A stretch of 64,000 nt of DNA from Cyanobacterium stanieri PCC 7202 (GTDB lineage: Bacteria > Cyanobacteriota > Cyanobacteriia > Cyanobacteriales > Cyanobacteriaceae): contig CP003940.1 in the NCBI GenBank assembly GCA_000317655.1, positions 620,001-684,000 of the forward strand. The letters are read 5' to 3'. A program made the translations under genes and the position numbers. Below are positions 1 to 64,000 of the stretch, piece by piece (positions within the stretch are counted from its first letter, which is position 1; each line of letters opens with the position of its first letter). The notes beneath the pieces are model-generated. The model was not told the origin of the DNA. It saw only the letters and a program-made list of their open reading frames with translations, and made no database searches.

Positions 1-167
1 TTAATATTAATCGTCCTAGTGGTCAATCGGTGAGATTGAAGGAGGATTTATATTTTGTGGACAGAAATCTCGGTGCCTTTGAGGGATCTGTGGTTTTTGA
101 GGAAATGGGTAAACAGGTGGTTCGCCGAGTTGGGGAAATGGTTCCCGATGGCGCTGATAATTCCTAG
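1..167 (+). CDS. C-terminal fragment of an unidentified protein
   Basis: An open frame enters from outside the window and stops with TAG at 165-167, giving 54 residues ending in EMVPDGADNS. The fragment has alternating charged and hydrophobic residues and no membrane segment or recognisable motif. It lies 35 bp upstream of the next gene on the same strand, so the two may be co-transcribed. The family cannot be assigned from this tail. Confidence 0.5.
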   Translation, partial: NINRPSGQSVRLKEDLYFVDRNLGAFEGSVVFEEMGKQVVRRVGEMVPDGADNS

Positions 168-202
168 ATCTTAAGTTAAATTTATTGTGTGCAGGAGTAA
201 AT

Positions 203-466
203 ATGGAAAGAGTACAAAGAAAAATTAAGTGCGATCGCCTCCCATTGGCAATTTATAGGGAAGTAGCGGCGCATATCAGACAAATAGAAGGCATTGATGT
301 TAGTTTATTAGAACAAACCTCCAAGGATTTTGACTATCGACAAAGTCAGGTGGGAGGGTTATTAATAGAATATGATGGGGATCTCCCTACCAAGGCAACA
401 GAGCAACTAGAGTCGATTTTGGCTTACTATGCTAGTAAGTATAATTCATGGTCGAACCTTACTTAA
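203..466 (+). CDS. Small conserved hypothetical protein (87 aa)
   Basis: The ATG at 203 is preceded by CAGGAG with 5-nt spacing, so it is preferred over the in-frame TTG at 185. The product is soluble and of mixed charge, with a C-terminal half rich in Leu, Glu and Tyr (around QVGGLLIEYDGDLP) and no cysteines or membrane segments. I do not recognise the family. The stop codon lies only 3 nt before the ABC ATPase start, so the two genes are almost certainly translated from one mRNA, which hints at a role alongside the transporter. No function is assigned. Confidence 0.7.
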   Translation: MERVQRKIKCDRLPLAIYREVAAHIRQIEGIDVSLLEQTSKDFDYRQSQVGGLLIEYDGDLPTKATEQLESILAYYASKYNSWSNLT

Positions 467-469
467 GTA

Positions 470-1204
470 ATGGATAATAAAGATTCTAGTTTAGATAATT
501 GTTTAATTAAGTTAGAAAATATTTATAAAATTTATGGCAGTGGTAACACCGAAGTGGTTGCCCTGTCAGCGGTGAATCTTATCATTGAGTCAGGGGAATA
601 TTGTTCTATTATGGGAACCTCTGGCTCTGGAAAATCCACCATGATGAATATTCTAGGTTGTTTGGATCGACCGACTAGGGGAGAATACTATTTGAATGGG
701 GATAACGTAGCTTCTTTGTCTTCTCGACAGTTGGCAGTAATTCGTAATCAAAAAATTGGTTTTGTTTTCCAACAGTTTCACCTTTTACCCCAACTAAGTG
801 CTTTAGACAATGTCATCCTACCCATGAAGTATGCAGGAGTAACCACAGAACAACAAAGAGCTAGAGCCGTAGAAGCCCTAACCAAGGTAGGCTTAGAAAA
901 TCGTCTGTACAATCGCCCTAATCAGCTTTCGGGAGGACAACAACAGCGAGTGGCGATCGCCCGTGCCATTGTCAATAAACCCTTAATTCTCCTTGCGGAC
1001 GAACCCACAGGGGCATTAGATTCAGAAACCACCAAAGAGGTGATGAAAATATTTGCCGACCTAAACCAAGAAGGAATGACCATTATCCTTGTCACCCACG
1101 AACATGAAGTAGCCCAACTAACCCATCGAATCATTCAGTTTTCCGATGGTAAAATCATCCAGAACAATCAAAGGACTCTTTCCCTAAATCATAAACCCCT
1201 TTAA
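470..1204 (+). CDS. ABC transporter ATP-binding protein, MacB/LolD type
   Basis: This is the nucleotide-binding subunit of an export-type ABC system. The 244-residue protein has Walker A GTSGSGKS, a Q-loop in [13 protein letters not shown], the signature [14 protein letters not shown], Walker [14 protein letters not shown] and the H-loop VTHEHE. The ADEPTGALD sequence is typical of the MacB/LolD/FtsE group, which works with an FtsX-fold permease and often a membrane fusion protein. No permease is visible here, so partners lie upstream of the window or elsewhere. The gene starts 3 nt after its upstream neighbour and overlaps the convergent sensor kinase by 4 bp. Similarity to DevA-type exporters is possible, but the substrate is unknown. 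Confidence 0.9.
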
Positions 1205-4200
1205 AAACCCATACGCTCTAGCTCATTATTCATAATAACCTCAACATTTTGATATTCTGCCACCACAAGGGGAACTAACTCACTAATAGCCATCATATTT
1301 CCTTTGATAGTATGGCTTTCTACCTGACGACATAATTCCGACAAATAAGTAGCCCCAAGGGTAAGACTACTAGACTTGAGGGTATGGGAACTAATTTTAA
1401 TTTGGTCTAAATCTTTATTCTCTAAACCCATTTTTAAATTTTCCATCAATTGAGGACTATCTTCTAAATAGGAATTGATTAAGTCTCGGAAAACTTCGAC
1501 GAAATCTTCTTCTCCGATCATATCTTTCAATTCGGCAATAATATTTTCATCTAATTTGGTCATGGATCCTTCTATAACAGGTTTTTGCTTGAGATAATTA
1601 CTATTAAATATAACGGCAGTGTCAGATTTTCTAACGGTTTTTAACTTTTCAATCAATGCCTCCACTTTAACGGGTTTAGATAAATAATCATCCATTCCCG
1701 CCTCAAGACATCTTTGTCTATCTCCCTCCATAGCATTGGCCGTCATGGCAATAATACAAGGGCGTTGTCCCTGAAAATCGCTATTAGAACTATTCCAGAG
1801 GGTACGAATTTGACGAGTGGCCGTTAGACCATCCATTTCTGGCATTTGTACATCCATTAAAATTAAATCATAGGATTGACGACGTAAAGCATCTAAAACT
1901 TCTAAACCATTGCCCACCACATCAGCACGATAGCCCAGACGTTTGAGAATATTAGTAATCACTTTTTGGTTAATAATATTATCCTCGGCGATCAATATTT
2001 TTAGTGGACTGGTAACGCTCAACTCTTCTTCACCGATGGCCTCTGTAAGAGATACGGGAGAAAGTTTATTCAGTGGTTTGGAGGGGAGGGGATTTTGTAA
2101 GACTTTGGAGAGTATATAAAAAAGTCTTGATTGTTTGATGGGTTTAATAAGGGTGGCTGCCCAATTGACTTCCTTCAAGGCTTTTTCGATTTCACCATGA
2201 CCAATGGAACTCAATAAAATCAGAGGAGTGGAGCGATATTTTTCCATGGCACTAATATTTTTTGCCACCGTTGCCCCGTCCATTTTGGGCATTTGCATAT
2301 CAAGAATAGCTAAGTCAATGTCGGGTTGTTCTGCTATTAGGGCAAGGGTTTCCTCCCCTGATGCAGTGATTAACACCTCTAGCCCAAATTTATCACACTG
2401 GGTGCGCAACATACGGCGATTTACTTCATTATCATCGACAATTAAAACTTTTTTCCCCTGCAAAAATGAATTTTGGGCTTCGATGGAGGGGGGAATGTTA
2501 CTCGAAAAACGGGTTTTGATGGTAAAACAAAATTTTGAGCCGGGGGTTTCGCTATGGGAGGTTATCTGCCACTGAGGAGGGTATTCCCCAGCGATATGTC
2601 CTTTACTCTCTACCCACATATTACCTTTCATCAGATGTACTAATTTTTGACAAATGGCTAATCCTAACCCTGTACCGCCATAGTTGCGAGTAGTGGAGGC
2701 ATCTACTTGGGAAAAGGCTTTAAACAATCTATCCATACGATTACGGGGGATACCGATACCTGTGTCTTCGATGACAAACAGGAGGTTTGAATAACGGCGA
2801 TCGCCTATACTATGGGAATCAATGGTGACAGATAGGATAACCTCCCCCGTGGGAGTAAATTTAACGGCATTACTGAGCAGATTTACTAATACTTGCCGTA
2901 AACGGGTAACATCACCAATAATGGAGGGGGAAATATCAGGATCGAGAAAATAAACCAACTCGATATTTTTTTGGGATGCTTTGGGGGCTAATAAATCAAG
3001 GGATTCCTCAATGACTTGATAGAGGGAAAAGGGTTGTTGTTCTAGTTCAAGTTTTCCTGATTCAATTTTGGAAAAATCCAAAATATCGTTAATGATACTC
3101 AAAAGGCTGTCGCTACTGGTGCGGATAATTTCGGTAAATTCCTGTTGTTCGGGGGTTAATTCTGTATCCAATAATAGTCCTGTCATACCAATAACCGCAT
3201 TCATGGGGGTACGAATTTCATGGCTCATGGTCGCCAAAAACTGACTTTTGGCTTGGTTGGCGGCTTCTGCTTGTTCTTTGGCAATTCTTAATTCTTGCTC
3301 TACTTTTACTTTATCAGTAATATCGGTAATGGTACCCACAAGGCGATAGGGTTTACCTTCACCATCAAAATCTCGCTTTCCCTTGGCTTGTACCCAGATA
3401 TAATTACCGTTACGATGTTTGAGGCGGTGAATGTTTTGATATAAATCCTTTTTATTGTTGAGGTAAAGATATATTTCCTGTAAATTTCTTTCCTTGTCTT
3501 CAGTGTAAATGCGATCGAACCAAGTATCCAAAATTGGCGGCAGGGGGTTTTCTTCATAACCGATAATACGCATCCAAGCAGGGGAATAATACACTTCGTT
3601 AGTGTTTAAATTCCAGTCCCAGATACCATCGTTAGTACCAGAAACTGCCAACTCATAACGTTCGTCTTTTTCCCTTAATTTTTGTTCTATTTCTTGCTTT
3701 TTCTCTATTTGTTGCTCTAATTTTTGGGTATTTAATCGTAACTCTTTGGTACGTTCGGCTATTCTGATGGCAAGGGTTTCTTTTGATTCTTTTAGTTGTG
3801 CAAATTTTTCCCTCAAAATTTCTACCATCAATTGATAGTTATTACTTAAAATTTCTATTTCTTCGGTGTTCGTATTCTCCCATTCAATCGCTTGATTTGA
3901 GGTAATTTTTTCGGGTAAATCTGTGGTAATTTTAGTTAAAATTTTTATGGGTTTGACGACACTTTTACTAATTTTATAAGCAAAGAAAAAAGTGATGATA
4001 ACAATGATCATCATAATTGCTAATAACCGCCCATAATATCTTTGTAAGTTATCTACATAGGGCTGAGTATGGACACTACAAATCAGTCGAAAAGGAAAAT
4101 TATTGTCCAGGGGAACTTGCCTAAAGTAGGTTGAATTTCTCCATCTTGCCATGATGGGCATTCCGGGGGCAATGGGCAAAGAGTGATAAATTCCTTCCGT

Positions 4201-5409
4201 TAAATATTGGTTATTATCGGGCGATCGCACTTCATAATTTTGATCAGTTTGTAAACTAAAAAAACGATTGCTAGTATGATGATTATGGGAACTCAAAATA
4301 ATTCGATCTTGTTCACCTAAAAGAAAAAGATCTGTTTGAGAACTTTGTGCATTTTGAGCAATAAAATCCTGTAAAGAACTAATATTAATTGCCCCATAAA
4401 CTACCCCAGACCATTGACCATCCCTAACAATAGAACTAACAAAACCTAAGTGTAAATTGCGATTGGCGATATTGCTATCAATACCCGTAATCATATTACC
4501 TCCATTCAATTTTGAGAGGATAAAATGGTCGGTACTACTAATATCTAATCCTAATAATGTTGCCTGTTCTTGTTCACTATTAGAAACTGCTGAAACTATC
4601 ACCCCTTGTTCATCAGCGATATAAATACTATCAAAATCTGTCAAAACATCGAGAACGAAAGCAAGATTTGCATTTCCATCATTAATATTATCCGTAGATT
4701 CCTGTTGTGCCAAAATTTCGATCGCCCTTTGATGTTCTTCTTGCCAAAGACTAATATCCTGTGCCAAGCTCTCGGTAACTTGATTTATTTTGACAATAAT
4801 TTGCCCTTCTGTTTCCCTAAGTTGATGATTACTAGCGATGATACTAAACAACAATAAGGGCAGAAATATACTACTAATTAATAAGTTAAATAAAGTTTGT
4901 TCAAAAGGTAATATTAAGCGTCCTAAATTAACTTTTAACCATTTATTAATAGGAATATAATAAATAAAAATACTGGCAATAACTGCATTTAAAATACCAT
5001 TAATAGACTGCTTTAAAAGTATTAATAAAACCCCTAATAGTGATAAATTTAATATATATCCATAGATAATTACTATTAGGGGGCTACCAATGATAATCCA
5101 ATAGAAAGCCGTTAATAAAATGAGGCTTTTAGATTTTTTCTTCCAAAAATAATTAACGATTACTGCTTCTAGGGTATATCCCAAAATAGCGTAAACATGA
5201 CCCCACAAAAAATATGTATATATACTAGCGACAAAACCTGACACAGACCCCCAAAATCTACCATAATAATAGGAGATTAACCAAACAAAAATACTACCAA
5301 AAATAAAATCAATACCAAAAAATAATCGCAAATTAAAATAGTTACCCAAATAGCCCAAAACCATCAGGATAACTAAACCTAAATTAATTTGTTTGATCTT
5401 ATTTTTCAT
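1201..5409 (-). CDS. Tripartite membrane hybrid sensor histidine kinase
   Basis: This 1402-residue phosphorelay protein carries every relay module in one chain. The N-terminal ~200 residues hold several hydrophobic helices (MASE-like). An extracytoplasmic Cache/PDC-like sensor spans ~205-450, followed by a helix near 460-480, a HAMP region and a coiled coil at ~555-605. A PAS/PAC domain covers ~608-705. HisKA has FLATMSHEIRTP with phospho-acceptor His730, and an HATPase domain follows (DTGIGIP, GTGLGLAI). Two receiver domains have Asp1037 (LDMQMPKMDG) and Asp1186 (MDVQMPEMDG). The C-terminal Hpt domain has His1342 (SHTLKSSS). The ligand is unknown. The 3' end overlaps the convergent ABC ATPase by 4 bp. 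No dedicated response regulator is adjacent. Confidence 0.93.
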   Translation of the reverse strand: MKNKIKQINLGLVILMVLGYLGNYFNLRLFFGIDFIFGSIFVWLISYYYGRFWGSVSGFVASIYTYFLWGHVYAILGYTLEAVIVNYFWKKKSKSLILLTAFYWIIIGSPLIVIIYGYILNLSLLGVLLILLKQSINGILNAVIASIFIYYIPINKWLKVNLGRLILPFEQTLFNLLISSIFLPLLLFSIIASNHQLRETEGQIIVKINQVTESLAQDISLWQEEHQRAIEILAQQESTDNINDGNANLAFVLDVLTDFDSIYIADEQGVIVSAVSNSEQEQATLLGLDISSTDHFILSKLNGGNMITGIDSNIANRNLHLGFVSSIVRDGQWSGVVYGAINISSLQDFIAQNAQSSQTDLFLLGEQDRIILSSHNHHTSNRFFSLQTDQNYEVRSPDNNQYLTEGIYHSLPIAPGMPIMARWRNSTYFRQVPLDNNFPFRLICSVHTQPYVDNLQRYYGRLLAIMMIIVIITFFFAYKISKSVVKPIKILTKITTDLPEKITSNQAIEWENTNTEEIEILSNNYQLMVEILREKFAQLKESKETLAIRIAERTKELRLNTQKLEQQIEKKQEIEQKLREKDERYELAVSGTNDGIWDWNLNTNEVYYSPAWMRIIGYEENPLPPILDTWFDRIYTEDKERNLQEIYLYLNNKKDLYQNIHRLKHRNGNYIWVQAKGKRDFDGEGKPYRLVGTITDITDKVKVEQELRIAKEQAEAANQAKSQFLATMSHEIRTPMNAVIGMTGLLLDTELTPEQQEFTEIIRTSSDSLLSIINDILDFSKIESGKLELEQQPFSLYQVIEESLDLLAPKASQKNIELVYFLDPDISPSIIGDVTRLRQVLVNLLSNAVKFTPTGEVILSVTIDSHSIGDRRYSNLLFVIEDTGIGIPRNRMDRLFKAFSQVDASTTRNYGGTGLGLAICQKLVHLMKGNMWVESKGHIAGEYPPQWQITSHSETPGSKFCFTIKTRFSSNIPPSIEAQNSFLQGKKVLIVDDNEVNRRMLRTQCDKFGLEVLITASGEETLALIAEQPDIDLAILDMQMPKMDGATVAKNISAMEKYRSTPLILLSSIGHGEIEKALKEVNWAATLIKPIKQSRLFYILSKVLQNPLPSKPLNKLSPVSLTEAIGEEELSVTSPLKILIAEDNIINQKVITNILKRLGYRADVVGNGLEVLDALRRQSYDLILMDVQMPEMDGLTATRQIRTLWNSSNSDFQGQRPCIIAMTANAMEGDRQRCLEAGMDDYLSKPVKVEALIEKLKTVRKSDTAVIFNSNYLKQKPVIEGSMTKLDENIIAELKDMIGEEDFVEVFRDLINSYLEDSPQLMENLKMGLENKDLDQIKISSHTLKSSSLTLGATYLSELCRQVESHTIKGNMMAISELVPLVVAEYQNVEVIMNNELERMGF

Positions 5410-5541
5410 AGTAAAAAAGCAATATAGGAATATTCAGACCACAAGACTAAAAAGAAACTTTAATGAGTCCATGGTGGGGTTGTCATGGTCATTAATTTTT
5501 GATCTTAGTGTGCCTTTATTCCCCGACTATTAACTATTTTT

Positions 5542-6987
5542 TTAACGATGCCACTTAGTTACACCACCAGCCCCATCAATCAGAGTAATTCCTTGCTCTT
5601 TTAATATATCCCGGATGCGATCGCCTTCCGCGTAATTTTTTGCCTTACGAGCCATGATCCTTTCCTGCACAAGAGCCTCTATTTCCTCATCACTCATTTG
5701 AGTTTGAGCAGAATCTTGTTCATAGAAATCCACCTTCAAGCCTAACACATCTGCTAGGGTGATTAAAGTATACCATTTATCCCCTAACTCCTCCGAGGAT
5801 AGAGTTGTTCGCCCCTCATGCACCAATATATTAGATTCTCGCCGTAAATCCTTGGCTAAATCAAACAAAATTGCTACCCCCGCCGCAAAATTAAAATCTC
5901 GATCCACCTCTTGACAAAAACGCTCCTGAACTGATGTGATCATGTTATGGTGGGTGTCCTCTGTCCAATTTAAAGATGTTCCATGCTTGATTCCAAACTG
6001 TAAACCCTCACAGAAAGTATGCCAACCATTAGTTGCTGACTCCATGGCATCTTTGGTAAAGTCAATGGGTTTACGATAATTTGCCTGTAAAACAAATAAC
6101 CTCACCGCCATGGGATCATATTTTTCCAATAACTCTCGAATGGTAATAAAATTTCCCAAAGACTTAGACATCTTTTCCCCTTCCACCTTCACCATGCCAT
6201 TGTGCATCCAATAGTTAGCCAAGGATTTACCCGTCACCGCCTCTGATTGGGCAATTTCGTTTTCATGATGGGGAAAAATAAGATCATTCCCCCCTGCATG
6301 AATATCAATGGTTTCCCCCAACATCTCCCGCACCATGGCAGAACATTCTATGTGCCACCCAGGGCGCCCCTTGCCCCAAGGGGAGTCGTAACTAGGTTCA
6401 TCAGGTTTTGCAGACTTCCACAGGGCAAAATCAAAATCATTTTCTTTTTGGGCTTCCGATTGGTTTGCCCTACCTCCTGCCCCTGCTTGTAAATCGTCCA
6501 ATTTACGTCCTGAGAGCTTACCATAACCATCAAACTTGTGGACTGAATAATAAACATCTCCCCCTGTTTGATAAGCATAGCCCTTCTGTTCTAATTCCCA
6601 TACCAGTTTTTTGATACCATCAAGGGCATGGGTGGCACGAGGATAGGCATCAGCAGGGCTAACGTTCAATCTTTCCATATCCTCAAAATATGCCTTGATA
6701 AAACGCTCTGACACCTCTTCCATAGAGCATTTTTCTTTTCTGGCACGGTTTAATATCTTGTCGTCTATGTCTGTAAAATTTTGAATATAAGTAACCTTAT
6801 AACCTCGCCATTGTAGATATTTTCTGACCACATCCCAAACAATACAAGTACGGGCATGACCTAAGTGACAGTAATCATATACAGTAATACCACAGCAATA
6901 CATTTTTACTTCATGGTCGCTGATGGTTTTCAATTCTTCTTCTTGCTTGGAAAGACTGTTATATAAGGTAATTTTACTGTTGATCAT
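5542..6987 (-). CDS. cysS: Cysteine--tRNA ligase
   Basis: CysS charges tRNA-Cys with cysteine in the cytoplasm. The 481-residue protein is of normal length. It shows the class I HIGH signature as HLGH (residues 41-44, in CCGITVYDYCHLGHART), KMSKS in GEKMSKSLGN, and the family block GWHIECSAM with a zinc-ligand cysteine, followed by HAGGNDLIFPHHENE. The C-terminal anticodon-binding tail ends in TLIDGAGGVTKWHR. It is transcribed alone, divergent from the phasin-like gene. Confidence 0.97.
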   Translation of the reverse strand: MINSKITLYNSLSKQEEELKTISDHEVKMYCCGITVYDYCHLGHARTCIVWDVVRKYLQWRGYKVTYIQNFTDIDDKILNRARKEKCSMEEVSERFIKAYFEDMERLNVSPADAYPRATHALDGIKKLVWELEQKGYAYQTGGDVYYSVHKFDGYGKLSGRKLDDLQAGAGGRANQSEAQKENDFDFALWKSAKPDEPSYDSPWGKGRPGWHIECSAMVREMLGETIDIHAGGNDLIFPHHENEIAQSEAVTGKSLANYWMHNGMVKVEGEKMSKSLGNFITIRELLEKYDPMAVRLFVLQANYRKPIDFTKDAMESATNGWHTFCEGLQFGIKHGTSLNWTEDTHHNMITSVQERFCQEVDRDFNFAAGVAILFDLAKDLRRESNILVHEGRTTLSSEELGDKWYTLITLADVLGLKVDFYEQDSAQTQMSDEEIEALVQERIMARKAKNYAEGDRIRDILKEQGITLIDGAGGVTKWHR

Positions 6988-7120
6988 TATTCCCGTAATT
7001 TAATAATGGCAATGATTTTTATTTTACCTTGAATAGCTGTTGTCGGGAAAAATGATATTCTCCCATGGAGAAGTGTAATAATTGGATAATAAGCAAATAA
7101 AAACTTATATTGAGAAAATT

Positions 7121-7444
7121 ATGGAAAATAACGATTGGTTAAAACAGTTATTAATGATTGGTGTGGGTACGACTTCTTTGGCGGCAGAGAAAATTAAGGA
7201 AGTTAGTGATCAATGGGTAAAAGAAGGGAAAATAAATTCGGATCAAGCCAAGGGAATAGTTGATGATTTGATGCAACAAATGCAGTCAGAGTCAGGTAAT
7301 TTTCAAACTCAAATGGAGCGTCAATTGCGTAATATGTTGCAAGATTTGGGTGTACCTAGGCAGTCTGAAATGGACGAATTAAGAGGTAGAATTGATCGTT
7401 TGGAAAGACAAATTAGAGATTTAGAGAATAAATCTTGGCGTTAA
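7121..7444 (+). CDS. Phasin-like coiled-coil protein
   Basis: A small helical protein of the cyanobacterial phasin-like family. Residues NDWLKQLLMIGVGTTSLAAEKI near the start and the C-terminal heptad region (SEMDELRGRIDRLERQIRDL) are typical, with a predicted coiled coil over the last ~30 residues. Related proteins associate with polyhydroxyalkanoate granules or act as small scaffolds, and no PHA synthesis gene lies nearby. I prefer ATG 7121 because homologues begin near NDWLKQ. An in-frame TTG at 7082 with GGAGAAG upstream would add 13 residues and cannot be excluded. Confidence 0.72.
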   Translation: MENNDWLKQLLMIGVGTTSLAAEKIKEVSDQWVKEGKINSDQAKGIVDDLMQQMQSESGNFQTQMERQLRNMLQDLGVPRQSEMDELRGRIDRLERQIRDLENKSWR

Positions 7445-7471
7445 TTGTTGAGTTTTAATTATTTTATTTTT

Positions 7472-7558
7472 ATATCAAGTTTGGGTGTTCAGTTATTGAA
7501 AAGATTATCCTTTTGCCCCCTAAATCCCCCAATTCTGGGGGACTTTTTATATTTTGAT
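7472..7558. repeat. Family A palindromic miniature repeat, diverged copy
   Basis: This stretch begins with ATATCAAGTTT, contains the core CCCCCAATTCTGGGGG, which folds into a G/C stem, and ends near ATTTTGATAG. The same layout recurs at 16113-16216 and 58707-58809, and in partial form at 18391, 29233 and 61659. It lies between two convergent genes (phasin-like and VKOR). Confidence 0.75.
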
Positions 7559-7570
7559 AGGGAAAAAATA

Positions 7571-7600
7571 AAAATCCCCCTGTTTTGTGTTGGGGGATTT
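7571..7600 (-). terminator. Rho-independent terminator of the VKOR gene
   Basis: ATCCCCC at 7574-7580 pairs with GGGGGAT at 7592-7597. Read on the minus strand, the stem is followed by a T-rich run (ATTTTTATTTTTT) just beyond the stop of the VKOR-thioredoxin gene at 7609. This is a good intrinsic terminator on the minus strand. Confidence 0.8.
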
Positions 7601-7608
7601 AATGGTTA

Positions 7609-8616
7609 TTAACGACGAGGTAGGGTATATTTAAAGTCAGTATTACCCGTATATCCCGTTAACTCTGCCAAACGATCAAGGGTTAAGGTACCTTCATAGA
7701 TTTGACCATCAATTTGCCAGGTGGGGAATGCCCTTACAATGCCTTCACATCTTTCTGGTTCGCCATTTAAACCGTCTGGGGTACATTCGATATGGGGGAC
7801 GATGTTATAGGCTTCTTCTCCAAACAACTGTTTTTGATCAAAACAGTGAGGACACCAGTAAGCGGTGTATTTGGTAGCACCGACGGAGGCGAGATGTTCG
7901 GCGAGTTCAATTTCTGCTGGCCCAGAGGTGGTGGTAATTTCCCAACCTACGGGGGGTTGGGCGGCGGTGTTGGGTCGAGAAATGGGGATTCTTTCTCCGG
8001 GAGCGAGGGGTATTTCTTCGTTGGCGATGGGGTTATTGACGTTGGAATAAACTCCTAGGGAACCAACGATGGTAACTAAAATAACGATCGCACCGATAAA
8101 TAATATTTGTCCGAAGTCTTCCCAGTCATGACCAATAATTGCCATGACAAGGAAACTAAGGGAAAATAGAGCCGAACCGATACAGTAATAACAAGCGGTT
8201 TGTAACTCAAAGGCGAGAACATACATCAGATAACCGCTAAAGGCTGCCATGGCAAAACTGAGGGCAAGAATTAACAACCAGGTGTTATTTTCGAGGTTTT
8301 GTCTCAGTTTTTTATTATTTTCTGGGGAGACGGCAAGGGGGGCAAGGGATAATATTCCCATGGCGAGATAACCCAATGCACCAAATAGACTGAGGGGCGG
8401 CCCTGTTCTACCCACAGGATCGAGAGGATAGGCATAGGCACTATCTAATACCGTATCACAAGCACCTGCCTCTTGTCCGACACAGGCAAAATCCCCCCCT
8501 GTGAGGGAGATAAAGGTTAGGTATGAGGTTAAAATAAAACCCACAAGGGCGATCGCACCTATAATTAAGCGTGAATGTTTTTGTATCCACGGCACATTGC
8601 GACGACGACGAATCAT
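7609..8616 (-). CDS. VKOR-thioredoxin fusion (disulfide-forming enzyme)
   Basis: A 335-residue membrane protein joining a vitamin K epoxide reductase (VKOR) domain to a thioredoxin-like domain. It drives disulfide formation in exported or lumenal proteins using quinone as electron acceptor. The VKOR part has about five membrane helices between residues 15 and 190, the loop cysteines Cys45 and Cys53, and the active-site pair Cys142-Cys145 (ACYYCIGS). The soluble part has the thioredoxin-like pair Cys255-Cys258 (YWCPHCFDQ) plus Cys278 and Cys290. All expected redox cysteines are present. Cyanobacterial homologues (LTO1-type) support photosystem assembly. It has its own terminator at 7571-7600. 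Confidence 0.93.
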   Translation of the reverse strand: MIRRRRNVPWIQKHSRLIIGAIALVGFILTSYLTFISLTGGDFACVGQEAGACDTVLDSAYAYPLDPVGRTGPPLSLFGALGYLAMGILSLAPLAVSPENNKKLRQNLENNTWLLILALSFAMAAFSGYLMYVLAFELQTACYYCIGSALFSLSFLVMAIIGHDWEDFGQILFIGAIVILVTIVGSLGVYSNVNNPIANEEIPLAPGERIPISRPNTAAQPPVGWEITTTSGPAEIELAEHLASVGATKYTAYWCPHCFDQKQLFGEEAYNIVPHIECTPDGLNGEPERCEGIVRAFPTWQIDGQIYEGTLTLDRLAELTGYTGNTDFKYTLPRR

Positions 8617-8679
8617 AATATTTTCTGTATATGTATTTATCTATTTGATTTGAATTTTAGCAATAATTATTAATTTGAG

Positions 8680-8709
8680 GTGTCAGGTTGCAGGTGTCAG
8701 GTTTCAGGT
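8680..8709. repeat. Short CAGGT-type tandem repeat
   Basis: The unit GTGTCAGGTTGCAG and variants repeat about three times between the VKOR and btpA genes. The same CAGGT/ACCTG word array is found at 16891-16925, 40444-40475, 42528-42560 and 42652-42682, often beside family B palindromes. Confidence 0.6.
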
Positions 8710-8754
8710 CAATGGTATTATAAATCATTCACCCCTCATCACCCCTACTCCTCA

Positions 8755-9588
8755 TCACCTCATCTCCTTAACTTTCTCAGGCTTTTTTTCCACCACCTCT
8801 TGGGCGGCTTCTACAAATTGAGACACCCTAGTAGGATCAATGGTTTCATTAATATTACCCTTTCTTTTAATGGAACTTGCCACAATTACCCCGTCAGCAA
8901 ATCCCATCAACTCACCGATATTATCAATGTCTGCGCCACTACCAATTAATACAGGAGTACCATTAGCTGCCTGTTGAGCCAGTTCCAAATCTTCGAGATT
9001 AGGGGGTAAACCCGTTGCCCAACCTGATAAAATAACAGCATCCGCCAAACCTCTTTCGATGGTATCTTTAACTGCGCTGGTTAAATTGGGAGTACCCAAA
9101 GGACGGGCGTGTTTTACCAAGACATCGGCAAAAATGGCTATATCCTGACCCAATTCTCGGCGATAGCGTTGGATTTCATGGGCTTTTCCCTCAATCAAAC
9201 CTTGATCCGTTGCCATTACTCCCGTATAGACATTGACTCGGATAAACTTGGCACCCACACAAGAGGCGATCGCCAAACCCGTAATAGCATCATTGCGCAA
9301 CACATTTAAGCCGATGGGTAACATAACCAAACTCATAATACGATCAACTATTAAAGTCATGGCACTTATGACCGCAGGATCTACTTTATCCTTAGTAAAA
9401 GGAGCATCAAAAAAATTTTCAATGATAATACCATCAACTCCTCCCGCCGCCAAAGCAGTTGCTTCTTGTTCTGCCCTTTCCATAACTGCTTGTAAATCTC
9501 CTCCCCAACGAGCAGAAGTGGGCAAAGGTAGTAGATGTACAACTCCGATAATGGGGTTTTTTTTGCCAAATATTTGTTCAGTTATCAT
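8755..9588 (-). CDS. btpA: Photosystem I biogenesis protein BtpA
   Basis: This 277-residue TIM-barrel protein of the BtpA/SgcQ family is needed in cyanobacteria for stable accumulation of photosystem I reaction-centre proteins. It acts as an extrinsic thylakoid-associated factor. The start motif PIIGVVHLLPLPTSARWGGD and the blocks GGVDGIIIENFFDAPF, GAKFIRVNVYTGVMATDQG and DAVILSGWATG are characteristic. There is no signal peptide or membrane segment. The C-terminal ~20 residues are charged (VVEKKPEKVKEMR). It appears monocistronic. Confidence 0.93.
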   Translation of the reverse strand: MITEQIFGKKNPIIGVVHLLPLPTSARWGGDLQAVMERAEQEATALAAGGVDGIIIENFFDAPFTKDKVDPAVISAMTLIVDRIMSLVMLPIGLNVLRNDAITGLAIASCVGAKFIRVNVYTGVMATDQGLIEGKAHEIQRYRRELGQDIAIFADVLVKHARPLGTPNLTSAVKDTIERGLADAVILSGWATGLPPNLEDLELAQQAANGTPVLIGSGADIDNIGELMGFADGVIVASSIKRKGNINETIDPTRVSQFVEAAQEVVEKKPEKVKEMR

Positions 9589-9781
9589 AAAAATTTAATA
9601 TATATTCTGTCCTTCTGAGCCGAAGTAGAGTCAGATTAATTTATCTTCTTAGCAAGTTCTTATTTTAATGGTGCGTGGTAACTTAGCCAAATATTTCTCT
9701 CCTCTATCCCACACAAACTAGAATCTCCCTGATAGAATAAAGCAAATCATATTCACATAATATATAGACAATAATCTATTA

Positions 9782-11005
9782 ATGAATCACTATTCTTTTG
9801 CTCCTCAATGGTTCTCTTTTCGTCCATTGAAATTGTTAGCTTTATTTTTTGCCTCTTACTTTACCATGTTAATGGTTGGGGGCTGGAGTATTCCTGTTTT
9901 TTCTCAAACGACTCCAGAAATAAGGGGGGTATGGTTAACCACTAGCGATACTGAAACTATTTTTGATCGTCCTAAAATGAAAGAGGCGATGGCAAATCTT
10001 GCCTCCATGAATTTTAATACTATCTACCCTGTAGTCTGGAATTCAGGTTATGCCCTCTACCCTAGCCCTGTGGCACAAAGGGCAGGAATACAGCCATTCA
10101 TCCATCGGGGATTTCAAGGGCAAGAACCTTTGGCAGAATTAATTGATGAAGCCCATCGTCACCAATTACTGGTTTTACCATGGTTTGAGTTTGGTTTTAT
10201 GGCACCTCCCACTTCAGAATTAGCCCTCAAACACCCCCAATGGTTAACCCAAGCCCAAGATGGAAGCCAAACCACCTCTAGCGCTGCGGGGGAGGTTGTG
10301 TGGTTAAATCCTTTTCATCCCGAGGTACAACAATTTATTACTTCTTTGGTGATGGAAGTGATAAATCGTTATGACATTGATGGTATTCAATTTGATGATC
10401 ATTTAGCCTTGCCTGTGAGTCTTGGTTATGATTCTTATACCCGTAATCTTTATCGCCAAGAAACAAATCAAAATCCCCCCACTAATTTTCGGGATGGGGC
10501 TTGGGTGCGCTGGCGGGCGAATAAGATTACGGATTTTGTGGAACAACTCAATCGGCAAATTAAAGCCCGAAAACCCAATGCGATTTTTTCAGTTTCTCCC
10601 AATCCCTACACTACGGCTTACAATTCTTTTTTGCAGGATTGGTTGGACTGGGTGAGAAAAGATTTAATTAATGAGTTGATTGTGCAGGTATATCGGGCAG
10701 ATTTTTCTGCTTTTATGAGGGAAATTACCAGTCCCGAAATTCGTGAGGCAAGGGATAGGATTCCTGTGGGTATTGGCATTTTAACGGGCTTGGGTAATCG
10801 AATCAAATCCATTGATTTTATTCGGGATAAAGCCTTGGCAGTGCGACGGGAAAGGTTGGGTATTTCTTTCTTTTTCTATGGTAGTATGTGGAACAGAACC
10901 CCTGAGTTAAAAGCTGAAAGAAAATCTAGTTTTCGAGCTCTTTTTCCTCGCCAATCCCATCGCACGGCAACTATTTTAAATCCTTCACCTCGTCATGGTA
11001 TTTAA
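9782..11005 (+). CDS. Secreted family 10-like glycosyl hydrolase (GHL10/DUF187)
   Basis: A 407-residue exported hydrolase of the family-10-like glycosylhydrolase group. Residues 16-40 form a signal peptide or anchor (LLALFFASYFTMLMVGGWS, then VFSQTTPEIRGVWLTT). The GHL10 fold follows with conserved blocks EIRGVWLTTSDTE, NFNTIYPVVWNSGYALYPS, RYDIDGIQFDDHLALP and IFSVSPNPY. Acidic residues in DGIQFDDH are likely catalytic-site positions by family analogy. Homologues are thought to act on peptidoglycan or envelope polysaccharide, but the substrate is not established. The 3' end overlaps the convergent phosphatase gene by 4 bp. Confidence 0.88.
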   Translation: MNHYSFAPQWFSFRPLKLLALFFASYFTMLMVGGWSIPVFSQTTPEIRGVWLTTSDTETIFDRPKMKEAMANLASMNFNTIYPVVWNSGYALYPSPVAQRAGIQPFIHRGFQGQEPLAELIDEAHRHQLLVLPWFEFGFMAPPTSELALKHPQWLTQAQDGSQTTSSAAGEVVWLNPFHPEVQQFITSLVMEVINRYDIDGIQFDDHLALPVSLGYDSYTRNLYRQETNQNPPTNFRDGAWVRWRANKITDFVEQLNRQIKARKPNAIFSVSPNPYTTAYNSFLQDWLDWVRKDLINELIVQVYRADFSAFMREITSPEIREARDRIPVGIGILTGLGNRIKSIDFIRDKALAVRRERLGISFFFYGSMWNRTPELKAERKSSFRALFPRQSHRTATILNPSPRHGI

Positions 11006-11970
11006 TTATTTTCTTGCCTAATGGCTTGGATAACGGTGTCATGGATTACCCCATTGGTTACTACCACTCCACGATTATCATTCATTTTGGAGGCGGTGGC
11101 AAAGTCTAGGGGTTTTCCATACATATCTGTTACTTTGCCTCCTGCTTCTTCGACAACGATTGCCCCGGCGGCATGATCCCAGATATTTTCTCTATAATTA
11201 GGGTATTTTGGGGAAGGTAGACGCAAATAAAGGGCTGCCTCCCCCGAGGAAACGATGCCGTATTTGGCTTGGGAATCGACTCGCACAGATTCTGTGGTGA
11301 TGCCGACGGATTGGGCGATGGTATTTTGTAGGGCTTGGTTACCATGACTGGCTTCGACGCTTTCGACAAAACGAAAACGGCTCACATCTTCTTTGTCCAC
11401 TACCTTTTGTTTGATCATCTCACCCCCTGCTAGGGGCATTCTATAGGCTCCTTTTCCTCTTTCGGCTACAAATAGCCATCCTGTCTCCCCTTGGCTTAAT
11501 TTGAGCGCAGGACAACCCAATAAGCCTAATTTTACTTCTCCATCTACAATAAGGGCAAGGGCGATCGCATATTGATCCTGCCGTAAAAATCCTTTGGTGC
11601 CATCAATGGGGTCCAATGTCCAAAAACAATCCCCTACTTTACCATTACCATAGTCAATCCAGTTTAAAACCTCGTCACTGGTGGCAGAGGGAATAATATT
11701 TTTTACATAACCCGTAATTTTGTTGATGGTATCTACGGATTCGGGTTTTCTCAATGCTGTGGCATCTTCTTCCCCTACAATGGGTATATTAGGAAAAGCC
11801 TCTTTTAATGCCTTACAAATTAGGGCTTGGGAACCAAAATCGGCAACGGTTACGGGGCTTTTATCTTCTTTTTCTATCGCTTTGGGGATATTCTCTCTTA
11901 CTTGTTGGCACAGTTGCGCTGATTGTTGGATAGATGCGATCGCAATTTCTTTTGCTAGATTGTAATTCAT
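11002..11970 (-). CDS. 3'(2'),5'-bisphosphate nucleotidase (CysQ/HAL2-type)
   Basis: A 322-residue Mg2+-dependent phosphatase of the inositol monophosphatase superfamily. It probably converts 3'-phosphoadenosine 5'-phosphate, a by-product of sulfate assimilation, to AMP. Metal-site motifs are present: GEEDA (~66-70), DPIDGTKGF (120-128) and WDHAAGAIVVEEAGG near the C-terminus. Length and the DPIDGTKGF sequence match the HAL2-like branch rather than short CysQ or SuhB. A second superfamily member, more like an inositol monophosphatase, is at 23392-24222. Converges with the GHL10 gene. Confidence 0.9.
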   Translation of the reverse strand: MNYNLAKEIAIASIQQSAQLCQQVRENIPKAIEKEDKSPVTVADFGSQALICKALKEAFPNIPIVGEEDATALRKPESVDTINKITGYVKNIIPSATSDEVLNWIDYGNGKVGDCFWTLDPIDGTKGFLRQDQYAIALALIVDGEVKLGLLGCPALKLSQGETGWLFVAERGKGAYRMPLAGGEMIKQKVVDKEDVSRFRFVESVEASHGNQALQNTIAQSVGITTESVRVDSQAKYGIVSSGEAALYLRLPSPKYPNYRENIWDHAAGAIVVEEAGGKVTDMYGKPLDFATASKMNDNRGVVVTNGVIHDTVIQAIRQENN

Positions 11971-12353
11971 TGAATATAGGACATGATTAATTACTTCTAA
12001 TTATTATTAACTGATGTTAGGCAAAAATATAATTAATTATTTTAATCAAGGATCAGATTTCAGGGCTTAGATGTCAAAAGTATTGCTTAATGTCAGTTAT
12101 TAATTATGACCCTTTTCAAACCTCTATCCTTCATTTATCGCAAAATCGAAGTCACGATTTATAATTAATTTAATATTTCTTATATAATCAAAAGTAATCA
12201 TTTTTTCATTTTCTAAGAGTACCAGTAATGTTTAATTATCATCAACACAAAAATAGAACTATCGAGAATAACTTTTATCCGTAGCCTTCCCTTGGCAAAA
12301 TCCTATGGATAAAAGTTCTCTTTTCAACAAAATTTAACTCTTCCTTTAGTTTT
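11971..12353. other. Intergenic region upstream of the c-di-GMP gene
   Basis: This is 383 bp of AT-rich DNA between two divergently transcribed genes. The main structure is the long hairpin at 12270-12317. The rest (11971-12269) holds only A/T-rich words and no open frame with a convincing start. Confidence 0.6.
12270..12317 (+). promoter_or_regulatory. 15-bp stem-loop in the 5' region of the GGDEF/EAL gene
   Basis: AACTTTTATCCGTAG (12270-12284) pairs with CTATGGATAAAAGTT (12303-12317), with one G-U pair and an 18-nt loop. The stem ends 36 nt before the ATG at 12354. It could be a leader-RNA structure (attenuator or translational control) or an operator-like palindrome. No strong T-run follows, so simple termination is less likely. 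Confidence 0.5.
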
Positions 12354-15300
12354 ATGTACTTACTTTGGTCTTTAATTTTATCTTTATTTGCTATTAACAT
12401 TATTTTAACTTATGTTGTCATCAAGCAAAGAAATAATAGTATTATTTTAAAACATAAATTAGATTTAAAATCTTATCAATTATTATCCTTTGAGGAAAAA
12501 AATAATTTTCTTCAGCAAGAATCTGATTACCAAAAATTAATTGCAGATGAGTTAAAAAAAATTGACCTCATAGACAGTCCATATTACTATATCGAATTAA
12601 TCAAAAATATTAGTAGTTTATTAGATGTATCTCACAGCTATTATTTTGAATATTTACCTAGAGATAATAAATTCAAATTAAAATACTCTACAGGCTTAAA
12701 TAAACAACAGTATCCCCATACTGTTTGTAATATTCACGATAACGAATTAGGCTTTTTGTGGTCTTCTGAAGAAACACATTTAATTTTTGAAAAACTAAAA
12801 AACGAAAAAAGATTCAAGTTTAATTTTTCAGTGGATGAATATAATTTAAACTCAGGGGCAATTTTTACTGTGGTTCATCCTTATAGTGATGAAAAAATTG
12901 GGATAGTTGGATTTTATAGTGAGGAGGAAAATATTTTTAATGAGCTTGAAATTAATTTAATTAATAGTTATATTCATTTTTTACAACAAAATCGCATTCA
13001 TCTTGATAAGAATAATACTCTTGATTTGCTTGATAAAGGGGTTAATTTTATCCTTAATGGATTAGTTATTCTTGATGCTACTAAAGTTGATTATCCTATT
13101 ATTTATGTTAATGATTGTTTTTTGAACATAACTGGTTATCAAAAAGACGATGTTTTAGGAAAAAATTATTCATCTCTTTTTCATCAAAATTCTAGTGAGT
13201 ATGGTTTAGAAAATTTGACAAGTGCGATCGCCCGTGGAAAAGAAACTAACGTTATAATTAAAAACTATCGTCAAACTGGGGAACTATATTGGAGTGAGGT
13301 TTACTTATATCCTATTTGTAAACAAAAAAAATTAACTAACTTTATTATTATTGAAAGGGATGTCACTCAGGAATATAATTATCAATCTTCATTCGATATT
13401 TCTAGCCATCAATCTCGATATTTTGAGGAAAAATTACAAGAAATTAATGAAATTCAGTATGATTTAAACCAAGATTTAACAACTAATTTATCACAATGTT
13501 TAAGTTATGCCTGTGAAATTTTGGGAATGCAAATAGGAGTAGTCATGGAAGTATCTGAATATAAATCTTTGATAATTGGTCAATATTTTTCTTTTTCAGA
13601 TCAACTATTTTTTGATAATGAATATTCTTTGATGCACATTCTATCTCGAGAAATCTGCACAATAAAAGATACTATTTATAATGGTTATTCTACTCACTTC
13701 AATTCTCTTACTAATGATAATTTTATCAACAATTTAAGTGTTACGAGTTATTTAGCAACTCCCATCTGGATTAATGGCTCAATTTATGGCACAATTCATT
13801 TATTTGATATAGATAATAATGTTCATTATTTTAGAGAACAAAAATATCTTTTAGAGGCGATCGCCCATAGTATAGCAAAAGCAATTATTGCAGAGGAAAA
13901 AGAGTTAGAAAAAGAATATATTAGAGTCGCCCTAGAAGAAAGTCAGGAGAGATTAAAAGGAGTTTTATTTTCCCTTGAGGATGTCATTTGGTCAATTCAT
14001 CCGCAAACATTACAACTAATTTATATCAACACTGCCGCCACCAATTTATATGAATGTGAACTATCATTATTTTTCCAAAAAAGATGTTTTTGGTTAGAGT
14101 TAGTCCATCCCGAAGACAAAGAAAGAGTCAAAGATTATTATAGTAAAATTTTGAATATTGCCATCTTCGATCAAGATAGCAATAGCCATGATATAGAATA
14201 TCGAATTATCTCCTGTAATGGTGAAGAAAAATATGTCAGAGATAGGGCTTATTTAGTATTTGATAACTATAAAAAACTGATCAGAATTGACGGCATTATT
14301 ACCGATATTACCAAGAAAAATTTAACCCAAAAAGCCCTCAAAAAAAGCGAAAGAGAATTGCAATTAATTTTTGAACTAGCCCCCATTGGTATGATGATTA
14401 CCAATAAAAAAGGAGTAATTCAAAAAACTAATAATTCTCTCTGTCAACTACTTAATTACTCCTCCACAGAATTAATTAATCAAAATGAAAAAATCCTTTA
14501 TCATCCCGATGATGTATCCAAAAATTATTTTTTCCTTGAAAGTATCCTCAAAGACACTCAACAACAATACAGCCAAGAGAGAAGATATATCAGCAAAAAT
14601 GGCACCGTAATTCATACCATGGTTGATATTACCATTCTCAGAAATGCTCGAGGAGAAATCTTACAACTCATTCAGCAAATCGTTGATATTTCTCAAATAA
14701 AAAATATGCAGGAGCAAATGCTTCATGATAGTATGTATGACAGCTTGACTGGTTTAGCCAATCGTTTCTTGTTAATGGATAGACTTGCTCAAACTCTCAA
14801 AAGGTGCGATCGCAACCCCCACGAATTATGTGCCATACTGTTGATAGATATTGATAATTTCAAAAAAGTTAACGATAGCATGGGGCATAATATTGGTGAT
14901 CAACTCTTATCAATTATTGCTAGTAAAATTATTTCCTGTGTCAGTGAAAAGGATACCGTTGCCCGTGTCAGCGGAGATGAATTCGTCATTCTCCTCGAAG
15001 AATTAGAATCTCCCAATCAAGCCAGAAAAGTAGCTGAAAATATCATTAATATTTGCGATACCGACTATTACTTAGAAAATCACTATGTAGCATCATCAGT
15101 AAGCATTGGTATTACATTAAGTTCCATTGGTTATGAAAATGCCGAACAAATGATCAGAGATGCTGATTTAACCATGCACGAAGCCAAAACAGTGGGCAAA
15201 AATTGTTATCAACTATTTAAGCCCATCATGCACAAAGAATTAGTGCAAAAATTACAGCTAGAATCATATCTCAGAAAAGCATTAGAAAATAATGAACTAG

Positions 15301-16025
15301 AACTTTTTTATCAGCCCATAATTAATCTCAAAACATCACAAGTGGCAGGATTTGAAGCCCTAATCCGTTGGTTTCATCCCGAATTAGGTTTTATTTCCCC
15401 TGTCAAATTCATTCCCCTTGCCGAAGAAAACGGTTTAATTGTCTCTTTGGGGGATTGGATTTTTCGCACCGCCGCTTTTCAAGCAAAACAATGGCAAGAT
15501 AAATATCCTCAGCTTAATTTGTCCGTTGCGATTAATGTATCTAGTAAGCAGTTATTAGAGCATGACTTTCTGGGAAAAATAGATCGTTGTGTGGCACAAA
15601 CAGGGGTAAATCCCCTCTTACTAAAGCTAGAAATTACCGAAAGTGTTTTAATGGATAACTTTCAAACAGCGAAATATATCCTTGATAATATTCAAACTCG
15701 CCACCTCAAAATTTCCCTTGACGATTTTGGCACAGGTTATTCTTCCCTTAGTTACTTACACGCTTTGCCTTTTAATACTCTCAAAATTGATCGTGCTTTT
15801 ATTGAATCGATTAATCGTGAACACGAAAGAAATGCTATTGTGGAAGCCATTGTATCTCTTGCCCATAATTTATCCCTTGATGTGGTGGCAGAGGGGATTG
15901 AGTTACCCATTCAGGAGGAAATTTTAAAGGAAATTGGTTGTGATTATGGTCAGGGTTATTATTATGCTAAACCCATGAGCGCTTCTTTGGCAGATTCTTT
16001 TATTGAACAGTGGAACAGTAGATGA
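12354..16025 (+). CDS. Multisensor GGDEF/EAL c-di-GMP protein
   Basis: A 1223-residue signalling protein that makes or degrades cyclic di-GMP. An N-terminal hydrophobic helix (2-22) is followed by a GAF-like domain (~70-220), PAS (~225-340), GAF (~370-520) and two PAS/PAC domains (~540-660, ~665-790). GGDEF (~795-955) has the variant motif SGDEF starting at Ser873, with DIDNFKKVNDSMGH intact. EAL (~970-1215) has Glu1001 in EALIRW plus EITESVLM, DDFGTGYSSL and LKIDRAF, so the phosphodiesterase site looks complete. SGDEF is a known variant of the GGDEF motif, so cyclase activity is undecided. There is no clear ribosome-binding site; a 15-bp hairpin lies just upstream. Confidence 0.92.
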   Translation: MYLLWSLILSLFAINIILTYVVIKQRNNSIILKHKLDLKSYQLLSFEEKNNFLQQESDYQKLIADELKKIDLIDSPYYYIELIKNISSLLDVSHSYYFEYLPRDNKFKLKYSTGLNKQQYPHTVCNIHDNELGFLWSSEETHLIFEKLKNEKRFKFNFSVDEYNLNSGAIFTVVHPYSDEKIGIVGFYSEEENIFNELEINLINSYIHFLQQNRIHLDKNNTLDLLDKGVNFILNGLVILDATKVDYPIIYVNDCFLNITGYQKDDVLGKNYSSLFHQNSSEYGLENLTSAIARGKETNVIIKNYRQTGELYWSEVYLYPICKQKKLTNFIIIERDVTQEYNYQSSFDISSHQSRYFEEKLQEINEIQYDLNQDLTTNLSQCLSYACEILGMQIGVVMEVSEYKSLIIGQYFSFSDQLFFDNEYSLMHILSREICTIKDTIYNGYSTHFNSLTNDNFINNLSVTSYLATPIWINGSIYGTIHLFDIDNNVHYFREQKYLLEAIAHSIAKAIIAEEKELEKEYIRVALEESQERLKGVLFSLEDVIWSIHPQTLQLIYINTAATNLYECELSLFFQKRCFWLELVHPEDKERVKDYYSKILNIAIFDQDSNSHDIEYRIISCNGEEKYVRDRAYLVFDNYKKLIRIDGIITDITKKNLTQKALKKSERELQLIFELAPIGMMITNKKGVIQKTNNSLCQLLNYSSTELINQNEKILYHPDDVSKNYFFLESILKDTQQQYSQERRYISKNGTVIHTMVDITILRNARGEILQLIQQIVDISQIKNMQEQMLHDSMYDSLTGLANRFLLMDRLAQTLKRCDRNPHELCAILLIDIDNFKKVNDSMGHNIGDQLLSIIASKIISCVSEKDTVARVSGDEFVILLEELESPNQARKVAENIINICDTDYYLENHYVASSVSIGITLSSIGYENAEQMIRDADLTMHEAKTVGKNCYQLFKPIMHKELVQKLQLESYLRKALENNELELFYQPIINLKTSQVAGFEALIRWFHPELGFISPVKFIPLAEENGLIVSLGDWIFRTAAFQAKQWQDKYPQLNLSVAINVSSKQLLEHDFLGKIDRCVAQTGVNPLLLKLEITESVLMDNFQTAKYILDNIQTRHLKISLDDFGTGYSSLSYLHALPFNTLKIDRAFIESINREHERNAIVEAIVSLAHNLSLDVVAEGIELPIQEEILKEIGCDYGQGYYYAKPMSASLADSFIEQWNSR

Positions 16026-16060
16026 ACAATTAACAATTGATAATTGATAATTGATAATAT
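16024..16060. repeat. AATTGATAATTGATA short tandem repeat
   Basis: The octamer AATTGATA repeats about three to four times just after the stop of the c-di-GMP gene. Related words (TTGTCAATTG, TCAATTATCAATT, AATTGTCCATTG) form similar arrays at 18484-18515, 26983-27050, 29300-29330, 31206-31235, 34971-34995 and 59598-59634. They occur only between genes. Confidence 0.6.
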
Positions 16061-16112
16061 TATCTTTTGCTTCCTAAATCCCTACCCCTCTGCTTTGGGC
16101 ATCTCCCCTTTC

Positions 16113-16216
16113 ATATCAAGTTCGACGAATCAGTTATGAAAAGGAATCCTGTTTTGCCCCCTAAATCCCCCAATTCTGGGGGACTTTCATTGTAACAATT
16201 TATCCGAATTTAATAT
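16113..16216. repeat. Family A palindromic miniature repeat, complete copy
   Basis: This ~104-bp unit starts ATATCAAGTTCGACGAAT and ends with ATCCGAATTTAATAT, so its ends form imperfect inverted repeats. The centre holds the CCCCC/GGGGG stem. It is nearly identical along its length to 58707-58809. It has no coding capacity, which suggests a miniature inverted-repeat element. It sits between the convergent c-di-GMP gene and ycf51, where the G/C stem could also act as a terminator. Confidence 0.8.
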
Positions 16217-16236
16217 CACGAGTAAATTGAGGTTAC

Positions 16237-16758
16237 TTATTTTTTTTCTAAAGATTTTAAACGAGCAAACTCTTTGTTAAATATTTGTAAGTCGATGTTA
16301 TCATCTTGTTGTTGAAAGAGCGATCGCCTCAACTGCCCTAAATAAATAGGATAAGTAAAACCATCACCATGGTATTGCGCCCTTGCCCTAACGGTTAACT
16401 TAGCATCACCATCATTGGCACTTCTGCCATAGGAAAACAAATCGATGGCGGCTTGTTGCAAAGTAGCCTCCAATTGCTCTTTGGTAATATCACTAGATAC
16501 AGCAATTACCGCTTGATTAGCGCCATTGTCATAGACAAGGTTAAATCTGGTAGCGTTGGGGATGGTCGGGCGCCCAAATAAGCCTAAACTTAAGCCAAAT
16601 AGACCAATGGTTAATACTATCATAAAGCCTGTAGCACCCACAAAACGGAAACGAAAACCCCATTTAAAAATGAATCCAAGAATAGCTAAAATGAAAAATG
16701 CGATGGTGCCATAGGCAGACCATAATGTATAAGTGGCAAAATCTAAAGTAGATTCCAT
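16237..16758 (-). CDS. ycf51: Ycf51 family protein
   Basis: A 173-residue conserved protein of cyanobacteria and some red-lineage plastids (DUF2518/Ycf51). Two membrane helices lie at ~12-32 and ~40-62 (TLWSAYGTIAFFILAILGF and GATGFMIVLTIGLFGLSLG). A soluble domain of about 110 residues follows, including RFNLVYDNGANQAVIAVSS and YPIYLGQLRRSLFQQQ. The function is unknown. It is likely a thylakoid or plasma membrane protein with a soluble domain on one side. Between its start and pgk lie a family B repeat and an ACCTG tandem array. Confidence 0.88.
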   Translation of the reverse strand: MESTLDFATYTLWSAYGTIAFFILAILGFIFKWGFRFRFVGATGFMIVLTIGLFGLSLGLFGRPTIPNATRFNLVYDNGANQAVIAVSSDITKEQLEATLQQAAIDLFSYGRSANDGDAKLTVRARAQYHGDGFTYPIYLGQLRRSLFQQQDDNIDLQIFNKEFARLKSLEKK

Positions 16759-16820
16759 AAATGTAATTGATAATTAAGGGAATGGTTAGCAATTGACAAT
16801 GGATAATTAATAAACTGCAA

Positions 16821-16887
16821 CCTGTACGAACGTACCATGGTACGTCTCTACCATACTGACAACTATTATGCCAAACGGAGGTTAGTT
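16821..16887. repeat. Family B palindromic repeat, reverse-oriented copy
   Basis: This contains the perfect palindrome ACGTACCATGGTACGT (16830-16845) followed by CTACCATACTGACAACTATT. That is the reverse complement of the layout at 40384-40442 and 42471-42526, though the palindrome sequence itself differs. The outer end (AAACGGAGGTTAG) is a diverged version of the AACCTCAGTTCGGGAT terminus of those copies. Confidence 0.65.
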
Positions 16888-16890
16888 TCT

Positions 16891-16925
16891 AATACCTAAC
16901 ACCTAATACCTGACACCTGAAACCT
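16891..16925. repeat. ACCTAA/ACCTGA short tandem array
   Basis: The word ACCTAAC/ACCTGAC recurs about five times immediately downstream of the pgk stop codon. It is the opposite orientation of the CAGGT arrays next to the other family B palindromes. Confidence 0.55.
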
Positions 16926-16930
16926 ACAAA

Positions 16931-18133
16931 TTATGCTTCGTTTAAAGCGGCGATACCGGGTAACACTTTACCTTCTAATAACTCTAAACTTGCACCGCCA
17001 CCAGTGGAAATGTGGCTCATTTTTTCGGCTACCCCTACTTTCTCTACCGCCGCTACGGAGTCTCCACCGCCGATGATAGTAATTGTACCACCTTCGGTTA
17101 ATCCTGCAAGGGTATGGGCGATCGCCTCTGTACCTTGAGCAAATTTATCAAATTCAAACACACCCATAGGGCCATTCCAGATAACACTACCACAATCAGC
17201 GAGGGCATCTTGGAAAGTTTTAATAGCATCAGGGCCAATGTCCAAGCCCATCCAACCATCAGGAATATTTTCCACCGCAACGGTTTGAGCATTAGCATCA
17301 GGGGCAAAATTATCAGCTACCACCACATCAGTAGGTAATAAAAATTCCACTCCTCTTTCTTTTGCCTTAGCTTCCAAAGCCTTCGCTAATTCTAACTTAT
17401 CTTCCTCAACCAAAGACTTACCCACAGCCAAACCACGGGCTTTGTAGAAAGTGAAAATCATTCCACCGCCAATGATGAGTTTGTCACATTTTTCCAATAA
17501 AGTTTCAATTACCCCAATTTTACTAGAAACCTTAGAACCGCCAATAATAGCAACTAAGGGGCGTTTAGGGGCTTCGATGGCTTTTTGTAAAAATTCTAAT
17601 TCCTTCTCAATCAAGAAACCTGCCACAGAGGTAGAAAGATGGTGAGTAACCCCTTCAGTGGAAGCATGGGCGCGGTGGGCAGTACCAAAAGCATCATTTA
17701 CATATAAATCAGCATTACTAGCTAATTTTTTAGCAAATTCAGCGTCATTGGCTTCCTCTTCCTTATAAAAACGGAGATTTTCGAGCAATGCCACATCACC
17801 ATTATTTAAACCATTAACAGCGGCAGTGACGGCATCACCAATACAATCATCACATTTAACAACATTTTTACCCAATAACTCAGATAAACGTACACCCACA
17901 GCGGTTAAACGCAAACTATCTTTCACCTCACCCTTGGGGCGCCCCATGTGGCTACATAAAATTACTTTTGCTCCTTTTGAGGTTAATTCGTTAATGGTGG
18001 GCAAAGCGGCTCTAATACGGGTGTCATCGGTGATTTTTCCGCCGTCCATGGGTACGTTAAAATCAACCCTGACTAATACTCTTTTTCCCTCTAAATCTGA
18101 TGCACTTAAATTTGCAATAGTTTTTTTTGCCAT
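16931..18133 (-). CDS. pgk: Phosphoglycerate kinase
   Basis: Pgk interconverts 3-phosphoglycerate and 1,3-bisphosphoglycerate using ATP, serving both the Calvin cycle and glycolysis in the cytosol. The 400-residue length is standard. Substrate and nucleotide motifs are present: [55 protein letters not shown] and the C-terminal [19 protein letters not shown] lies about 10 nt before the ATG. The 384-bp upstream region should hold its promoter. Confidence 0.98.
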
Positions 18134-18517
18134 GGATATATGTCCTTTTGTTTATCAAAAATTTAATATATTTAAAGTAAAAAACTTTACTCTTTGCAAA
18201 TTTTACAATGATGATGGACAATTCACAATTGATAATGGTTTTGTTTGATGGTCCTATTCGTGATGTTCGTGGAGATTCAGCAATTAACCATCAGTCGTAG
18301 TAACCAAAATTTGGCAAAAAAATAGACAGGAAAAACATATCTCCTGCCCTATTGTTACCAATCTTTTGTCAAATTTCGAGAGAAAAATGAGATCAATCCC
18401 CCAACTCTGGAGGAATTACATTATCAGTGTTTATCTGAACTTAGCTTTTAGGATTTTGCGTTGATTTACAAAAGTAAAAATTAATTATTCATTCTCAATT
18501 ATCAATTATCAATTAAT
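18134..18517. other. Intergenic region between psb27 and pgk
   Basis: This 384-bp space contains a degraded family A repeat at about 18391-18445 (CCCCCAACTCTGGAGG core, TCTGAACTTAGC end), AATTGATAATGG words near 18225 and a TCAATTATCAATT array at 18484-18515. The pgk promoter presumably lies in the first ~150 bp, but I cannot define a confident box. No gene is seen. Confidence 0.55.
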
Positions 18518-18925
18518 TTAGTATCCCTTGTTTAAGGCAAATTCAACCTGCTTAAATTCCTGATTCAAACGTTTTTTGAGTTTTTCGGGGATAGGACGAT
18601 TTCCGTAGGAGGTGTAATAACCAGCCAAGGAGTTAAGGGCCGTTTGCATAGTGGTAAAGGATTTTAGTCCACCATAGTTACTGTTTTTACGATAACGGGA
18701 AATGTAATCGTTAATTTGTTTTCTGGTTTCGTCTTGGATTTCTTTTTTCTCTTCGATACTTGTTTCTGCAGGAAGGGCGATCGCCACTTGTACCTTTTCT
18801 AAAACAGTCATAGTATCTTGGGTATAATTACCAGTTAAACCCGTGGTACTACCACAACCCACCAAACCGACAACCACCACGAGGACTAAAGCCAATAACT
18901 TGGAAAAATAAGATTTTATCATCAA
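18518..18925 (-). CDS. psb27: Photosystem II repair/assembly lipoprotein Psb27
   Basis: Psb27 is a lumenal lipoprotein that binds CP43 in PSII assembly and repair intermediates and delays attachment of the oxygen-evolving complex. The 135-residue precursor has a lysine-containing start, a hydrophobic h-region (LLALVLVVVVGLVG) and a lipobox ending at Cys24 (LVGCGS). The mature part forms the expected four-helix bundle and includes YTQDTMTVLEKVQVAIALP, DYISRYRKN and TMQTALNSLAGYYTSYGNRP, a family signature. It is preceded by an AT-rich gap shared with the divergent FRP gene. Confidence 0.95.
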   Translation of the reverse strand: MMIKSYFSKLLALVLVVVVGLVGCGSTTGLTGNYTQDTMTVLEKVQVAIALPAETSIEEKKEIQDETRKQINDYISRYRKNSNYGGLKSFTTMQTALNSLAGYYTSYGNRPIPEKLKKRLNQEFKQVEFALNKGY

Positions 18926-19103
18926 TTAATTTAATATTTTTATTATTTACAACTTTTGATCTTACCAGCATTAAACCCATTTTCCAATGAGGGTCATTAA
19001 AGTCAAAAAACCATTCCCTATTTCTTGTTCCCCATTCCCCACAAGATATTGGTATGATATTACAATGCTTAATAAATGTTATATATTCTAGTTATAAATA
19101 CTC

Positions 19104-19433
19104 ATGTCAACTACTATTACTACAGGATGGACAGAAACAGAAATAGAGATTAGTGAGCGGGTTTTAAAAAAAGCCTACGAACGAGAAACAAAAACCTTGG
19201 TTGAAAAAGTCAAGAACAAAATTGAGAACTTACAACAAGTAGAAGAACTTTGGCAAGTCCATGATCTTCTTAGTTCCAAACGCTATGATCTTGATGGGAA
19301 ATACGATAATCGAGAGCCCATGTTAGTTTTTACCTTTGCTCAACTTCTCAAAGAAGGTTGGATTAATCTTGAGGAGTTGACAGGATTAGAAAAAGGTAAG
19401 TTGGCACAAATATCTTCTCTTGCCAGAATGTAA
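19104..19433 (+). CDS. frp: Fluorescence recovery protein (FRP)
   Basis: FRP binds the active (red) orange carotenoid protein, speeds its return to the inactive form and detaches it from the phycobilisome, ending photoprotective quenching. The 109-residue length equals that of functional FRP. The active-site residues Trp50, His53, Asp54 and Arg60 fall at the same numbers as in Synechocystis FRP, within LWQVHDLLSSKRYDLDGKYD, followed by FTFAQLLKEGWINLEEL. No orange carotenoid protein gene lies within the window, although ocp and frp are adjacent in many genomes. A GC hairpin follows the stop. Confidence 0.87.
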   Translation: MSTTITTGWTETEIEISERVLKKAYERETKTLVEKVKNKIENLQQVEELWQVHDLLSSKRYDLDGKYDNREPMLVFTFAQLLKEGWINLEELTGLEKGKLAQISSLARM

Positions 19434-19443
19434 TGAATAAAAA

Positions 19444-19470
19444 GGGTGATGGGGAACATAACCCCCACCC
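19444..19470 (+). terminator. Hairpin downstream of frp
   Basis: GGGTG and GGGG (19444-19454) can pair with CCCC and CACCC (19462-19470) around a short AACATA loop with an AT bulge. There is no T-run, so it may act as an RNA 3'-end stabiliser or weak terminator. Confidence 0.4.
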
Positions 19471-19562
19471 TACCACTCAAGTAAATTATGACTTAGACTA
19501 TTACCGAAAATTTCACGGATGGATAATTGAGGTAATATAATTACTTGAGAGTTAATTGTTGA

Positions 19563-20318
19563 ATGAATGTGGCGCAAAGTTTAATTGAATTGCCTTCTGA
19601 TTTAGTTCCCGAAAAAATGCCCCGTCACGTGGCGGTAATCATGGACGGTAATGGACGCTGGGCAAAAAAACGTTCCCTACCCCGTGTGGTAGGACATCAA
19701 AAGGGTGTAGATGCCCTCAAAAATTTGTTACGGTGTTGTGATGATTGGGGAATTGGTGTTTTAACTGCCTACGCTTTTTCTACTGAAAACTGGGGACGAC
19801 CAAGGTTAGAAGTTGATTTTCTCATGACTTTGTTTGAAGGAGTTTTGCGCAGAGAATTGGCTGAAATGATGACCGAAGGGGTAAAAATCAGATTTGTTGG
19901 CGATTTAACGGTGTTACCCGCTTCTTTGCAAAGAGAAATTGCCTACGCCATGGATACCACTGCCAATAATAAGGGCATTCAGTTTAATGTTGCTACAAAT
20001 TATGGTGGTCGTCAAGAGATTCTCCATGCTTGTCGTCATATTGCCACTCAGGTACAAGAGGGGAAGTTGCAGGTAGAGGATATTAATGAGGATATTTTTG
20101 AAAATCATCTTTATACCAAGGGAATCATTAATCCTGATTTATTAATTCGTACCAGTGGAGAAATGCGTCTGAGTAATTTCCTTTTGTGGCAAATGGCTTA
20201 TGGCGAAATGTATGTCACCTCTACCCTATGGCCCGATTTTAACCGTCAAGAATTTCATCAAGCACTCCTTGATTATCAAAAGCGCGATCGCCGCTTCGGC
20301 AAGGTAAAAGAAGAATAA
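19563..20318 (+). CDS. uppS: Isoprenyl transferase (undecaprenyl diphosphate synthase family)
   Basis: UppS condenses isopentenyl diphosphate units in cis onto farnesyl diphosphate to make the C55 lipid carrier for peptidoglycan and polysaccharides. The 251-residue protein shows the family signatures [16 protein letters not shown] (catalytic Asp), [31 protein letters not shown] and [23 protein letters not shown] plus LWPDF. The cytoplasmic enzyme works at the membrane face. It lies 130 bp after frp and may be transcribed separately. Confidence 0.95.
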
Positions 20319-20415
20319 AATTTTAAACAAACATCATCATCAATTATTTTGTCCATAGCCCTCAGAAGTAATATAATCAAGAGATTATGGCAATTTAAAA
20401 AACGATTTTGAGCAA

Positions 20416-21006
20416 ATGTTTATAGCAATTATTTCCTTAAAAGGTGGAGTGGGCAAAACCACCACCGCCATCCATCTATCTACCTATTTACAAGAAAATG
20501 CCCCAACCCTCCTCATAGATGCAGATCGCAACCGTTCTGCACTGGTATGGGCAAGGGATGAAAAACTACCCTTTACCGTAGCCTCTCAGGCAGGTTCAGC
20601 CCCCCTAGTAGGTAAATTTGACCATGTCATCACCGATATGAAAGCCCGTCCCGAAATTGATGACCTCAAAGAATTAGCCCAAGGTAGTGACCTAATCATT
20701 TTACCCACCACCCCCAACCATCTCGATTTAGATGCCACCGTTAAAGCCGTGGATATACTAAAAGACTTAAAAACTAACTATAAAATTCTTTTGACCAAAG
20801 TTGACTCGCGCACCGTCAACGGTAGAAATGCCCGAAAATTTTTAGAAGAAAACCAACTGCCCAGTTTCAAAACCGAAATTCCCCTTTTAGTTGCTTTTGA
20901 AAAAGCATCTCAACAAGGTTTAACTGTCAAAGATTACGGAGATTTTCGAGCCAGACAAGCATGGAAAAAGTATGAATCAGTAGGAAAAGAGGTACTGAGT
21001 AAATAA
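20416..21006 (+). CDS. ParA/MinD-type ATPase
   Basis: A 196-residue deviant Walker ATPase. KGGVGKTTTAIHL carries the signature lysine; TLLIDADRNRSALVWAR is the A' box and HVITDMKARPE corresponds to Walker B. The signature lysine argues against McdA-type carboxysome-positioning proteins, which lack it. No ParB-like partner or centromere-like iterons are adjacent. Downstream, on the same strand and only 70 bp away, is a Ser/Thr kinase. Possible cargoes are chromosome, plasmid or protein clusters; the sequence does not decide. The short length, without an N-terminal HTH, is typical of small orphan ParA proteins. Confidence 0.85.
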   Translation: MFIAIISLKGGVGKTTTAIHLSTYLQENAPTLLIDADRNRSALVWARDEKLPFTVASQAGSAPLVGKFDHVITDMKARPEIDDLKELAQGSDLIILPTTPNHLDLDATVKAVDILKDLKTNYKILLTKVDSRTVNGRNARKFLEENQLPSFKTEIPLLVAFEKASQQGLTVKDYGDFRARQAWKKYESVGKEVLSK

Positions 21007-21076
21007 ATAATTACCCCTCATCTCTTCCCTTAAAATATATAATAGATGGGATAACTAAAGATAAATATAAGCAACA

Positions 21077-22615
21077 ATGAATAGTAGGGAGTCATCCGCC
21101 GAAAACTTGCTAGTACAACGTTATCAACTACTGGAAATAGTAGGTTCAGGGGCGATGGGCAAAGTATATCGAGCCAAAGATAAAACTGCCCGTCAAGGCA
21201 CTGTTGCTATTAAAATTTTAGCCAAAGCCTTGGATGACATGAAAATGATCGACAGATTCCAACAAGAGGCAACCATCAGCGCCCTATTGTCGGAAATGTC
21301 TCCTCACATTGTCAAAGTCAGCGATTATGGAGTTGACCATAACAAAGTACCTTTCTATGTCATGGAACTATTAGAGGGAGAAAATCTGGCGGATATAATT
21401 GAATTTCATCCTATCTCCTTACAAAAGTTTTTTGATTTTACCCGTCAAATCTGTTTTGCCCTCGAAACAGCCCATAATGGCATCATTTTTCAGGGTAAAG
21501 TTTGTCCTGTCATTCATCGAGACTTAAAACCTACCAATATTTTTGTGATTGATGGTGAGGATGGCAAAGAACAAATCAAAATTCTTGATTTTGGCATTGC
21601 AAAAGTAAGTCAAGATGACCAAAATCAAGCCCAAGAAGAGTTTGTGGGTACTCCTCGCTACGCCTCCCCCGAACAACTACAAGGGCATGACATAGATAAC
21701 CGTGCTGATATTTACAGTTTTGGCATAATTATGTATGAAATGTTGACCAAAAGATTACCTTGGCAACCAGAACATAATTCTGTAGGGGAATGGTACAAAG
21801 CCCATGTAGAAATTCCTGCCGATGATATTCCCCCCACCCTAGATATTCCCCCAGAATTAAGGGAATTAATTATGCAATGCCTAGAAAAAAATCCTCAAGA
21901 TCGACCTCAGAATGCTGGGGAAATTAGACAAAAATTGGATTTTATTGGTCGTAAATTTTTCAATTTTAGTCCTGCCCTAGAGTCTAATTCTCAAGATAAT
22001 AAAACTACTTATCTTTTTTCTAATCACCCCCATAGTCCAAATGAACAAAAAGAAGACTTAAGGACTTTTTTATTGAATACTAAATGGCCTGTTAGTAAAC
22101 CTCAACAAAAAATTGTTTTTCCCCGTGTCGTTAAATATGAAAACAAGCAAATTCCGACTCTCTGCACAATGTTGGATGGTGAAGATATTGAACAACGCAT
22201 GGGCAATGTTCGTTATAATCAGTTTATTTTCCAGAGTTATCCCCATCCCATGATTCTTTGGTTAACTGCTTTATATAGCGAAGAATTAGGTGCTAGATGG
22301 CTTCCTTGTTATTTGGATTTAAAAACTAATATGGGAAGACAAATTGCCAGTTTATTGAGTGATTCGACAAAATATCATTTGTTATTTTTTGCACTTAATC
22401 AATCTAATGAATGTCAGGGAATTTTATCTTATAAAATACTGTTAAAACAAAGAACAAATCTTAAACAATGGCTTTCGGTTAGTCAAATGTTGGATGTTAA
22501 AGATCAGCGTCAAGCCATGAGCAGTAAGAAGAAATTACAGCGAGATTTGGAAGGATTAAAAATTCATATTTTACAGGAGTTAGAAAATAATACTGATGAG
22601 GAAATTAATGCTTAA
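21077..22615 (+). CDS. Serine/threonine protein kinase
   Basis: A 512-residue Hanks-type kinase. The catalytic domain (~16-285) has the glycine loop VGSGAMGKVY, Lys46 (VAIKIL), HRDLKPTN (147-154), DFG (171-173) and the activation-segment end GTPRYASPEQ, so it should be active. The C-terminal ~220 residues form an unassigned soluble domain with no PASTA, WD or membrane segment (for example MILWLTALYSEELGARWLPC and the lysine-rich tail). It follows the ParA gene by 70 bp and probably shares its transcript. Substrates are unknown. Confidence 0.92.
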   Translation: MNSRESSAENLLVQRYQLLEIVGSGAMGKVYRAKDKTARQGTVAIKILAKALDDMKMIDRFQQEATISALLSEMSPHIVKVSDYGVDHNKVPFYVMELLEGENLADIIEFHPISLQKFFDFTRQICFALETAHNGIIFQGKVCPVIHRDLKPTNIFVIDGEDGKEQIKILDFGIAKVSQDDQNQAQEEFVGTPRYASPEQLQGHDIDNRADIYSFGIIMYEMLTKRLPWQPEHNSVGEWYKAHVEIPADDIPPTLDIPPELRELIMQCLEKNPQDRPQNAGEIRQKLDFIGRKFFNFSPALESNSQDNKTTYLFSNHPHSPNEQKEDLRTFLLNTKWPVSKPQQKIVFPRVVKYENKQIPTLCTMLDGEDIEQRMGNVRYNQFIFQSYPHPMILWLTALYSEELGARWLPCYLDLKTNMGRQIASLLSDSTKYHLLFFALNQSNECQGILSYKILLKQRTNLKQWLSVSQMLDVKDQRQAMSSKKKLQRDLEGLKIHILQELENNTDEEINA

Positions 22616-22676
22616 TTGCTATAATTGAAAATTATTATAATAATCACAAAAAAGTTTATCAAAAATATTTAAAATT

Positions 22677-23054
22677 ATGGATTTAATAGAAATTATCAAA
22701 GCAGATTATCAAAGATTTCCTGAAAATCAAACCTATAGTATTTATGCTGACGATGTTTATTTCAAGGATCCTATTTATGATTTTCAGGGTTTAAAAAAGT
22801 ATCAGGATATGATCGCTTTTCTCAAAAAATGGTTTCAAAATCTTAAATTGGAACTCCACGAAATTAATCAAGATGGAGAACAAATCAATACTCGTTGGAC
22901 AATGTCATGGAATAGCCCTCTACCTTGGAAGCCTTTTATTTCGGTTTCTGGTCGCAGTGAGTTAAAGTTAAAGGATAATTTAATTGTTGGTCATTATGAC
23001 TATTGGGATAAATCCTTTTGGTATATGGTGAAACAACATTTTCCTTTTCAATAG
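22677..23054 (+). CDS. DUF2358 protein (SnoaL/NTF2-like fold)
   Basis: A 125-residue protein of a family conserved in cyanobacteria and chloroplasts (DUF2358). Characteristic blocks are YADDVYFKDPIYDFQGLKKY, RWTMSWNSPLPWKPFISVSGRSEL and GHYDYWDKSFW. The pattern of an early acidic-aromatic motif and a late HYDYWD motif resembles small NTF2-like cone folds. The function is unknown. It precedes the DUF3493 gene by 21 bp, so the two are likely co-transcribed, possibly together with the kinase. Confidence 0.85.
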   Translation: MDLIEIIKADYQRFPENQTYSIYADDVYFKDPIYDFQGLKKYQDMIAFLKKWFQNLKLELHEINQDGEQINTRWTMSWNSPLPWKPFISVSGRSELKLKDNLIVGHYDYWDKSFWYMVKQHFPFQ

Positions 23055-23075
23055 CAATCAAAAGTTACTTTTTTT

Positions 23076-23363
23076 ATGAATAATAAATCTCCTCAAGAGA
23101 ATTTTTCAAAAAATAATGGTTCAAATTTAAAACAAACTGATCCCGAAAAATATGCTTATTTAAAGGCAGAAGCCCAAGCCCCTTATCGGGGTTTACGTAA
23201 GTTTATTTATATTGGTTTTGGAGCTTCTGGAGCCATTGGTGCTTTTATTTTTTTCGCCCAAATTTTGGCTGGTAAAAATGTTCAAGATAATATCTCTAAT
23301 TTATTGGTGCAGTTGGGGGTAATTGGTTTGATGATATTTTTATTTAGGTTAGAAAAAAAGTAA
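23076..23363 (+). CDS. DUF3493 protein (LPA1/Rep27-related membrane protein)
   Basis: A 95-residue protein with the DUF3493 domain, which also forms the C-terminal part of plant LPA1 and algal REP27, factors for PSII D1 assembly and repair. The N-terminus is hydrophilic and Asn/Lys-rich. The domain begins at YAYLKAEAQAPYRGLRKFIYIGFGASG and contains two hydrophobic helices (~48-67, ~77-91), ending in RLEKK. It probably sits in the thylakoid membrane. A PSII-related role is inferred from the family only. Confidence 0.85.
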   Translation: MNNKSPQENFSKNNGSNLKQTDPEKYAYLKAEAQAPYRGLRKFIYIGFGASGAIGAFIFFAQILAGKNVQDNISNLLVQLGVIGLMIFLFRLEKK

Positions 23364-23391
23364 GTTTTATTTACTACAACTTGAACTATTT

Positions 23392-24222
23392 TTAATTTTG
23401 CAAAACCTTGGCTTTTTCGCCGATAAATTCCACCAGAGGTTTAAACTCATCAATGAGTTTGGGATGGGCGACGGATAGGGAGGGAAAACCTCGCTTACTG
23501 TAGTCTAATCCTTGGGTAAGGGGAAAAACCTTGTCGGGTTCGAGGTGTACTAACTGCCCCCCTGCACCTCTGAGAATGGGATAGGCCCCGGCGATGTCCC
23601 AAATTTTGGGGGTGGCTTCTACGGCTCCAAGGGCGGCACCACAGGCCACCAAGAGCATATTATAACTAGCTACTCCTGTGAGTCTGATTTTACAAGGGAA
23701 ATAACGAGTTAATATTTCGGTGCTTCTGGCACAGACAGTAAAGATATGATTCATACTAGCGTCGGCGGTACTGGTATAAATGCGATCGCCATTTAGAAAA
23801 GCACCTTTGGGCCCTGTCAAACCTGTATCGCCATAATAATAACCATGGTAGGTTTGTTGAATTTGGGGAAAATGTACAAAACCGAATACGGGAGTGCCTT
23901 TGAATAGTAAACCGATGGAAATCCCCCATATAGGAAGTCCTCGGGTAAAATTGGTCGTGCCATCAATAGGATCAATTACCCAACACCAGTCATTCATGGG
24001 CAACACATGCTCGGTTTCTTCGGTGAGCATACCGTGGGTGGGAAAACATTGTTTGATAGCCTCTCGAATCTCCTTGTCTGCCCACTTGTCGGCGGCGGTA
24101 ACAAGACTACCATCAGCTTTACGGGTTGGCTCTAATTTGGCAAAATCTTCTAATAACTTGTCTCCGATACGAGCGGTAATGTGCTGACAAAAATTATATA
24201 CTTGTTGCCAAAAATAAATCAT
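23392..24222 (-). CDS. Inositol monophosphatase family protein
   Basis: A 276-residue Mg2+-dependent phosphatase. Metal-binding motifs are GMLTEETEH (~64-72), DPIDGTTNFTRG (84-95) and WDIAGAYPILRGAGG. This is the inositol-1-phosphatase/SuhB-like branch; cyanobacterial members may hydrolyse inositol phosphate, fructose bisphosphate or histidinol phosphate, so the substrate is open. I choose ATG 24222 (MIYFWQQV) because homologues start there; an in-frame GTG at 24261 would add 13 basic residues. The 3' end lies 28 bp from the convergent DUF3493 gene. Confidence 0.87.
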   Translation of the reverse strand: MIYFWQQVYNFCQHITARIGDKLLEDFAKLEPTRKADGSLVTAADKWADKEIREAIKQCFPTHGMLTEETEHVLPMNDWCWVIDPIDGTTNFTRGLPIWGISIGLLFKGTPVFGFVHFPQIQQTYHGYYYGDTGLTGPKGAFLNGDRIYTSTADASMNHIFTVCARSTEILTRYFPCKIRLTGVASYNMLLVACGAALGAVEATPKIWDIAGAYPILRGAGGQLVHLEPDKVFPLTQGLDYSKRGFPSLSVAHPKLIDEFKPLVEFIGEKAKVLQN

Positions 24223-24428
24223 GATTTTTCGTTTGCTTATTTTTTGGTGTGGGTTAGACACCTTTTTATTTTGACTGTGAACTATTGATTTTTTAATGGT
24301 AAAGTATAATCGGGTTTTTGTAACCTAGTAATAACTCTTAGCTATTATGTATTGGTTGTTCTTGATATATAACCAGTTAAGATTTTCCTCAAACCTTTTA
24401 CTGTTGATTTTTTAAAATTATCCCGATT

Positions 24429-25490
24429 GTGTCTAATCATAAGTCGAAACTGTTAATCGCTGCTAGTGGTACGGGGGGGCATTTATTTCCTGCCCTTGCT
24501 GTTGCTCAACAACTATCCCATTACGATATTCAATGGTTAGGAGTTCCCAATCGTCTTGAAACCTCCTTGGTGCCTGATTCTTATCCTCTACATACCGTTG
24601 ATATTGATGGTTTTCAAACTAAGTTGGGTGTTAAAACTATTTTTCTCCTTGCTAAAATGGCAGGGGCGATCGCCTTTACCTATAGACTGATTAAAAAGGA
24701 AAAAATTGACTTAGTATTCACCACAGGGGGTTATATTTCCGCCCCTGCCATCATCGGGGCAAAACTGGCAAAAGTACCCGTCATCCTCCACGAATCGAAC
24801 TACCTCCCCGGCAAAGTAACCAAACTCTTGGGGAAAAGATGTAACCTCGTTGCCCTAGGCTTTGAGGGCAGCAAAAAATATTTACCCAAAGCCAAAACCC
24901 AATGGGTGAGTACCCCTGTACGGCAAGAATTTTTATCCCCCCAACCCCTTGATTTTAAAATCCCTGACAATGTTCCTGTAATCGTTGCCATGGGAGGCTC
25001 TCAGGGAGCCGTAGCCCTCAATAAATTAGTTAGGCAATGCGCCCCTGCATGGCTCAAAAACGGTTGGTATATCGTTCATCTCACGGGGAATAGAGATGAT
25101 GATTTTGGGACTCTCGAACATCCCAACTACATCGAAATGACTTTCTATGACAACATGGCAGGGTTATTACAAAGGGCAGACTTTGCCATCAGTCGCTCTG
25201 GGGCTAGCGCCTTGACAGAATTAGCCATAACCAAAACCCCCTCAGTGCTGATACCCTATCCCTTTGCGGCGGAAGATCATCAGTTTTTGAATGCTCAAGT
25301 ATTCGCCGAAGCCGATGCAGGATTGGTGTTTCGCCAAAATGACCTAACCCCCGATGTTTTACAAAAAACCGTCACCAAGTTAATCAAGGATAAAATTAAG
25401 TTGAGGCAGATGAGTAATAATTGTAAAAAATTGGCTTTATTTGACAGTGCCGAAATTCTTGCTCGAATTATCAACGCCATGAATCACTAA
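24429..25490 (+). CDS. murG: UDP-N-acetylglucosamine transferase MurG
   Basis: MurG adds GlcNAc to lipid I to form lipid II on the inner face of the plasma membrane. The 353-residue GT28 enzyme shows the N-terminal GTGGHLFPALAVA loop, TTGGYISAPAIIGAKL and HESNYLPGKVTKLL, the donor-site MGGSQGAVALN and SRSGASALTELAITKTPSVLIPYPFAAEDHQ. The start is GTG 24429 (encoding MSNHKSKLLIAASGTGG). It lies directly before the convergent glycosyltransferase gene, with no gap between the stops. Confidence 0.95.
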   Translation: MSNHKSKLLIAASGTGGHLFPALAVAQQLSHYDIQWLGVPNRLETSLVPDSYPLHTVDIDGFQTKLGVKTIFLLAKMAGAIAFTYRLIKKEKIDLVFTTGGYISAPAIIGAKLAKVPVILHESNYLPGKVTKLLGKRCNLVALGFEGSKKYLPKAKTQWVSTPVRQEFLSPQPLDFKIPDNVPVIVAMGGSQGAVALNKLVRQCAPAWLKNGWYIVHLTGNRDDDFGTLEHPNYIEMTFYDNMAGLLQRADFAISRSGASALTELAITKTPSVLIPYPFAAEDHQFLNAQVFAEADAGLVFRQNDLTPDVLQKTVTKLIKDKIKLRQMSNNCKKLALFDSAEILARIINAMNH

Positions 25491-26663
25491 TTATCCGTAA
25501 TTTCTTCCTCGCCATGTTTTTGGTTTACTAAGGGCAGAAATAATAATACGAGCAACAGCGACAGTGTCGGCGGTAGGTGATAGCCAGAATAATAGACTAC
25601 TCGCCGATTTTCCTTTTTCATAACTAGGGGCGATCGCACCTAAAAGAGCAAAACGAACTAACAATAAAAACAAATTAAGGATAAATAATAACTTAAAACT
25701 GAGAAAATCATAATCATGATAGTTCAGTAAACCAAAAATGGTCATAGGTAAAGGTAAACCCTGCACCAAAGCCAAAAAACCACACTCAACCCATAGTTGA
25801 GCCCGAGAAGCCGCATCCTTCAAATCCAAAGAGCGCCCCCACTCGTGCCAAGTTTCTTGCAATCCCTCATACATCCTTACCTTAATCAACTTCGCCCCAT
25901 CAGCAAAACCCACCTTATAACCCTTCATCGCCGCACCACGGGCAAGGGTAACATCATCACAAAAAGAATTAGAAGCCATGGCATAACCATCCAACTCTTC
26001 CAATACCTTCCGTTTGATCAAAAAACATTGACCATTAGCCATCACCGTTTCAGGAGTCATGGCATTCACCCCCGAAGACTCAAAACGATATAGCAAAGTC
26101 ATTAATAAAGCAGGTTGTAACCACCACTCACCCCCTGATTTGAGGATAAACTGAGGAGACAACGACAACACATCATAATCGTGGGTTTCGGCAAAATTAA
26201 GCAAACTAGGAATCAAACCCGGTTGAGGCTTAGTATCCGCATCAATGCCCAAAATCCACTCACTATCCTGAGAACTTGCCAAAAAACCATTATGTAAAGC
26301 CCAAGGGCGCCCTACCCAATTAGAAGGCAAAGGAGGATCACTTAATAACTTGACACGAGGATCTTTTTGTGCAACATCTTTCACTTTTTCCCTTGTGCCA
26401 TCCTCAGAATAGCTGTCAACGATTAATATTTCTCTCACTTCATAGGTTTGACGGGTAATGCCTAATAACATTCCATCAATGCGGTTTACTTCATTTAAAG
26501 TTGGTACTACCACTGAAACCTTTGCTAATTGTTGAGGATTGGCAAACTGAGGTGTGAGGGGGGGAAATCTTTTTGCTCCTCGGAATAGTCTAGCTAAAAG
26601 AATAAAGGTACAAACTCCTTGGAATAATAATAAAACAAAAAAAGTAACGGTAACTATATCCAT
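25491..26663 (-). CDS. cruG: Membrane glycosyltransferase family 2, CruG-like
   Basis: A 390-residue GT2 enzyme. An N-terminal helix (ITVTFFVLLLFQGVCTFILL region) precedes the GT-A domain, with VSVVVPTLNEVNRIDG, IDADTKPQPGL (DxD) and the acceptor-side motif FCDDVTLARG. Three or four hydrophobic helices fill the C-terminal third. The arrangement resembles CruG, the 2'-O-glycosyltransferase of myxoxanthophyll synthesis, and related HpnB-type enzymes; the CruG assignment is by resemblance. ATG 26663 is used; the upstream TTG at 26759 would add 32 unlikely residues. Confidence 0.72.
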   Translation of the reverse strand: MDIVTVTFFVLLLFQGVCTFILLARLFRGAKRFPPLTPQFANPQQLAKVSVVVPTLNEVNRIDGMLLGITRQTYEVREILIVDSYSEDGTREKVKDVAQKDPRVKLLSDPPLPSNWVGRPWALHNGFLASSQDSEWILGIDADTKPQPGLIPSLLNFAETHDYDVLSLSPQFILKSGGEWWLQPALLMTLLYRFESSGVNAMTPETVMANGQCFLIKRKVLEELDGYAMASNSFCDDVTLARGAAMKGYKVGFADGAKLIKVRMYEGLQETWHEWGRSLDLKDAASRAQLWVECGFLALVQGLPLPMTIFGLLNYHDYDFLSFKLLFILNLFLLLVRFALLGAIAPSYEKGKSASSLLFWLSPTADTVAVARIIISALSKPKTWRGRNYG

Positions 26664-26753
26664 ATTTCTTAATAAAATGTAATATAATTTTACCCCTATG
26701 GGGATTTTTTTTGAAGTACATAAGGAGTTGGTGAGAAAAAATAGACAATGTCC

Positions 26754-26782
26754 TTGCAAAAGAAAAAAGGTTTAGCTATAAT
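26754..26782 (+). promoter_or_regulatory. Sigma-70 type promoter of tRNA-Gly
   Basis: TTGCAA at 26754-26759 and TATAAT at 26777-26782 are separated by 17 bp. The predicted start lies about 6-8 nt downstream, roughly 14 nt before the mature tRNA 5' end at 26803. Confidence 0.7.
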
Positions 26783-26802
26783 AGTTAATCAGCAAAGCAC
26801 CT

Positions 26803-26873
26803 GCGGGTGTAGTTTAGTGGTAAAACCTTAGCCTTCCAAGCTAATGATGGGGGTTCGATTCCCCCCACCCGCT
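26803..26873 (+). tRNA. tRNA-Gly (anticodon UCC)
   Basis: The 71-nt cloverleaf has acceptor stem GCGGGTG/CACCCGC, the D-arm GTTTAGTGGTAAAAC, anticodon stem TTAGC/GCTAA with loop CTTCCAA (anticodon TCC) and the T-arm loop TTCGATT. The discriminator is T26873. CCA is not encoded. Confidence 0.95.
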
Positions 26874-26982
26874 TTGTAAATAAAAGTTGTTGGACAATTC
26901 ACTAACGACCTTATGTTGGTTTCTGTGATATAAATACATCCTCACAGCCTAACTAACTAAACAAAATACCCTAAAAATAAGT

Positions 26983-27050
26983 TTAATTGTTAATTGTCCA
27001 TTGCTAATTGTCCATTGTTCATTGACTTTTGCGTTGTCAATTGTTCCATT
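26983..27050. repeat. AATTGTCCATTG intergenic repeat array
   Basis: The word TTAATTGTCCATTG and variants (TTGCTAATTG, TCCATTGTTCATTG, TTGTCAATTGTTCC) are repeated about five times in the leader region of efp. Matching arrays occur in other intergenic spaces of this window. No coding or structural function is seen. Confidence 0.55.
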
Positions 27051-27119
27051 TTGAGAGAATATAGTTTAGGTGTTTTTTATCGCCATTGTCAAGATATTGA
27101 TTAGTATTTAATAAACTGT

Positions 27120-27680
27120 ATGATTTCTAGTAATGATTTTCGCACGGGTGTCAGCATCGAATTAGATGGCAGTGTTTGGAAAGTTGTTGAATTCCTCCAT
27201 GTAAAACCGGGTAAAGGGGCGGCTTTTGTGCGTACTAAGTTAAAAAACGCCCAAACAGGTAATACCATGGAAAAAACCTTTAGGGCAGGAGAAACAGTAC
27301 CTCAAGCCAATCTTGAAAAGCGTACCATGCAACATACCTACAAAGATGGGGATCAATATGTGTTCATGGATATGGAAACCTTTGAAGAAGCAAGATTATC
27401 TGAGGAGCAAATTGGCGATCGCGCCAAATACCTCAAGGAAGAAATGGAGGTCAATATTCTTTACTGGAATGATACAGTGTTAGATGTAGAATTACCTACC
27501 TCTGTGGTATTGGAAGTGACAGAAACCGATCCCGGTGTCAAAGGGGATACTGCCACAGGAGGCACAAAACCAGCCATCGTCGAGACAGGGGCGCAGGTTA
27601 TGGTACCCTTATTTATTTCCATCGGTGAAAAAATCAAAATTGATACCCGTACCGATACTTATTTAGGTAGAGAAAACTAA
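27120..27680 (+). CDS. efp: Translation elongation factor P
   Basis: EF-P binds between the P and E sites of the ribosome and relieves stalling at polyproline stretches. The 186-residue protein has the three-domain length, [17 protein letters not shown] at the start and the loop [16 protein letters not shown] with the lysine that many species modify. The C-terminal domain contains [20 protein letters not shown] and [16 protein letters not shown]. It is followed after 57 bp by accB, a common cyanobacterial gene pair. Confidence 0.97.
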
Positions 27681-27737
27681 GCTAAGATTAACTTTGACTT
27701 TGTTAACATAAACCTTTTAGATCAAAAAAAATTAACA

Positions 27738-28238
27738 GTGCCAATAGATTTTAAGCAATTACAAGAATTTATAGAGGCGATCGCCACTACAGACATTACC
27801 GAGTTAACTATCAAAGAAGGAGACTTCGAGTTAACAGTTAATAAAAGTACCCCTGAAGTGGCAACGCCCAACTACACCATTACCCCCGCCCCCGTGCCTG
27901 TCACCCCGACAGTCGCCCATACTCAGCCAGAGGCGATCGCACCACCACCTACCCCCACCAGCGAAAAACCAACCGAAGGTAATGGCAACAAGCGAGATAA
28001 CTGGAAAGAAATTACCTCCCCCATGGTAGGAACATTTTACCGAGCATCAGCCCCCGGAGAAGCCCCCTTCGTGGAAGTAGGAGAAAAAATTAGTGTGGGC
28101 AGTGTGGTATGTATCATCGAAGCCATGAAACTGATGAACGAAATCGAATCCGAAATTACAGGGCAAGTAATGGAGATTGCGGTGGAAAATGGCGAACCAG
28201 TAGAATATGGACAAACTCTCCTGTGGGTAGCCACCTAA
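27738..28238 (+). CDS. accB: Biotin carboxyl carrier protein of acetyl-CoA carboxylase
   Basis: AccB carries carboxybiotin between the biotin carboxylase and carboxyltransferase of acetyl-CoA carboxylase, the first step of fatty acid synthesis. The 166-residue protein begins MPIDFKQLQEFIEAI (GTG start). It has a Pro/Thr/Ala-rich flexible linker (~45-80) and a C-terminal biotinyl domain with SPMVGTFYRASAPGEAPFV and the biotinylation motif EAMKLMNE at Lys131. It shares a likely operon with efp. Confidence 0.96.
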   Translation: MPIDFKQLQEFIEAIATTDITELTIKEGDFELTVNKSTPEVATPNYTITPAPVPVTPTVAHTQPEAIAPPPTPTSEKPTEGNGNKRDNWKEITSPMVGTFYRASAPGEAPFVEVGEKISVGSVVCIIEAMKLMNEIESEITGQVMEIAVENGEPVEYGQTLLWVAT

Positions 28239-28300
28239 AACAATAATCCCCATCTACTTATTTCCTACTTTCCAAACCATGGCAAAACCTCCCCCCAAAA

Positions 28301-28337
28301 GTAAAAATCCCTATTTCCACAAATTTAGAAAATAGGG
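28301..28337 (-). terminator. Terminator of the Cys-rich small gene
   Basis: CCCTATTT (28309-28316) pairs with AAATAGGG (28330-28337). Read on the minus strand it is followed by ATTTTTACTTTT, giving an intrinsic terminator just after the stop of the gene at 28348. It may also end accB transcripts from the other side, though without a T-run. Confidence 0.65.
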
Positions 28338-28347
28338 AGAAATATTA

Positions 28348-28548
28348 TTAAATATCATCAGGAATAACCCACTTAGGAGGCTCAGTCAATTTTTTCAACC
28401 GTGCCGCCTCCGCCATTTCCAGCATCTTATCCAAAGAAGTATCATTCATAAACCTTTTTGCCTCCTTGGCATACTCCCGATGAGGACAATCATCCCCTAA
28501 AATACACCCATTGACACATTCAACCTTACAATTTACTTCTCTAGTCAT
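28348..28548 (-). CDS. Small cysteine-motif protein (66 aa), conserved hypothetical
   Basis: The product has four cysteines in a compact CX3CX3CX5C arrangement (Cys7, Cys11, Cys15, Cys21, in CKVECVNGCILGDDCPHREY) that would suit a zinc or iron-sulfur site. An acidic/basic helix (KEAKRFMNDTSLDKMLEMAEAARLKKL) and the tail PPKWVIPDDI follow. There is no membrane segment. I recognise this as a conserved type of small cyanobacterial protein but cannot name its function. It has its own terminator and is convergent with accB. Confidence 0.75.
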   Translation of the reverse strand: MTREVNCKVECVNGCILGDDCPHREYAKEAKRFMNDTSLDKMLEMAEAARLKKLTEPPKWVIPDDI

Positions 28549-28699
28549 AATTAATCTAATTGTCTTACCTGTGTTATTCCTCTTCTAAAATTATCTCATA
28601 ATTATTTATTCTTTCCCATGGTTTCAAAAATTACTGTATAATTGTAATTTGTGACTAAATATGCTAACTATAAGAATTTCATAAACTAAAAGAGGTTAT

Positions 28700-29158
28700 A
28701 TGGCAAAAAGATTACAGGTAGTCTTAAACAAAGACGTAACAAAATTAGGCAAAAGAGGAGATGTAGTAGATGTAGCTCCCGGTTATGCCCGTAACTACTT
28801 AGTACCCCAAGGCTTTGGAGTATTTGCCACCGCTGGTGTATTACGCCAAGTAGAACAAAGAAGAGCCAAAGAAGCCGAGCGTTTAGCAGGTCTTCTTGAA
28901 GATGCAAAATCCCGTAAAACTGCCTTACAAACCATCAATAACTTTGTTATTCGTAAGCAATTAGGGGAAGATCAAGCCATTTTCGGTACTGTAACCACCC
29001 AAGACGTAGTAGAAGTAATCAAAGCCAGTGCAGGTTTAGATGTGGAACGTCAAGCCATTGAATTACCCGAAATCAAAAAAATTGGTACTTACAAAGCTCA
29101 AATCAAACTACACGCCGAAGTAACCGCCGAAGTTTCCATCGAAGTAGCACCCCTCTAG
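28700..29158 (+). CDS. rplI: 50S ribosomal protein L9
   Basis: L9 binds 23S rRNA at the base of the L1 stalk. The 152-residue protein has the N-terminal RNA-binding domain ([38 protein letters not shown] is the family signature region), a long connecting helix ([20 protein letters not shown]) and the C-terminal domain ending [19 protein letters not shown] lies 7 nt before the ATG. Followed by a strong terminator. Confidence 0.98.
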
Positions 29159-29194
29159 GCTGATAACTGTTTCAGTTAATTATGGGGATACCAC

Positions 29195-29235
29195 AAAAAA
29201 GGGCAGAGGATTTTTACCTTGCCCTTATTTTTTTG
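29195..29235 (+). terminator. Terminator of rplI
   Basis: AAGGGCA (29199-29205) pairs with TGCCCTT (29220-29226) across a 14-nt loop and is followed by ATTTTTTT. The run of A before the stem makes it potentially bidirectional, which would also serve the convergent guaA gene. Confidence 0.85.
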
Positions 29236-29298
29236 CCCGCAAAACATCCCCCAATTCTGGGGGACTTTTATTATAAAAACTTTTCTGGACTTAATATA
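29236..29298. repeat. Family A palindromic repeat, partial copy
   Basis: The core CCCCCAATTCTGGGGG followed by ACTTTTATTATAAAAA and the terminal GGACTTAATATA match the right half of the complete copies. The left terminus is missing. It lies between convergent rplI and guaA. Confidence 0.65.
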
Positions 29299-29335
29299 AT
29301 TATCAATTATCAATTCTCCATTCTCAATTAACTAC

Positions 29336-30967
29336 CTATTCCCATTCGATGGTTCCGGGGGGTTTAGAAGTAATATCATACACCACTCGGTTTACCCCTT
29401 TCACCTCATTAACAATGCGGTTGGAGATGGTTTCGAGCAAATCATAAGGAGGTCTTGCCCAATCCGCTGTCATACCATCCTCACTGGTAATTAACCGCAA
29501 TACAATGGGATAGGCATAAGTACGTTTGTCACCCATTACCCCGACACTTTTTACGGGTAAAAGTACCGCAAATGCTTGCCAAAAATCGTGATACATTCCT
29601 GCTTTCTTGATTTCATCCCTCACCACAAAATCAGCATCCCGAAGGATATTAAGTTTGTCGGAGGTGACTTCCCCTAAGATACGGATAGCTAAACCTGGCC
29701 CGGGGAAAGGATGACGGGAAACGATTTCCTCTGGTAAACCGATCGCCCTTCCCACCTTACGCACCTCATCTTTAAAGAGTTTGCGGAGGGGTTCAACTAA
29801 TTTAAAACGAAGATTTTTGGGTAAACCACCCACATTGTGATGGCTCTTAATTTTGACTGCTACCCTTTCCCCAGTTTTGGGATCTACATTGGTATCAGCA
29901 GATTCGATCACATCGGGATAGAGAGTACCTTGGGCGAGGTAATCGAAAGGTCCTAAACGGGTGGATTCTTCCTCAAATACCTTAATAAATTCATGACCGA
30001 TTTTACGACGTTTTTCTTCAGGATCTGTAACTCCTTCGATTTGGGCTAAGAAGCGATCGCGCCCATTCACATATTCCACGTTAATATGGAATTGATCATT
30101 AAACAACTCTACCAATCTCTCAGGCTCACCCTTACGCATGAAACCCTGATCAATAAACATACAGGTCAATTGATCCCCGATGGCCTCATGGAGTAAAAAA
30201 GCAAGGGTAGAAGAATCTACCCCTCCCGAAAGAGCTAGTAAAACCCTCTTATCTCCTACGGTTTTTCTAATCTCCGCAATGGATTGCTCCAGAAAAGTTT
30301 GAGTCGTCCAAGTAGGTTCACAACCGCAGATATGATACACAAAATTACGAATGAGGGCAAAACCATATTCAGAATGGATTACTTCAGGGTGAAACTGAAC
30401 CCCAAATAATTTTTTCTGATGCTCGGCGATGGCCGCACAGGGGGTATTCTCGGTATGGGCGAGGATGGAAAAACCTTCGGGTAATTGGGTACAAGAATCA
30501 CCGTGGCTCATCCACATGGTAGAACCACTTTCCACATTAGTTAATAAATCCGTGGGATCATCGATAAACAAAGAAGCCTTACCATATTCGCCTCGTTTTG
30601 CCCTTTCAACGCCACCCCCCAACTGTTTCACCATCAGTTGCATACCATAACATACCCCCAAAACAGGAATGCCAAGACTCCATATTTCAGGATCACATTG
30701 GGGCGCATATTCATCATACACAGAGTTAGGACCACCAGATAAGATGATACCCTTGGGGTTAAGTTCTTTTAGTTTTTCTGCACTGGTGCGATAGGAGATT
30801 ACCTCAGAATAAACTTCCGTTTCTCGGATGCGACGGGCAATCAATTCAGAATATTGTGAACCGAAATCAATAATCAGAATCATTTGACGTTTTACTGTAT
30901 CGTTACTAGAAGAGTTATTATTAGTTTGGTCTTGCTTGGAGGGGAGGGGAGTTTCTGTTATAGTCAC
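29336..30967 (-). CDS. guaA: GMP synthase (glutamine-hydrolysing)
   Basis: GuaA converts XMP to GMP with glutamine-derived ammonia and ATP. The class I glutaminase domain has [17 protein letters not shown], the nucleophile in [10 protein letters not shown] and FGVQFHPEV. The ATP pyrophosphatase domain has the P-loop [14 protein letters not shown], and the dimerisation domain ends [13 protein letters not shown]. The GTG at 30967 ([11 protein letters not shown]) gives 543 residues. A TTG at 30997 in the same frame would add 10 residues and is less likely. The ~30-residue Ser/Asn-rich N-terminal extension before the glutaminase domain is of a kind seen in cyanobacterial GuaA proteins. Confidence 0.96.
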
Positions 30968-31368
30968 GTTCTCTTTTTGGTAAAGTTGAGTAATCAAAAA
31001 ATAAAAAATTCTAGCTCGGACGAAGCTAGATTTTTCCTTAGAGGCGAAGTTACTTTCTACCCTAATTTAAATATTCTTAACATCATATCATTACCGTTGA
31101 ATAATTTGAGATGAGGTTTGATAAAAATGCGTTTTTATACTCAATCCTGTTTTGATAATATACCAAATTAGGGTGGGGAACAGGGAACGGGGAACAGGCA
31201 AAAGATATTAATTGTTTATTGTCAATTGTTACACGGTGGACAATAGTAAACTTTACTAATCGGATTTGGTATTATTTTGTGGAGGAAATGGAAAGAACAG
31301 CAAGGAGCAATAAATTGATGATTGAATCCACTCCTACCTCCAATGATCAATACTCATTACCCTAAAAC
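30968..31368. other. Repeat-rich intergenic region between guaA and tRNA-Ser
   Basis: This ~400-bp space holds the guaA promoter region, a GGGGAACAGG-type tandem repeat at 31171-31200 preceded by AATATACCAAATTAGGGTGG, a TTAATTGTTTATTGTCAATTG array at 31206-31235, and otherwise unremarkable AT-rich DNA. No gene with a convincing start is seen. Confidence 0.6.
31171..31200. repeat. GGGGAACAGG/GGGAACG tandem repeat
   Basis: Heptamer-like units GGGGAAC, AGGGAAC, GGGGAAC and AGGC run in tandem. The same array with the same upstream flank (AATATAC...AATTAGGG) is at 34891-34918, and related arrays are at 58090-58122 and 58633-58661. Confidence 0.65.
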
Positions 31369-31457
31369 GGAGAGGGAGGGATTCGAACCCTCGGTGGAGC
31401 TATAAACCCCACAACTTCTTAGCAGGAAGCCGCTTTCAACCGCTCAGCCACCTCTCC
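31369..31457 (-). tRNA. tRNA-Ser (anticodon GCU)
   Basis: The 89-nt class II tRNA on the minus strand has acceptor GGAGAGG/CCTCTCC, a D-arm GCTGAGCGGTTGAAAGC, anticodon stem CTTC/GAAG with loop CTGCTAA (anticodon GCT), a long variable arm (TGTGGGGTTTATAGCTCCAC) and a TTCGAAT T-loop. The long variable arm confirms serine. Confidence 0.95.
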
Positions 31458-31574
31458 AATTGCACTTAACAATTATAGCAGAAACTTTAGTTTTAATGCA
31501 ACCAAAATCTTGGTTATTTTCAGGGTAGGGGCGATCGCCCTTAAAACAAGGAAAATCAACCCCATGGAGTGGAA

Positions 31575-32669
31575 TTAACCCAACTCTTTTAAAGTAGCTT
31601 CGAGGGCAGCAATAGCAGTTAAAACATCACGATCAGACATAAATCCTAAATGCCCAATACGGAAAATTTTACCCTTGAGATGATCCTGTCCACCAGCCAA
31701 GGCAATATCATATTTCTTGCGCATAGTAGAACGAATCGCCTCCGCATCATGCTTATCAGGAGCCACCGCAGTCACCGCATAACTAGCACAATCATCAGGG
31801 GCAAACAAAGGCAAACCAAGAGCCTTTACCTTATCCCTAGTCAACTGAGTTAACCTCTTATGACGAGCAAAAATATTTTCTAAACCCTCCTCCTTCATCA
31901 TCTGTAAAGACGCTTGGAGTGCAAACATCAAATTAATGGGAGGAGTGAAAGGAGAGCTATTTTTGGCATTAGCTTTTTTGTAGGGAGCTAAATCCAAATA
32001 AAACTTAGGTAAAGTAGCAGTTTCGTAAGCCTTCCATGCCTTATCACTTACCGCCACAAAACCCAAACCCGGAGGAATCATGTAGCCTTTTTGGGAACCA
32101 GAAGCCACCACATCCAAACCCAACTCATCAATCTTGAGATCCACCGCCCCAAGACTGGTAACAGCATCCACAATAATTAACGCCTCGCCATGGGCTTTCA
32201 CGTGTTTGTTGATGGTTTCGAGATCGTTTAATACCCCTGTGGAGGTTTCAGAATGGGTAATAATAACAGCCTTAATCTTCTTCTCGGTGTCGGCTTCCAA
32301 CTTCGCTCTAAAGGCTTCAGGATCCAAAGGATGTCCCCATTCAGCGCTAATTTCTTCTACTTCTAAACCGAACTTACGGCTCATTTTCGCCCAGCGATCG
32401 CCAAATTTCCCATTATTACCAACTAAAACAGAATCTCCAGCACTTAGGAAATTGATTATACCAGCTTCCATCGCCCCAGTACCTGAAACACAAAGGGTCA
32501 ATACTTCGTTTTTGGTTTGGTGCAACCATTTTAAATTATCATTCAACTCTCCAATAATGGCACTAAAATCACCGCTACGGTGTCCGATAGGATGCGCCGC
32601 CATGGCTAGTAAGACTCTTTCGGGCACAGGAGTAGGTCCCGGAATCATCAACATTAATTTATCTTGCAT
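31575..32669 (-). CDS. Class V aminotransferase (alanine/serine-glyoxylate type)
   Basis: A 364-residue PLP enzyme of the serine--glyoxylate/alanine--glyoxylate aminotransferase family, likely acting in photorespiratory glyoxylate metabolism. The start MLMIPGPTPVPERVLLAM, GHRSGDFSAI, the PLP-phosphate site SGTGAMEAG, VDAVTSLGAVDLKIDELGLDV and the Schiff-base lysine in SGSQKGYMIPPGLGF are diagnostic. The C-terminus has KIFRIGHLGFMSDRDVL. Cyanobacterial homologues have been annotated as a soluble hydrogenase 42-kDa (tritium-exchange) subunit, which I regard as a misnomer for an aminotransferase. Confidence 0.93.
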   Translation of the reverse strand: MQDKLMLMIPGPTPVPERVLLAMAAHPIGHRSGDFSAIIGELNDNLKWLHQTKNEVLTLCVSGTGAMEAGIINFLSAGDSVLVGNNGKFGDRWAKMSRKFGLEVEEISAEWGHPLDPEAFRAKLEADTEKKIKAVIITHSETSTGVLNDLETINKHVKAHGEALIIVDAVTSLGAVDLKIDELGLDVVASGSQKGYMIPPGLGFVAVSDKAWKAYETATLPKFYLDLAPYKKANAKNSSPFTPPINLMFALQASLQMMKEEGLENIFARHKRLTQLTRDKVKALGLPLFAPDDCASYAVTAVAPDKHDAEAIRSTMRKKYDIALAGGQDHLKGKIFRIGHLGFMSDRDVLTAIAALEATLKELG

Positions 32670-32770
32670 ATTCTTTCTATCTTTAACTTACGTTTAAGTT
32701 TAATCGAAAAGGTGTACGGTAAACAAATTTACTTTAACTATTACCCCTTGCCTCTTGCATGAGTGCCTAC

Positions 32771-34234
32771 TTATAAACAATCATCTTCACAAGGACAATG
32801 GGGAATAGGTTTATGACGCAAAATAATCATAGTCATATCATCCACATTGGAGTGACCAGTGCCAATAAAGTTTTTAATTTCCCCTAGAATATGGTCAAGA
32901 ATATCCTGAGAGTTATCATAGTTTTCACAGGCATATTGAAAAGCCTTAATCAAGTTCTCTTCGTCAAATCTTTGATTATTTTGATCAATTGCGTCGGTTA
33001 AACCATCGGTATAGTATAAAACCGTATCATAAACCCCCAGTTTGACAGCATCATCTTCATAACTAGAATTAGGCTGTAACCCCACTAACATTCCCTCGGT
33101 GTCTAACTTTTTCACTTTATTGGTAGAAGCATTCCAATATAAAGGAGGATTATGGGCAGCGTTGGCATATCGAAGAGTTTGGGTGCGTGGGTCATATTCC
33201 GAATAGAATAGAGTTACAAAGCGATGGGAATTATCCAAATCTGCATACATAACCCGATTGAGATGTTCCAATACCCTAGCGGGGGAGTGACGGTTAAGCA
33301 CTTCCGCTCTCAACATTCCCCTCGTCATGGTCATAATTAACCCTGCAGGGACACCTTTTCCCATCACATCACCGATAACGATACTCCACGACTGACAGGG
33401 AGAGTCAGGCACTTGTTCTGTGTCTTGATCCCATTGGTCATAATTAGCAGGGATAAAGTCGTAATAGTCTCCCCCTACCCTATCGGCGGTTTCACATTTG
33501 GCGGCTAGTTCTAATCCTGTGATGGTGGGGCATTGGCGGGGTAATAGTCTGACTTGAATTTCTGAGGCAATTTCCAATTCTCGATCTTGCCTTTCTTTGG
33601 ACATTAATTTTACCGTTAACTCGTGATTGGCGATCGCCACGGCGGTTTGATCCGACACCAACTGAGTAAGGGTTTTGCGACTCTGAGTCCAAGAAAATTC
33701 AGGATCAGGACTAAAAACATATAACCGTCCCTTTTCGACATTTTTACTGACCACAGGACAACTATATATTTGTAAATAACCCGAGAAATGACCGTGAATT
33801 TTTTCCTGAACAAAAACAGGAAAACAAACTAATTTAGGATAAGATTTATGATCAGATTTATGGTTAACTTTGTAACTATTTACTTCTTCAATAACCTTTA
33901 AAAAATCTTCATTTATTTGTTGTCTAAGGACATTATTTTGACAATAAAACTGTTCTAACTCTACCTGATTATTTTCTTTATATAAAATTAAGGCGCCCCC
34001 CTCTGCATCAGTCACCCTTGTTACCATTAGGGGAGTTAATTCTAAAAACTGATTGAGATTATTAAAATTGCGTAGGGCAAAGCTAAGGGATGTTAATAAA
34101 TTCTGAATTTTATTTTGCTCTCTGTGTAAATTAGAGATCATTTCTTTTAACGCTAAAACACTGGTATAGTTACCAGATTGATAATTCTGGCTGATGGTTT
34201 TCGGATCTAAGGAATTAGAGTTAAAGATAGACAC
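32771..34234 (-). CDS. GAF-SpoIIE/PP2C-type serine/threonine phosphatase (RsbU-like)
   Basis: A 487-residue soluble phosphatase. A GAF-like sensor spans ~55-200 (MVTRVTDAEGGALILYKEN), followed by a helical linker (SKERQDRELEIASEIQVRLLP) typical of RsbU-type proteins. The metal-dependent phosphatase domain (~240-480) has DRVGGDYYDF, IGDVMGKGVPAGLIMTMTR, AHNPPLYW, LYYTDGLTDA and DDMTMIILRHK. Such enzymes dephosphorylate anti-anti-sigma (STAS) proteins in partner-switching pathways. No STAS or kinase partner is adjacent. The C-terminus has CPCEDDC, a small cysteine cluster. Confidence 0.92.
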   Translation of the reverse strand: MSIFNSNSLDPKTISQNYQSGNYTSVLALKEMISNLHREQNKIQNLLTSLSFALRNFNNLNQFLELTPLMVTRVTDAEGGALILYKENNQVELEQFYCQNNVLRQQINEDFLKVIEEVNSYKVNHKSDHKSYPKLVCFPVFVQEKIHGHFSGYLQIYSCPVVSKNVEKGRLYVFSPDPEFSWTQSRKTLTQLVSDQTAVAIANHELTVKLMSKERQDRELEIASEIQVRLLPRQCPTITGLELAAKCETADRVGGDYYDFIPANYDQWDQDTEQVPDSPCQSWSIVIGDVMGKGVPAGLIMTMTRGMLRAEVLNRHSPARVLEHLNRVMYADLDNSHRFVTLFYSEYDPRTQTLRYANAAHNPPLYWNASTNKVKKLDTEGMLVGLQPNSSYEDDAVKLGVYDTVLYYTDGLTDAIDQNNQRFDEENLIKAFQYACENYDNSQDILDHILGEIKNFIGTGHSNVDDMTMIILRHKPIPHCPCEDDCL

Positions 34235-34389
34235 AGAAGTATGGGGGTTAACGGTTGATAGTGAATATTAAGCTATTTTGGATCAATTGACAATAAATAA
34301 TGGCTAATTGAGAATTAATGTTGATCAGAAGAGAAATTAGTAAAAATTTTGACCATTAATTCATCCAAACAAAACAAAGATAGAGAGTT

Positions 34390-34851
34390 TTACAAAAAAC
34401 GACTTAAATCAAATTCATGTACGGGATTATTATTATATCTTTCTTGATTCAAGAGTAACAAAATTCTTTCTTGATAATCGATCGCCCCTACTAACTGCTC
34501 TTGTAAATAAGATAAACCACCATTGGCATATTCTTCAAAAATTATAATTCTTTGCTCATCTTTTTTTTGCCCCTCACCCGCCAAACATTGTACATCTTCC
34601 ATGGTAGTAATCGCTAAAATATCCATCAATAAATCATAACCACGGGATATAAACACATCCAAACTAATGGGAGAAGGCTCTTGGGATATATGTTCGAGGG
34701 GTAAACGACAATCATATTTTTTACCCACCGCAGCGGCAAAGGCGACAATATCAGCATAGGTTTCAAAAACTCCCTCGGGATTGTCTTTATTACCTATCAA
34801 ACTCTGGACAAAAAGAGCTTTATTTTGATCAATCCTAATTCTACTAACCAT
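34390..34851 (-). CDS. DNA phosphorothioation-associated protein 4 (Dpa4-like)
   Basis: A 153-residue protein matching the Dpa4 family, usually found near dnd genes that place sulfur in the DNA backbone. Recognisable blocks are RIRIDQNKALFVQSLIG, FETYADIVAFAAAVGKKYDCRLPL, ISLDVFISRGYDLLMDILAI and RIIIFEEYANGGLSYLQEQL, ending in an acidic/aromatic tail. No dndB, dndC, dndD or dndE homologue lies in this window. Its biochemical role is unknown. It may belong to a dispersed phosphorothioation system or have been repurposed. Confidence 0.75.
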   Translation of the reverse strand: MVSRIRIDQNKALFVQSLIGNKDNPEGVFETYADIVAFAAAVGKKYDCRLPLEHISQEPSPISLDVFISRGYDLLMDILAITTMEDVQCLAGEGQKKDEQRIIIFEEYANGGLSYLQEQLVGAIDYQERILLLLNQERYNNNPVHEFDLSRFL

Positions 34852-34865
34852 CTATTTATACTACA

Positions 34866-34945
34866 TCCTGCTTCAATAATATACTAATTAGGGCGGGGAA
34901 CAGGGAACGGGGAACAGTTTATAATTATAAATTAACCTCAATTCG
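34866..34945. repeat. Composite repeat (GGGGAACAGG array plus family B end)
   Basis: AATATACTAATTAGGGCGG leads into GGGGAACAGGGAACGGGGAA, then 30 bp later AACCTCAATTCGGGATAA, a terminus of the family B element. The first half matches 31150-31200. Lies upstream of mobA. Confidence 0.6.
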
Positions 34946-35021
34946 GGATAAGGGTGTGAAGAATTAACAATTGCCTATTGCCCATTGCCTACTCACATCT
35001 ATATACACCTAAATTAAGTTC

Positions 35022-35621
35022 ATGATTTCTGTATTAATATTAGCGGGGGGAAAAAGCTCCCGTATGGGTTTCGATAAAGGATTCATAAAAATTGACGGGC
35101 AATATTTACTCACCAAAACCTATCAAATAGCCACCGAATTAAGTGATCAAGTATTTATAATTACTGCCTCCGATCATCCATATCAGCCCATATTACCCAA
35201 CCATACTAAATTTATAATAGAACCCCATCCCCATCAAGGCCCTTTAGTTGCCTTCGCCTATGGTTTATCCTTTATCAATACCGAATGGGTTTTACTATTA
35301 CCCTGCGATTTAATCTACCTCCATACTGAGGAACTAAAATCATGGTTACAAGTTTTATCCCATATTCAACCCGAAACCATTGCCCTATTACCCCCCCACA
35401 AAAAAGGATGGGAGTGTTTATGTGGTTTTTATCGTCGTAGTTGTCTGTCTTCCTTACAAGCATCCATCACCTCGGGTAACAAGTCCTTTCAAAGATGGTT
35501 AAAACAAGAACAAGTTAACCCTCTTATGGTGAATGATAAGAGGGTTTTATATAATTGCAATACACCTCAAGACTTAGCGGAATGGACCAAGGATTCTTCT
35601 TTCGGTGATGGTTTGGGTTGA
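35022..35621 (+). CDS. mobA: Molybdenum cofactor guanylyltransferase
   Basis: MobA attaches GMP to molybdopterin to make the dinucleotide cofactor of nitrate reductase and similar enzymes. The 199-residue nucleotidyltransferase has the N-terminal GTP loop LAGGKSSRMGFDKGFIKIDG, EPHPHQGPLVAFAYGL and the metal-binding LLPCDLIYL. The C-terminal part contains CLCGFYRRSCLSSL and YNCNTPQDL. Its 3' end lies close to a convergent gene whose ancestral reading frame would have overlapped it (see the collagen-like gene). Confidence 0.92.
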   Translation: MISVLILAGGKSSRMGFDKGFIKIDGQYLLTKTYQIATELSDQVFIITASDHPYQPILPNHTKFIIEPHPHQGPLVAFAYGLSFINTEWVLLLPCDLIYLHTEELKSWLQVLSHIQPETIALLPPHKKGWECLCGFYRRSCLSSLQASITSGNKSFQRWLKQEQVNPLMVNDKRVLYNCNTPQDLAEWTKDSSFGDGLG

Positions 35622-35730
35622 TTGATTTTCCCCAAAAGAGCGAGTTATATCGAGTTGAATTTGAATGGAAGTATCAGCTTCAAGGTGGCGAGGATCAATA
35701 TCTAATTCTCCAATGTTAATTATAAAACGG

Positions 35731-36990
35731 TTATCTTGATAATTTATCTTGATAATTTATAAATTGGGGAGAAACTTCTCCCTCGTAGCGGAGGGTGTAA
35801 TCGCTTCTTTGTCGAACATTAAGACTGCGTGAGGTGGAGGTGCTATATCTAATTCTAAAAGTGGTATCGACCACATCTGATAACCCTGCTTCGTCTACCA
35901 CTTCCATTTCTACCCCCAAACCAATGCCCGATATTCCTCTACTGACCAATCTATTGGTTTCACTACCTCTAATGGCATTAAATACAAAGACTTCTGTAAC
36001 CTGATTACGGGGGGTAATGTTGGTTTGTAACCAAATATCGTTAGGAAAATCAATATTTACGCTACGATCATCCTGTAGGTTTAAGGTTACGGTGCGATCG
36101 CCAAAATCCTCAAAAGGTTGGGGGGCATTCCAAATCATCACCACAGAATTTTCAACCCTTTCCACCAATTCCAAATATTGATCCGCAATAATAGAACCGG
36201 GGGCAAACAAATCCCTTGCACCAGTGCGATTTTCCCAAATATTTTTAGATAAACTAAAACCTCTCTCCTTTAATTCTGTCATGGTTACCGAAGCACTAAG
36301 ACGATCTGGGGGTAAGGGAGTATTACTATTAATTAAAGTTAAACTGCCCACATTCCCTGTTCTTCCTGCCCTTCCCGTACGTCCATTTTGTCCTGCACTA
36401 CCATTGATACAACGAAATTCTTGAGTACCACAACTATAATTTGTTGTGCCAGGGCGCCCTGTGCAAGTCTCTACTGTCCAAAATGACTGACTACATTGGC
36501 AACCATCACCCCCTCTGCCACCATCCCCGCCGTCTCCTCCCTCTCCGGGGGAGGCATTGACAGAAATTTGTCTGAGGTCATTTTTATTGGTGGTATAAAC
36601 AGTAAGATTGCCACCATTACCCCCATCTCCACCATTACCACCGTCTCCCCCTTCTCCACCATCGGCACCCTGTAGGTTGTGGGTGGTATTTTGGGGTTGA
36701 ATTTCACACAATGCCCTCGTGCCATTGGTACCGTTTGCCCCCCTTGTGCCGTTTTGCCCTACCAAATTAAGATTTAGGGGTGAACCATCGGCAAATATGG
36801 TGATACTTTCGCTATTTCTACCATTGTTACCATCCTCTCCTTTGACTCCGTTATTACCTCGATTTCCGAAATTAGTCCCCTGATTTGCGATCGCCCTTAA
36901 ATTACAAAAATTATCTGCAATTATAGGGGAAACCATTTCAGGCAAAAACAAAAACGCAACAGTCACAGAAGTTCTAGTTAGCCAACCCAT
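35731..36990 (-). CDS. Exported collagen-like glycine-repeat protein, 3'-truncated by frameshift
   Basis: A 419-residue exported protein. The signal peptide (TSVTVAFLFLPEMVSPIIA) is followed by Gly-X-Y runs at ~37-58, ~78-92, ~109-127 and ~147-163 (for example GADGGEGGDGGNGGDGG), interrupted by Cys-bearing loops (CQCSQSF, CTGRPGTTNYSC). The C-terminal ~190 residues are beta-rich. The frame stops at 35731 inside a tandem duplication of ATAAATTATCAAG. Removing one 13-bp copy restores an open frame to TAA at 35574-35576 and adds about 53 protein-like residues (DNRFIINIGELDIDPRHLEA and onward). The present end is probably a frameshift truncation. Function unknown; a surface or envelope role is likely. 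Confidence 0.78.
   Translation of the reverse strand: MGWLTRTSVTVAFLFLPEMVSPIIADNFCNLRAIANQGTNFGNRGNNGVKGEDGNNGRNSESITIFADGSPLNLNLVGQNGTRGANGTNGTRALCEIQPQNTTHNLQGADGGEGGDGGNGGDGGNGGNLTVYTTNKNDLRQISVNASPGEGGDGGDGGRGGDGCQCSQSFWTVETCTGRPGTTNYSCGTQEFRCINGSAGQNGRTGRAGRTGNVGSLTLINSNTPLPPDRLSASVTMTELKERGFSLSKNIWENRTGARDLFAPGSIIADQYLELVERVENSVVMIWNAPQPFEDFGDRTVTLNLQDDRSVNIDFPNDIWLQTNITPRNQVTEVFVFNAIRGSETNRLVSRGISGIGLGVEMEVVDEAGLSDVVDTTFRIRYSTSTSRSLNVRQRSDYTLRYEGEVSPQFINYQDKLSR
35735..35760. repeat. 13-bp tandem duplication
   Basis: Two perfect copies of CTTGATAATTTAT lie side by side within the 3' end of the collagen-like gene. The length is not a multiple of three, so the duplication shifts the frame and creates the present stop codon. 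Confidence 0.9.
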
Positions 36991-37154
36991 GATAGATAAT
37001 TAATAATTGATAATCCATAATGAATAATAAACTCTCATCGCAGAAAAAGTACCAAAAATCTTCACAAAATAACCTGTCACATCAAAATATCTCTGGAATA
37101 ACTTGCTATATTAAGTAATGTTAAGTAGTAAATTATCAAACAAGGAATTATTTT

Positions 37155-37757
37155 ATGGATACTTTAACAGCTATTAGAGAAAGAAGGTCAATCAAAAAAT
37201 ATGACCCGAATCATCAAATGACTGACGCAGAAATTAATACATTAATGGAACAGGCACTGCTTTCTCCTACTTCCTTTAATATGCAAAATTGGCGTTTTGT
37301 AGTTGTTAAAAATCAAGAAATTCAGGACAAATTAAAAGCTGTTTCTTTCAATCAAGCTCAAGTCAGTGACGCTTCTATTGTGGTTATTCTTTGTGGTGAT
37401 TTAAAAGCATCAGAAAAAGATCCCCAAAGATATTGGCGCAATGCTCCCGAAGCCGCTCAAAAGCAGATTGTGCCTATGATTGGCGGTTTTTATAATGATA
37501 AACCTCAATTACAAAGAGATGAGGTGATGCGTTCTTCTGGTATGGCAGGGCAAAATATTATGTTAGCCGCCAAGGCAATGGGTTATGATACCTGTCCTAT
37601 GATCGGCTTTGATCCTCAAAAGGTGGCAGAAATTATTAATTTACCTGAAGATTATGTAATTTCTTTTATGATTGTAGTTGGTAAAGCCGTTGAAGAACCT
37701 AAACCAAGGTCTGGACAGTTAGACTTTTCCGAAGTTGTTAGTTTTGACAGTTTCTAA
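37155..37757 (+). CDS. Nitroreductase family protein
   Basis: A 200-residue FMN-dependent oxidoreductase. The start motif TLTAIRERRSIKKYDP binds FMN phosphate. SPTSFNMQNWRFVVV, the hydrophobic helix SGMAGQNIMLAAKAMGYDTCPMIGFD and VISFMIVVGKAVEEPKPR are typical of the family. It probably acts as an NAD(P)H-dependent dimer reducing quinones or nitro compounds, but the physiological substrate is unknown. GGAATTATTTT precedes the ATG. The 3' end lies ~25 bp before the putative right end of the TnpB element. Confidence 0.92.
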   Translation: MDTLTAIRERRSIKKYDPNHQMTDAEINTLMEQALLSPTSFNMQNWRFVVVKNQEIQDKLKAVSFNQAQVSDASIVVILCGDLKASEKDPQRYWRNAPEAAQKQIVPMIGGFYNDKPQLQRDEVMRSSGMAGQNIMLAAKAMGYDTCPMIGFDPQKVAEIINLPEDYVISFMIVVGKAVEEPKPRSGQLDFSEVVSFDSF

Positions 37758-37782
37758 TCCAAAAGTTAATTTTGCTCTGAGT

Positions 37783-37820
37783 TTGAAGACCCCCACTTTG
37801 CTACGCAGAAGATGGGGATT
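37783..37820 (-). ncRNA. Putative 3' scaffold of the TnpB omega RNA
   Basis: Directly after the tnpB stop, the minus strand carries a stem-loop pairing CCCCA with TGGGG, ending at GTCTTCAA. In IS605-group elements the guide RNA covers the tnpB 3' end and this right-end hairpin, and the flanking DNA acts as guide. Here the flank would begin ACTCAGAGCAAAATTAAC. The structural match is visible; RNA expression is inferred. Confidence 0.45.
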
Positions 37821-39257
37821 CTAACGGACAATTACTCGCCCGTTCATCCACTCAAACAGACTAAGCTGTAGAGGGTTGGTAGGCTCAGACGCTAACGCCT
37901 CTGATGTATCCCGATTTCTCGAACCTGTTGTTTCAGGTTTACCCGTAACTTTCTGGGTGACTCCCAGTAGAGTATCCAAACTGATACCAAGTATTTTTAT
38001 CCCCCGTTTAGCTAACGTAATACTAGCATTAGTATCGGCATCGGCGGAAGTACCACAATTTAGACATAAGAAACTTTCCTTATGTCTATTTTTTTTGTCC
38101 TTAAAACCACAATGAGAGCAGGTTTGAGAACTATACTTAGGATCAACTTCTAGGAAAATCCGTCCAAACTTTTCAGCTACCTGACGAATTTTATCCTTGA
38201 GTTCACCCCAAGAGCAATCTCTAATTAAGCGGTTTAAGGCTTTCTTTGCTGATTGACCATTTTTCAGGAAATGTCCTTTTTCATTTTGTTTTGGTTGACA
38301 TTTACGGATCATGCCCTGAATGTTTAATTTCTCCATGACTATCACGTCTGAAATGCGATTTAATTTGTGTGCAACTTTCCATTGATAATCCTCCCGTTGA
38401 TTTACTATTTTTTGATCTAACCGTGCCAATTCCTTAAAGGTTTGACGTTGATTATTTGAGCCACGTTTTTTACGACTAGCCCTACGCTGTCTAAGAGTTT
38501 TTCTTTTTGCCAATCGCTTTTCATACTGAGGGTTAGGGATGTTTTCTCCGTTAGACAAAGCTAGTAATTTATGAGGTCTAGCCCCACAATCAACTCCTAA
38601 TACAGACTTAACCTGAACCAAGTCAATCGGTTGAGTTTGTGGTATTGTCTTATCTTCTAACTGAATCGCTACATAGAATCCATCGGCTTTTTGTCTGATA
38701 GTGACACTTCTCATCTCAAATCCCTCTCTCAAAGGACAGGAGAGGTACATTCTCATCCAGCCTATAGACGGTAGATAGATTTTGTCTCCTTCTACTTTCA
38801 CCTGATTAGGTGGGTAGCTGAAACTCTTAAACTGATGGCGTTTCTTAAATTTGGGATAACCTTTACCACCATCAAAGAAATTTTGAAATGCTTTATCTAA
38901 TCGTCTTAGATTTTGTTGCAACACCGTAGAATGAATCGTTTTGTACCAAGGATGAGACTTTTTCAAGCTAGGTAACTCTGAGGATTGCTGTTCATAAGCA
39001 TTCCGCTTTTTCCCGTTATTCTTAAACGGTTCTCCTAAGCTAGAGTTTTTGGAGATAGAGCAAGTTAACGGAGTACACGAAGCTCTTGTTCTCAGGTCGC
39101 AATACTCCCCTAATCTTGGAGCTTTGACCTCCTCGTATGCTTCTATTCTATCTCTAAGGCAATAGTTGTAATGACTTCTAAGCATCGAAATCCAGTTAAG
39201 GAATTTTTTTTCTTGAGATTCCGATGGCTTAAGTTTGTACTTATGGGTTACGATCAT
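37821..39257 (-). CDS. tnpB: RNA-guided endonuclease TnpB
   Basis: TnpB is the RNA-guided nuclease of IS200/IS605 elements and the ancestor of Cas12. The 478-residue protein has an N-terminal HTH/wedge region (MIVTHKYKLKPSESQEKKFL). The RuvC triad looks intact: Asp223 (GVDCGARPHKLL), Glu309 (VIVMEKLNIQGM) and an Asp in TSADADTNASI (406 or 408). The zinc ribbon has CSHC (380-383) and CLNC (398-401). An Arg/Lys-rich region (KRLAKRKTLRQRRASRKKRG) lies between the first two motifs. A ~50-residue polar insertion at ~45-95 separates the start from WYKTIHSTVLQQNLRRLDKAF. No TnpA partner is present. Confidence 0.93.
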   Translation of the reverse strand: MIVTHKYKLKPSESQEKKFLNWISMLRSHYNYCLRDRIEAYEEVKAPRLGEYCDLRTRASCTPLTCSISKNSSLGEPFKNNGKKRNAYEQQSSELPSLKKSHPWYKTIHSTVLQQNLRRLDKAFQNFFDGGKGYPKFKKRHQFKSFSYPPNQVKVEGDKIYLPSIGWMRMYLSCPLREGFEMRSVTIRQKADGFYVAIQLEDKTIPQTQPIDLVQVKSVLGVDCGARPHKLLALSNGENIPNPQYEKRLAKRKTLRQRRASRKKRGSNNQRQTFKELARLDQKIVNQREDYQWKVAHKLNRISDVIVMEKLNIQGMIRKCQPKQNEKGHFLKNGQSAKKALNRLIRDCSWGELKDKIRQVAEKFGRIFLEVDPKYSSQTCSHCGFKDKKNRHKESFLCLNCGTSADADTNASITLAKRGIKILGISLDTLLGVTQKVTGKPETTGSRNRDTSEALASEPTNPLQLSLFEWMNGRVIVR

Positions 39258-39306
39258 CTTTATCTTAATTTCTGATTAACTCAGAATTTTTAAATTCATT
39301 TTCATT

Positions 39307-39460
39307 ATAGTGGCAGTTTTGAAAGGTTGCCACTATTTTTTTTAAGGATGCCCTGTCGGGCGTTTCCTTCCCTTGGTCGCAATTCATCCCCACCCTAAAG
39401 AGGGATGGGGTATTCTTGCTCCCATTTTGATAAACAAGGGGTTTTTTCCTCTTGTTTTTT
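39307..39460 (+). other. Structured DNA upstream of tnpB: three hairpins plus a plus-strand terminator
   Basis: The region holds stem ATAGTGGCA/TGCCACTAT (39307-39336, then eight T), stem AAGGA-GCCC/GGGC-TCCTT (39344-39369), stem CCCCA-CCCT/AGGG-TGGGG (39388-39410, followed by TATTCTTGCTCCC) and an intrinsic terminator AACAAGGGG/CCTCTTGTT with a T-run (39433-39460). The last parts resemble right-end/omega-RNA scaffolds of other cyanobacterial TnpB elements, on the opposite strand to this tnpB. It could be a relic element or an independent small RNA. The remaining part of the 39258-39662 gap shows nothing more. Confidence 0.5.
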
Positions 39461-39662
39461 GTAAAAAAATCGCAAAATTTTGCTCTTTTTTAAGTTATTT
39501 CGCTCTACCTATGTTATAATTTAAATAATGGTAATCTGTGCAATTTTAAGTATAAAAGATTATATTTCCATTATTAACAACCTATTTCTATTCTCCATCA
39601 AAAAAGGGCAAAAGTCCAGAAAAAAAGTCGTTTTTTAACATTTTGTAATAGAAAAAACAGTT

Positions 39663-40376
39663 TTAATTATAAAAAACACCACCATATTTTGCTTTCTGGG
39701 CAACAGTTAGGGAAGAATTTTGTAACCATACCCACATCTGATCCCCTAGGGAGAAGTGCCACCATTCCCCCGGATGGCGAATAAAATTCCCTGCGCTCAT
39801 GGCTTCTAAGAGTATTTGTCGATGGTGGTGATATTGTTGTGCTGTGGGATCTTGACTATCTTGATAGTAATTAGGGTGCGATCGCCCCGATAACTCATCA
39901 ATTTCGCCCCCCATGTCCACAACCTGCCCGTGTTGATCTAATAAGGTTAAATCGACAGCAGCCCCTGTACTATGGGGGGGAGGAGTCAGGGGATCATGAC
40001 TAGGTATCGCCCAAATTTTATAAACCTCATCATATACCTTCTTTTCTTCGGTGGGAGTTAACTGATGGTGGTTTAAGCCTTTTATGTCGCATACTTGCTT
40101 AAAAGTATAATCTACCATAAACTGCTGTACGGCAATGGGACGATAGGCATCAAATATTTTCAGTCGCCATTGCGGTTTTAACTCCTGTAATTTTTTTTGA
40201 GCAACCACCAAAGCATCGACAACACTTTGACGAAGGTAATACGGGGATTTGTTACCATAATCTGCCCCTAACTTTTGATAAGGGGGGGGATTTTCCAGAA
40301 TAAATATATCATCGGGAATAGGGATCAATTCTTCCCCACACTCTTGAATAGGTATTTTTTGATAAGGCTTTTCCAC
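39663..40376 (-). CDS. M15 family D-Ala-D-Ala dipeptidase (VanX/DdpX-type)
   Basis: A 237-residue zinc dipeptidase that hydrolyses free D-Ala-D-Ala. The zinc site is visible as HSTGAAVDLTL (SxHxxGxAxD-like, His and Asp ligands) and GEWWHFS (catalytic Glu and His ligand). IFDAYRPIAVQQFM contains the conserved substrate-side Arg. There is no signal peptide, so it is cytoplasmic, which suits recycling of D-Ala-D-Ala or peptidoglycan turnover rather than vancomycin resistance; no vanHA-like genes are nearby. A family B repeat lies immediately upstream of its start. Confidence 0.9.
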   Translation of the reverse strand: MEKPYQKIPIQECGEELIPIPDDIFILENPPPYQKLGADYGNKSPYYLRQSVVDALVVAQKKLQELKPQWRLKIFDAYRPIAVQQFMVDYTFKQVCDIKGLNHHQLTPTEEKKVYDEVYKIWAIPSHDPLTPPPHSTGAAVDLTLLDQHGQVVDMGGEIDELSGRSHPNYYQDSQDPTAQQYHHHRQILLEAMSAGNFIRHPGEWWHFSLGDQMWVWLQNSSLTVAQKAKYGGVFYN

Positions 40377-40383
40377 AGTTTAA

Positions 40384-40475
40384 TTAACCTCAGTTCGGGA
40401 TAATAGTTGTCAGTATGGTAGGGGACGTAGCATGCTACGTCCGTACAGGTTTCAGGCGGCAGGTTGCAGGTGGCA
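40384..40475. repeat. Family B palindromic repeat with CAGGT array
   Basis: Starts AACCTCAGTTCGGGATAATA, then TTGTCAGTATGGTAGG, then the perfect 20-bp palindrome GGACGTAGCATGCTACGTCC at 40423-40442, then a CAGGT-type tandem array to about 40475. The first ~65 bp are almost identical to 42469-42533. Confidence 0.8.
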
Positions 40476-40495
40476 GGTCATAGTTTGTTCATTGT

Positions 40496-41629
40496 TTACC
40501 GCAACTGTGCAGTTTTGAGGTTAAGATCTAAAGTGCGATCGCCCCTAACCACAGAGAAGCGGATATTTTTATCAACGCCAGTTTTTTCCACCAAGTTTTG
40601 TAACTCCGTAGCATCGCTGATAGATTTACTATTCACCTTAACTACCACATCTCCCCGACGGATTCCAGCCTGAGAAGCAGGGGTATCAGACAACACCTGC
40701 ACCACCAAAACCCCATCTACTTCAGGAATCATAAAAGCAGAATTAGGATCATTATTATTTTCCCTCGCCAATTCAGGATTTACATTAACCATCTGAATAC
40801 CCACATAGGGATGAGGTACTTCGTTACCCATGGCAAGGGTATTTTGAATTTCCTTGGCTTTATTGATAGGAATTGCAAAACCAATACCCATGGCATCAGC
40901 CCGAATCGCCGTATTAATACCAATCACCTCCCCATTGGCGTTTAACAAAGGACCCCCTGAATTACCGGGATTAATGGCCGCATCCGTTTGTAAAAAATCA
41001 ATTCTTTTATCGGAAATACCCACCTCCGAAGAAGAGCGATGGAGGGTGCTAATAATGCCCAATGTTACTGTATTATCAAGCCCGACTGGATTCCCGACGG
41101 CGATCGCCCAATCCCCGACTTTAATGGCATCAGAATCCCCCAAAGCCGCAGTAGGTAAAAGCTCCCCCTGAGAATCGACCTTTACCACCGCCAAATCAGT
41201 AATTTGATCCGTACCCGTCACCTCCCCAGAAAACTTACGCCCATCCTTGAGAGTAACTGTCACCTTGTCCGCCTCACTTACCACATGGGCATTAGTTAAA
41301 ATGATCCCCGAACCATCCACAATAAAACCTGAACCTTGCCCTGCCACCCTTCTTTCTTGGGGCATTCTGCCCGATAAACCATTACCAAAAAATTGGCGCA
41401 AAATAGGATCATCCATAAAAGGGTCAAAACCAAAACTACGGCTTACCACTTTTTCCGTATCGATACGTACTACCGCCTTACCAGTTTTTTCCACCGCTTG
41501 CGCCACAAAGCTATCAGGTGCTAAGTCGGTGGCTAATGCCATGGAAGGGGCCATAGAGAAACTCCATCCCAAGATACAGGGGATGAGGAAGTAAGTAATA
41601 ATTTTTTTTAGTGAAGAAACAATAACCAT
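40496..41629 (-). CDS. HtrA/Deg-type serine protease (copy 1)
   Basis: A 377-residue exported protease with chaperone activity in the family. Residues 7-32 form a signal peptide (LKKIITYFLIPCILGWSFSMAPSMALA). The trypsin-like domain has His115 (LTNAHVV), Asp145 (TDLAVVKVD) and Ser224 (GNSGGPLL), so it is complete. One PDZ domain (~275-370) includes VLVVQVLSDTPASQAGIRRGDVVVKV. The likely start is ATG 41629; an upstream in-frame TTG (41671) would add 14 residues ahead of the signal. It is a paralogue of the protease at 42840-43994, with apcF between. Equivalent to HhoA/HhoB/HtrA of Synechocystis, but which one is undecided. Confidence 0.93.
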   Translation of the reverse strand: MVIVSSLKKIITYFLIPCILGWSFSMAPSMALATDLAPDSFVAQAVEKTGKAVVRIDTEKVVSRSFGFDPFMDDPILRQFFGNGLSGRMPQERRVAGQGSGFIVDGSGIILTNAHVVSEADKVTVTLKDGRKFSGEVTGTDQITDLAVVKVDSQGELLPTAALGDSDAIKVGDWAIAVGNPVGLDNTVTLGIISTLHRSSSEVGISDKRIDFLQTDAAINPGNSGGPLLNANGEVIGINTAIRADAMGIGFAIPINKAKEIQNTLAMGNEVPHPYVGIQMVNVNPELARENNNDPNSAFMIPEVDGVLVVQVLSDTPASQAGIRRGDVVVKVNSKSISDATELQNLVEKTGVDKNIRFSVVRGDRTLDLNLKTAQLR

Positions 41630-41958
41630 AAAATTAGAAAATATGTAAAGATTTGATACTTTTCTTATCAATTCAGGTTCAGAAATAAGATAATAGTCTC
41701 GCTGTTTATGATCACTATTGTATAGGTAGAAGTCTGTTTCCTAGGGAAATTTATTTGTAGTGTTTTCCCGAACTCAGGTTACTTATTACCCTATCCTTAG
41801 CGTCATACATATTAAGTACGATCGCACAGGGAATTATACCTTAACGAAAGTACAGAATAATTAGTCTTGATGATGTTGACGACCTAGTCAGGATCGAGAT
41901 TAAAATAAAATATAACTCTTTAATAGTTAAAAATTAAAATATTTGTTGGGAGAAAAAA
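41630..41958. other. Divergent intergenic region upstream of apcF
   Basis: This 329-bp space separates a minus-strand protease from plus-strand apcF and should hold both promoters. A single family B end (CCCGAACTCAGGTTACTTATT) occurs near 41766. GGGAG lies 7 nt before the apcF start. I cannot define promoter boxes with confidence and see no gene. Confidence 0.5.
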
Positions 41959-42471
41959 ATGTTACTCGATGCCGTAACTAGCTTAATTAAAAATTATGAT
42001 GTGTCTGGTCGTTATCTTGACCGAGACGCTATCGATTCTTTAAAATCCTATTTTCAATCTGGAACCACCAGAATACAAGTAGCAAATATCATCAATGCCA
42101 ACTCTCCTGAGTTAGTATTAAACGCAGGTAAGCAATTATTTGAAGAAGTACCCGAATTAATTCGCGCTGGTGGTAATGCTTATACTACCCGTCGTTATTC
42201 AGCTTGTTTACGGGATATGGACTATTACCTTCGCTATGCCAGTTATGCCCTCATTGCGGGAGATACTAGCGTATTAGATGAGCGTGTGTTACAAGGATTG
42301 AGAGAAACCTATAACTCCCTTGGGGTGCCTATTGCTCCCACTGTCAGAGGTATTCAAATCATGAAAGAGATGATTAAGGAGATGGCTTTTGCTTCTGGAG
42401 TTGAAGATACTTCTTTTGTGGATGAGCCTTTTGATCATCTTACCCGTGAATTGAGCGAATTATCTATTTAA
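41959..42471 (+). CDS. apcF: Allophycocyanin beta-18 subunit
   Basis: ApcF is a phycobilisome core subunit that replaces one beta subunit in the terminal-emitter trimers with ApcE. The 170-residue length, the globin-like helices and DGTARIQ-equivalent SGTTRIQVANIINANSPEL are typical. Cys83 in TTRRYSACLRDMDYYLRYASYAL is the phycocyanobilin attachment site, and DERVLQGLRETYNSLGVP follows. Sequence and the Asn/Ala pattern match ApcF better than ApcB or CpcB. It is transcribed alone; the stop codon lies at the edge of a family B repeat. Confidence 0.93.
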   Translation: MLLDAVTSLIKNYDVSGRYLDRDAIDSLKSYFQSGTTRIQVANIINANSPELVLNAGKQLFEEVPELIRAGGNAYTTRRYSACLRDMDYYLRYASYALIAGDTSVLDERVLQGLRETYNSLGVPIAPTVRGIQIMKEMIKEMAFASGVEDTSFVDEPFDHLTRELSELSI

Positions 42472-42721
42472 CCTCAGTTCGGGATAACAGTTGTCAGTAT
42501 GGTAGGGGACGTAGCATGCTACGTCCGTACAGGTTACAGGTTGCAGGTTGCAGGTTACAGGTTTAAAATACGACCAGCCTTTGTTAGTTCCTTGATGGAA
42601 CTAAGTATCAGAAAATTAATTAACATTACAGTTTTTGTAAATTTCTTAACCTGATACCTGACACCCGATACCTGGCACCTTTACAAGACTATAAATTTTA
42701 TCCCGAACTCAGATTATTTAA
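42469..42721. repeat. Family B palindromic element, longest copy
   Basis: The left end AACCTCAGTTCGGGATAACA and the right end TTATCCCGAACTCAGATTAT form imperfect terminal inverted repeats about 250 bp apart. Inside are TTGTCAGTATGGTAGG, the 20-bp palindrome GGACGTAGCATGCTACGTCC (42507-42526), a CAGGTTGCAGGTT array and an ACCTGACACC-type array (42652-42682). A further palindrome GGACGTAG/CTACGTCC follows at 42739-42758. It has no coding capacity and abuts the apcF stop codon. Confidence 0.75.
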
Positions 42722-42839
42722 ATCATTAGGTGATACAGGACGTAGCCTACTACGTCCATACAGTTGTTAGGTTTTTTTAAAATTGTTTCCCTTTGAGAGA
42801 TTGTGTTAGATTAAGGATTAAGATCTAATACAATTGAAG

Positions 42840-43994
42840 ATGAGCAAAGTTTTTTCTAAAATCATTCTCTCCACAGGATTTTTGATCGCTGGTGTTTCTT
42901 TTGGTATATGGGGTGCAAGACAATTTGATTCGTCTCAGGATTTGAGTACCCCTTTTTCAGAAAATTATTCTATTCCTGTGCTTGATTCTAATCCCAGACG
43001 GGAATTGGATCGTATTGAGGATCATCGTAATTTTAATTTTATTGCGGCGGCGGTGGAAAAAGTGGGCCCGGCGGTGGTGAGAATTAATGCTTCTCGAGAA
43101 GTTGTCCAAGAGGATTTTTTTGGGGGTATGCAACCTTCCCAAGGAAGACAGGAAACGGGTACGGGTTCAGGATTTATTATTCAAGAGGATGGTTTAATTA
43201 TTACTAATGCCCATGTGATTGAAAATTCTAGCACGGTAACGGTTTCTTTGCGGGATGGACAATTTTTTGAGGGGGAAGTATTGGGCATTGACCAAATGAC
43301 TGATTTAGCTGTGGTCAAAATAGATGCTTCTAATTTGCCTGTGGTTACTTTGGGCAAGAGTGAGGATTTGGTGACAGGGGAATGGGCGATCGCCATTGGT
43401 AATCCCCTAGGACTCGATAACACTGTTACCGCAGGGATTATAAGCGCCCTGGGGCGATCGAGTAACGAAATCGGAGTACCAGACAAAAGGGTTCGTTTTA
43501 TCCAAACCGATGCCGCCATCAACCCTGGCAACTCAGGAGGGCCACTACTCAACATCGAGGGAGAAGTAATCGGCATCAACACAGCCATCAAAGCCAATGC
43601 CCAAGGATTAGGTTTTGCTATTCCCATCGAAACCGCTCAACGTATTTCCCAACAGTTAGCTAGTAAAGGAAAAGCAGAACATCCCTATCTAGGTATTCAA
43701 ATGGTGACGTTAAATGCCAACACCTTTACAAACTATGATTTTCCTGTACCCGAAGAATATCAAAACAAACAGGGGGTATTAATTATTAGAGTAATTCCCG
43801 ATTCCCCCGCCGAAAGGGGTGGGTTTCAGGCAGGAGATTTAATCACCGAAATTGAGCAGCAAACCATCATTCAAACCGTTGATGTTCAAGAACAAGTCGA
43901 TAAAAGTAATATTGGTGAACCCCTCTCTGTTACGGTGTATAGAAATAATGAAATTGTGGTGGTAGAAGTAATCCCAGGGCAATTCCCCGAATAG
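42840..43994 (+). CDS. HtrA/Deg-type serine protease (copy 2)
   Basis: A 384-residue exported or membrane-anchored protease. The N-terminal hydrophobic segment (IILSTGFLIAGVSFGIWGA, residues 8-26) is a signal anchor. The catalytic triad is His125 (ITNAHVI), Asp155 (TDLAVVKID) and Ser232 (PGNSGGPLL). The PDZ domain (~285-375) includes GVLIIRVIPDSPAERGGFQAGDLITEI. ATG 42840 is chosen over TTG 42834, which would add two residues. It is related to copy 1 (40496-41629) but with a distinct N-terminus and PDZ loop. Functions in the family are envelope protein quality control and heat or light stress tolerance. Confidence 0.93.
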   Translation: MSKVFSKIILSTGFLIAGVSFGIWGARQFDSSQDLSTPFSENYSIPVLDSNPRRELDRIEDHRNFNFIAAAVEKVGPAVVRINASREVVQEDFFGGMQPSQGRQETGTGSGFIIQEDGLIITNAHVIENSSTVTVSLRDGQFFEGEVLGIDQMTDLAVVKIDASNLPVVTLGKSEDLVTGEWAIAIGNPLGLDNTVTAGIISALGRSSNEIGVPDKRVRFIQTDAAINPGNSGGPLLNIEGEVIGINTAIKANAQGLGFAIPIETAQRISQQLASKGKAEHPYLGIQMVTLNANTFTNYDFPVPEEYQNKQGVLIIRVIPDSPAERGGFQAGDLITEIEQQTIIQTVDVQEQVDKSNIGEPLSVTVYRNNEIVVVEVIPGQFPE

Positions 43995-44041
43995 ATCTTG
44001 CAAAATGAATCCTGAAAGGGATCAAGGAATAGGGGTTGCTT

Positions 44042-44155
44042 ATGTACTTTAACAATGATAAATCTGTAATATTAATTGGGGTCAGTTTTACCATCTATTT
44101 ACTGTTATTTTTGTTAGTCCTCGTATCAAAGAATACATATTATTCAACAAATTAA
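44042..44155 (+). CDS. Candidate 37-aa single-pass membrane peptide
   Basis: ATG 44042 to TAA 44153-44155 encodes a short peptide with a polar start (MYFNNDKS), one strongly hydrophobic stretch (VILIGVSFTIYLLLFLLVLV) and a polar tail (SKNTYYSTN). That is the profile of tiny thylakoid subunits, although I do not match it to psb, psa, pet or ndh small subunits. AAGGAATAGGGG lies upstream but the spacing is loose. It may be chance; the AT-rich region favours hydrophobic codons. Confidence 0.35.
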   Translation: MYFNNDKSVILIGVSFTIYLLLFLLVLVSKNTYYSTN

Positions 44156-44578
44156 ATTACTGGCAAATATTAATACATAACTATCTAAGCAATTAATATT
44201 TAATTTTGATCTGATTGGTAATTTTATGTATTTTTTACTACTTTATCCCCCCAAAAGATCAATTTTACCCAAAAGCAAATAACCATCGATCAGTTTATTT
44301 AACCATTTTTGGTTCCATCAAAAGTGATTTTTGTCAAATTTCTTAATAAAAATTATAATTTTCCTGTCTCTAATCGTGAAATCTAAAATAAATATAAAAA
44401 GAATTGTCTTTTAATAGTCAAAACTGAGTTTCATTAGCTACATTAGAACTTAGACATTTATCCATTACCCTTAACACGAATTTAGTATTAACCATGACAA
44501 AACAACTAAAAAAAAGGTGATTTATTAAATAGTGTTAGTAGGTAGGATAAAACGTGCGTTAAAAAGAGGAGTAACAAA
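44156..44578. other. Upstream region of the sigma factor gene
   Basis: This 423-bp AT-rich stretch has a small AACCA/TGGTT hairpin near 44300 and no convincing gene or repeat. It presumably contains the promoter of the group 2 sigma factor. No GTA-N8-TAC NtcA box was found on reading the region. Confidence 0.5.
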
Positions 44579-45670
44579 ATGAATCAATTAACCAGTCCCC
44601 TGAAACAGCAAAACGAGTTAATAAAGGCTGAAATTGATGAAGAATTGAACGAAGTGATTGCTCAATATTCTGATGAAACAGAGGAAAACGGCAAGAAAAT
44701 TCGAGTTGGTCGCACAAAATCAGAAGACTCGGTGGGGTCTTTCTTCAAAGAAATGGCTCGTTATCCTTTGTTAACCGCAGAGGAAGAGGTTGATCTGGCG
44801 CAGTCAGTGAAGTTTTTAACTGATTGTGAGGAAACTCAACAAAAGTTACATCATAAATTACAAAGAACTCCCAGCAAGATGGAATTAGCCCATGCCATGG
44901 GATTAGAAACAGAACGCCAATTAGATAATCGTTTGTACAAAGGACGGGTAGCAAAGCGTAAAATGATCCGTTCTAATTTACGCTTGGTGGTATCTATTGC
45001 GAAGCGTTATCTTAACAGGGGAGTACCTTTTTTAGATTTAATTCAAGAGGGGGCGATTGGTTTAAATCGGGCGGCAGAAAAGTTTGATCCCAATAAGGGT
45101 TATAAGTTTTCTACCTATGCCTACTGGTGGATTCGTCAGGCAATTACTCGAACTATTGCCAATGATTCTCGTACCATCAGACTACCTATTCACATTGTTG
45201 AAAAGTTAAATAAACTCAAAAAGGCTCAACGAGAATTAAAACAAAGTTTGCAACGTAATCCGACAGAGGTTGAACTGGCGGAGGAAATGGGCATTAATGA
45301 ACAGGCTTTACATCAGCTATTACAGTTAAAGCGACAGTCTCTATCTCTTAATCATCGAGTTGGTAAGGGTGAAGATACAGAGTTATTAGAGTTATTGGAG
45401 GATACCAATTTACTTCTACCCGAGGAAAAAATGAATGAGGCAATGATGCACCAAGAAATTGTCTCTGTGTTAAGTGATGTTTTGAGTGAGCGGGAAAAAG
45501 AGGTAATTATTTTACGCTATGGTTTATCTAGTTGTAAGCCCCATACTTTGGAAGAAGTGGGTCAAATTTTTGACTTGTCCAGGGAGAGGGTTCGTCAGAT
45601 TCAAACTAAGGCGATGCGTAAGTTGAGAAGACCACAGGTGGCAAGAAGATTAAAAAGTTGGTTAACCTAA
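44579..45670 (+). CDS. Group 2 sigma-70 factor (RpoD/SigA family, SigE-like)
   Basis: A 363-residue alternative sigma factor. Region 1.2 has DSVGSFFKEMARYPLLTAEEEVDLA. Region 2 is nearly canonical (NLRLVVSIAKRYLNRGVPFLDLIQEG, then FDPNKGYKFSTYAYWWIRQAITR). Region 3 has RTIRLPIHIVEKLNKLKKAQREL, and region 4 ends with TLEEVGQIFDLSRERVRQIQTKAMRKLRR. It lacks the long region 1.1 of the housekeeping sigma, so it is group 2. FFKEMARYPLL resembles SigE, the sigma of sugar catabolism and nitrogen response, but that is an impression. A strong GAGGAG lies 8 nt before the ATG. Confidence 0.92.
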   Translation: MNQLTSPLKQQNELIKAEIDEELNEVIAQYSDETEENGKKIRVGRTKSEDSVGSFFKEMARYPLLTAEEEVDLAQSVKFLTDCEETQQKLHHKLQRTPSKMELAHAMGLETERQLDNRLYKGRVAKRKMIRSNLRLVVSIAKRYLNRGVPFLDLIQEGAIGLNRAAEKFDPNKGYKFSTYAYWWIRQAITRTIANDSRTIRLPIHIVEKLNKLKKAQRELKQSLQRNPTEVELAEEMGINEQALHQLLQLKRQSLSLNHRVGKGEDTELLELLEDTNLLLPEEKMNEAMMHQEIVSVLSDVLSEREKEVIILRYGLSSCKPHTLEEVGQIFDLSRERVRQIQTKAMRKLRRPQVARRLKSWLT

Positions 45671-45846
45671 GTTTTTTACGAATTATTAATTTTTTTGGTC
45701 AGGGATGTTAGTTTTGATTAATTTTCCTGACTTTTCCATTATCCTGTATGCAAGTTGTTTTATAAGGTTTTGATATAATTTAGTACAATAAAAGCATCAT
45801 CAATTAAGTGCGATCGATTTGTAGTCTGTTGCAACTATAAAATATT

Positions 45847-47573
45847 ATGACTCAAAGCCCTGTTTCTCCCTCTGGAAAAAAATTAGAAAAATTAAGTACA
45901 GCCCTTGTAAGTCCAGATTACTTTAGTCCTTTTGGAAATAAATTAATTCAGTCAGGTTATATAGATAAGGAACAATTAAAAAATGCCTTGGTAGAGGTGA
46001 GAAATAGTAAAAAGCCTCTGGTTACGGTGTTGGAGAGCATGACCCATAAAGCCTTATCTGCTGATTTGGTGAGGCAATATAAGAAGCATCATCTTTTTGA
46101 GTTAAAAATATTGTACGGGGTGGATTCGGTAGATCCTGATGCCGATGAAATTTCCTCGGATCAGATGACGGAGTTGATTGATTCGGTCATTAATATTAAG
46201 GTATGTCGTCGTCATAAGTTATTGCCTATTCGTCGGATTAATACTCAAGATCCCCCTGTATTGGTTATTGCCATGGTGGACCCTGATAATTTGGCGGCAC
46301 TCGATGAGGTGCGCAAACTGATTCGTCTTAAGGGTTTAGATTTACAGAGGATTGTAATTACGGAGGAGGATTACGATCGCCTCTTACAGGTTTATTATAA
46401 AGAAGAGAGTGAGAGACAAAAAGAGAGGGAAGCCCTAAAGGCAAAAAAAGAGCAGGATAAACTGGCTAATGTTGATGATGTAATTGATGATTTGGGGGGA
46501 GATGATAATTTAGAAGATGGTGAGGATGAAAATGCCGACGCAGATCTTAGTTCTGATGATGCCAATCAAGCTCCTATCATCAAATTGGTGAATAAAATCT
46601 TAATTAAGGCTTTACAAGAGAGCGTTTCCGACATCCACATCGAACCCCAAGAAGAGCTTTTACGGGTGAGAATGCGCAAGGATGGGGTATTACAAGAATT
46701 TTTCCGTTTACCCCGTCATATCACCACCGCAGTGGTGGCGAGGTTTAAAATTATGGCGGAGTTGGATATTGCCGAGCGCCGCTTACCCCAAGATGGTAAG
46801 ATTCGCCGAGTTTATCAAGGGCGTAATGTGGATTTTCGGGTTAATACTCTCCCTAGCCGTTATGGGGAAAAGGTCTGTTTACGGATTTTGGACAACTCAG
46901 CCACTCAGTTAGGTTTAGACTTTTTGATCAGTGATGAGGAAACCTTGCTCAGGGTAAGGGAAATCGCCAGTCGTCCTTTTGGTTTAATTTTGGTAACAGG
47001 ACCCACGGGTTCGGGTAAATCTACCACTCTTTATTCGGTATTGGCAGAAAGAAATAAGCCGGGGGTAAATATTAATACGGCGGAGGATCCCATCGAGTAT
47101 GCTTTACCGGGGATTACTCAGGTGCAGGTTATTCGAGAAAAAGGCATGAACTTTGCTTCTATTCTACGGGCTTTTATGCGTCAAGATCCTGACATTATCC
47201 TCGTGGGTGAGACTAGGGACGTAGAAACAGCGAAAACGGCTATTGAGGCGGCTCTGACAGGACACCTTGTATTAACTACCCTACACACCAATGATGCGGC
47301 AGGGGCGATCGCCCGTCTCGATGAAATGGGAGTAGAACCTTTAAAGCGGTAGAAGAAGGTATGACAACTATTCTTGCCTATAGCCTTAATCTTGTGCGAG
47401 AAGGACATACCACCCTCGAAGAGGTGGAAAGGGTGACATTTACCGACTCTGGTTTGGAATCAGAACTAAAAGCCAAACGTAAAAGTTCTCTCACTTGTGG
47501 CACCTGTGGAGCAGAGTTACAACAGGAATGGATGGATTGCCCCTATTGTATGACTCCTCGCTTTAGCGATTAG
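45847..47573 (+). pseudogene. pilB: Type IV pilus extension ATPase PilB (GspE family), internally deleted and frameshifted
   Basis: Residues 1-501 read as PilB: a GspE N-terminal domain (~30-190), an acidic insert (~215-245), HIEPQEE, Walker A GPTGSGKST (385-393), the Asp box and Walker B DPDIILVGETRD, and GHLVLTTLHTNDAAGAIARLDEMGVEP. The frame then hits TAG at 47350. From 47343 a different frame reads KAVEEGMTTILAYSLNLVRE and continues to the normal C-terminus with its zinc ribbon (CGTCGAEL, CPYCMTPRF) at 47573. About 100 residues normally between these blocks, including the CxxC zinc motif and nucleotide-site elements, are missing. An assembly error cannot be excluded. Confidence 0.85.
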
Positions 47574-47774
47574 AGCATCAAATATATTTCATACCATGGT
47601 TAAGCAATTTCAAGATAGTTAATAAAATCAATTAATTAGTATATGAACAAATCATTTTAAACAAATTGTTAACTTTTATTGATAAATTGACAATTTTGTA
47701 GCAAATTATACAGAATTTATCTAAAATGTTAGGTGTAAAAAGAAAATAATCTGTATAGATTAAAGGAGAATCCT

Positions 47775-47975
47775 ATGAATACTAAACAACAATCCAGAGC
47801 TTTAATGATGCGTCACCAAAAAATGATGAGAAATCGTCAACAATCTATGTTGGGTAGAGTAGCAGCAGAGATTGGTATGGATGTTAGCAATACTGAGTAT
47901 TACAACAGTCTCAAAAATGCTCCTTTATCTAGTTTTGCTGGTAATTATGACCGCAGTAATAGTTCTTTAAGTTAA
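47775..47975 (+). CDS. Small basic, Gln/Met-rich protein (66 aa), conserved hypothetical
   Basis: The start is well supported by AAAGGAGAA 6 nt before the ATG. The peptide has a basic, Met/Gln-rich first half (MNTKQQSRALMMRHQKMMRNRQQSMLGRVAAEIG) likely to form an amphipathic helix, and a polar second half ending SFAGNYDRSNSSLS. There are no cysteines and no membrane span. I do not recognise a function. It lies between the broken pilB and chlG, with its own AT-rich leader and a GC-rich stem (AGCCGCAG/TTTGGGGGGC region) followed by T-runs downstream. Confidence 0.65.
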   Translation: MNTKQQSRALMMRHQKMMRNRQQSMLGRVAAEIGMDVSNTEYYNSLKNAPLSSFAGNYDRSNSSLS

Positions 47976-48123
47976 TGGTTTTGATGAGAGAAAATATGTT
48001 TCAGCCGCAGCCTTCCATTATTTGGGGGGCTTTTTTTTGGGAAAAAACTGATTATTTCCCCATGATAATCTCTGTTTTGGTTAATATTTCCTTATGGCAA
48101 AAAATTAAATATTAATTAAGGTT

Positions 48124-49116
48124 ATGACTGAAACGGATAAAAAAGACTATACAAAAGTGGATTTGGATCGAGAAGATAAAGGCTCAAAGGCTCGTCAGAT
48201 GCTAGGTATGAAGGGAGCTAGTAAGGCGAAAAATATCTGGCAGATAAGGTTACAGTTAATGAAACCTATTACTTGGATACCTTTAATATGGGGTGTTGTT
48301 TGTGGGGCGGCTTCTTCGGGGGGTTATATATGGAGTGTAGAGCATTTTTTAATTGCCCTTGCTTGTATGTTTATGTCTGGTCCTCTTTTAACGGGTTATA
48401 CCCAGACGATTAATGATTTTTATGATCGAGAAATTGATGCTATTAATGAGCCTTATCGCCCTATTCCTTCGGGTGCGATTACTATTCCCCAAGTGGTGAC
48501 TCAAATTCTTGTGTTATTGGTGGGGGGAATTGCGATCGCCTATGGTTTAGATATGTGGGCGGGTCATGAGTTTCCCGTATTAACTTGTTTAGCGGTGGGG
48601 GGTTCTTTTGTATCCTATATTTATTCTGCCCCGCCGTTGAAGTTAAAACAAAATGGTTGGTTAGGAAACTATGCCCTCGGTTCTAGTTATATCGCCTTGC
48701 CTTGGTGGGCTGGTCATGCTTTATTTGGTGAGTTAAACTGGACTATTGTAGTGCTTACCCTTATCTATAGTATGGCAGGGTTAGGCATTGCCGTGGTCAA
48801 TGACTTTAAGAGTGTAGAGGGCGATCGCACCTTGGGCTTAAAATCCTTACCCGTAATGTTTGGGGTAACTACCGCCGCTTGGATATGTGTAATTATGATC
48901 GATGTCTTTCAGGCAGGAATGGGATTATATTTAGTCAGTATCCACAAAAACCTTTATGCGACTATTTTATTCCTCCTAATCATTCCTCAGATCACCTTCC
49001 AAGATATGTACTTCTTGCGAGATCCCCTCAAAAACGACGTTAAATACCAAGCCAGTGCGCAACCCTTCCTCGTACTCGGAATGTTAGTCTTAGGACTCGC
49101 CATCGGCAACTCATAA
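48124..49116 (+). CDS. chlG: Chlorophyll a synthase
   Basis: ChlG esterifies chlorophyllide a with phytyl or geranylgeranyl diphosphate, the last step of chlorophyll synthesis, in the thylakoid membrane. The 330-residue UbiA-family protein has about eight membrane helices. The first Asp-rich motif is in TINDFYDREIDAINEPYRPIPSGAI and the second in VNDFKSVEGDRTLGLKSLPV. The start MTETDKKDYTKVDLDREDKGSKARQMLGMKGA matches cyanobacterial ChlG. In Synechocystis it works with high-light-inducible proteins and Ycf39; none is encoded here. Confidence 0.97.
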   Translation: MTETDKKDYTKVDLDREDKGSKARQMLGMKGASKAKNIWQIRLQLMKPITWIPLIWGVVCGAASSGGYIWSVEHFLIALACMFMSGPLLTGYTQTINDFYDREIDAINEPYRPIPSGAITIPQVVTQILVLLVGGIAIAYGLDMWAGHEFPVLTCLAVGGSFVSYIYSAPPLKLKQNGWLGNYALGSSYIALPWWAGHALFGELNWTIVVLTLIYSMAGLGIAVVNDFKSVEGDRTLGLKSLPVMFGVTTAAWICVIMIDVFQAGMGLYLVSIHKNLYATILFLLIIPQITFQDMYFLRDPLKNDVKYQASAQPFLVLGMLVLGLAIGNS

Positions 49117-49167
49117 ATCCTAGGGTGGGCATTGCCCACCATCAAACGGAATTATATTGTTAACAGC

Positions 49168-50349
49168 TTAACTCCACTGCTCAAAATACTGATAAGCAGA
49201 ATAAGCCATAGTTACCACCCCTGTAAAGATAGCAGACTCATCCAACACAAAACGAGGATGATGGAGAGGATAATTATGCCCTCCCTCCTTGCCAACCCCC
49301 AACCGAAACATAGTCCCAGGGGCGTGTTCCAAATATACAGCAAAATCTTCCGCCCCCAAAGAAGGTTGTGCAATAGAAATCACCTTCTCCTCCCCGAGCG
49401 CCTCCAGGGCTGATCTTTCCACAATTCTGGTCAGTTCAGGATCATTCTGCACACTAGGCAAACAATAACGGTAATTCACCTGAGCTGTCGCCCCATACAT
49501 CTCACAAACACCATTGACAATATTAGTAATCCATTGCTCTAAACCCTCTCTTACTTGGGGATTGAGCGATCGCACCGTACCCACCATCTTAACTTGATCA
49601 GCGATAATATTAGCCGCCCGTCCTCCCTGAATTTGTCCAATGGTCAAAACCAAAGGATCAAGAGGATTTTGAGTACGACTAATGGCCTGTTGTAATGCCG
49701 TAATCACCTGTGCCGCAATCCAAATCGCATCAATAGCCTGATGAGGACGCGCCCCATGTCCAGCTTCCCCCTGAATGGTAATCTCCACATCATCCATCGC
49801 CGAAGTAAGCGCCCCATACCTAACCCCGATTACTTGGGCAGGAATAGACGGAAACACATGAACCCCAAAAATGGCATCAACACCCTTCATCGCCCCATCA
49901 GCCACCATCATAGATGCCCCCTGAGCAATTTCTTCGGCAGGTTGGAACAGAAAGCGAACTTTCCCCAAACCAGAATCTTTGAGCGCCGACAATACCATCG
50001 CCGTACCCAACCCCACCGTAGTATGTAAATCATGACCACAGGCGTGCATAATACCGGGATTGCGCGAAGCATATTCCAACTGACTCATTTCATGAATCGG
50101 TAGGGCATCCATATCAGTACGAATAGCCAGATAACCATGGGATTCTCCCATTCCCTTCAACTCCCCAATTACCCCCGTTTTTCCTACCCCCTCCTTCACC
50201 ATCAAGCCACAGGAAGACAATACCCCAGCCACATAAGCCGCTGTTTGATATTCCCGACCACTTAATTCGGGATGGGCATGGAAATGACGACGAATTTCGA
50301 TAAGTCTGGGGGTAATTTCCGTAGCTATGCGTTTGATTTCTGATAACAT
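49168..50349 (-). CDS. M20 family amidohydrolase (aminoacylase/hippurate hydrolase type)
   Basis: A 393-residue metal-dependent amidohydrolase. Metal-binding motifs include RRHFHAHPELSGRE, RTDMDALPI, MHACGHDLHTTVGLG, QPAEEIAQGA (catalytic Glu region) and GAEDFAVYLE; the dimerisation-domain motif is GEAGHGARPHQAIDAI. It is cytoplasmic with no signal peptide. Family members cleave N-acyl or N-acetyl amino acids or auxin conjugates; the substrate here is unknown. It converges with chlG and lies 37 bp from the start side of the downstream kinase pair. Confidence 0.93.
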   Translation of the reverse strand: MLSEIKRIATEITPRLIEIRRHFHAHPELSGREYQTAAYVAGVLSSCGLMVKEGVGKTGVIGELKGMGESHGYLAIRTDMDALPIHEMSQLEYASRNPGIMHACGHDLHTTVGLGTAMVLSALKDSGLGKVRFLFQPAEEIAQGASMMVADGAMKGVDAIFGVHVFPSIPAQVIGVRYGALTSAMDDVEITIQGEAGHGARPHQAIDAIWIAAQVITALQQAISRTQNPLDPLVLTIGQIQGGRAANIIADQVKMVGTVRSLNPQVREGLEQWITNIVNGVCEMYGATAQVNYRYCLPSVQNDPELTRIVERSALEALGEEKVISIAQPSLGAEDFAVYLEHAPGTMFRLGVGKEGGHNYPLHHPRFVLDESAIFTGVVTMAYSAYQYFEQWS

Positions 50350-50386
50350 TCCGCTCTTAATAAAATCAGGTGTTTAGACATCTTCA

Positions 50387-51514
50387 TTATATTCTCACTC
50401 CATTGTGCCGATACTCGGATAGATAAAAATAAAACGTTGCCCCCTGATTTATTTTCGCCTCGTACCAAATATCTCCCTGGTGTCTTTGAATAATCCGTTT
50501 TACCGTAGACAAGCCAATGCCCGTACCTTTAAACTCCTTCTCGCTGTGTAAACGATGGAAGGGAGTAAAAAGTTTTTCTGCCATTGCTGAATCAAAACCT
50601 ACGCCATTATCTTTGATAAACAATATGTTTTTACCTTCCTTTCTAAAAGTGCCAAATTCAATGCGAGGTTTTTCTGTTTTGGAGGTATATTTACAAGCGT
50701 TTTCCAAGAGATTTTCCAGAACAATTCTCATTAAATTAAGATCTCCCCAACAGTAAATATTCGGAGTGATGACAAAATCAACGATGGAATCTTTATTTTC
50801 TTTGATTAACTTATCACTTATTTCTGTTACCAATTCACTAATGTTAAAAGTAGAGTATTCTAATTCGGTATTTTGTACTTGAGACAGACGCAATAAATCC
50901 TGAATTACTTCCGCCATTCTTTTGCCTTCATCGTATATATATCGAAAATAATCTTTGCAATGGGAGTCAAGTTGATCAGAAAATTCTTGAGTAATTAGTT
51001 CTGTAAAACCATTAATAATATGAATTTTGTTTTTTAAATCGTGGGAAACTCGATGACTAAATGCTTCTAAATCTTGGTTTAATAAGATTAATTCTTTATT
51101 TTTAAACTCAATTTCCTTCTGCATTTTGAGTAAACGCAATTGATTTTCTACCCTAATAACAACCTCTTCTATTTGAAAAGGTTTAGTGATGTAGTCAACT
51201 CCACCCACATCAAAGGCTCTAACCTTATCAAAGGTATCATTTAAGGCACTAAGAAATATAATCGGAATATGTTTCGTTTTTTCTTGGGCTTTGAGAATTT
51301 TACACACTTCATAACCATCTAATTCGGGCATTTTGATGTCGAGTAAAATTAAATCGGGAGCTTCCATATCCACTACTTGCAGGGCTTGTTTTCCGCTCAA
51401 AACTCTACGTACTTCGTAGTCACGTTCGGTTAACATGGAAAATAGTAGTTGTAAGTTTTCGGGAACATCATCAACAATGAGAATGTCACCCTTGGGAGAA
51501 TTGGGATTATTCAT
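50387..51514 (-). CDS. Response regulator-histidine kinase fusion
   Basis: A 375-residue soluble protein with a receiver first: LIVDDVPENLQLL, Asp59 in LILLDIKMPELDG and Lys in ITKPF. A coiled-coil linker (~118-150) leads to HisKA with His158 (FSHRVSHDLKNKIHIINGF) and HATPase (NLLENACKYT, FIKDNGVGFD, GTGIGLSTVKRI). Such REC-HK proteins are often second-tier kinases in relays. The ATG lies 8 bp inside the 3' end of the upstream phytochrome kinase gene, so translation is coupled, and the phytochrome kinase is a plausible phosphodonor. Confidence 0.93.
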   Translation of the reverse strand: MNNPNSPKGDILIVDDVPENLQLLFSMLTERDYEVRRVLSGKQALQVVDMEAPDLILLDIKMPELDGYEVCKILKAQEKTKHIPIIFLSALNDTFDKVRAFDVGGVDYITKPFQIEEVVIRVENQLRLLKMQKEIEFKNKELILLNQDLEAFSHRVSHDLKNKIHIINGFTELITQEFSDQLDSHCKDYFRYIYDEGKRMAEVIQDLLRLSQVQNTELEYSTFNISELVTEISDKLIKENKDSIVDFVITPNIYCWGDLNLMRIVLENLLENACKYTSKTEKPRIEFGTFRKEGKNILFIKDNGVGFDSAMAEKLFTPFHRLHSEKEFKGTGIGLSTVKRIIQRHQGDIWYEAKINQGATFYFYLSEYRHNGVRI

Positions 51515-54497
51515 GATTAACTTCGATTAAATTGGCGATTTGTTCAAAGGATAAGTTATTGAGCATATAGGTAAGATTATGGGCAAGTAGGGAAAATTCT
51601 GGGGGAATTTCAGTAATTAATTTATTTAGTTTGATTTCTCTGGCACTCAAGGCAGCTTTGCGTAGTTGATTTTTCCATGTTGAGGGCATTTGTTGTATTT
51701 GAGTTTGTAGTTTTTGGTTGTCAACGGTTGGGGCTTGAGATTGGATTAATTTTTTTTCTGAGCAACTTTGGTAAATATATTCAACTCCTAAATATTTTGC
51801 CATGATTTCAAAGATGTCTTTTTCTTGGAAGGGTTTACTGACAAAGTCATTACATCCTACTTCTAGGATTGCTTTTCTTTCTTCATCAAAGGCGGTGGCA
51901 GTGAGGGCAATTATGGGTACTGATTTTCTTTTTTTTCCTTGGATTGCTTCTCGGGTACGAATATGACGACTCGCTTCATAACCATCCATCACAGGCATTC
52001 GCATATCCATCCAAATTAAGTCGGGTTGCCATTTTTCCCAAAGTGCGATCGCCTCTTTACCGTTTTCCGCAGTTTTCACATCAAAACCCACAGAATCCAA
52101 CATTTTTTCCATCAAAAGACGATTATCCCTAACATCTTCCACCACCAAAATGCGATAAATAGGTTGTGAGTCCGATAAACCGATAATTTGTTTAGCATCA
52201 GTTTTATGGGTAATTCGTTCGGGAAGATTCATCCCAATTCGACAGGTAAAAATAGAACCTTCTCCCAACTTACTCCTAACAATGATGTCACCATCCATCA
52301 GACGGGCAAATTGACGACTAATAGATAGTCCTAACCCTGTACCCTCCTTTGAATGAATACTATTATCAGTTTGCTTAAAAGGCTCGAAAATAGTTTCCAA
52401 ATTTTCATTATCAATGCCTATACCCGTATCCTTAACCTCAATCAACAACTCTACATTTTTACTATTCTTAGAATAAGATAATAAAGAAATAATTAAATCT
52501 ACATTACCCTCCTCCGTAAATTTAATAGCATTACCCACCAAATTAACAATAATTTGCCTTAACTTACTTTCATCTCCCTCCAAATATTGAGGTAATTCCA
52601 CATCTTGCTCTACCGTAAAACATAACCCCTTAGAATGAGACTTAATGGTTAATAATTCTCGTACAGACTTAATCAAGTCATAAAGATTAAAACAGCTATG
52701 ATTTAAAGTAATTTGCCCTGCCTCAATGCGAGACATTTCCAACACATCATTAATCAAAGATAATAAATGTTCACCACTACGATTAATAATCCCCAAATAC
52801 TCCTTTTGTACCTCAGAAACAGAACAATCTCGATTCATCATCTGAGTAAAACCCAAAATAGCATTAAGGGGAGTACGTAATTCATGACTCATTTTTGCTA
52901 AAAACTGACTTTTTGCCAAATTTGCCGCATTTGCCTGTTTGGTTGTTTCCTCCAAAATAGTTTGAGAATATTGTGAAAACTCCAAAGCTGTTAGCAATAA
53001 AACCTTTCTCAATTCCTGCGCCGCATCAATTTCTACCAATTCCCAAGGAAAAGATTTATTTTTCACCGTTTCTTTCCAAAGGGTAAAGGAATGACGGGGA
53101 GTCAACTGAGGAATATCATTTATATTTTCAATGGTTACATTATAAGGATTTCCAGCCCAAGGTACCTGATAAGATTGTTCTGGTCGAAACCAAATTAAAT
53201 GATAGGTATGATTAGTTAAAAACAAAGAAATACTTAAAATTCCACATCCTTTATCTTTAAATTGTTGGGCAGGAGGATAAATTGTGACTAAAGAATCAGT
53301 AAAAAAGACTTCTTGCTGATTATCTTCCAGAACATTTTTTATTAAGTCTTCAACCTGTTGTTGTGTGGGAGTGTTACCCATTAAGTTAATATTTTTGTCA
53401 AGACAAATGGCTAAACCTTCAGACTTAGTCAGTTTGATTAAACTATTTTTATTTTTGGCAAAAACTTCACCTACTAAATCTGGAGTTTTTAGTAAACCTT
53501 TTCGTAGTCGATTTTGTATTCCTTGTATTTGAAGATGATAGGTTTTAAATTGTTGTTCTTGCTTACAGAATAGGTGCGCTGACAAAAATTGTCCTAAAAA
53601 TTCGCCTACTTTTCTAGTTTCATAATTAATGTATTTAGGGGAGTAGTGATGACAAGCAATTAAACCCCACAGTTTATCTTGATTGAGCAGGGATATAGAC
53701 ATAGAAGCCTTTACTCCCATATTTTTCAAATATTGAATATGACAGGGGAAAACGCTTCTCAAAATTGAGCGACTGAGATCTAATTCTTCATTTTTGAGGG
53801 GATGTTTACTGGGAATAATTTTGATCGGTTCAGCTGATACATCACAAATAATTCTTAACCAATTAGAAGCATAAAATTCCCTTGCAGGGGTAGGAATATC
53901 ATAGGAAGGATAGTGTAATCCTAAATAACTTTCTATATCTTCTTTTTTATCTTCAGCTATGACAACTCCACTACTGTCAAAATTGAAACGATAAATTAGA
54001 ACTCGATCAAATTGAGTGATTTTTCTAATCTCTTGGGTAATAATCTGATAAGTTTCTTCTAATTTATTCTCGGCACTGATATTAAGAATGGCATTATTTA
54101 AGAGATTATATAAATCTGTTTCATATCCTTTTTTGCCAATAATTAAGGGTTCTAGCTCTAGGATAATACTATCTTGAATAGTATGAATTGTACCTTGAAA
54201 TTTTAGATTATTTTTAGATTTTTTTATTTTAATAATATCTACAAAGTCATGACTATGAATTGCCAAGGAAGCTAATATATTTTGAATTTGTTTAGGATAA
54301 AGTAAATATTTGAGAGGCTTTCCTAATAAAAATGAAGGTTCTATTTCCAAGAACAATTTAAGGTTTTCGCTAACCTGAATAATATTCAAAGTATTATAAT
54401 CAACAACAATTAAAATACCATGATTTTGTATCGAACTAGGATAGCGAATTTCATACTGTTCATGTTGTTTCACATGATGACTTGAGAGATCAATCAT
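51507..54497 (-). CDS. Phytochrome (Cph1-like) hybrid histidine kinase with receiver
   Basis: A 996-residue photoreceptor kinase with PAS (~15-125), GAF (~140-315), PHY (~330-510), HisKA, HATPase and REC domains. GAF contains DIP (200-202) in YPSYDIPTPAREFY and the bilin attachment Cys252 next to His253 in SVFPCHIQYLKNMG, the plant/Cph1-type site; the N-terminal bacteriophytochrome cysteine is absent. PHY has WFRPE (436-440) and the tongue PRHSF (467-471). HisKA has His538 (MSHELRTPLNAIL), and REC has Asp831 (MDMRMPVMDG). These features predict a red/far-red sensor with phycocyanobilin. It overlaps the next kinase gene by 8 bp. Confidence 0.94.
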   Translation of the reverse strand: MIDLSSHHVKQHEQYEIRYPSSIQNHGILIVVDYNTLNIIQVSENLKLFLEIEPSFLLGKPLKYLLYPKQIQNILASLAIHSHDFVDIIKIKKSKNNLKFQGTIHTIQDSIILELEPLIIGKKGYETDLYNLLNNAILNISAENKLEETYQIITQEIRKITQFDRVLIYRFNFDSSGVVIAEDKKEDIESYLGLHYPSYDIPTPAREFYASNWLRIICDVSAEPIKIIPSKHPLKNEELDLSRSILRSVFPCHIQYLKNMGVKASMSISLLNQDKLWGLIACHHYSPKYINYETRKVGEFLGQFLSAHLFCKQEQQFKTYHLQIQGIQNRLRKGLLKTPDLVGEVFAKNKNSLIKLTKSEGLAICLDKNINLMGNTPTQQQVEDLIKNVLEDNQQEVFFTDSLVTIYPPAQQFKDKGCGILSISLFLTNHTYHLIWFRPEQSYQVPWAGNPYNVTIENINDIPQLTPRHSFTLWKETVKNKSFPWELVEIDAAQELRKVLLLTALEFSQYSQTILEETTKQANAANLAKSQFLAKMSHELRTPLNAILGFTQMMNRDCSVSEVQKEYLGIINRSGEHLLSLINDVLEMSRIEAGQITLNHSCFNLYDLIKSVRELLTIKSHSKGLCFTVEQDVELPQYLEGDESKLRQIIVNLVGNAIKFTEEGNVDLIISLLSYSKNSKNVELLIEVKDTGIGIDNENLETIFEPFKQTDNSIHSKEGTGLGLSISRQFARLMDGDIIVRSKLGEGSIFTCRIGMNLPERITHKTDAKQIIGLSDSQPIYRILVVEDVRDNRLLMEKMLDSVGFDVKTAENGKEAIALWEKWQPDLIWMDMRMPVMDGYEASRHIRTREAIQGKKRKSVPIIALTATAFDEERKAILEVGCNDFVSKPFQEKDIFEIMAKYLGVEYIYQSCSEKKLIQSQAPTVDNQKLQTQIQQMPSTWKNQLRKAALSAREIKLNKLITEIPPEFSLLAHNLTYMLNNLSFEQIANLIEVNHE

Positions 54498-54669
54498 AAC
54501 AATTTTTTGATATATAATTAAATAGTTTTAATTGACTTTTTTAAGATCAATTCAGAAAACTTCAATAAATTTTGTCTCCTTTTTTGTGAGATAGTTTATT
54601 TTATTTTAACTATTTATATTTATTAATTGGTATGATTGTTGAATAATTGTTACTGAATAATTTTGATAT

Positions 54670-55533
54670 TTAAAAATCCCAATCCTCATCCTCATTATCA
54701 AAATTATCTAAATCTTCATCTACATCATAGGCAGGGGTAATTACTCGATAGGTAGCATCATAAATTCCTCCTTGGGAAGGGCGAGGGTTAGGTTGTTGAC
54801 GGGGAGGAATTTTGGCACTTTTGGGTATAATTTCGGTTCTTTCTCTGGGTTGATAGGAATAGGGGGCGGCTTGGCGGGTTTTTGGTTTTATTTCTTGTTC
54901 TGATTCTTCTAGTTCTATGATTTCTTTTTCTGGTGGTATGTCAATGGTTTTTTCCTCTTGATCGATAAGCTTTTCTGGTGGTATATCAATTGTTTTTTCT
55001 TGTTCTACTTTTTCTTCTATAAAATCATCGAAATCATCTTCTTTTTTGCTCAAGTTGTCTTCTTGAGTAAAGTTTTTTGCGGGTTTTTGGATAGGTTCAT
55101 TATTTTCATAAAATTCTCCTAATGGTTGATTATATTCAAAGGGATTAAGATCAACTTTTGGTGATTTGTTAGGTTCTATTTCTGGCTCGGGGGGATAAAT
55201 AGGTTCATCTTGGTATCTGGGTTGATAGTTGGGATGATATTTTTCTTCTATTTTTCTTGAGTATTGACTATCCGTTGATGGGGGTGGTTCGTTAGGAATA
55301 TTATAGTTTCTCTTAGAATAATTATTGGTTTTTGGAGTGGATAAATTAATCAAGAATTTGATAATTAGGGTAGAAAGTATACCACCTAAAAAGGCGGAGA
55401 AAAGTATAATTGATAGGGGGATATTGATGGGGGCAGATCCAAGGATAATAATAGGTATTGTTGCGGAATTTTGTAATAGTAATAGGACTAAGATTAATAA
55501 AAATAGAATTAGTATTAAACTTTTGAAGTTCAT
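54670..55533 (-). CDS. LapA-like membrane protein with long acidic disordered tail
   Basis: A 287-residue protein. The N-terminal ~65 residues have two hydrophobic helices (LILILFLLILVLLLLQNSATIPIIIL and IPLSIILFSAFLGGILSTLI), matching the LapA/DUF1049 pattern. The remaining ~220 residues are low-complexity, rich in Pro, Glu, Asp, Asn, Gln and Tyr, with an exact repeat of EKTIDIPPEK and the strongly acidic end DVDEDLDNFDNEDEDWDF. The tail is probably cytoplasmic and unstructured and could tether a partner. The function is unknown. Confidence 0.75.
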   Translation of the reverse strand: MNFKSLILILFLLILVLLLLQNSATIPIIILGSAPINIPLSIILFSAFLGGILSTLIIKFLINLSTPKTNNYSKRNYNIPNEPPPSTDSQYSRKIEEKYHPNYQPRYQDEPIYPPEPEIEPNKSPKVDLNPFEYNQPLGEFYENNEPIQKPAKNFTQEDNLSKKEDDFDDFIEEKVEQEKTIDIPPEKLIDQEEKTIDIPPEKEIIELEESEQEIKPKTRQAAPYSYQPRERTEIIPKSAKIPPRQQPNPRPSQGGIYDATYRVITPAYDVDEDLDNFDNEDEDWDF

Positions 55534-55717
55534 GGTTAAGTTTTGTTGATGGGGATAATGTTAGTTTTTCTGAGCAAAGAACATATATAAACTATTTTTT
55601 GAGGATTTTGTTATAAATAAATTTGATTTAGATCAAGAATAAAATTGTTCTTTTTGGTGGATATAAATATTTAATATATTCAAGAAAAATTAGTAAAAAT
55701 ATTGATTAACAACCTAA

Positions 55718-55748
55718 CAAGGGGAGTTAAGCCCCTTGTATTTTTTTA
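55718..55748 (+). terminator. Plus-strand intrinsic terminator without an upstream plus-strand gene
   Basis: CAAGGGG (55718-55724) pairs with CCCCTTG (55732-55738), followed by TATTTTTTTA. The T-run is on the plus strand, while both neighbouring genes are on the minus strand. On the minus strand it lies downstream of the universal stress gene but has no immediate T-run, so it may serve that gene only weakly. Confidence 0.6.
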
Positions 55749-55788
55749 TGATGATTTTCTTATGGATTATTTTATTGCCAAAAAAATA

Positions 55789-56667
55789 TTATTTCTCTAG
55801 GGGAAAATAAACTAAGGGGAACCAACTACGATGGAGAATTTCCTGACCAAAACTGCGCACTGTCCAGTTTAGTAAAATATTATCACGGTCATCGGCAATG
55901 GCGATCGCACTTACATCATAATTAAGGGCAACGTCAAGAATTTCGGTAATAGGATCACCTTTTTTCACGAGGGATTGAACTTCTAAACCTAAATCTTTTA
56001 ATTCCTGTTCGACTACCGCCAAATCTTTTTCGGCATTTTCGAGTCTATTTTCTAATAAAATGGGAGAACGAGAAACTTCTTCTACTACAGTTAATAATAA
56101 AATTTGGTGCCGAGTTTTGATGGTTTCTTTTTGACAATATTCTTTGACTTTATCAATAAGATAACGGGAAGATTTTCCACCCTTATAAGGTACTAACCAA
56201 AAACGATTAAGATGTTTGCATCGTAAGGCTAATTCTTCATCTCTATAAACGGAAATTAATTGAGGGCGTAAAATCATTAAAGGTACTTTTAGTTTTTTGG
56301 TTAATTTAGTGGCAGTAGAACCAAATAAACCCTCTTGAATAGCAGTTCTTACTGCAGTACCTAAAATGACAAAATCAATATTGTATTTTTCTACAGTTTC
56401 GATAATATTGGGTGTTGCATCCCCAGAGATAACTTCTATATTAACCTTAATTGTATCAGGAACATTCTCTAATTGAGAAGAAAGAAAATTTTTAACCTCT
56501 TCAATTCTTTCATAATCAATTCGGGGAATTTCTCCCTCTGTCCAGACGGGAACACTATGTAAAAAGGTAATTTCTTTTAAACCACTATGTTCAAAACTAG
56601 CCACAAATCGGGTTAATTTGTGTAAACCATCTTTTAAATCTGTACAAATTAGGCAACGTTGAAGCAT
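55789..56667 (-). CDS. Universal stress protein with two UspA domains
   Basis: A 292-residue protein with tandem UspA folds (~1-140 and ~150-290). The first domain contains VILGTAVRTAIQEGLFGSTATKLTKKLKVPLMILRP, which resembles the nucleotide-binding GxxG-x9-G(S/T) segment of ATP-type Usps. The second (DVSAIAIADDRDNILL and onward) lacks that pattern, so it may be structural. It is soluble and cytoplasmic; the family is linked to stress and redox adaptation. Transcribed alone on the minus strand. Confidence 0.9.
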   Translation of the reverse strand: MLQRCLICTDLKDGLHKLTRFVASFEHSGLKEITFLHSVPVWTEGEIPRIDYERIEEVKNFLSSQLENVPDTIKVNIEVISGDATPNIIETVEKYNIDFVILGTAVRTAIQEGLFGSTATKLTKKLKVPLMILRPQLISVYRDEELALRCKHLNRFWLVPYKGGKSSRYLIDKVKEYCQKETIKTRHQILLLTVVEEVSRSPILLENRLENAEKDLAVVEQELKDLGLEVQSLVKKGDPITEILDVALNYDVSAIAIADDRDNILLNWTVRSFGQEILHRSWFPLVYFPLEK

Positions 56668-56782
56668 ATATTTTTCTTTTGTCTTGAATTATTTTATTTA
56701 TTTTAGATTAACATTTAACTAGGTGTTAATTGCTGGTTTAACCTTGGGTTAAGATGAGCAAATACTTTTTATTTATGTTATG

Positions 56783-57373
56783 TTAAATTTTTTCTCCACT
56801 GAGTATAAATACAGGGGCGATCGCAGCGAAAACTTGGCTCAGTCCCCTTGTTTCTAGGCGGTTGATGGATGATTGCACCACTTCAATGTTTCGGGCTTGT
56901 AATTGGGCTAGTCCTTCGGAGAGTTGATAGAGATTTTCCAAATTAGAGGCGATCGCCACCACCCTTCCTTGAGGTTGTAAATATTCCCACACCTCCAACA
57001 AAACCGCCTTGACCGATTTACCACCACCAATAAAAACCCGATTCGGCTTCGACTTTATTTCCCCTAGACAATCTGGAGCGCTACCCTCACGGACAGTAAC
57101 ATTTTTGACATTAAATAAACGACAATTTTTTTTGATCAAAGAAACAATTTCAGGATCACGCTCAATGGCAACAATTTCACTCTTAGGACAGAGCAAACCC
57201 ATCTCAATGGAAACAGTACCAGTACCCGCCCCAATATCCCAAATTACCGAATTATCCTCCAAGCGTAGCGCCGACAAAATCAACAACCTGACCTCTCTTT
57301 TGGTCAGAGGAATCCCCGGTAAACGCTCAAAAAGTTCGTCAGGTATTCCCGAAGTTTTATATTTCCACACCAT
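56783..57373 (-). CDS. cbiT: Precorrin-6B C15-methyltransferase/decarboxylase subunit CbiT
   Basis: CbiT acts in corrin-ring synthesis, methylating C15 and removing the acetate carboxyl of the C12 side chain using S-adenosylmethionine. The 196-residue protein starts GIPDELFERLPGIPLTKREVRLL, has the SAM loop VIWDIGAGTGTVSIEM, IVAIERDPEIVSLI and the GSAPDCLGE / PNRVFIGGGK blocks. It lies 43 bp after cobO on the same strand, so both cobalamin genes probably share an mRNA. Many cyanobacteria make pseudocobalamin by this route. Confidence 0.93.
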   Translation of the reverse strand: MVWKYKTSGIPDELFERLPGIPLTKREVRLLILSALRLEDNSVIWDIGAGTGTVSIEMGLLCPKSEIVAIERDPEIVSLIKKNCRLFNVKNVTVREGSAPDCLGEIKSKPNRVFIGGGKSVKAVLLEVWEYLQPQGRVVAIASNLENLYQLSEGLAQLQARNIEVVQSSINRLETRGLSQVFAAIAPVFILSGEKI

Positions 57374-57416
57374 AAGCCAACATCAATAAATGGTCAAAAA
57401 CATTATACCTTGACCC

Positions 57417-58028
57417 CTAAAACTCGATGCCCGGTTGTGCCTTTATACCCTGTTCCTTAAAAGGATGCTTAATGAGCTTCATTTCTGTAACCAAATCAGC
57501 TTTTTCCACTAATTCTGGTTTTGCACCCCTTCCTGTCAAAATAACGTGGGAATCCGCAGGTTTTTGCTCCAGTACCCCTATCACTTCATTTACATCTAAA
57601 TAATCCATCTTCAGGGCGATATTAATTTCATCGAGAAAAGTTAATTTATATTCAGGATTAAGGATAAACTCCTTAGCTTTTGCCCATGCTTTTTGTGCCA
57701 TCATGGTATCCCTTTCTCGATCTTGAGTTTCCCACGTAAAACCTTCCCCCATGGCATAAAATTCCAATTGTTCAGACCATTGTTCCAATACCGCCTTTTC
57801 CGCAGGTTCCCAAGCACCCTTAATAAATTGCACGATCGCCACTTGATAACCATGTCCGAGCGATCGCATCACCATCCCCAAACCAGCGGTGGTTTTGCCC
57901 TTACCGTTGCCCGTATGGACAATGATTAATCCCTTTTCCTGTTTCATATTTGCCAAACGCTGTTCTTGGATTTCCTTGCGTTTTTGCATCTTTTTTTTAT
58001 AGTCTTCGTCGCTTAGTTGTCCACTCAT
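57417..58028 (-). CDS. cobO: Cob(I)yrinic acid a,c-diamide adenosyltransferase
   Basis: CobO (BtuR/CobA type) transfers the adenosyl group of ATP to reduced corrinoid. The 203-residue protein has the P-loop VHTGNGKGKTTAGLGMVMRSLGHG, VQFIKGAWEPAEKAVLEQW, LTFLDEINIALKMDYLD and HVILTGRGAKPELVEKADLVTEM, followed by KHPFKEQGIKAQPGIEF, the standard C-terminus. The first ~28 residues are highly charged (KKKMQKRKEIQEQRLANMKQ). It is the first gene of a likely cobO-cbiT pair. Confidence 0.95.
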   Translation of the reverse strand: MSGQLSDEDYKKKMQKRKEIQEQRLANMKQEKGLIIVHTGNGKGKTTAGLGMVMRSLGHGYQVAIVQFIKGAWEPAEKAVLEQWSEQLEFYAMGEGFTWETQDRERDTMMAQKAWAKAKEFILNPEYKLTFLDEINIALKMDYLDVNEVIGVLEQKPADSHVILTGRGAKPELVEKADLVTEMKLIKHPFKEQGIKAQPGIEF

Positions 58029-58209
58029 TTTTTTATTTTCCTAATACGAATCCATGGGGGTGATCAAATGTGCATCTAGTTTTTAGTTTAGGTGGGGAAT
58101 GGGGAATAGGCAATAGGGAACAAAATTAATTAAATCGGGAAAAGTGGCATTAATGAGACAAAATATTGCAGAATGTTAAATAGGTAAACCAAAAGTTAAC
58201 AATGATTCC

Positions 58210-58596
58210 GTGAACAACCAGATATTAGAAACAAAAATTAATAGACCAGAAGTCAGGAACGTGATCATAACCATTTCCAGCGTTGTAGTGTTAACAATGG
58301 TAATAGTTCTCTCATTTTGGTTGTTACCCTCAAAAAATCCCTACATACAAGAAGTTTTATCCTATCAAGGCAATATGGAAAGGGGAGAAGCAATTTTTAA
58401 TGTCAATTGTGCTGGTTGTCATGGTGTCCAAGGAGTCGGAAACGTAGGCCCTACATTAACAAACGTTTCTAAACGTAAATCGGAGAAAAGCATCATCAAT
58501 CAGGTGATTAGTGGACAAACTCCTCCCATGCCCAAGTTTCAACCCTCAGCAGAAGACATGGCGGATTTACTCGCTTATTTACGGGAGTTAAATTAA
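58210..58596 (+). CDS. cytM: Cytochrome cM
   Basis: CytM is a low-abundance membrane-anchored class I c-type cytochrome of cyanobacteria, thought to regulate photosynthetic or respiratory electron flow. The 128-residue protein has an N-terminal membrane helix (VIITISSVVVLTMVIVLSFWLL, 18-39) and a single heme domain: CAGCH (Cys67, Cys70, His71) and the likely axial Met107 in SGQTPPMPKF, then DLLAYLREL. The GTG at 58210 is the only suitable start; the ATG at 58202 meets TGA at once. No ribosome-binding site is apparent. A family A repeat follows downstream. Confidence 0.9.
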   Translation: MNNQILETKINRPEVRNVIITISSVVVLTMVIVLSFWLLPSKNPYIQEVLSYQGNMERGEAIFNVNCAGCHGVQGVGNVGPTLTNVSKRKSEKSIINQVISGQTPPMPKFQPSAEDMADLLAYLRELN

Positions 58597-58632
58597 TGGT
58601 GTTGTTGATTTTAGATATGATTTATCATTTGA

Positions 58633-58661
58633 GGGAACAGGGAACGGGGAACAGGCAACGG
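58633..58661. repeat. GGGAACAGG tandem repeat
   Basis: Three to four units of GGGAACA/GGGAACG lie just after cytM. The array matches those at 31171-31200 and 34891-34918, and a related array (GGGGAATGGGGAATAGG) sits upstream of cytM at 58090-58122. Confidence 0.55.
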
Positions 58662-58706
58662 TGATAATATTTTGATAAATTTCTGGTGTCATTCAATTAT
58701 ATTTTG

Positions 58707-58809
58707 TATCGAGTTCGACGAATCAGTTATGAAAAGGAATCCTGTTTTGCCCCCTAAATCCCCCAATTCTGGGGGACTTTCATTGTAACAATTTATCCGA
58801 ACTTGATAT
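58707..58809. repeat. Family A palindromic miniature repeat, complete copy
   Basis: From TATCGAGTTCGACGAATCAG to TTATCCGAACTTGATATC this ~103-bp unit is nearly identical to 16113-16216. Its ends TATC(A/G)AGTTCG and CGAACTTGATA are near-perfect inverted repeats. It lies between convergent cytM and nanE. Confidence 0.82.
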
Positions 58810-58893
58810 CATCCCATGATTAAGCAATGCCAAGAATAAATACTCATTACTCATTACTCTACCCTAACTAGAAAATTTTATCCCCAACTCAAG

Positions 58894-59565
58894 TTAACTA
58901 TTAATGGTTTCCACATATTCCCTTGTTTGTAAATCAATACCTGTGATGGCAGTACCCACAACCACCGCAAAAACTCCCATTTCGAGGGCTTTTTTAGCAT
59001 CTTGGGGGGTTTTTATCCCTCCTTCACAAATGATTGGCTTATCGATGGTGTTGACTAATTCCTTGAGAAAGTCGAAGTTAGGGGGTGTTTTGTGGACGGT
59101 GTCCTCTGTATAACCATATAACGTAGTACCTATAAAATCTGCCCCTGCTTGGCTAGAGGCGATCGCACTTTCGAGGGTATCAATATCCGCCATCACCAAA
59201 CGACCCAAATTTGACTTAATTTTAGCGATAATATCCGCCATTTGTTCCCCATTAGGACGAGGGCGCAAGGTAGCATCCACCGCAATAATATCCGCCCCTG
59301 CCTCACTTACTGCCACCGCATCCTCATATCTGGGGGTAATATATACCGAAGAGTTTAACCCCATCTGCTTCCATAAACCAATAATAGGGATAGAAGGTGC
59401 GAGGGTACGCACAGCCCGAATGTGGCTTGGGCTATCGATTCTAACCCCCTTTGCCCCATTCATAATTGATGCAAGGGCGATCGCCCCTATCATCTCAGGT
59501 TGATGTAAAGGAGAATCACTAGGCGCCTGACAAGAAACAATTAAACTCGATTTTAAAGCCTTCAT
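58894..59565 (-). CDS. nanE: N-acetylmannosamine-6-phosphate 2-epimerase
   Basis: NanE interconverts ManNAc-6-phosphate and GlcNAc-6-phosphate. The 223-residue TIM barrel has LIVSCQAPSDSPLHQPE, IMNGAKGVRIDSPSHI, PIIGLWK, DIIAVDATLRPRP, MADIDTL and ICEGGIKTPQDAKKALEMG, all family signatures. No other sialic-acid catabolic gene (nanA, nanK) is nearby, so it may serve amino-sugar recycling. It converges with cytM. Confidence 0.93.
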   Translation of the reverse strand: MKALKSSLIVSCQAPSDSPLHQPEMIGAIALASIMNGAKGVRIDSPSHIRAVRTLAPSIPIIGLWKQMGLNSSVYITPRYEDAVAVSEAGADIIAVDATLRPRPNGEQMADIIAKIKSNLGRLVMADIDTLESAIASSQAGADFIGTTLYGYTEDTVHKTPPNFDFLKELVNTIDKPIICEGGIKTPQDAKKALEMGVFAVVVGTAITGIDLQTREYVETINS

Positions 59566-59722
59566 AAAGAAATAAGGATGGATGCAATGAGTAAAACTAA
59601 TTGTCTATTGTCCATTGTCCATTGTCAATTCTTAAATTAGGCTACCATGGATAAGACGTTATCATAATTTCAGAAGAAATTATTAGCAAAATCAAAGGCG
59701 TATTATTTAAACCTCTGACATC

Positions 59723-61630
59723 ATGGAAGAATCTTTCACTCTGACTTTACTAATCATCATAACCGTATTTGCAGGGATAAGTTCTCAAGTATTGGGAGAA
59801 TTCTTCAAAATACCCAGTATCGTTTTCCTGCTCATCTTTGGGGTGTTATTGGGTAGAGATGGTTTAGGTATATTACAGCCCGAACTTTTAGGAGTGGGAT
59901 TAGAAGTATTAGTCGCCCTCGCCGTAGCCATCATTTTATTTGAGGGAGGGTTAAACCTAGAATTAAAACAACTAGATAAAGTATCAGGGAGTCTAAGAAA
60001 TCTCGTCACCATAGGAACTTTAATCACCTTTATCTTTGGTGGTATGGCAGCCCATTGGTTAGCCGAATTTCCTTGGGAAATCGCCTTTTTATACGCTTCC
60101 TTGGTGGTTGTTACAGGCCCCACGGTGGTTGGGCCATTATTAAAACAAGTGGCCGTAGATAAGCGGGTAGCCACCTTACTAGAAGGGGAAGGGGTTTTAA
60201 TTGATCCCGTGGGTGCCATTCTCGCCGTGGTGGTATTGGATACCATCCTCAACAGTTCTGCCTATTCCCTCGAAATTGTCACAGGTTTGTTATTCCGTCT
60301 CGGTATTGGGGCGATTATTGGCGGTGTCAGTGGTTGGTTATTAGGTTCATTTCAAAAAAACGCCAATTTTGTGCCTGAAGAATTAAAAAATTTAGTCGTC
60401 TTGGCAGGGGTATGGGGTACATTTGGACTATCCCAGATGATTATTAGTGAGTCAGGGTTAATGGCGACGGTGACAGCGGGAATTGTGGTGAGGGCTTCTG
60501 GCATTCCCGAGGAAAGGTTACTATTGCGCTTCAAAGGGCAGTTAACGGTATTATGTGTATCGGTTTTGTTTATCCTCTTGGCGGCGGATTTATCCATCGA
60601 TAGTATTTTCGCCTTGGGATGGGGAAGTGTCTTCACTGTTTTAGTATTAATGTTCTTGGTTCGCCCCCTCAGTATTTTGATTTGTACTTGGAATAGTGAT
60701 CTCAATTGGCGCCAGAAAACCTTTTTAGCATGGATTGCACCTAGGGGTATTGTGTCTGCTTCTGTGGCTTCTTTGTTCTCAATTTTGTTAACCCAAAATG
60801 GTATTAACGGGGGAGATTCTATTAAGGGGTTAGTTTTCCTCACTATCATGATGACGGTTTTCGCCCAAGGTTTAAGCGCTGGTGCGGTGGCAAATTTACT
60901 CAAAATCAAGTCCTCCTATGCAGGGGGTGCGGTAATTGTAGGGTGTAATCAACTGGGGCGTTTGATTGGGCGCATTTATCAAAATCAAGGGGAGTCGGTG
61001 GTTTTAATTGATACGGATAAGGATGCTTGTGAAAAGGCTAAACAGGACAATTTACCTGTGTTTGAGAGTAGCGGTTTAGATCCTGAAGTGATGGAACAAG
61101 CTGGTATTACTTCTGTAGGAACTTTGGTGGCTCTTACTAATAATGGGGATGTTAATTTAATGATTGCACAAAGGGCGATCGAAGAATTTGCACCGCCGAA
61201 GGTGTTGGCTGTTTTTCCGAAGCAAAATGATAATAATGTGAAGGCAAATAAGCAAAAAATTAATCAGCCTTTTATTAATGAGTTACCTGTAAAAACTTGG
61301 AATCAATATTTACAAGATGGTTTATTTCGGCTTGGTAAAACGGTGATTAGGGGTAAGGGTGATGCTATCGATTTTCAACAGGTACATATTCAGGCTTTGA
61401 TTGCTTCGGGCGAAATGTTGCCCCTTTTGGTGCGCCGTAATGGTAAATTGGATATTATTCAGGCTAATGAAGAATGGAAGTTAGGAGATGAGATTATTTA
61501 TCTTCTTCATGATCCTCGTCCGCAATTATTGAAACGTTTATCGGGAGTTAGTGCTTCTTCTCGTCTCAATTTGGAAAAATTACCGAAGGTGGAGGAGATT
61601 CCTTTATCGGTGAATATCAAACAAGCGTAA
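59723..61630 (+). CDS. Cation:proton antiporter with RCK/TrkA-N domain (CPA1 type)
   Basis: A 635-residue membrane antiporter, probably exchanging Na+ (or K+) for H+. About 12 hydrophobic helices fill residues 5-400. The likely ion site is GEGVLIDPVGAILAVVVLD, preceded by VVVTGPTVVGPLL and the early motif FEGGLNLELKQL. The cytoplasmic part has a TrkA-N Rossmann motif (GAVIVGCNQLGRLIGRIYQ, VLIDTDKDACEKA) at ~405-520 and a C-terminal TrkA-C-like segment, suggesting nucleotide control of activity. It resembles the NhaS/NhaP group; the exact ion cannot be read from the sequence. Confidence 0.9.
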   Translation: MEESFTLTLLIIITVFAGISSQVLGEFFKIPSIVFLLIFGVLLGRDGLGILQPELLGVGLEVLVALAVAIILFEGGLNLELKQLDKVSGSLRNLVTIGTLITFIFGGMAAHWLAEFPWEIAFLYASLVVVTGPTVVGPLLKQVAVDKRVATLLEGEGVLIDPVGAILAVVVLDTILNSSAYSLEIVTGLLFRLGIGAIIGGVSGWLLGSFQKNANFVPEELKNLVVLAGVWGTFGLSQMIISESGLMATVTAGIVVRASGIPEERLLLRFKGQLTVLCVSVLFILLAADLSIDSIFALGWGSVFTVLVLMFLVRPLSILICTWNSDLNWRQKTFLAWIAPRGIVSASVASLFSILLTQNGINGGDSIKGLVFLTIMMTVFAQGLSAGAVANLLKIKSSYAGGAVIVGCNQLGRLIGRIYQNQGESVVLIDTDKDACEKAKQDNLPVFESSGLDPEVMEQAGITSVGTLVALTNNGDVNLMIAQRAIEEFAPPKVLAVFPKQNDNNVKANKQKINQPFINELPVKTWNQYLQDGLFRLGKTVIRGKGDAIDFQQVHIQALIASGEMLPLLVRRNGKLDIIQANEEWKLGDEIIYLLHDPRPQLLKRLSGVSASSRLNLEKLPKVEEIPLSVNIKQA

Positions 61631-61658
61631 CAGTTTCGGTGATAGGAAAAGAATATTA

Positions 61659-61690
61659 AGTCCCCCAGAATTGGGGGATTTAGGGGGCTA
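61659..61690. repeat. Family A repeat core, reverse orientation
   Basis: AGTCCCCCAGAATTGGGGGA followed by TTTAGGGGGC is the reverse complement of the family A core. The outer ends are missing. It lies between the antiporter and rsmA genes and could terminate the first. Confidence 0.6.
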
Positions 61691-61723
61691 ATTTATTATT
61701 TTTGTTAATCTTTTGAATTTTTT

Positions 61724-62545
61724 ATGGCGATTAGAGCAAAAAAAAAGTTTGGACAGCATTGGTTAAAGAGCGAAAATGCTTTAAATAATATTATTCGTAC
61801 TGCTCAATTAAGTAAGGGCGATCGCATCTTAGAAATTGGACCGGGTACTGGGGTTTTAACAGAGAGAATGTTATCCTATGTGGATAAATTATTAGCCATT
61901 GAAATTGACCGAGATTTATGTAAATTGTTAGTCAAAAAGTATGGGGAAAGAGATAATTTTCTTTTGTTGGAAGGGGATTTTTTAGAGCTAGATATTGACA
62001 ATATTTTAAACAACTTTCCTAATTTTAGTAACTATAATAAAGTGGTCGCTAATATTCCTTATAATATCACTGGCCCTATTATTGAAAAACTCCTCGGCAC
62101 CATTGCCAACCCTAACCCAAAACCTTTAGAATCAATCGTTTTACTCATTCAAAAGGAAGTGGGCGATCGCCTCGTAGCTGAACCCAACAACAAAGTTTAT
62201 GGAGCATTATCCCTAAAAGTTCAATACCTCGCAGATTGTGAAATCGCCTGTTTAGTACCTGCCAAAGATTTTAGTCCTCGCCCCAAAGTTGATTCAGTGG
62301 TAGTGAAAATTACCCCTAGAAAATTAGAGAAAGAAGTTAATAATCCTAGGTTTTTAGAAACTATTATTAAGTTAGGTTTTGCTAGTAGAAGAAAAATGTT
62401 AAAAAATAACCTGAAATCTTTAGTTGATACTGATAAACTAGAAAATATATTAACAGAATTAAACTTAAATCCCCTAGCAAGGGCGGAAAATTTAGGTTTA
62501 TCTGATTGGATTTTATTAAGTGATGAATTAGAAAAGAGTCTTTAA
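61724..62545 (+). CDS. rsmA: 16S rRNA dimethyladenosine transferase
   Basis: RsmA (KsgA) dimethylates two adjacent adenosines near the 3' end of 16S rRNA. The 273-residue SAM methyltransferase has KKKFGQHWLKSENALNNII, the SAM loop ILEIGPGTGVLTERML, LAIEIDRDL, VVANIPYNITGPI (NIPY catalytic motif) and PRPKVDSVVVKI, followed by the C-terminal helical domain (FASRRKMLKNNLKSL). The ATG lies 31 bp before the toxin-antitoxin pair's upstream gap on the same strand. Confidence 0.95.
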   Translation: MAIRAKKKFGQHWLKSENALNNIIRTAQLSKGDRILEIGPGTGVLTERMLSYVDKLLAIEIDRDLCKLLVKKYGERDNFLLLEGDFLELDIDNILNNFPNFSNYNKVVANIPYNITGPIIEKLLGTIANPNPKPLESIVLLIQKEVGDRLVAEPNNKVYGALSLKVQYLADCEIACLVPAKDFSPRPKVDSVVVKITPRKLEKEVNNPRFLETIIKLGFASRRKMLKNNLKSLVDTDKLENILTELNLNPLARAENLGLSDWILLSDELEKSL

Positions 62546-62576
62546 CTACAATAGAACTTTAGAAATAAAATTAGGT

Positions 62577-62900
62577 ATGGCAGATATACTAATAAAGCAA
62601 AATGACATCTTGAATAAAGAAAAGGTATTAGAAACAATACAAAAACACAAAAATATTTTCACTAAATATCATGTAAAAACTCTGGCTTTGTTCGGCTCAA
62701 CAGCAAGAAATGAAGCAACAGAGAGTAGTGATTTGGATTTTTTAGTAGAGTTTAACATAACTCCTACATTTGATAATTATATGGACTTAAAATTTTATCT
62801 AGAAAAGCTATTCAAAAAGCCCATTGACTTAGTAATAAAAGAAGATTTAAAACCTATCATTAAAGACCAAGTAATTCAAGAAGCATTTTATGTCTCGTAG
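62577..62900 (+). CDS. mntA: MntA-like nucleotidyltransferase antitoxin
   Basis: A 107-residue minimal nucleotidyltransferase. GS at 40-41 and DLD at 52-54 form the exact GSX10DXD motif (FGSTARNEATESSDLDFLVEF region) of MntA antitoxins, which AMPylate the partner HepT toxin and so neutralise it. The C-terminal half has KLFKKPIDLVIKEDLKP, as in the family. The 3' end overlaps the HepT gene by 11 bp, giving coupled translation. Codon use is more AT-rich than rsmA before it, consistent with a mobile defence cassette. Confidence 0.9.
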   Translation: MADILIKQNDILNKEKVLETIQKHKNIFTKYHVKTLALFGSTARNEATESSDLDFLVEFNITPTFDNYMDLKFYLEKLFKKPIDLVIKEDLKPIIKDQVIQEAFYVS

Positions 62901-63225
62901 TATTAATCTTTATTTAAAGGATATTATTATCAGTATTGATAAAATAAAAAAATATACAACTAACTTAACCTATGATGAATTATTGGAAGATGAAAAAACT
63001 ATTGAATCTGTAATGTATAATCTGATCATTATAGGAGAAGCAACAAAAAAAATTCCTCCAGAAATAAGAATATTATATCCAAATATAGAATGGCAAAAAA
63101 TAGCAGGATTAAGAGATGTTATTGCCCACGGTTATTTTTCTATTAATATCAATATTATCTGGAATATCATTCAAACAAAACTAGATGATTTAAAATCTTG
63201 TATCCAAGAAATAATCAACGAATGA
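62890..63225 (+). CDS. hepT: HepT-like HEPN ribonuclease toxin
   Basis: A 111-residue HEPN-domain protein. LRDVIAHGYF gives the RX4HXY motif with Arg75, His80 and Tyr82: the ribonuclease active site and the tyrosine AMPylated by MntA. The N-terminal helix (LYLKDIIISIDKIKKYT) and YNLIIIGEATKKIPPEI are typical. The start ATG lies within the last codons of mntA. Such pairs act as toxin-antitoxin modules with proposed antiphage or plasmid-stability roles. Confidence 0.92.
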   Translation: MSRSINLYLKDIIISIDKIKKYTTNLTYDELLEDEKTIESVMYNLIIIGEATKKIPPEIRILYPNIEWQKIAGLRDVIAHGYFSININIIWNIIQTKLDDLKSCIQEIINE

Positions 63226-63337
63226 GGGTGATATATATAAAAAAATGCTCAAGTCCAACACCTGCTGAGTTATTGTAAGATTGAGGATGTAACACAAACT
63301 TAGAAATCAACTGTTAACTGTCAATTAGAATCGGATT

Positions 63338-64000
63338 ATGAGTAAATACGATGTCATAGTAATCGGATCGGGTATTGGTGGCTTAGTAACCGCTACTCAA
63401 CTAGCCGCTAAAGGTATCAAAGTATTAGTTTTGGAACGTTACCTTATCCCCGGAGGCAGTGCAGGATATTTTGAACGGGAAGGCTATCGTTTTGATGTGG
63501 GCGCTTCGATGATTTTTGGTTTTGGAACCGAAGGCACTACCAACCTCCTTACCCGTGCCTTGGATGCGGTGGATATGAAGATGGAAACCTATGCTGATCC
63601 AGTACAAATACACTACCATTTACCCGATAATTTGGATGTAAAAGTTCACCGAGACTATGACAAGTATTTGGATGAATTATATGCCCGTTTTCCTGATGAG
63701 GAGGAGGGTATCAAGAAGTTTTATGATGAGTGTTGGAAGGTGTTTAATTGTCTCAACACCATGGAATTGTTATCCCTTGAGGAAGTGCGTTATCTGACTC
63801 GGGTATTTTTCCAACATCCTCTCGCCTGTTTAGGATTGGTGAAATATTTACCTCTGAATGTGGGCGATATTGCCCGTAAATATATCAAAAATCCTGAGTT
63901 GTTGAAATTTATTGATATGGAGTGTTATTGTTGGTCTGTGGTACCTGCTGATAAGACTCCGATGATCAATGCAGGGATGGTATTTTCTGATCGTCATTAT
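63338..64000 (+). CDS. crtH: Carotenoid (prolycopene) isomerase CrtH, 5' part
   Basis: The frame from ATG 63338 stays open to the window edge (221 codons). The product begins [20 protein letters not shown] with a Rossmann FAD motif, then [32 protein letters not shown], both characteristic of CrtH/CRTISO, which isomerises cis-lycopene precursors to all-trans in the carotenoid pathway. Later blocks are [12 protein letters not shown] and [23 protein letters not shown]. The normal length is ~500 residues, so more than half lies outside the window. It lies about 110 bp after the toxin gene and appears separately transcribed. Confidence 0.92.

Follow-up and report, generated by a model that had tools for sequence, protein, structure and literature searches.

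A strain-specific 13-bp tandem duplication, very probably recent, disrupts the reading frame of a conserved secreted-protein gene close to its 3' end in Cyanobacterium stanieri PCC 7202

Substrains of the cyanobacterium Synechocystis PCC 6803 carry strain-specific frameshifts and small insertions, as described for spkA, glcP and a 6-bp insertion in pilT2 (PMC10068330). A second mechanism by which short sequence changes can affect a reading frame is found in phase-variable contingency loci containing simple sequence repeats (SSR), where phase variation is defined as reversible switching at a single locus that occurs at a minimal, detectable rate and without selection (PMC11868660). With respect to protein architecture, bundles of Gly-rich polyproline-II-type (PPII) helices have been described in Obg, acetophenone carboxylase, phage fibres and the antifreeze proteins of springtails (PMC8409303). 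The locus of Cyanobacterium stanieri PCC 7202 that is described here resembles the Synechocystis mutations, since a cultured strain has acquired a few extra base pairs within a coding sequence, a type of change that often breaks the gene. It differs from them in the nature of the insertion, a tandem duplication of 13 bp close to the 3' end, by which only the last domain is lost. Our literature searches turned up no publication on this gene, nor any on 13-bp switches in cyanobacteria.

The gene is located in a stretch of 64,000 nucleotides (contig CP003940.1, positions 620,001 to 684,000), here referred to as the window, whose numbering is used throughout. In the list of open reading frames, and by comparison with homologues, it appears as a truncated ORF on the minus strand (35731-36990), which encodes an apparently secreted Gly-rich protein of 419 aa consisting of a hydrophobic N-terminus, a Gly-rich region, a middle part and a shortened C-terminal domain. 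Close to its end, Tandem Repeats Finder (TRF) identifies an array at 35731-35760 with a period of 13, 2.3 copies and 100% matches, which reads on the minus strand (35760-35731) as ATAAATTATCAAG + ATAAATTATCAAG + ATAA, with two full copies at 35760-35748 and 35747-35735 and a partial third copy, ATAA, at 35734-35731. The ORF starting at 36990 enters this array as ...SPQFINYQDKLSR and terminates at a TAA (35733-35731) that was put in frame by the duplication and that is found in the context AGA TAA C. In this way, the last 53 residues of the protein are exchanged for five residues and a stop. The initial annotation had proposed that a tandem duplication truncates the gene, which is borne out by the perfect array and the premature TAA. 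Its assignment of the stop to 35731 holds, whereas its placement inside the two copies requires correction, since the TAA is contained in the trailing partial copy, right behind the second full copy.

The displaced tail comprises 53 codons on the minus strand (35577-35735) and is followed by the ancestral stop TAA (35574-35576), which is found at the same place in strain HL-69 (L003) and in the relative L013. Its frame is free of stops from 35756 to this TAA and contains DNRFIINIGELDIDPRHLEADTSIQIQLDITRSFGENQSTQTITERRILGPFR; an example of the encoded peptide is HLEADTSIQIQLDITR. Since neither ATG, GTG nor TTG is found in this frame between 35756 and the ancestral stop, the tail would be hard to translate on its own and is unlikely to constitute a separate gene. 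At its end it overlaps with the last 48 bp (35574-35621) of a convergent and intact mobA-like gene on the plus strand (35022-35621; Pfam NTP_transf_3, PF12804, E 8e-29). Both the convergent arrangement and an overlap of exactly 48 bp are found in each of PCC 7202, HL-69 and L013, and the duplication itself sits outside mobA. As the overlap covers only the last 16 codons, we can rule out that the conservation of the tail is merely imposed by mobA. A terminator-like hairpin inside mobA (35517-35546, minus strand), which is located 28 bp past the ancestral stop and is partly kept in L003 and L013, may have arisen by chance, as one such structure was found where 1.4 were expected. As a separate observation, the minus strand at 37821-39257 contains an ORF of 478 aa, which by eye resembles TnpB-type transposon proteins and includes a CSHC...CLNCG segment reminiscent of a zinc finger.

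We became interested in whether the displaced sequence is retained in other members of the family. A protein search against 100 genomes of relatives gave matches in 41. In all 29 homologues that were read, including L013, whose N-terminal side is incomplete because the contig ends there, the ORF continues in a single frame beyond the position of the frame shift in PCC 7202. The residues encoded beyond this position can be aligned with the tail of PCC 7202, which rules out that this tail is meaningless out-of-frame sequence. The family is widespread, and of 391 genomes from the order, 174 encode a member. When these 391 genomes were searched with the full-length protein of HL-69 (468 residues) as query, 150 matches were listed, and among these all 149 outside PCC 7202 extend to residue 456-468 of 468 without internal stop, whereas PCC 7202 terminates at residue 417. 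Alignment columns in the tail and those elsewhere in the C-terminal domain are conserved to a similar degree (0.54 vs 0.55). These results settle in favour of the initial annotation that removal of one copy restores 53 more codons of genuine protein ending at TAA 35574-35576 with a 48-bp overlap with mobA. They also answer the alignment to homologues it had proposed as a check: neither in the homologues nor among the order-wide matches listed do the proteins all end at ...QFINYQ, as the truncated protein does, and the tail has relatives in both sets. A scan of genome contigs had its sole match in Xenococcus PCC 7305, we found no relatives of the gene on plasmids, and searches of Pfam and NCBIfam with the protein identified no family above cut-off. 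As the PCC 7202 genome yielded no second copy of the gene, nothing obvious replaces the truncated product.

To place the array in the context of other repeats, we surveyed 464 kb of the PCC 7202 genome, encompassing the window and 20 stretches of 20 kb. The survey contains eight perfect tandem duplications with a period of 12-30, compared to none in each of four Markov-resampled copies. Together with the single copy found in relatives, this rules out that the array is a chance repeat. Several of the eight are intergenic repeats of heptad type and the other coding ones do not interrupt the long ORF in which they are located, so that the array at 35731-35760 is the only one among them that spans the end of a conserved ORF. 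One of the surveyed stretches (L039, 1250-1278; genome 1051250-1051278) contains a perfect in-frame 12-bp repeat, CACGACCATGAT, within an ORF of 376 codons; translated in one of the frames, the repeat gives a His-Asp run that perhaps forms a metal-binding loop. Arrays with a period of 7 or 14 are numerous in the window, as for example at 16035-16058, 29298-29330, 42528-42563 and 59600-59630, with units of the types GGGAACA, AATTATC, TACAGGT and ATTGTCC, and we take them to resemble the heptad short tandem repeats of cyanobacteria.

The age of the duplication can be approached by comparison with the two closest homologues with the gene, both of which contain a single copy of the unit (CAATTTGTTAATTATCAGAACAACCG in HL-69 and CAATTTATTAACTATCAAAATAATCG in L013). 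Substitutions between PCC 7202 and these two relatives place ATAA at either end of the 13-bp unit. In PCC 7202, the unit is thus flanked by a 4-bp direct repeat with starts 13 bp apart, and the duplication is likely to have arisen at this microhomology through replication slippage or misalignment. In the tail, dN/dS amounts to 0.075 between PCC 7202 and L003, 0.168 between PCC 7202 and L013 and 0.152 between L003 and L013, compared to upstream values of 0.063 and 0.083 for the first two pairs. Changes unique to PCC 7202 consist of 3 amino-acid and 8 synonymous changes in the tail and 17 and 38, respectively, upstream, with no excess in the tail, and no further lesion was seen in its 53 codons. 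It thus looks as though the tail was translated until recently, although 53 codons confer modest power to a test of decay. Since the tail displays no decay (dN/dS 0.075), the duplication looks young. The locus combines the features of a recent frameshift allele, with single-copy, in-frame relatives and a displaced sequence that is homologous and undecayed. Among the possibilities raised in the initial annotation, a fresh mutation provides the best fit to these data, and we consider it very probable that PCC 7202 has recently acquired this 13-bp tandem duplication, which is specific to the strain and puts the final part of a conserved secreted-protein gene out of frame.

We have weighed this interpretation against three other explanations. 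The initial annotation had also suggested phase variation, in which slippage would add and remove the 13-bp unit at high rate and thereby switch the protein between long and short C-termini. A tandem repeat can indeed drop exactly one unit, the product has the appearance of a secreted or surface-exposed protein and the tail is undecayed; as in SSR contingency loci (PMC11868660), the copy number of a repeat sets the frame of a presumably exported protein. However, such loci are characterized by repeat tracts that are kept or recur in relatives and by frame-off alleles, whereas the array of PCC 7202 contains only 2.3 copies, is lineage-specific and absent from L003 and L013, and no second allele was seen in the one genome available. 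Moreover, regain from the single-copy state would depend on a 4-bp repeat, and none of the 149 other matches listed is truncated. We thus regard phase variation as very improbable, although loss of one copy would restore the frame and the change could in principle be reversible.

An artefact of sequencing or assembly, or a minority allele that was picked by the assembler, appears slightly less remote but still improbable. It would be in line with the origin of the sequence from a single assembly and with the intact and conserved single-copy frame, yet a perfect 13-bp duplication is atypical of base-calling errors. Assemblers rarely invent a repeat of 30 bp, since it fits within one read. Most likely, the truncated allele is fixed in the culture that was sequenced or at least common there, as represented in this one assembly. 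Recoding, where a +1 ribosomal frameshift near the array would carry translation on into the tail and add four or five residues to the long protein, could make use of the region of about 23 bp (35756-35734) in which both frames are open and would be consistent with the undecayed tail. The latter is equally well accounted for by a young mutation, and inspection revealed neither a homopolymer run, a Shine-Dalgarno-like stimulator nor a known +1 site (such as the prfB-like CTT TGA), which makes recoding extremely improbable.

The predicted consequences of a recent duplication for the protein were investigated in an AlphaFold2 model of the HL-69 homologue, which was obtained from 30 aligned sequences with a mean pLDDT of 88.8. 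In this model, residues 343-468 match Ig/FN3-like and FlaF-like sandwiches with Z-scores up to 8.5, which may reflect only a common arrangement, and a Foldseek search with the full model returned mixed unrelated beta proteins without significant match. The predicted domain contains strands at 348-354, 361-366, 375-385, 399-406, 412-421, 438-449 and 452-463, the last two of which are located in the tail and are modelled with high pLDDT within the sandwich. A cut after about residue 416 would take away these two long strands, leaving a remainder of the domain that is encoded at 35749-35964 on the minus strand. As it lacks its last two long strands, this domain is unlikely to fold normally and is probably misfolded or missing in PCC 7202. 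Judged from the model, the allele is thus most likely one of lost or reduced function.

A different picture than previously assumed emerges for the Gly-rich region (36319-36891, minus strand; residues 34-224 of L003). In homologues it is of near-constant length and consists of GXX or GGX runs that are split by short strands, with Cys residues conserved in nearly all sequences. Modelled alone as monomer, it is predicted with a pLDDT of 91.5 as a single-chain bundle of Gly-rich PPII helices, a feature that is seen in the predicted model only. The snow flea antifreeze protein (2PNE) was ranked first by Foldseek (E 0.19), and the model superimposes on it with a Z-score of 9.1 and an rmsd of 1.2 Å over 69 of 81 residues. 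A sequence search of the PDB gave weak matches, nearly all to the Gly-rich part, from which no sequence relationship can be derived. The likeness to the snow flea protein (2PNE, 3BOG) and other PPII bundles thus concerns the predicted fold, and not ice binding or common descent; the PCC 7202 family is larger, with inserted strands and conserved Cys, and continues into two further regions. With bacterial collagen-like proteins (NCBIfam SclB, Lcl; Pfam PF01391) it shares GXX triplets and weak NCBIfam matches (22.7 bits compared to a cut-off of 325), but its triplets are confined to short runs of near-constant length, which are interrupted by strands and Cys. The Pfam Collagen family (PF01391) was matched by 6 of 30 family members with a best E of 0.0034, and the PCC 7202 protein matched no Pfam family up to E 1. 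We infer from these monomer models that the region forms a single-chain polyglycine-II bundle instead of a collagen triple helix, and the label 'collagen-like' of the initial annotation is probably wrong, with the limits of AlphaFold on collagen-type assemblies as a caution for this reading (PMC11869133). The chances are about even that we are dealing with an order-wide family of secreted proteins in which a polyglycine-II bundle akin to the snow flea antifreeze protein is joined to an Ig/FN3-like C-terminal domain, the latter being naturally truncated in PCC 7202.

About 150 other species, as judged from the matches listed, keep this protein whole, whereas PCC 7202 cuts off its last eighth. 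The deposited gene is the truncated allele, and annotation, expression and knock-out work on it would consequently address a probably defective protein. While the truncation is in itself an ordinary finding, the wider interest concerns the family itself, which is widespread, appears to be secreted and has a 'collagen' part for which the models predict a globular fold of the polyglycine-II bundle type.
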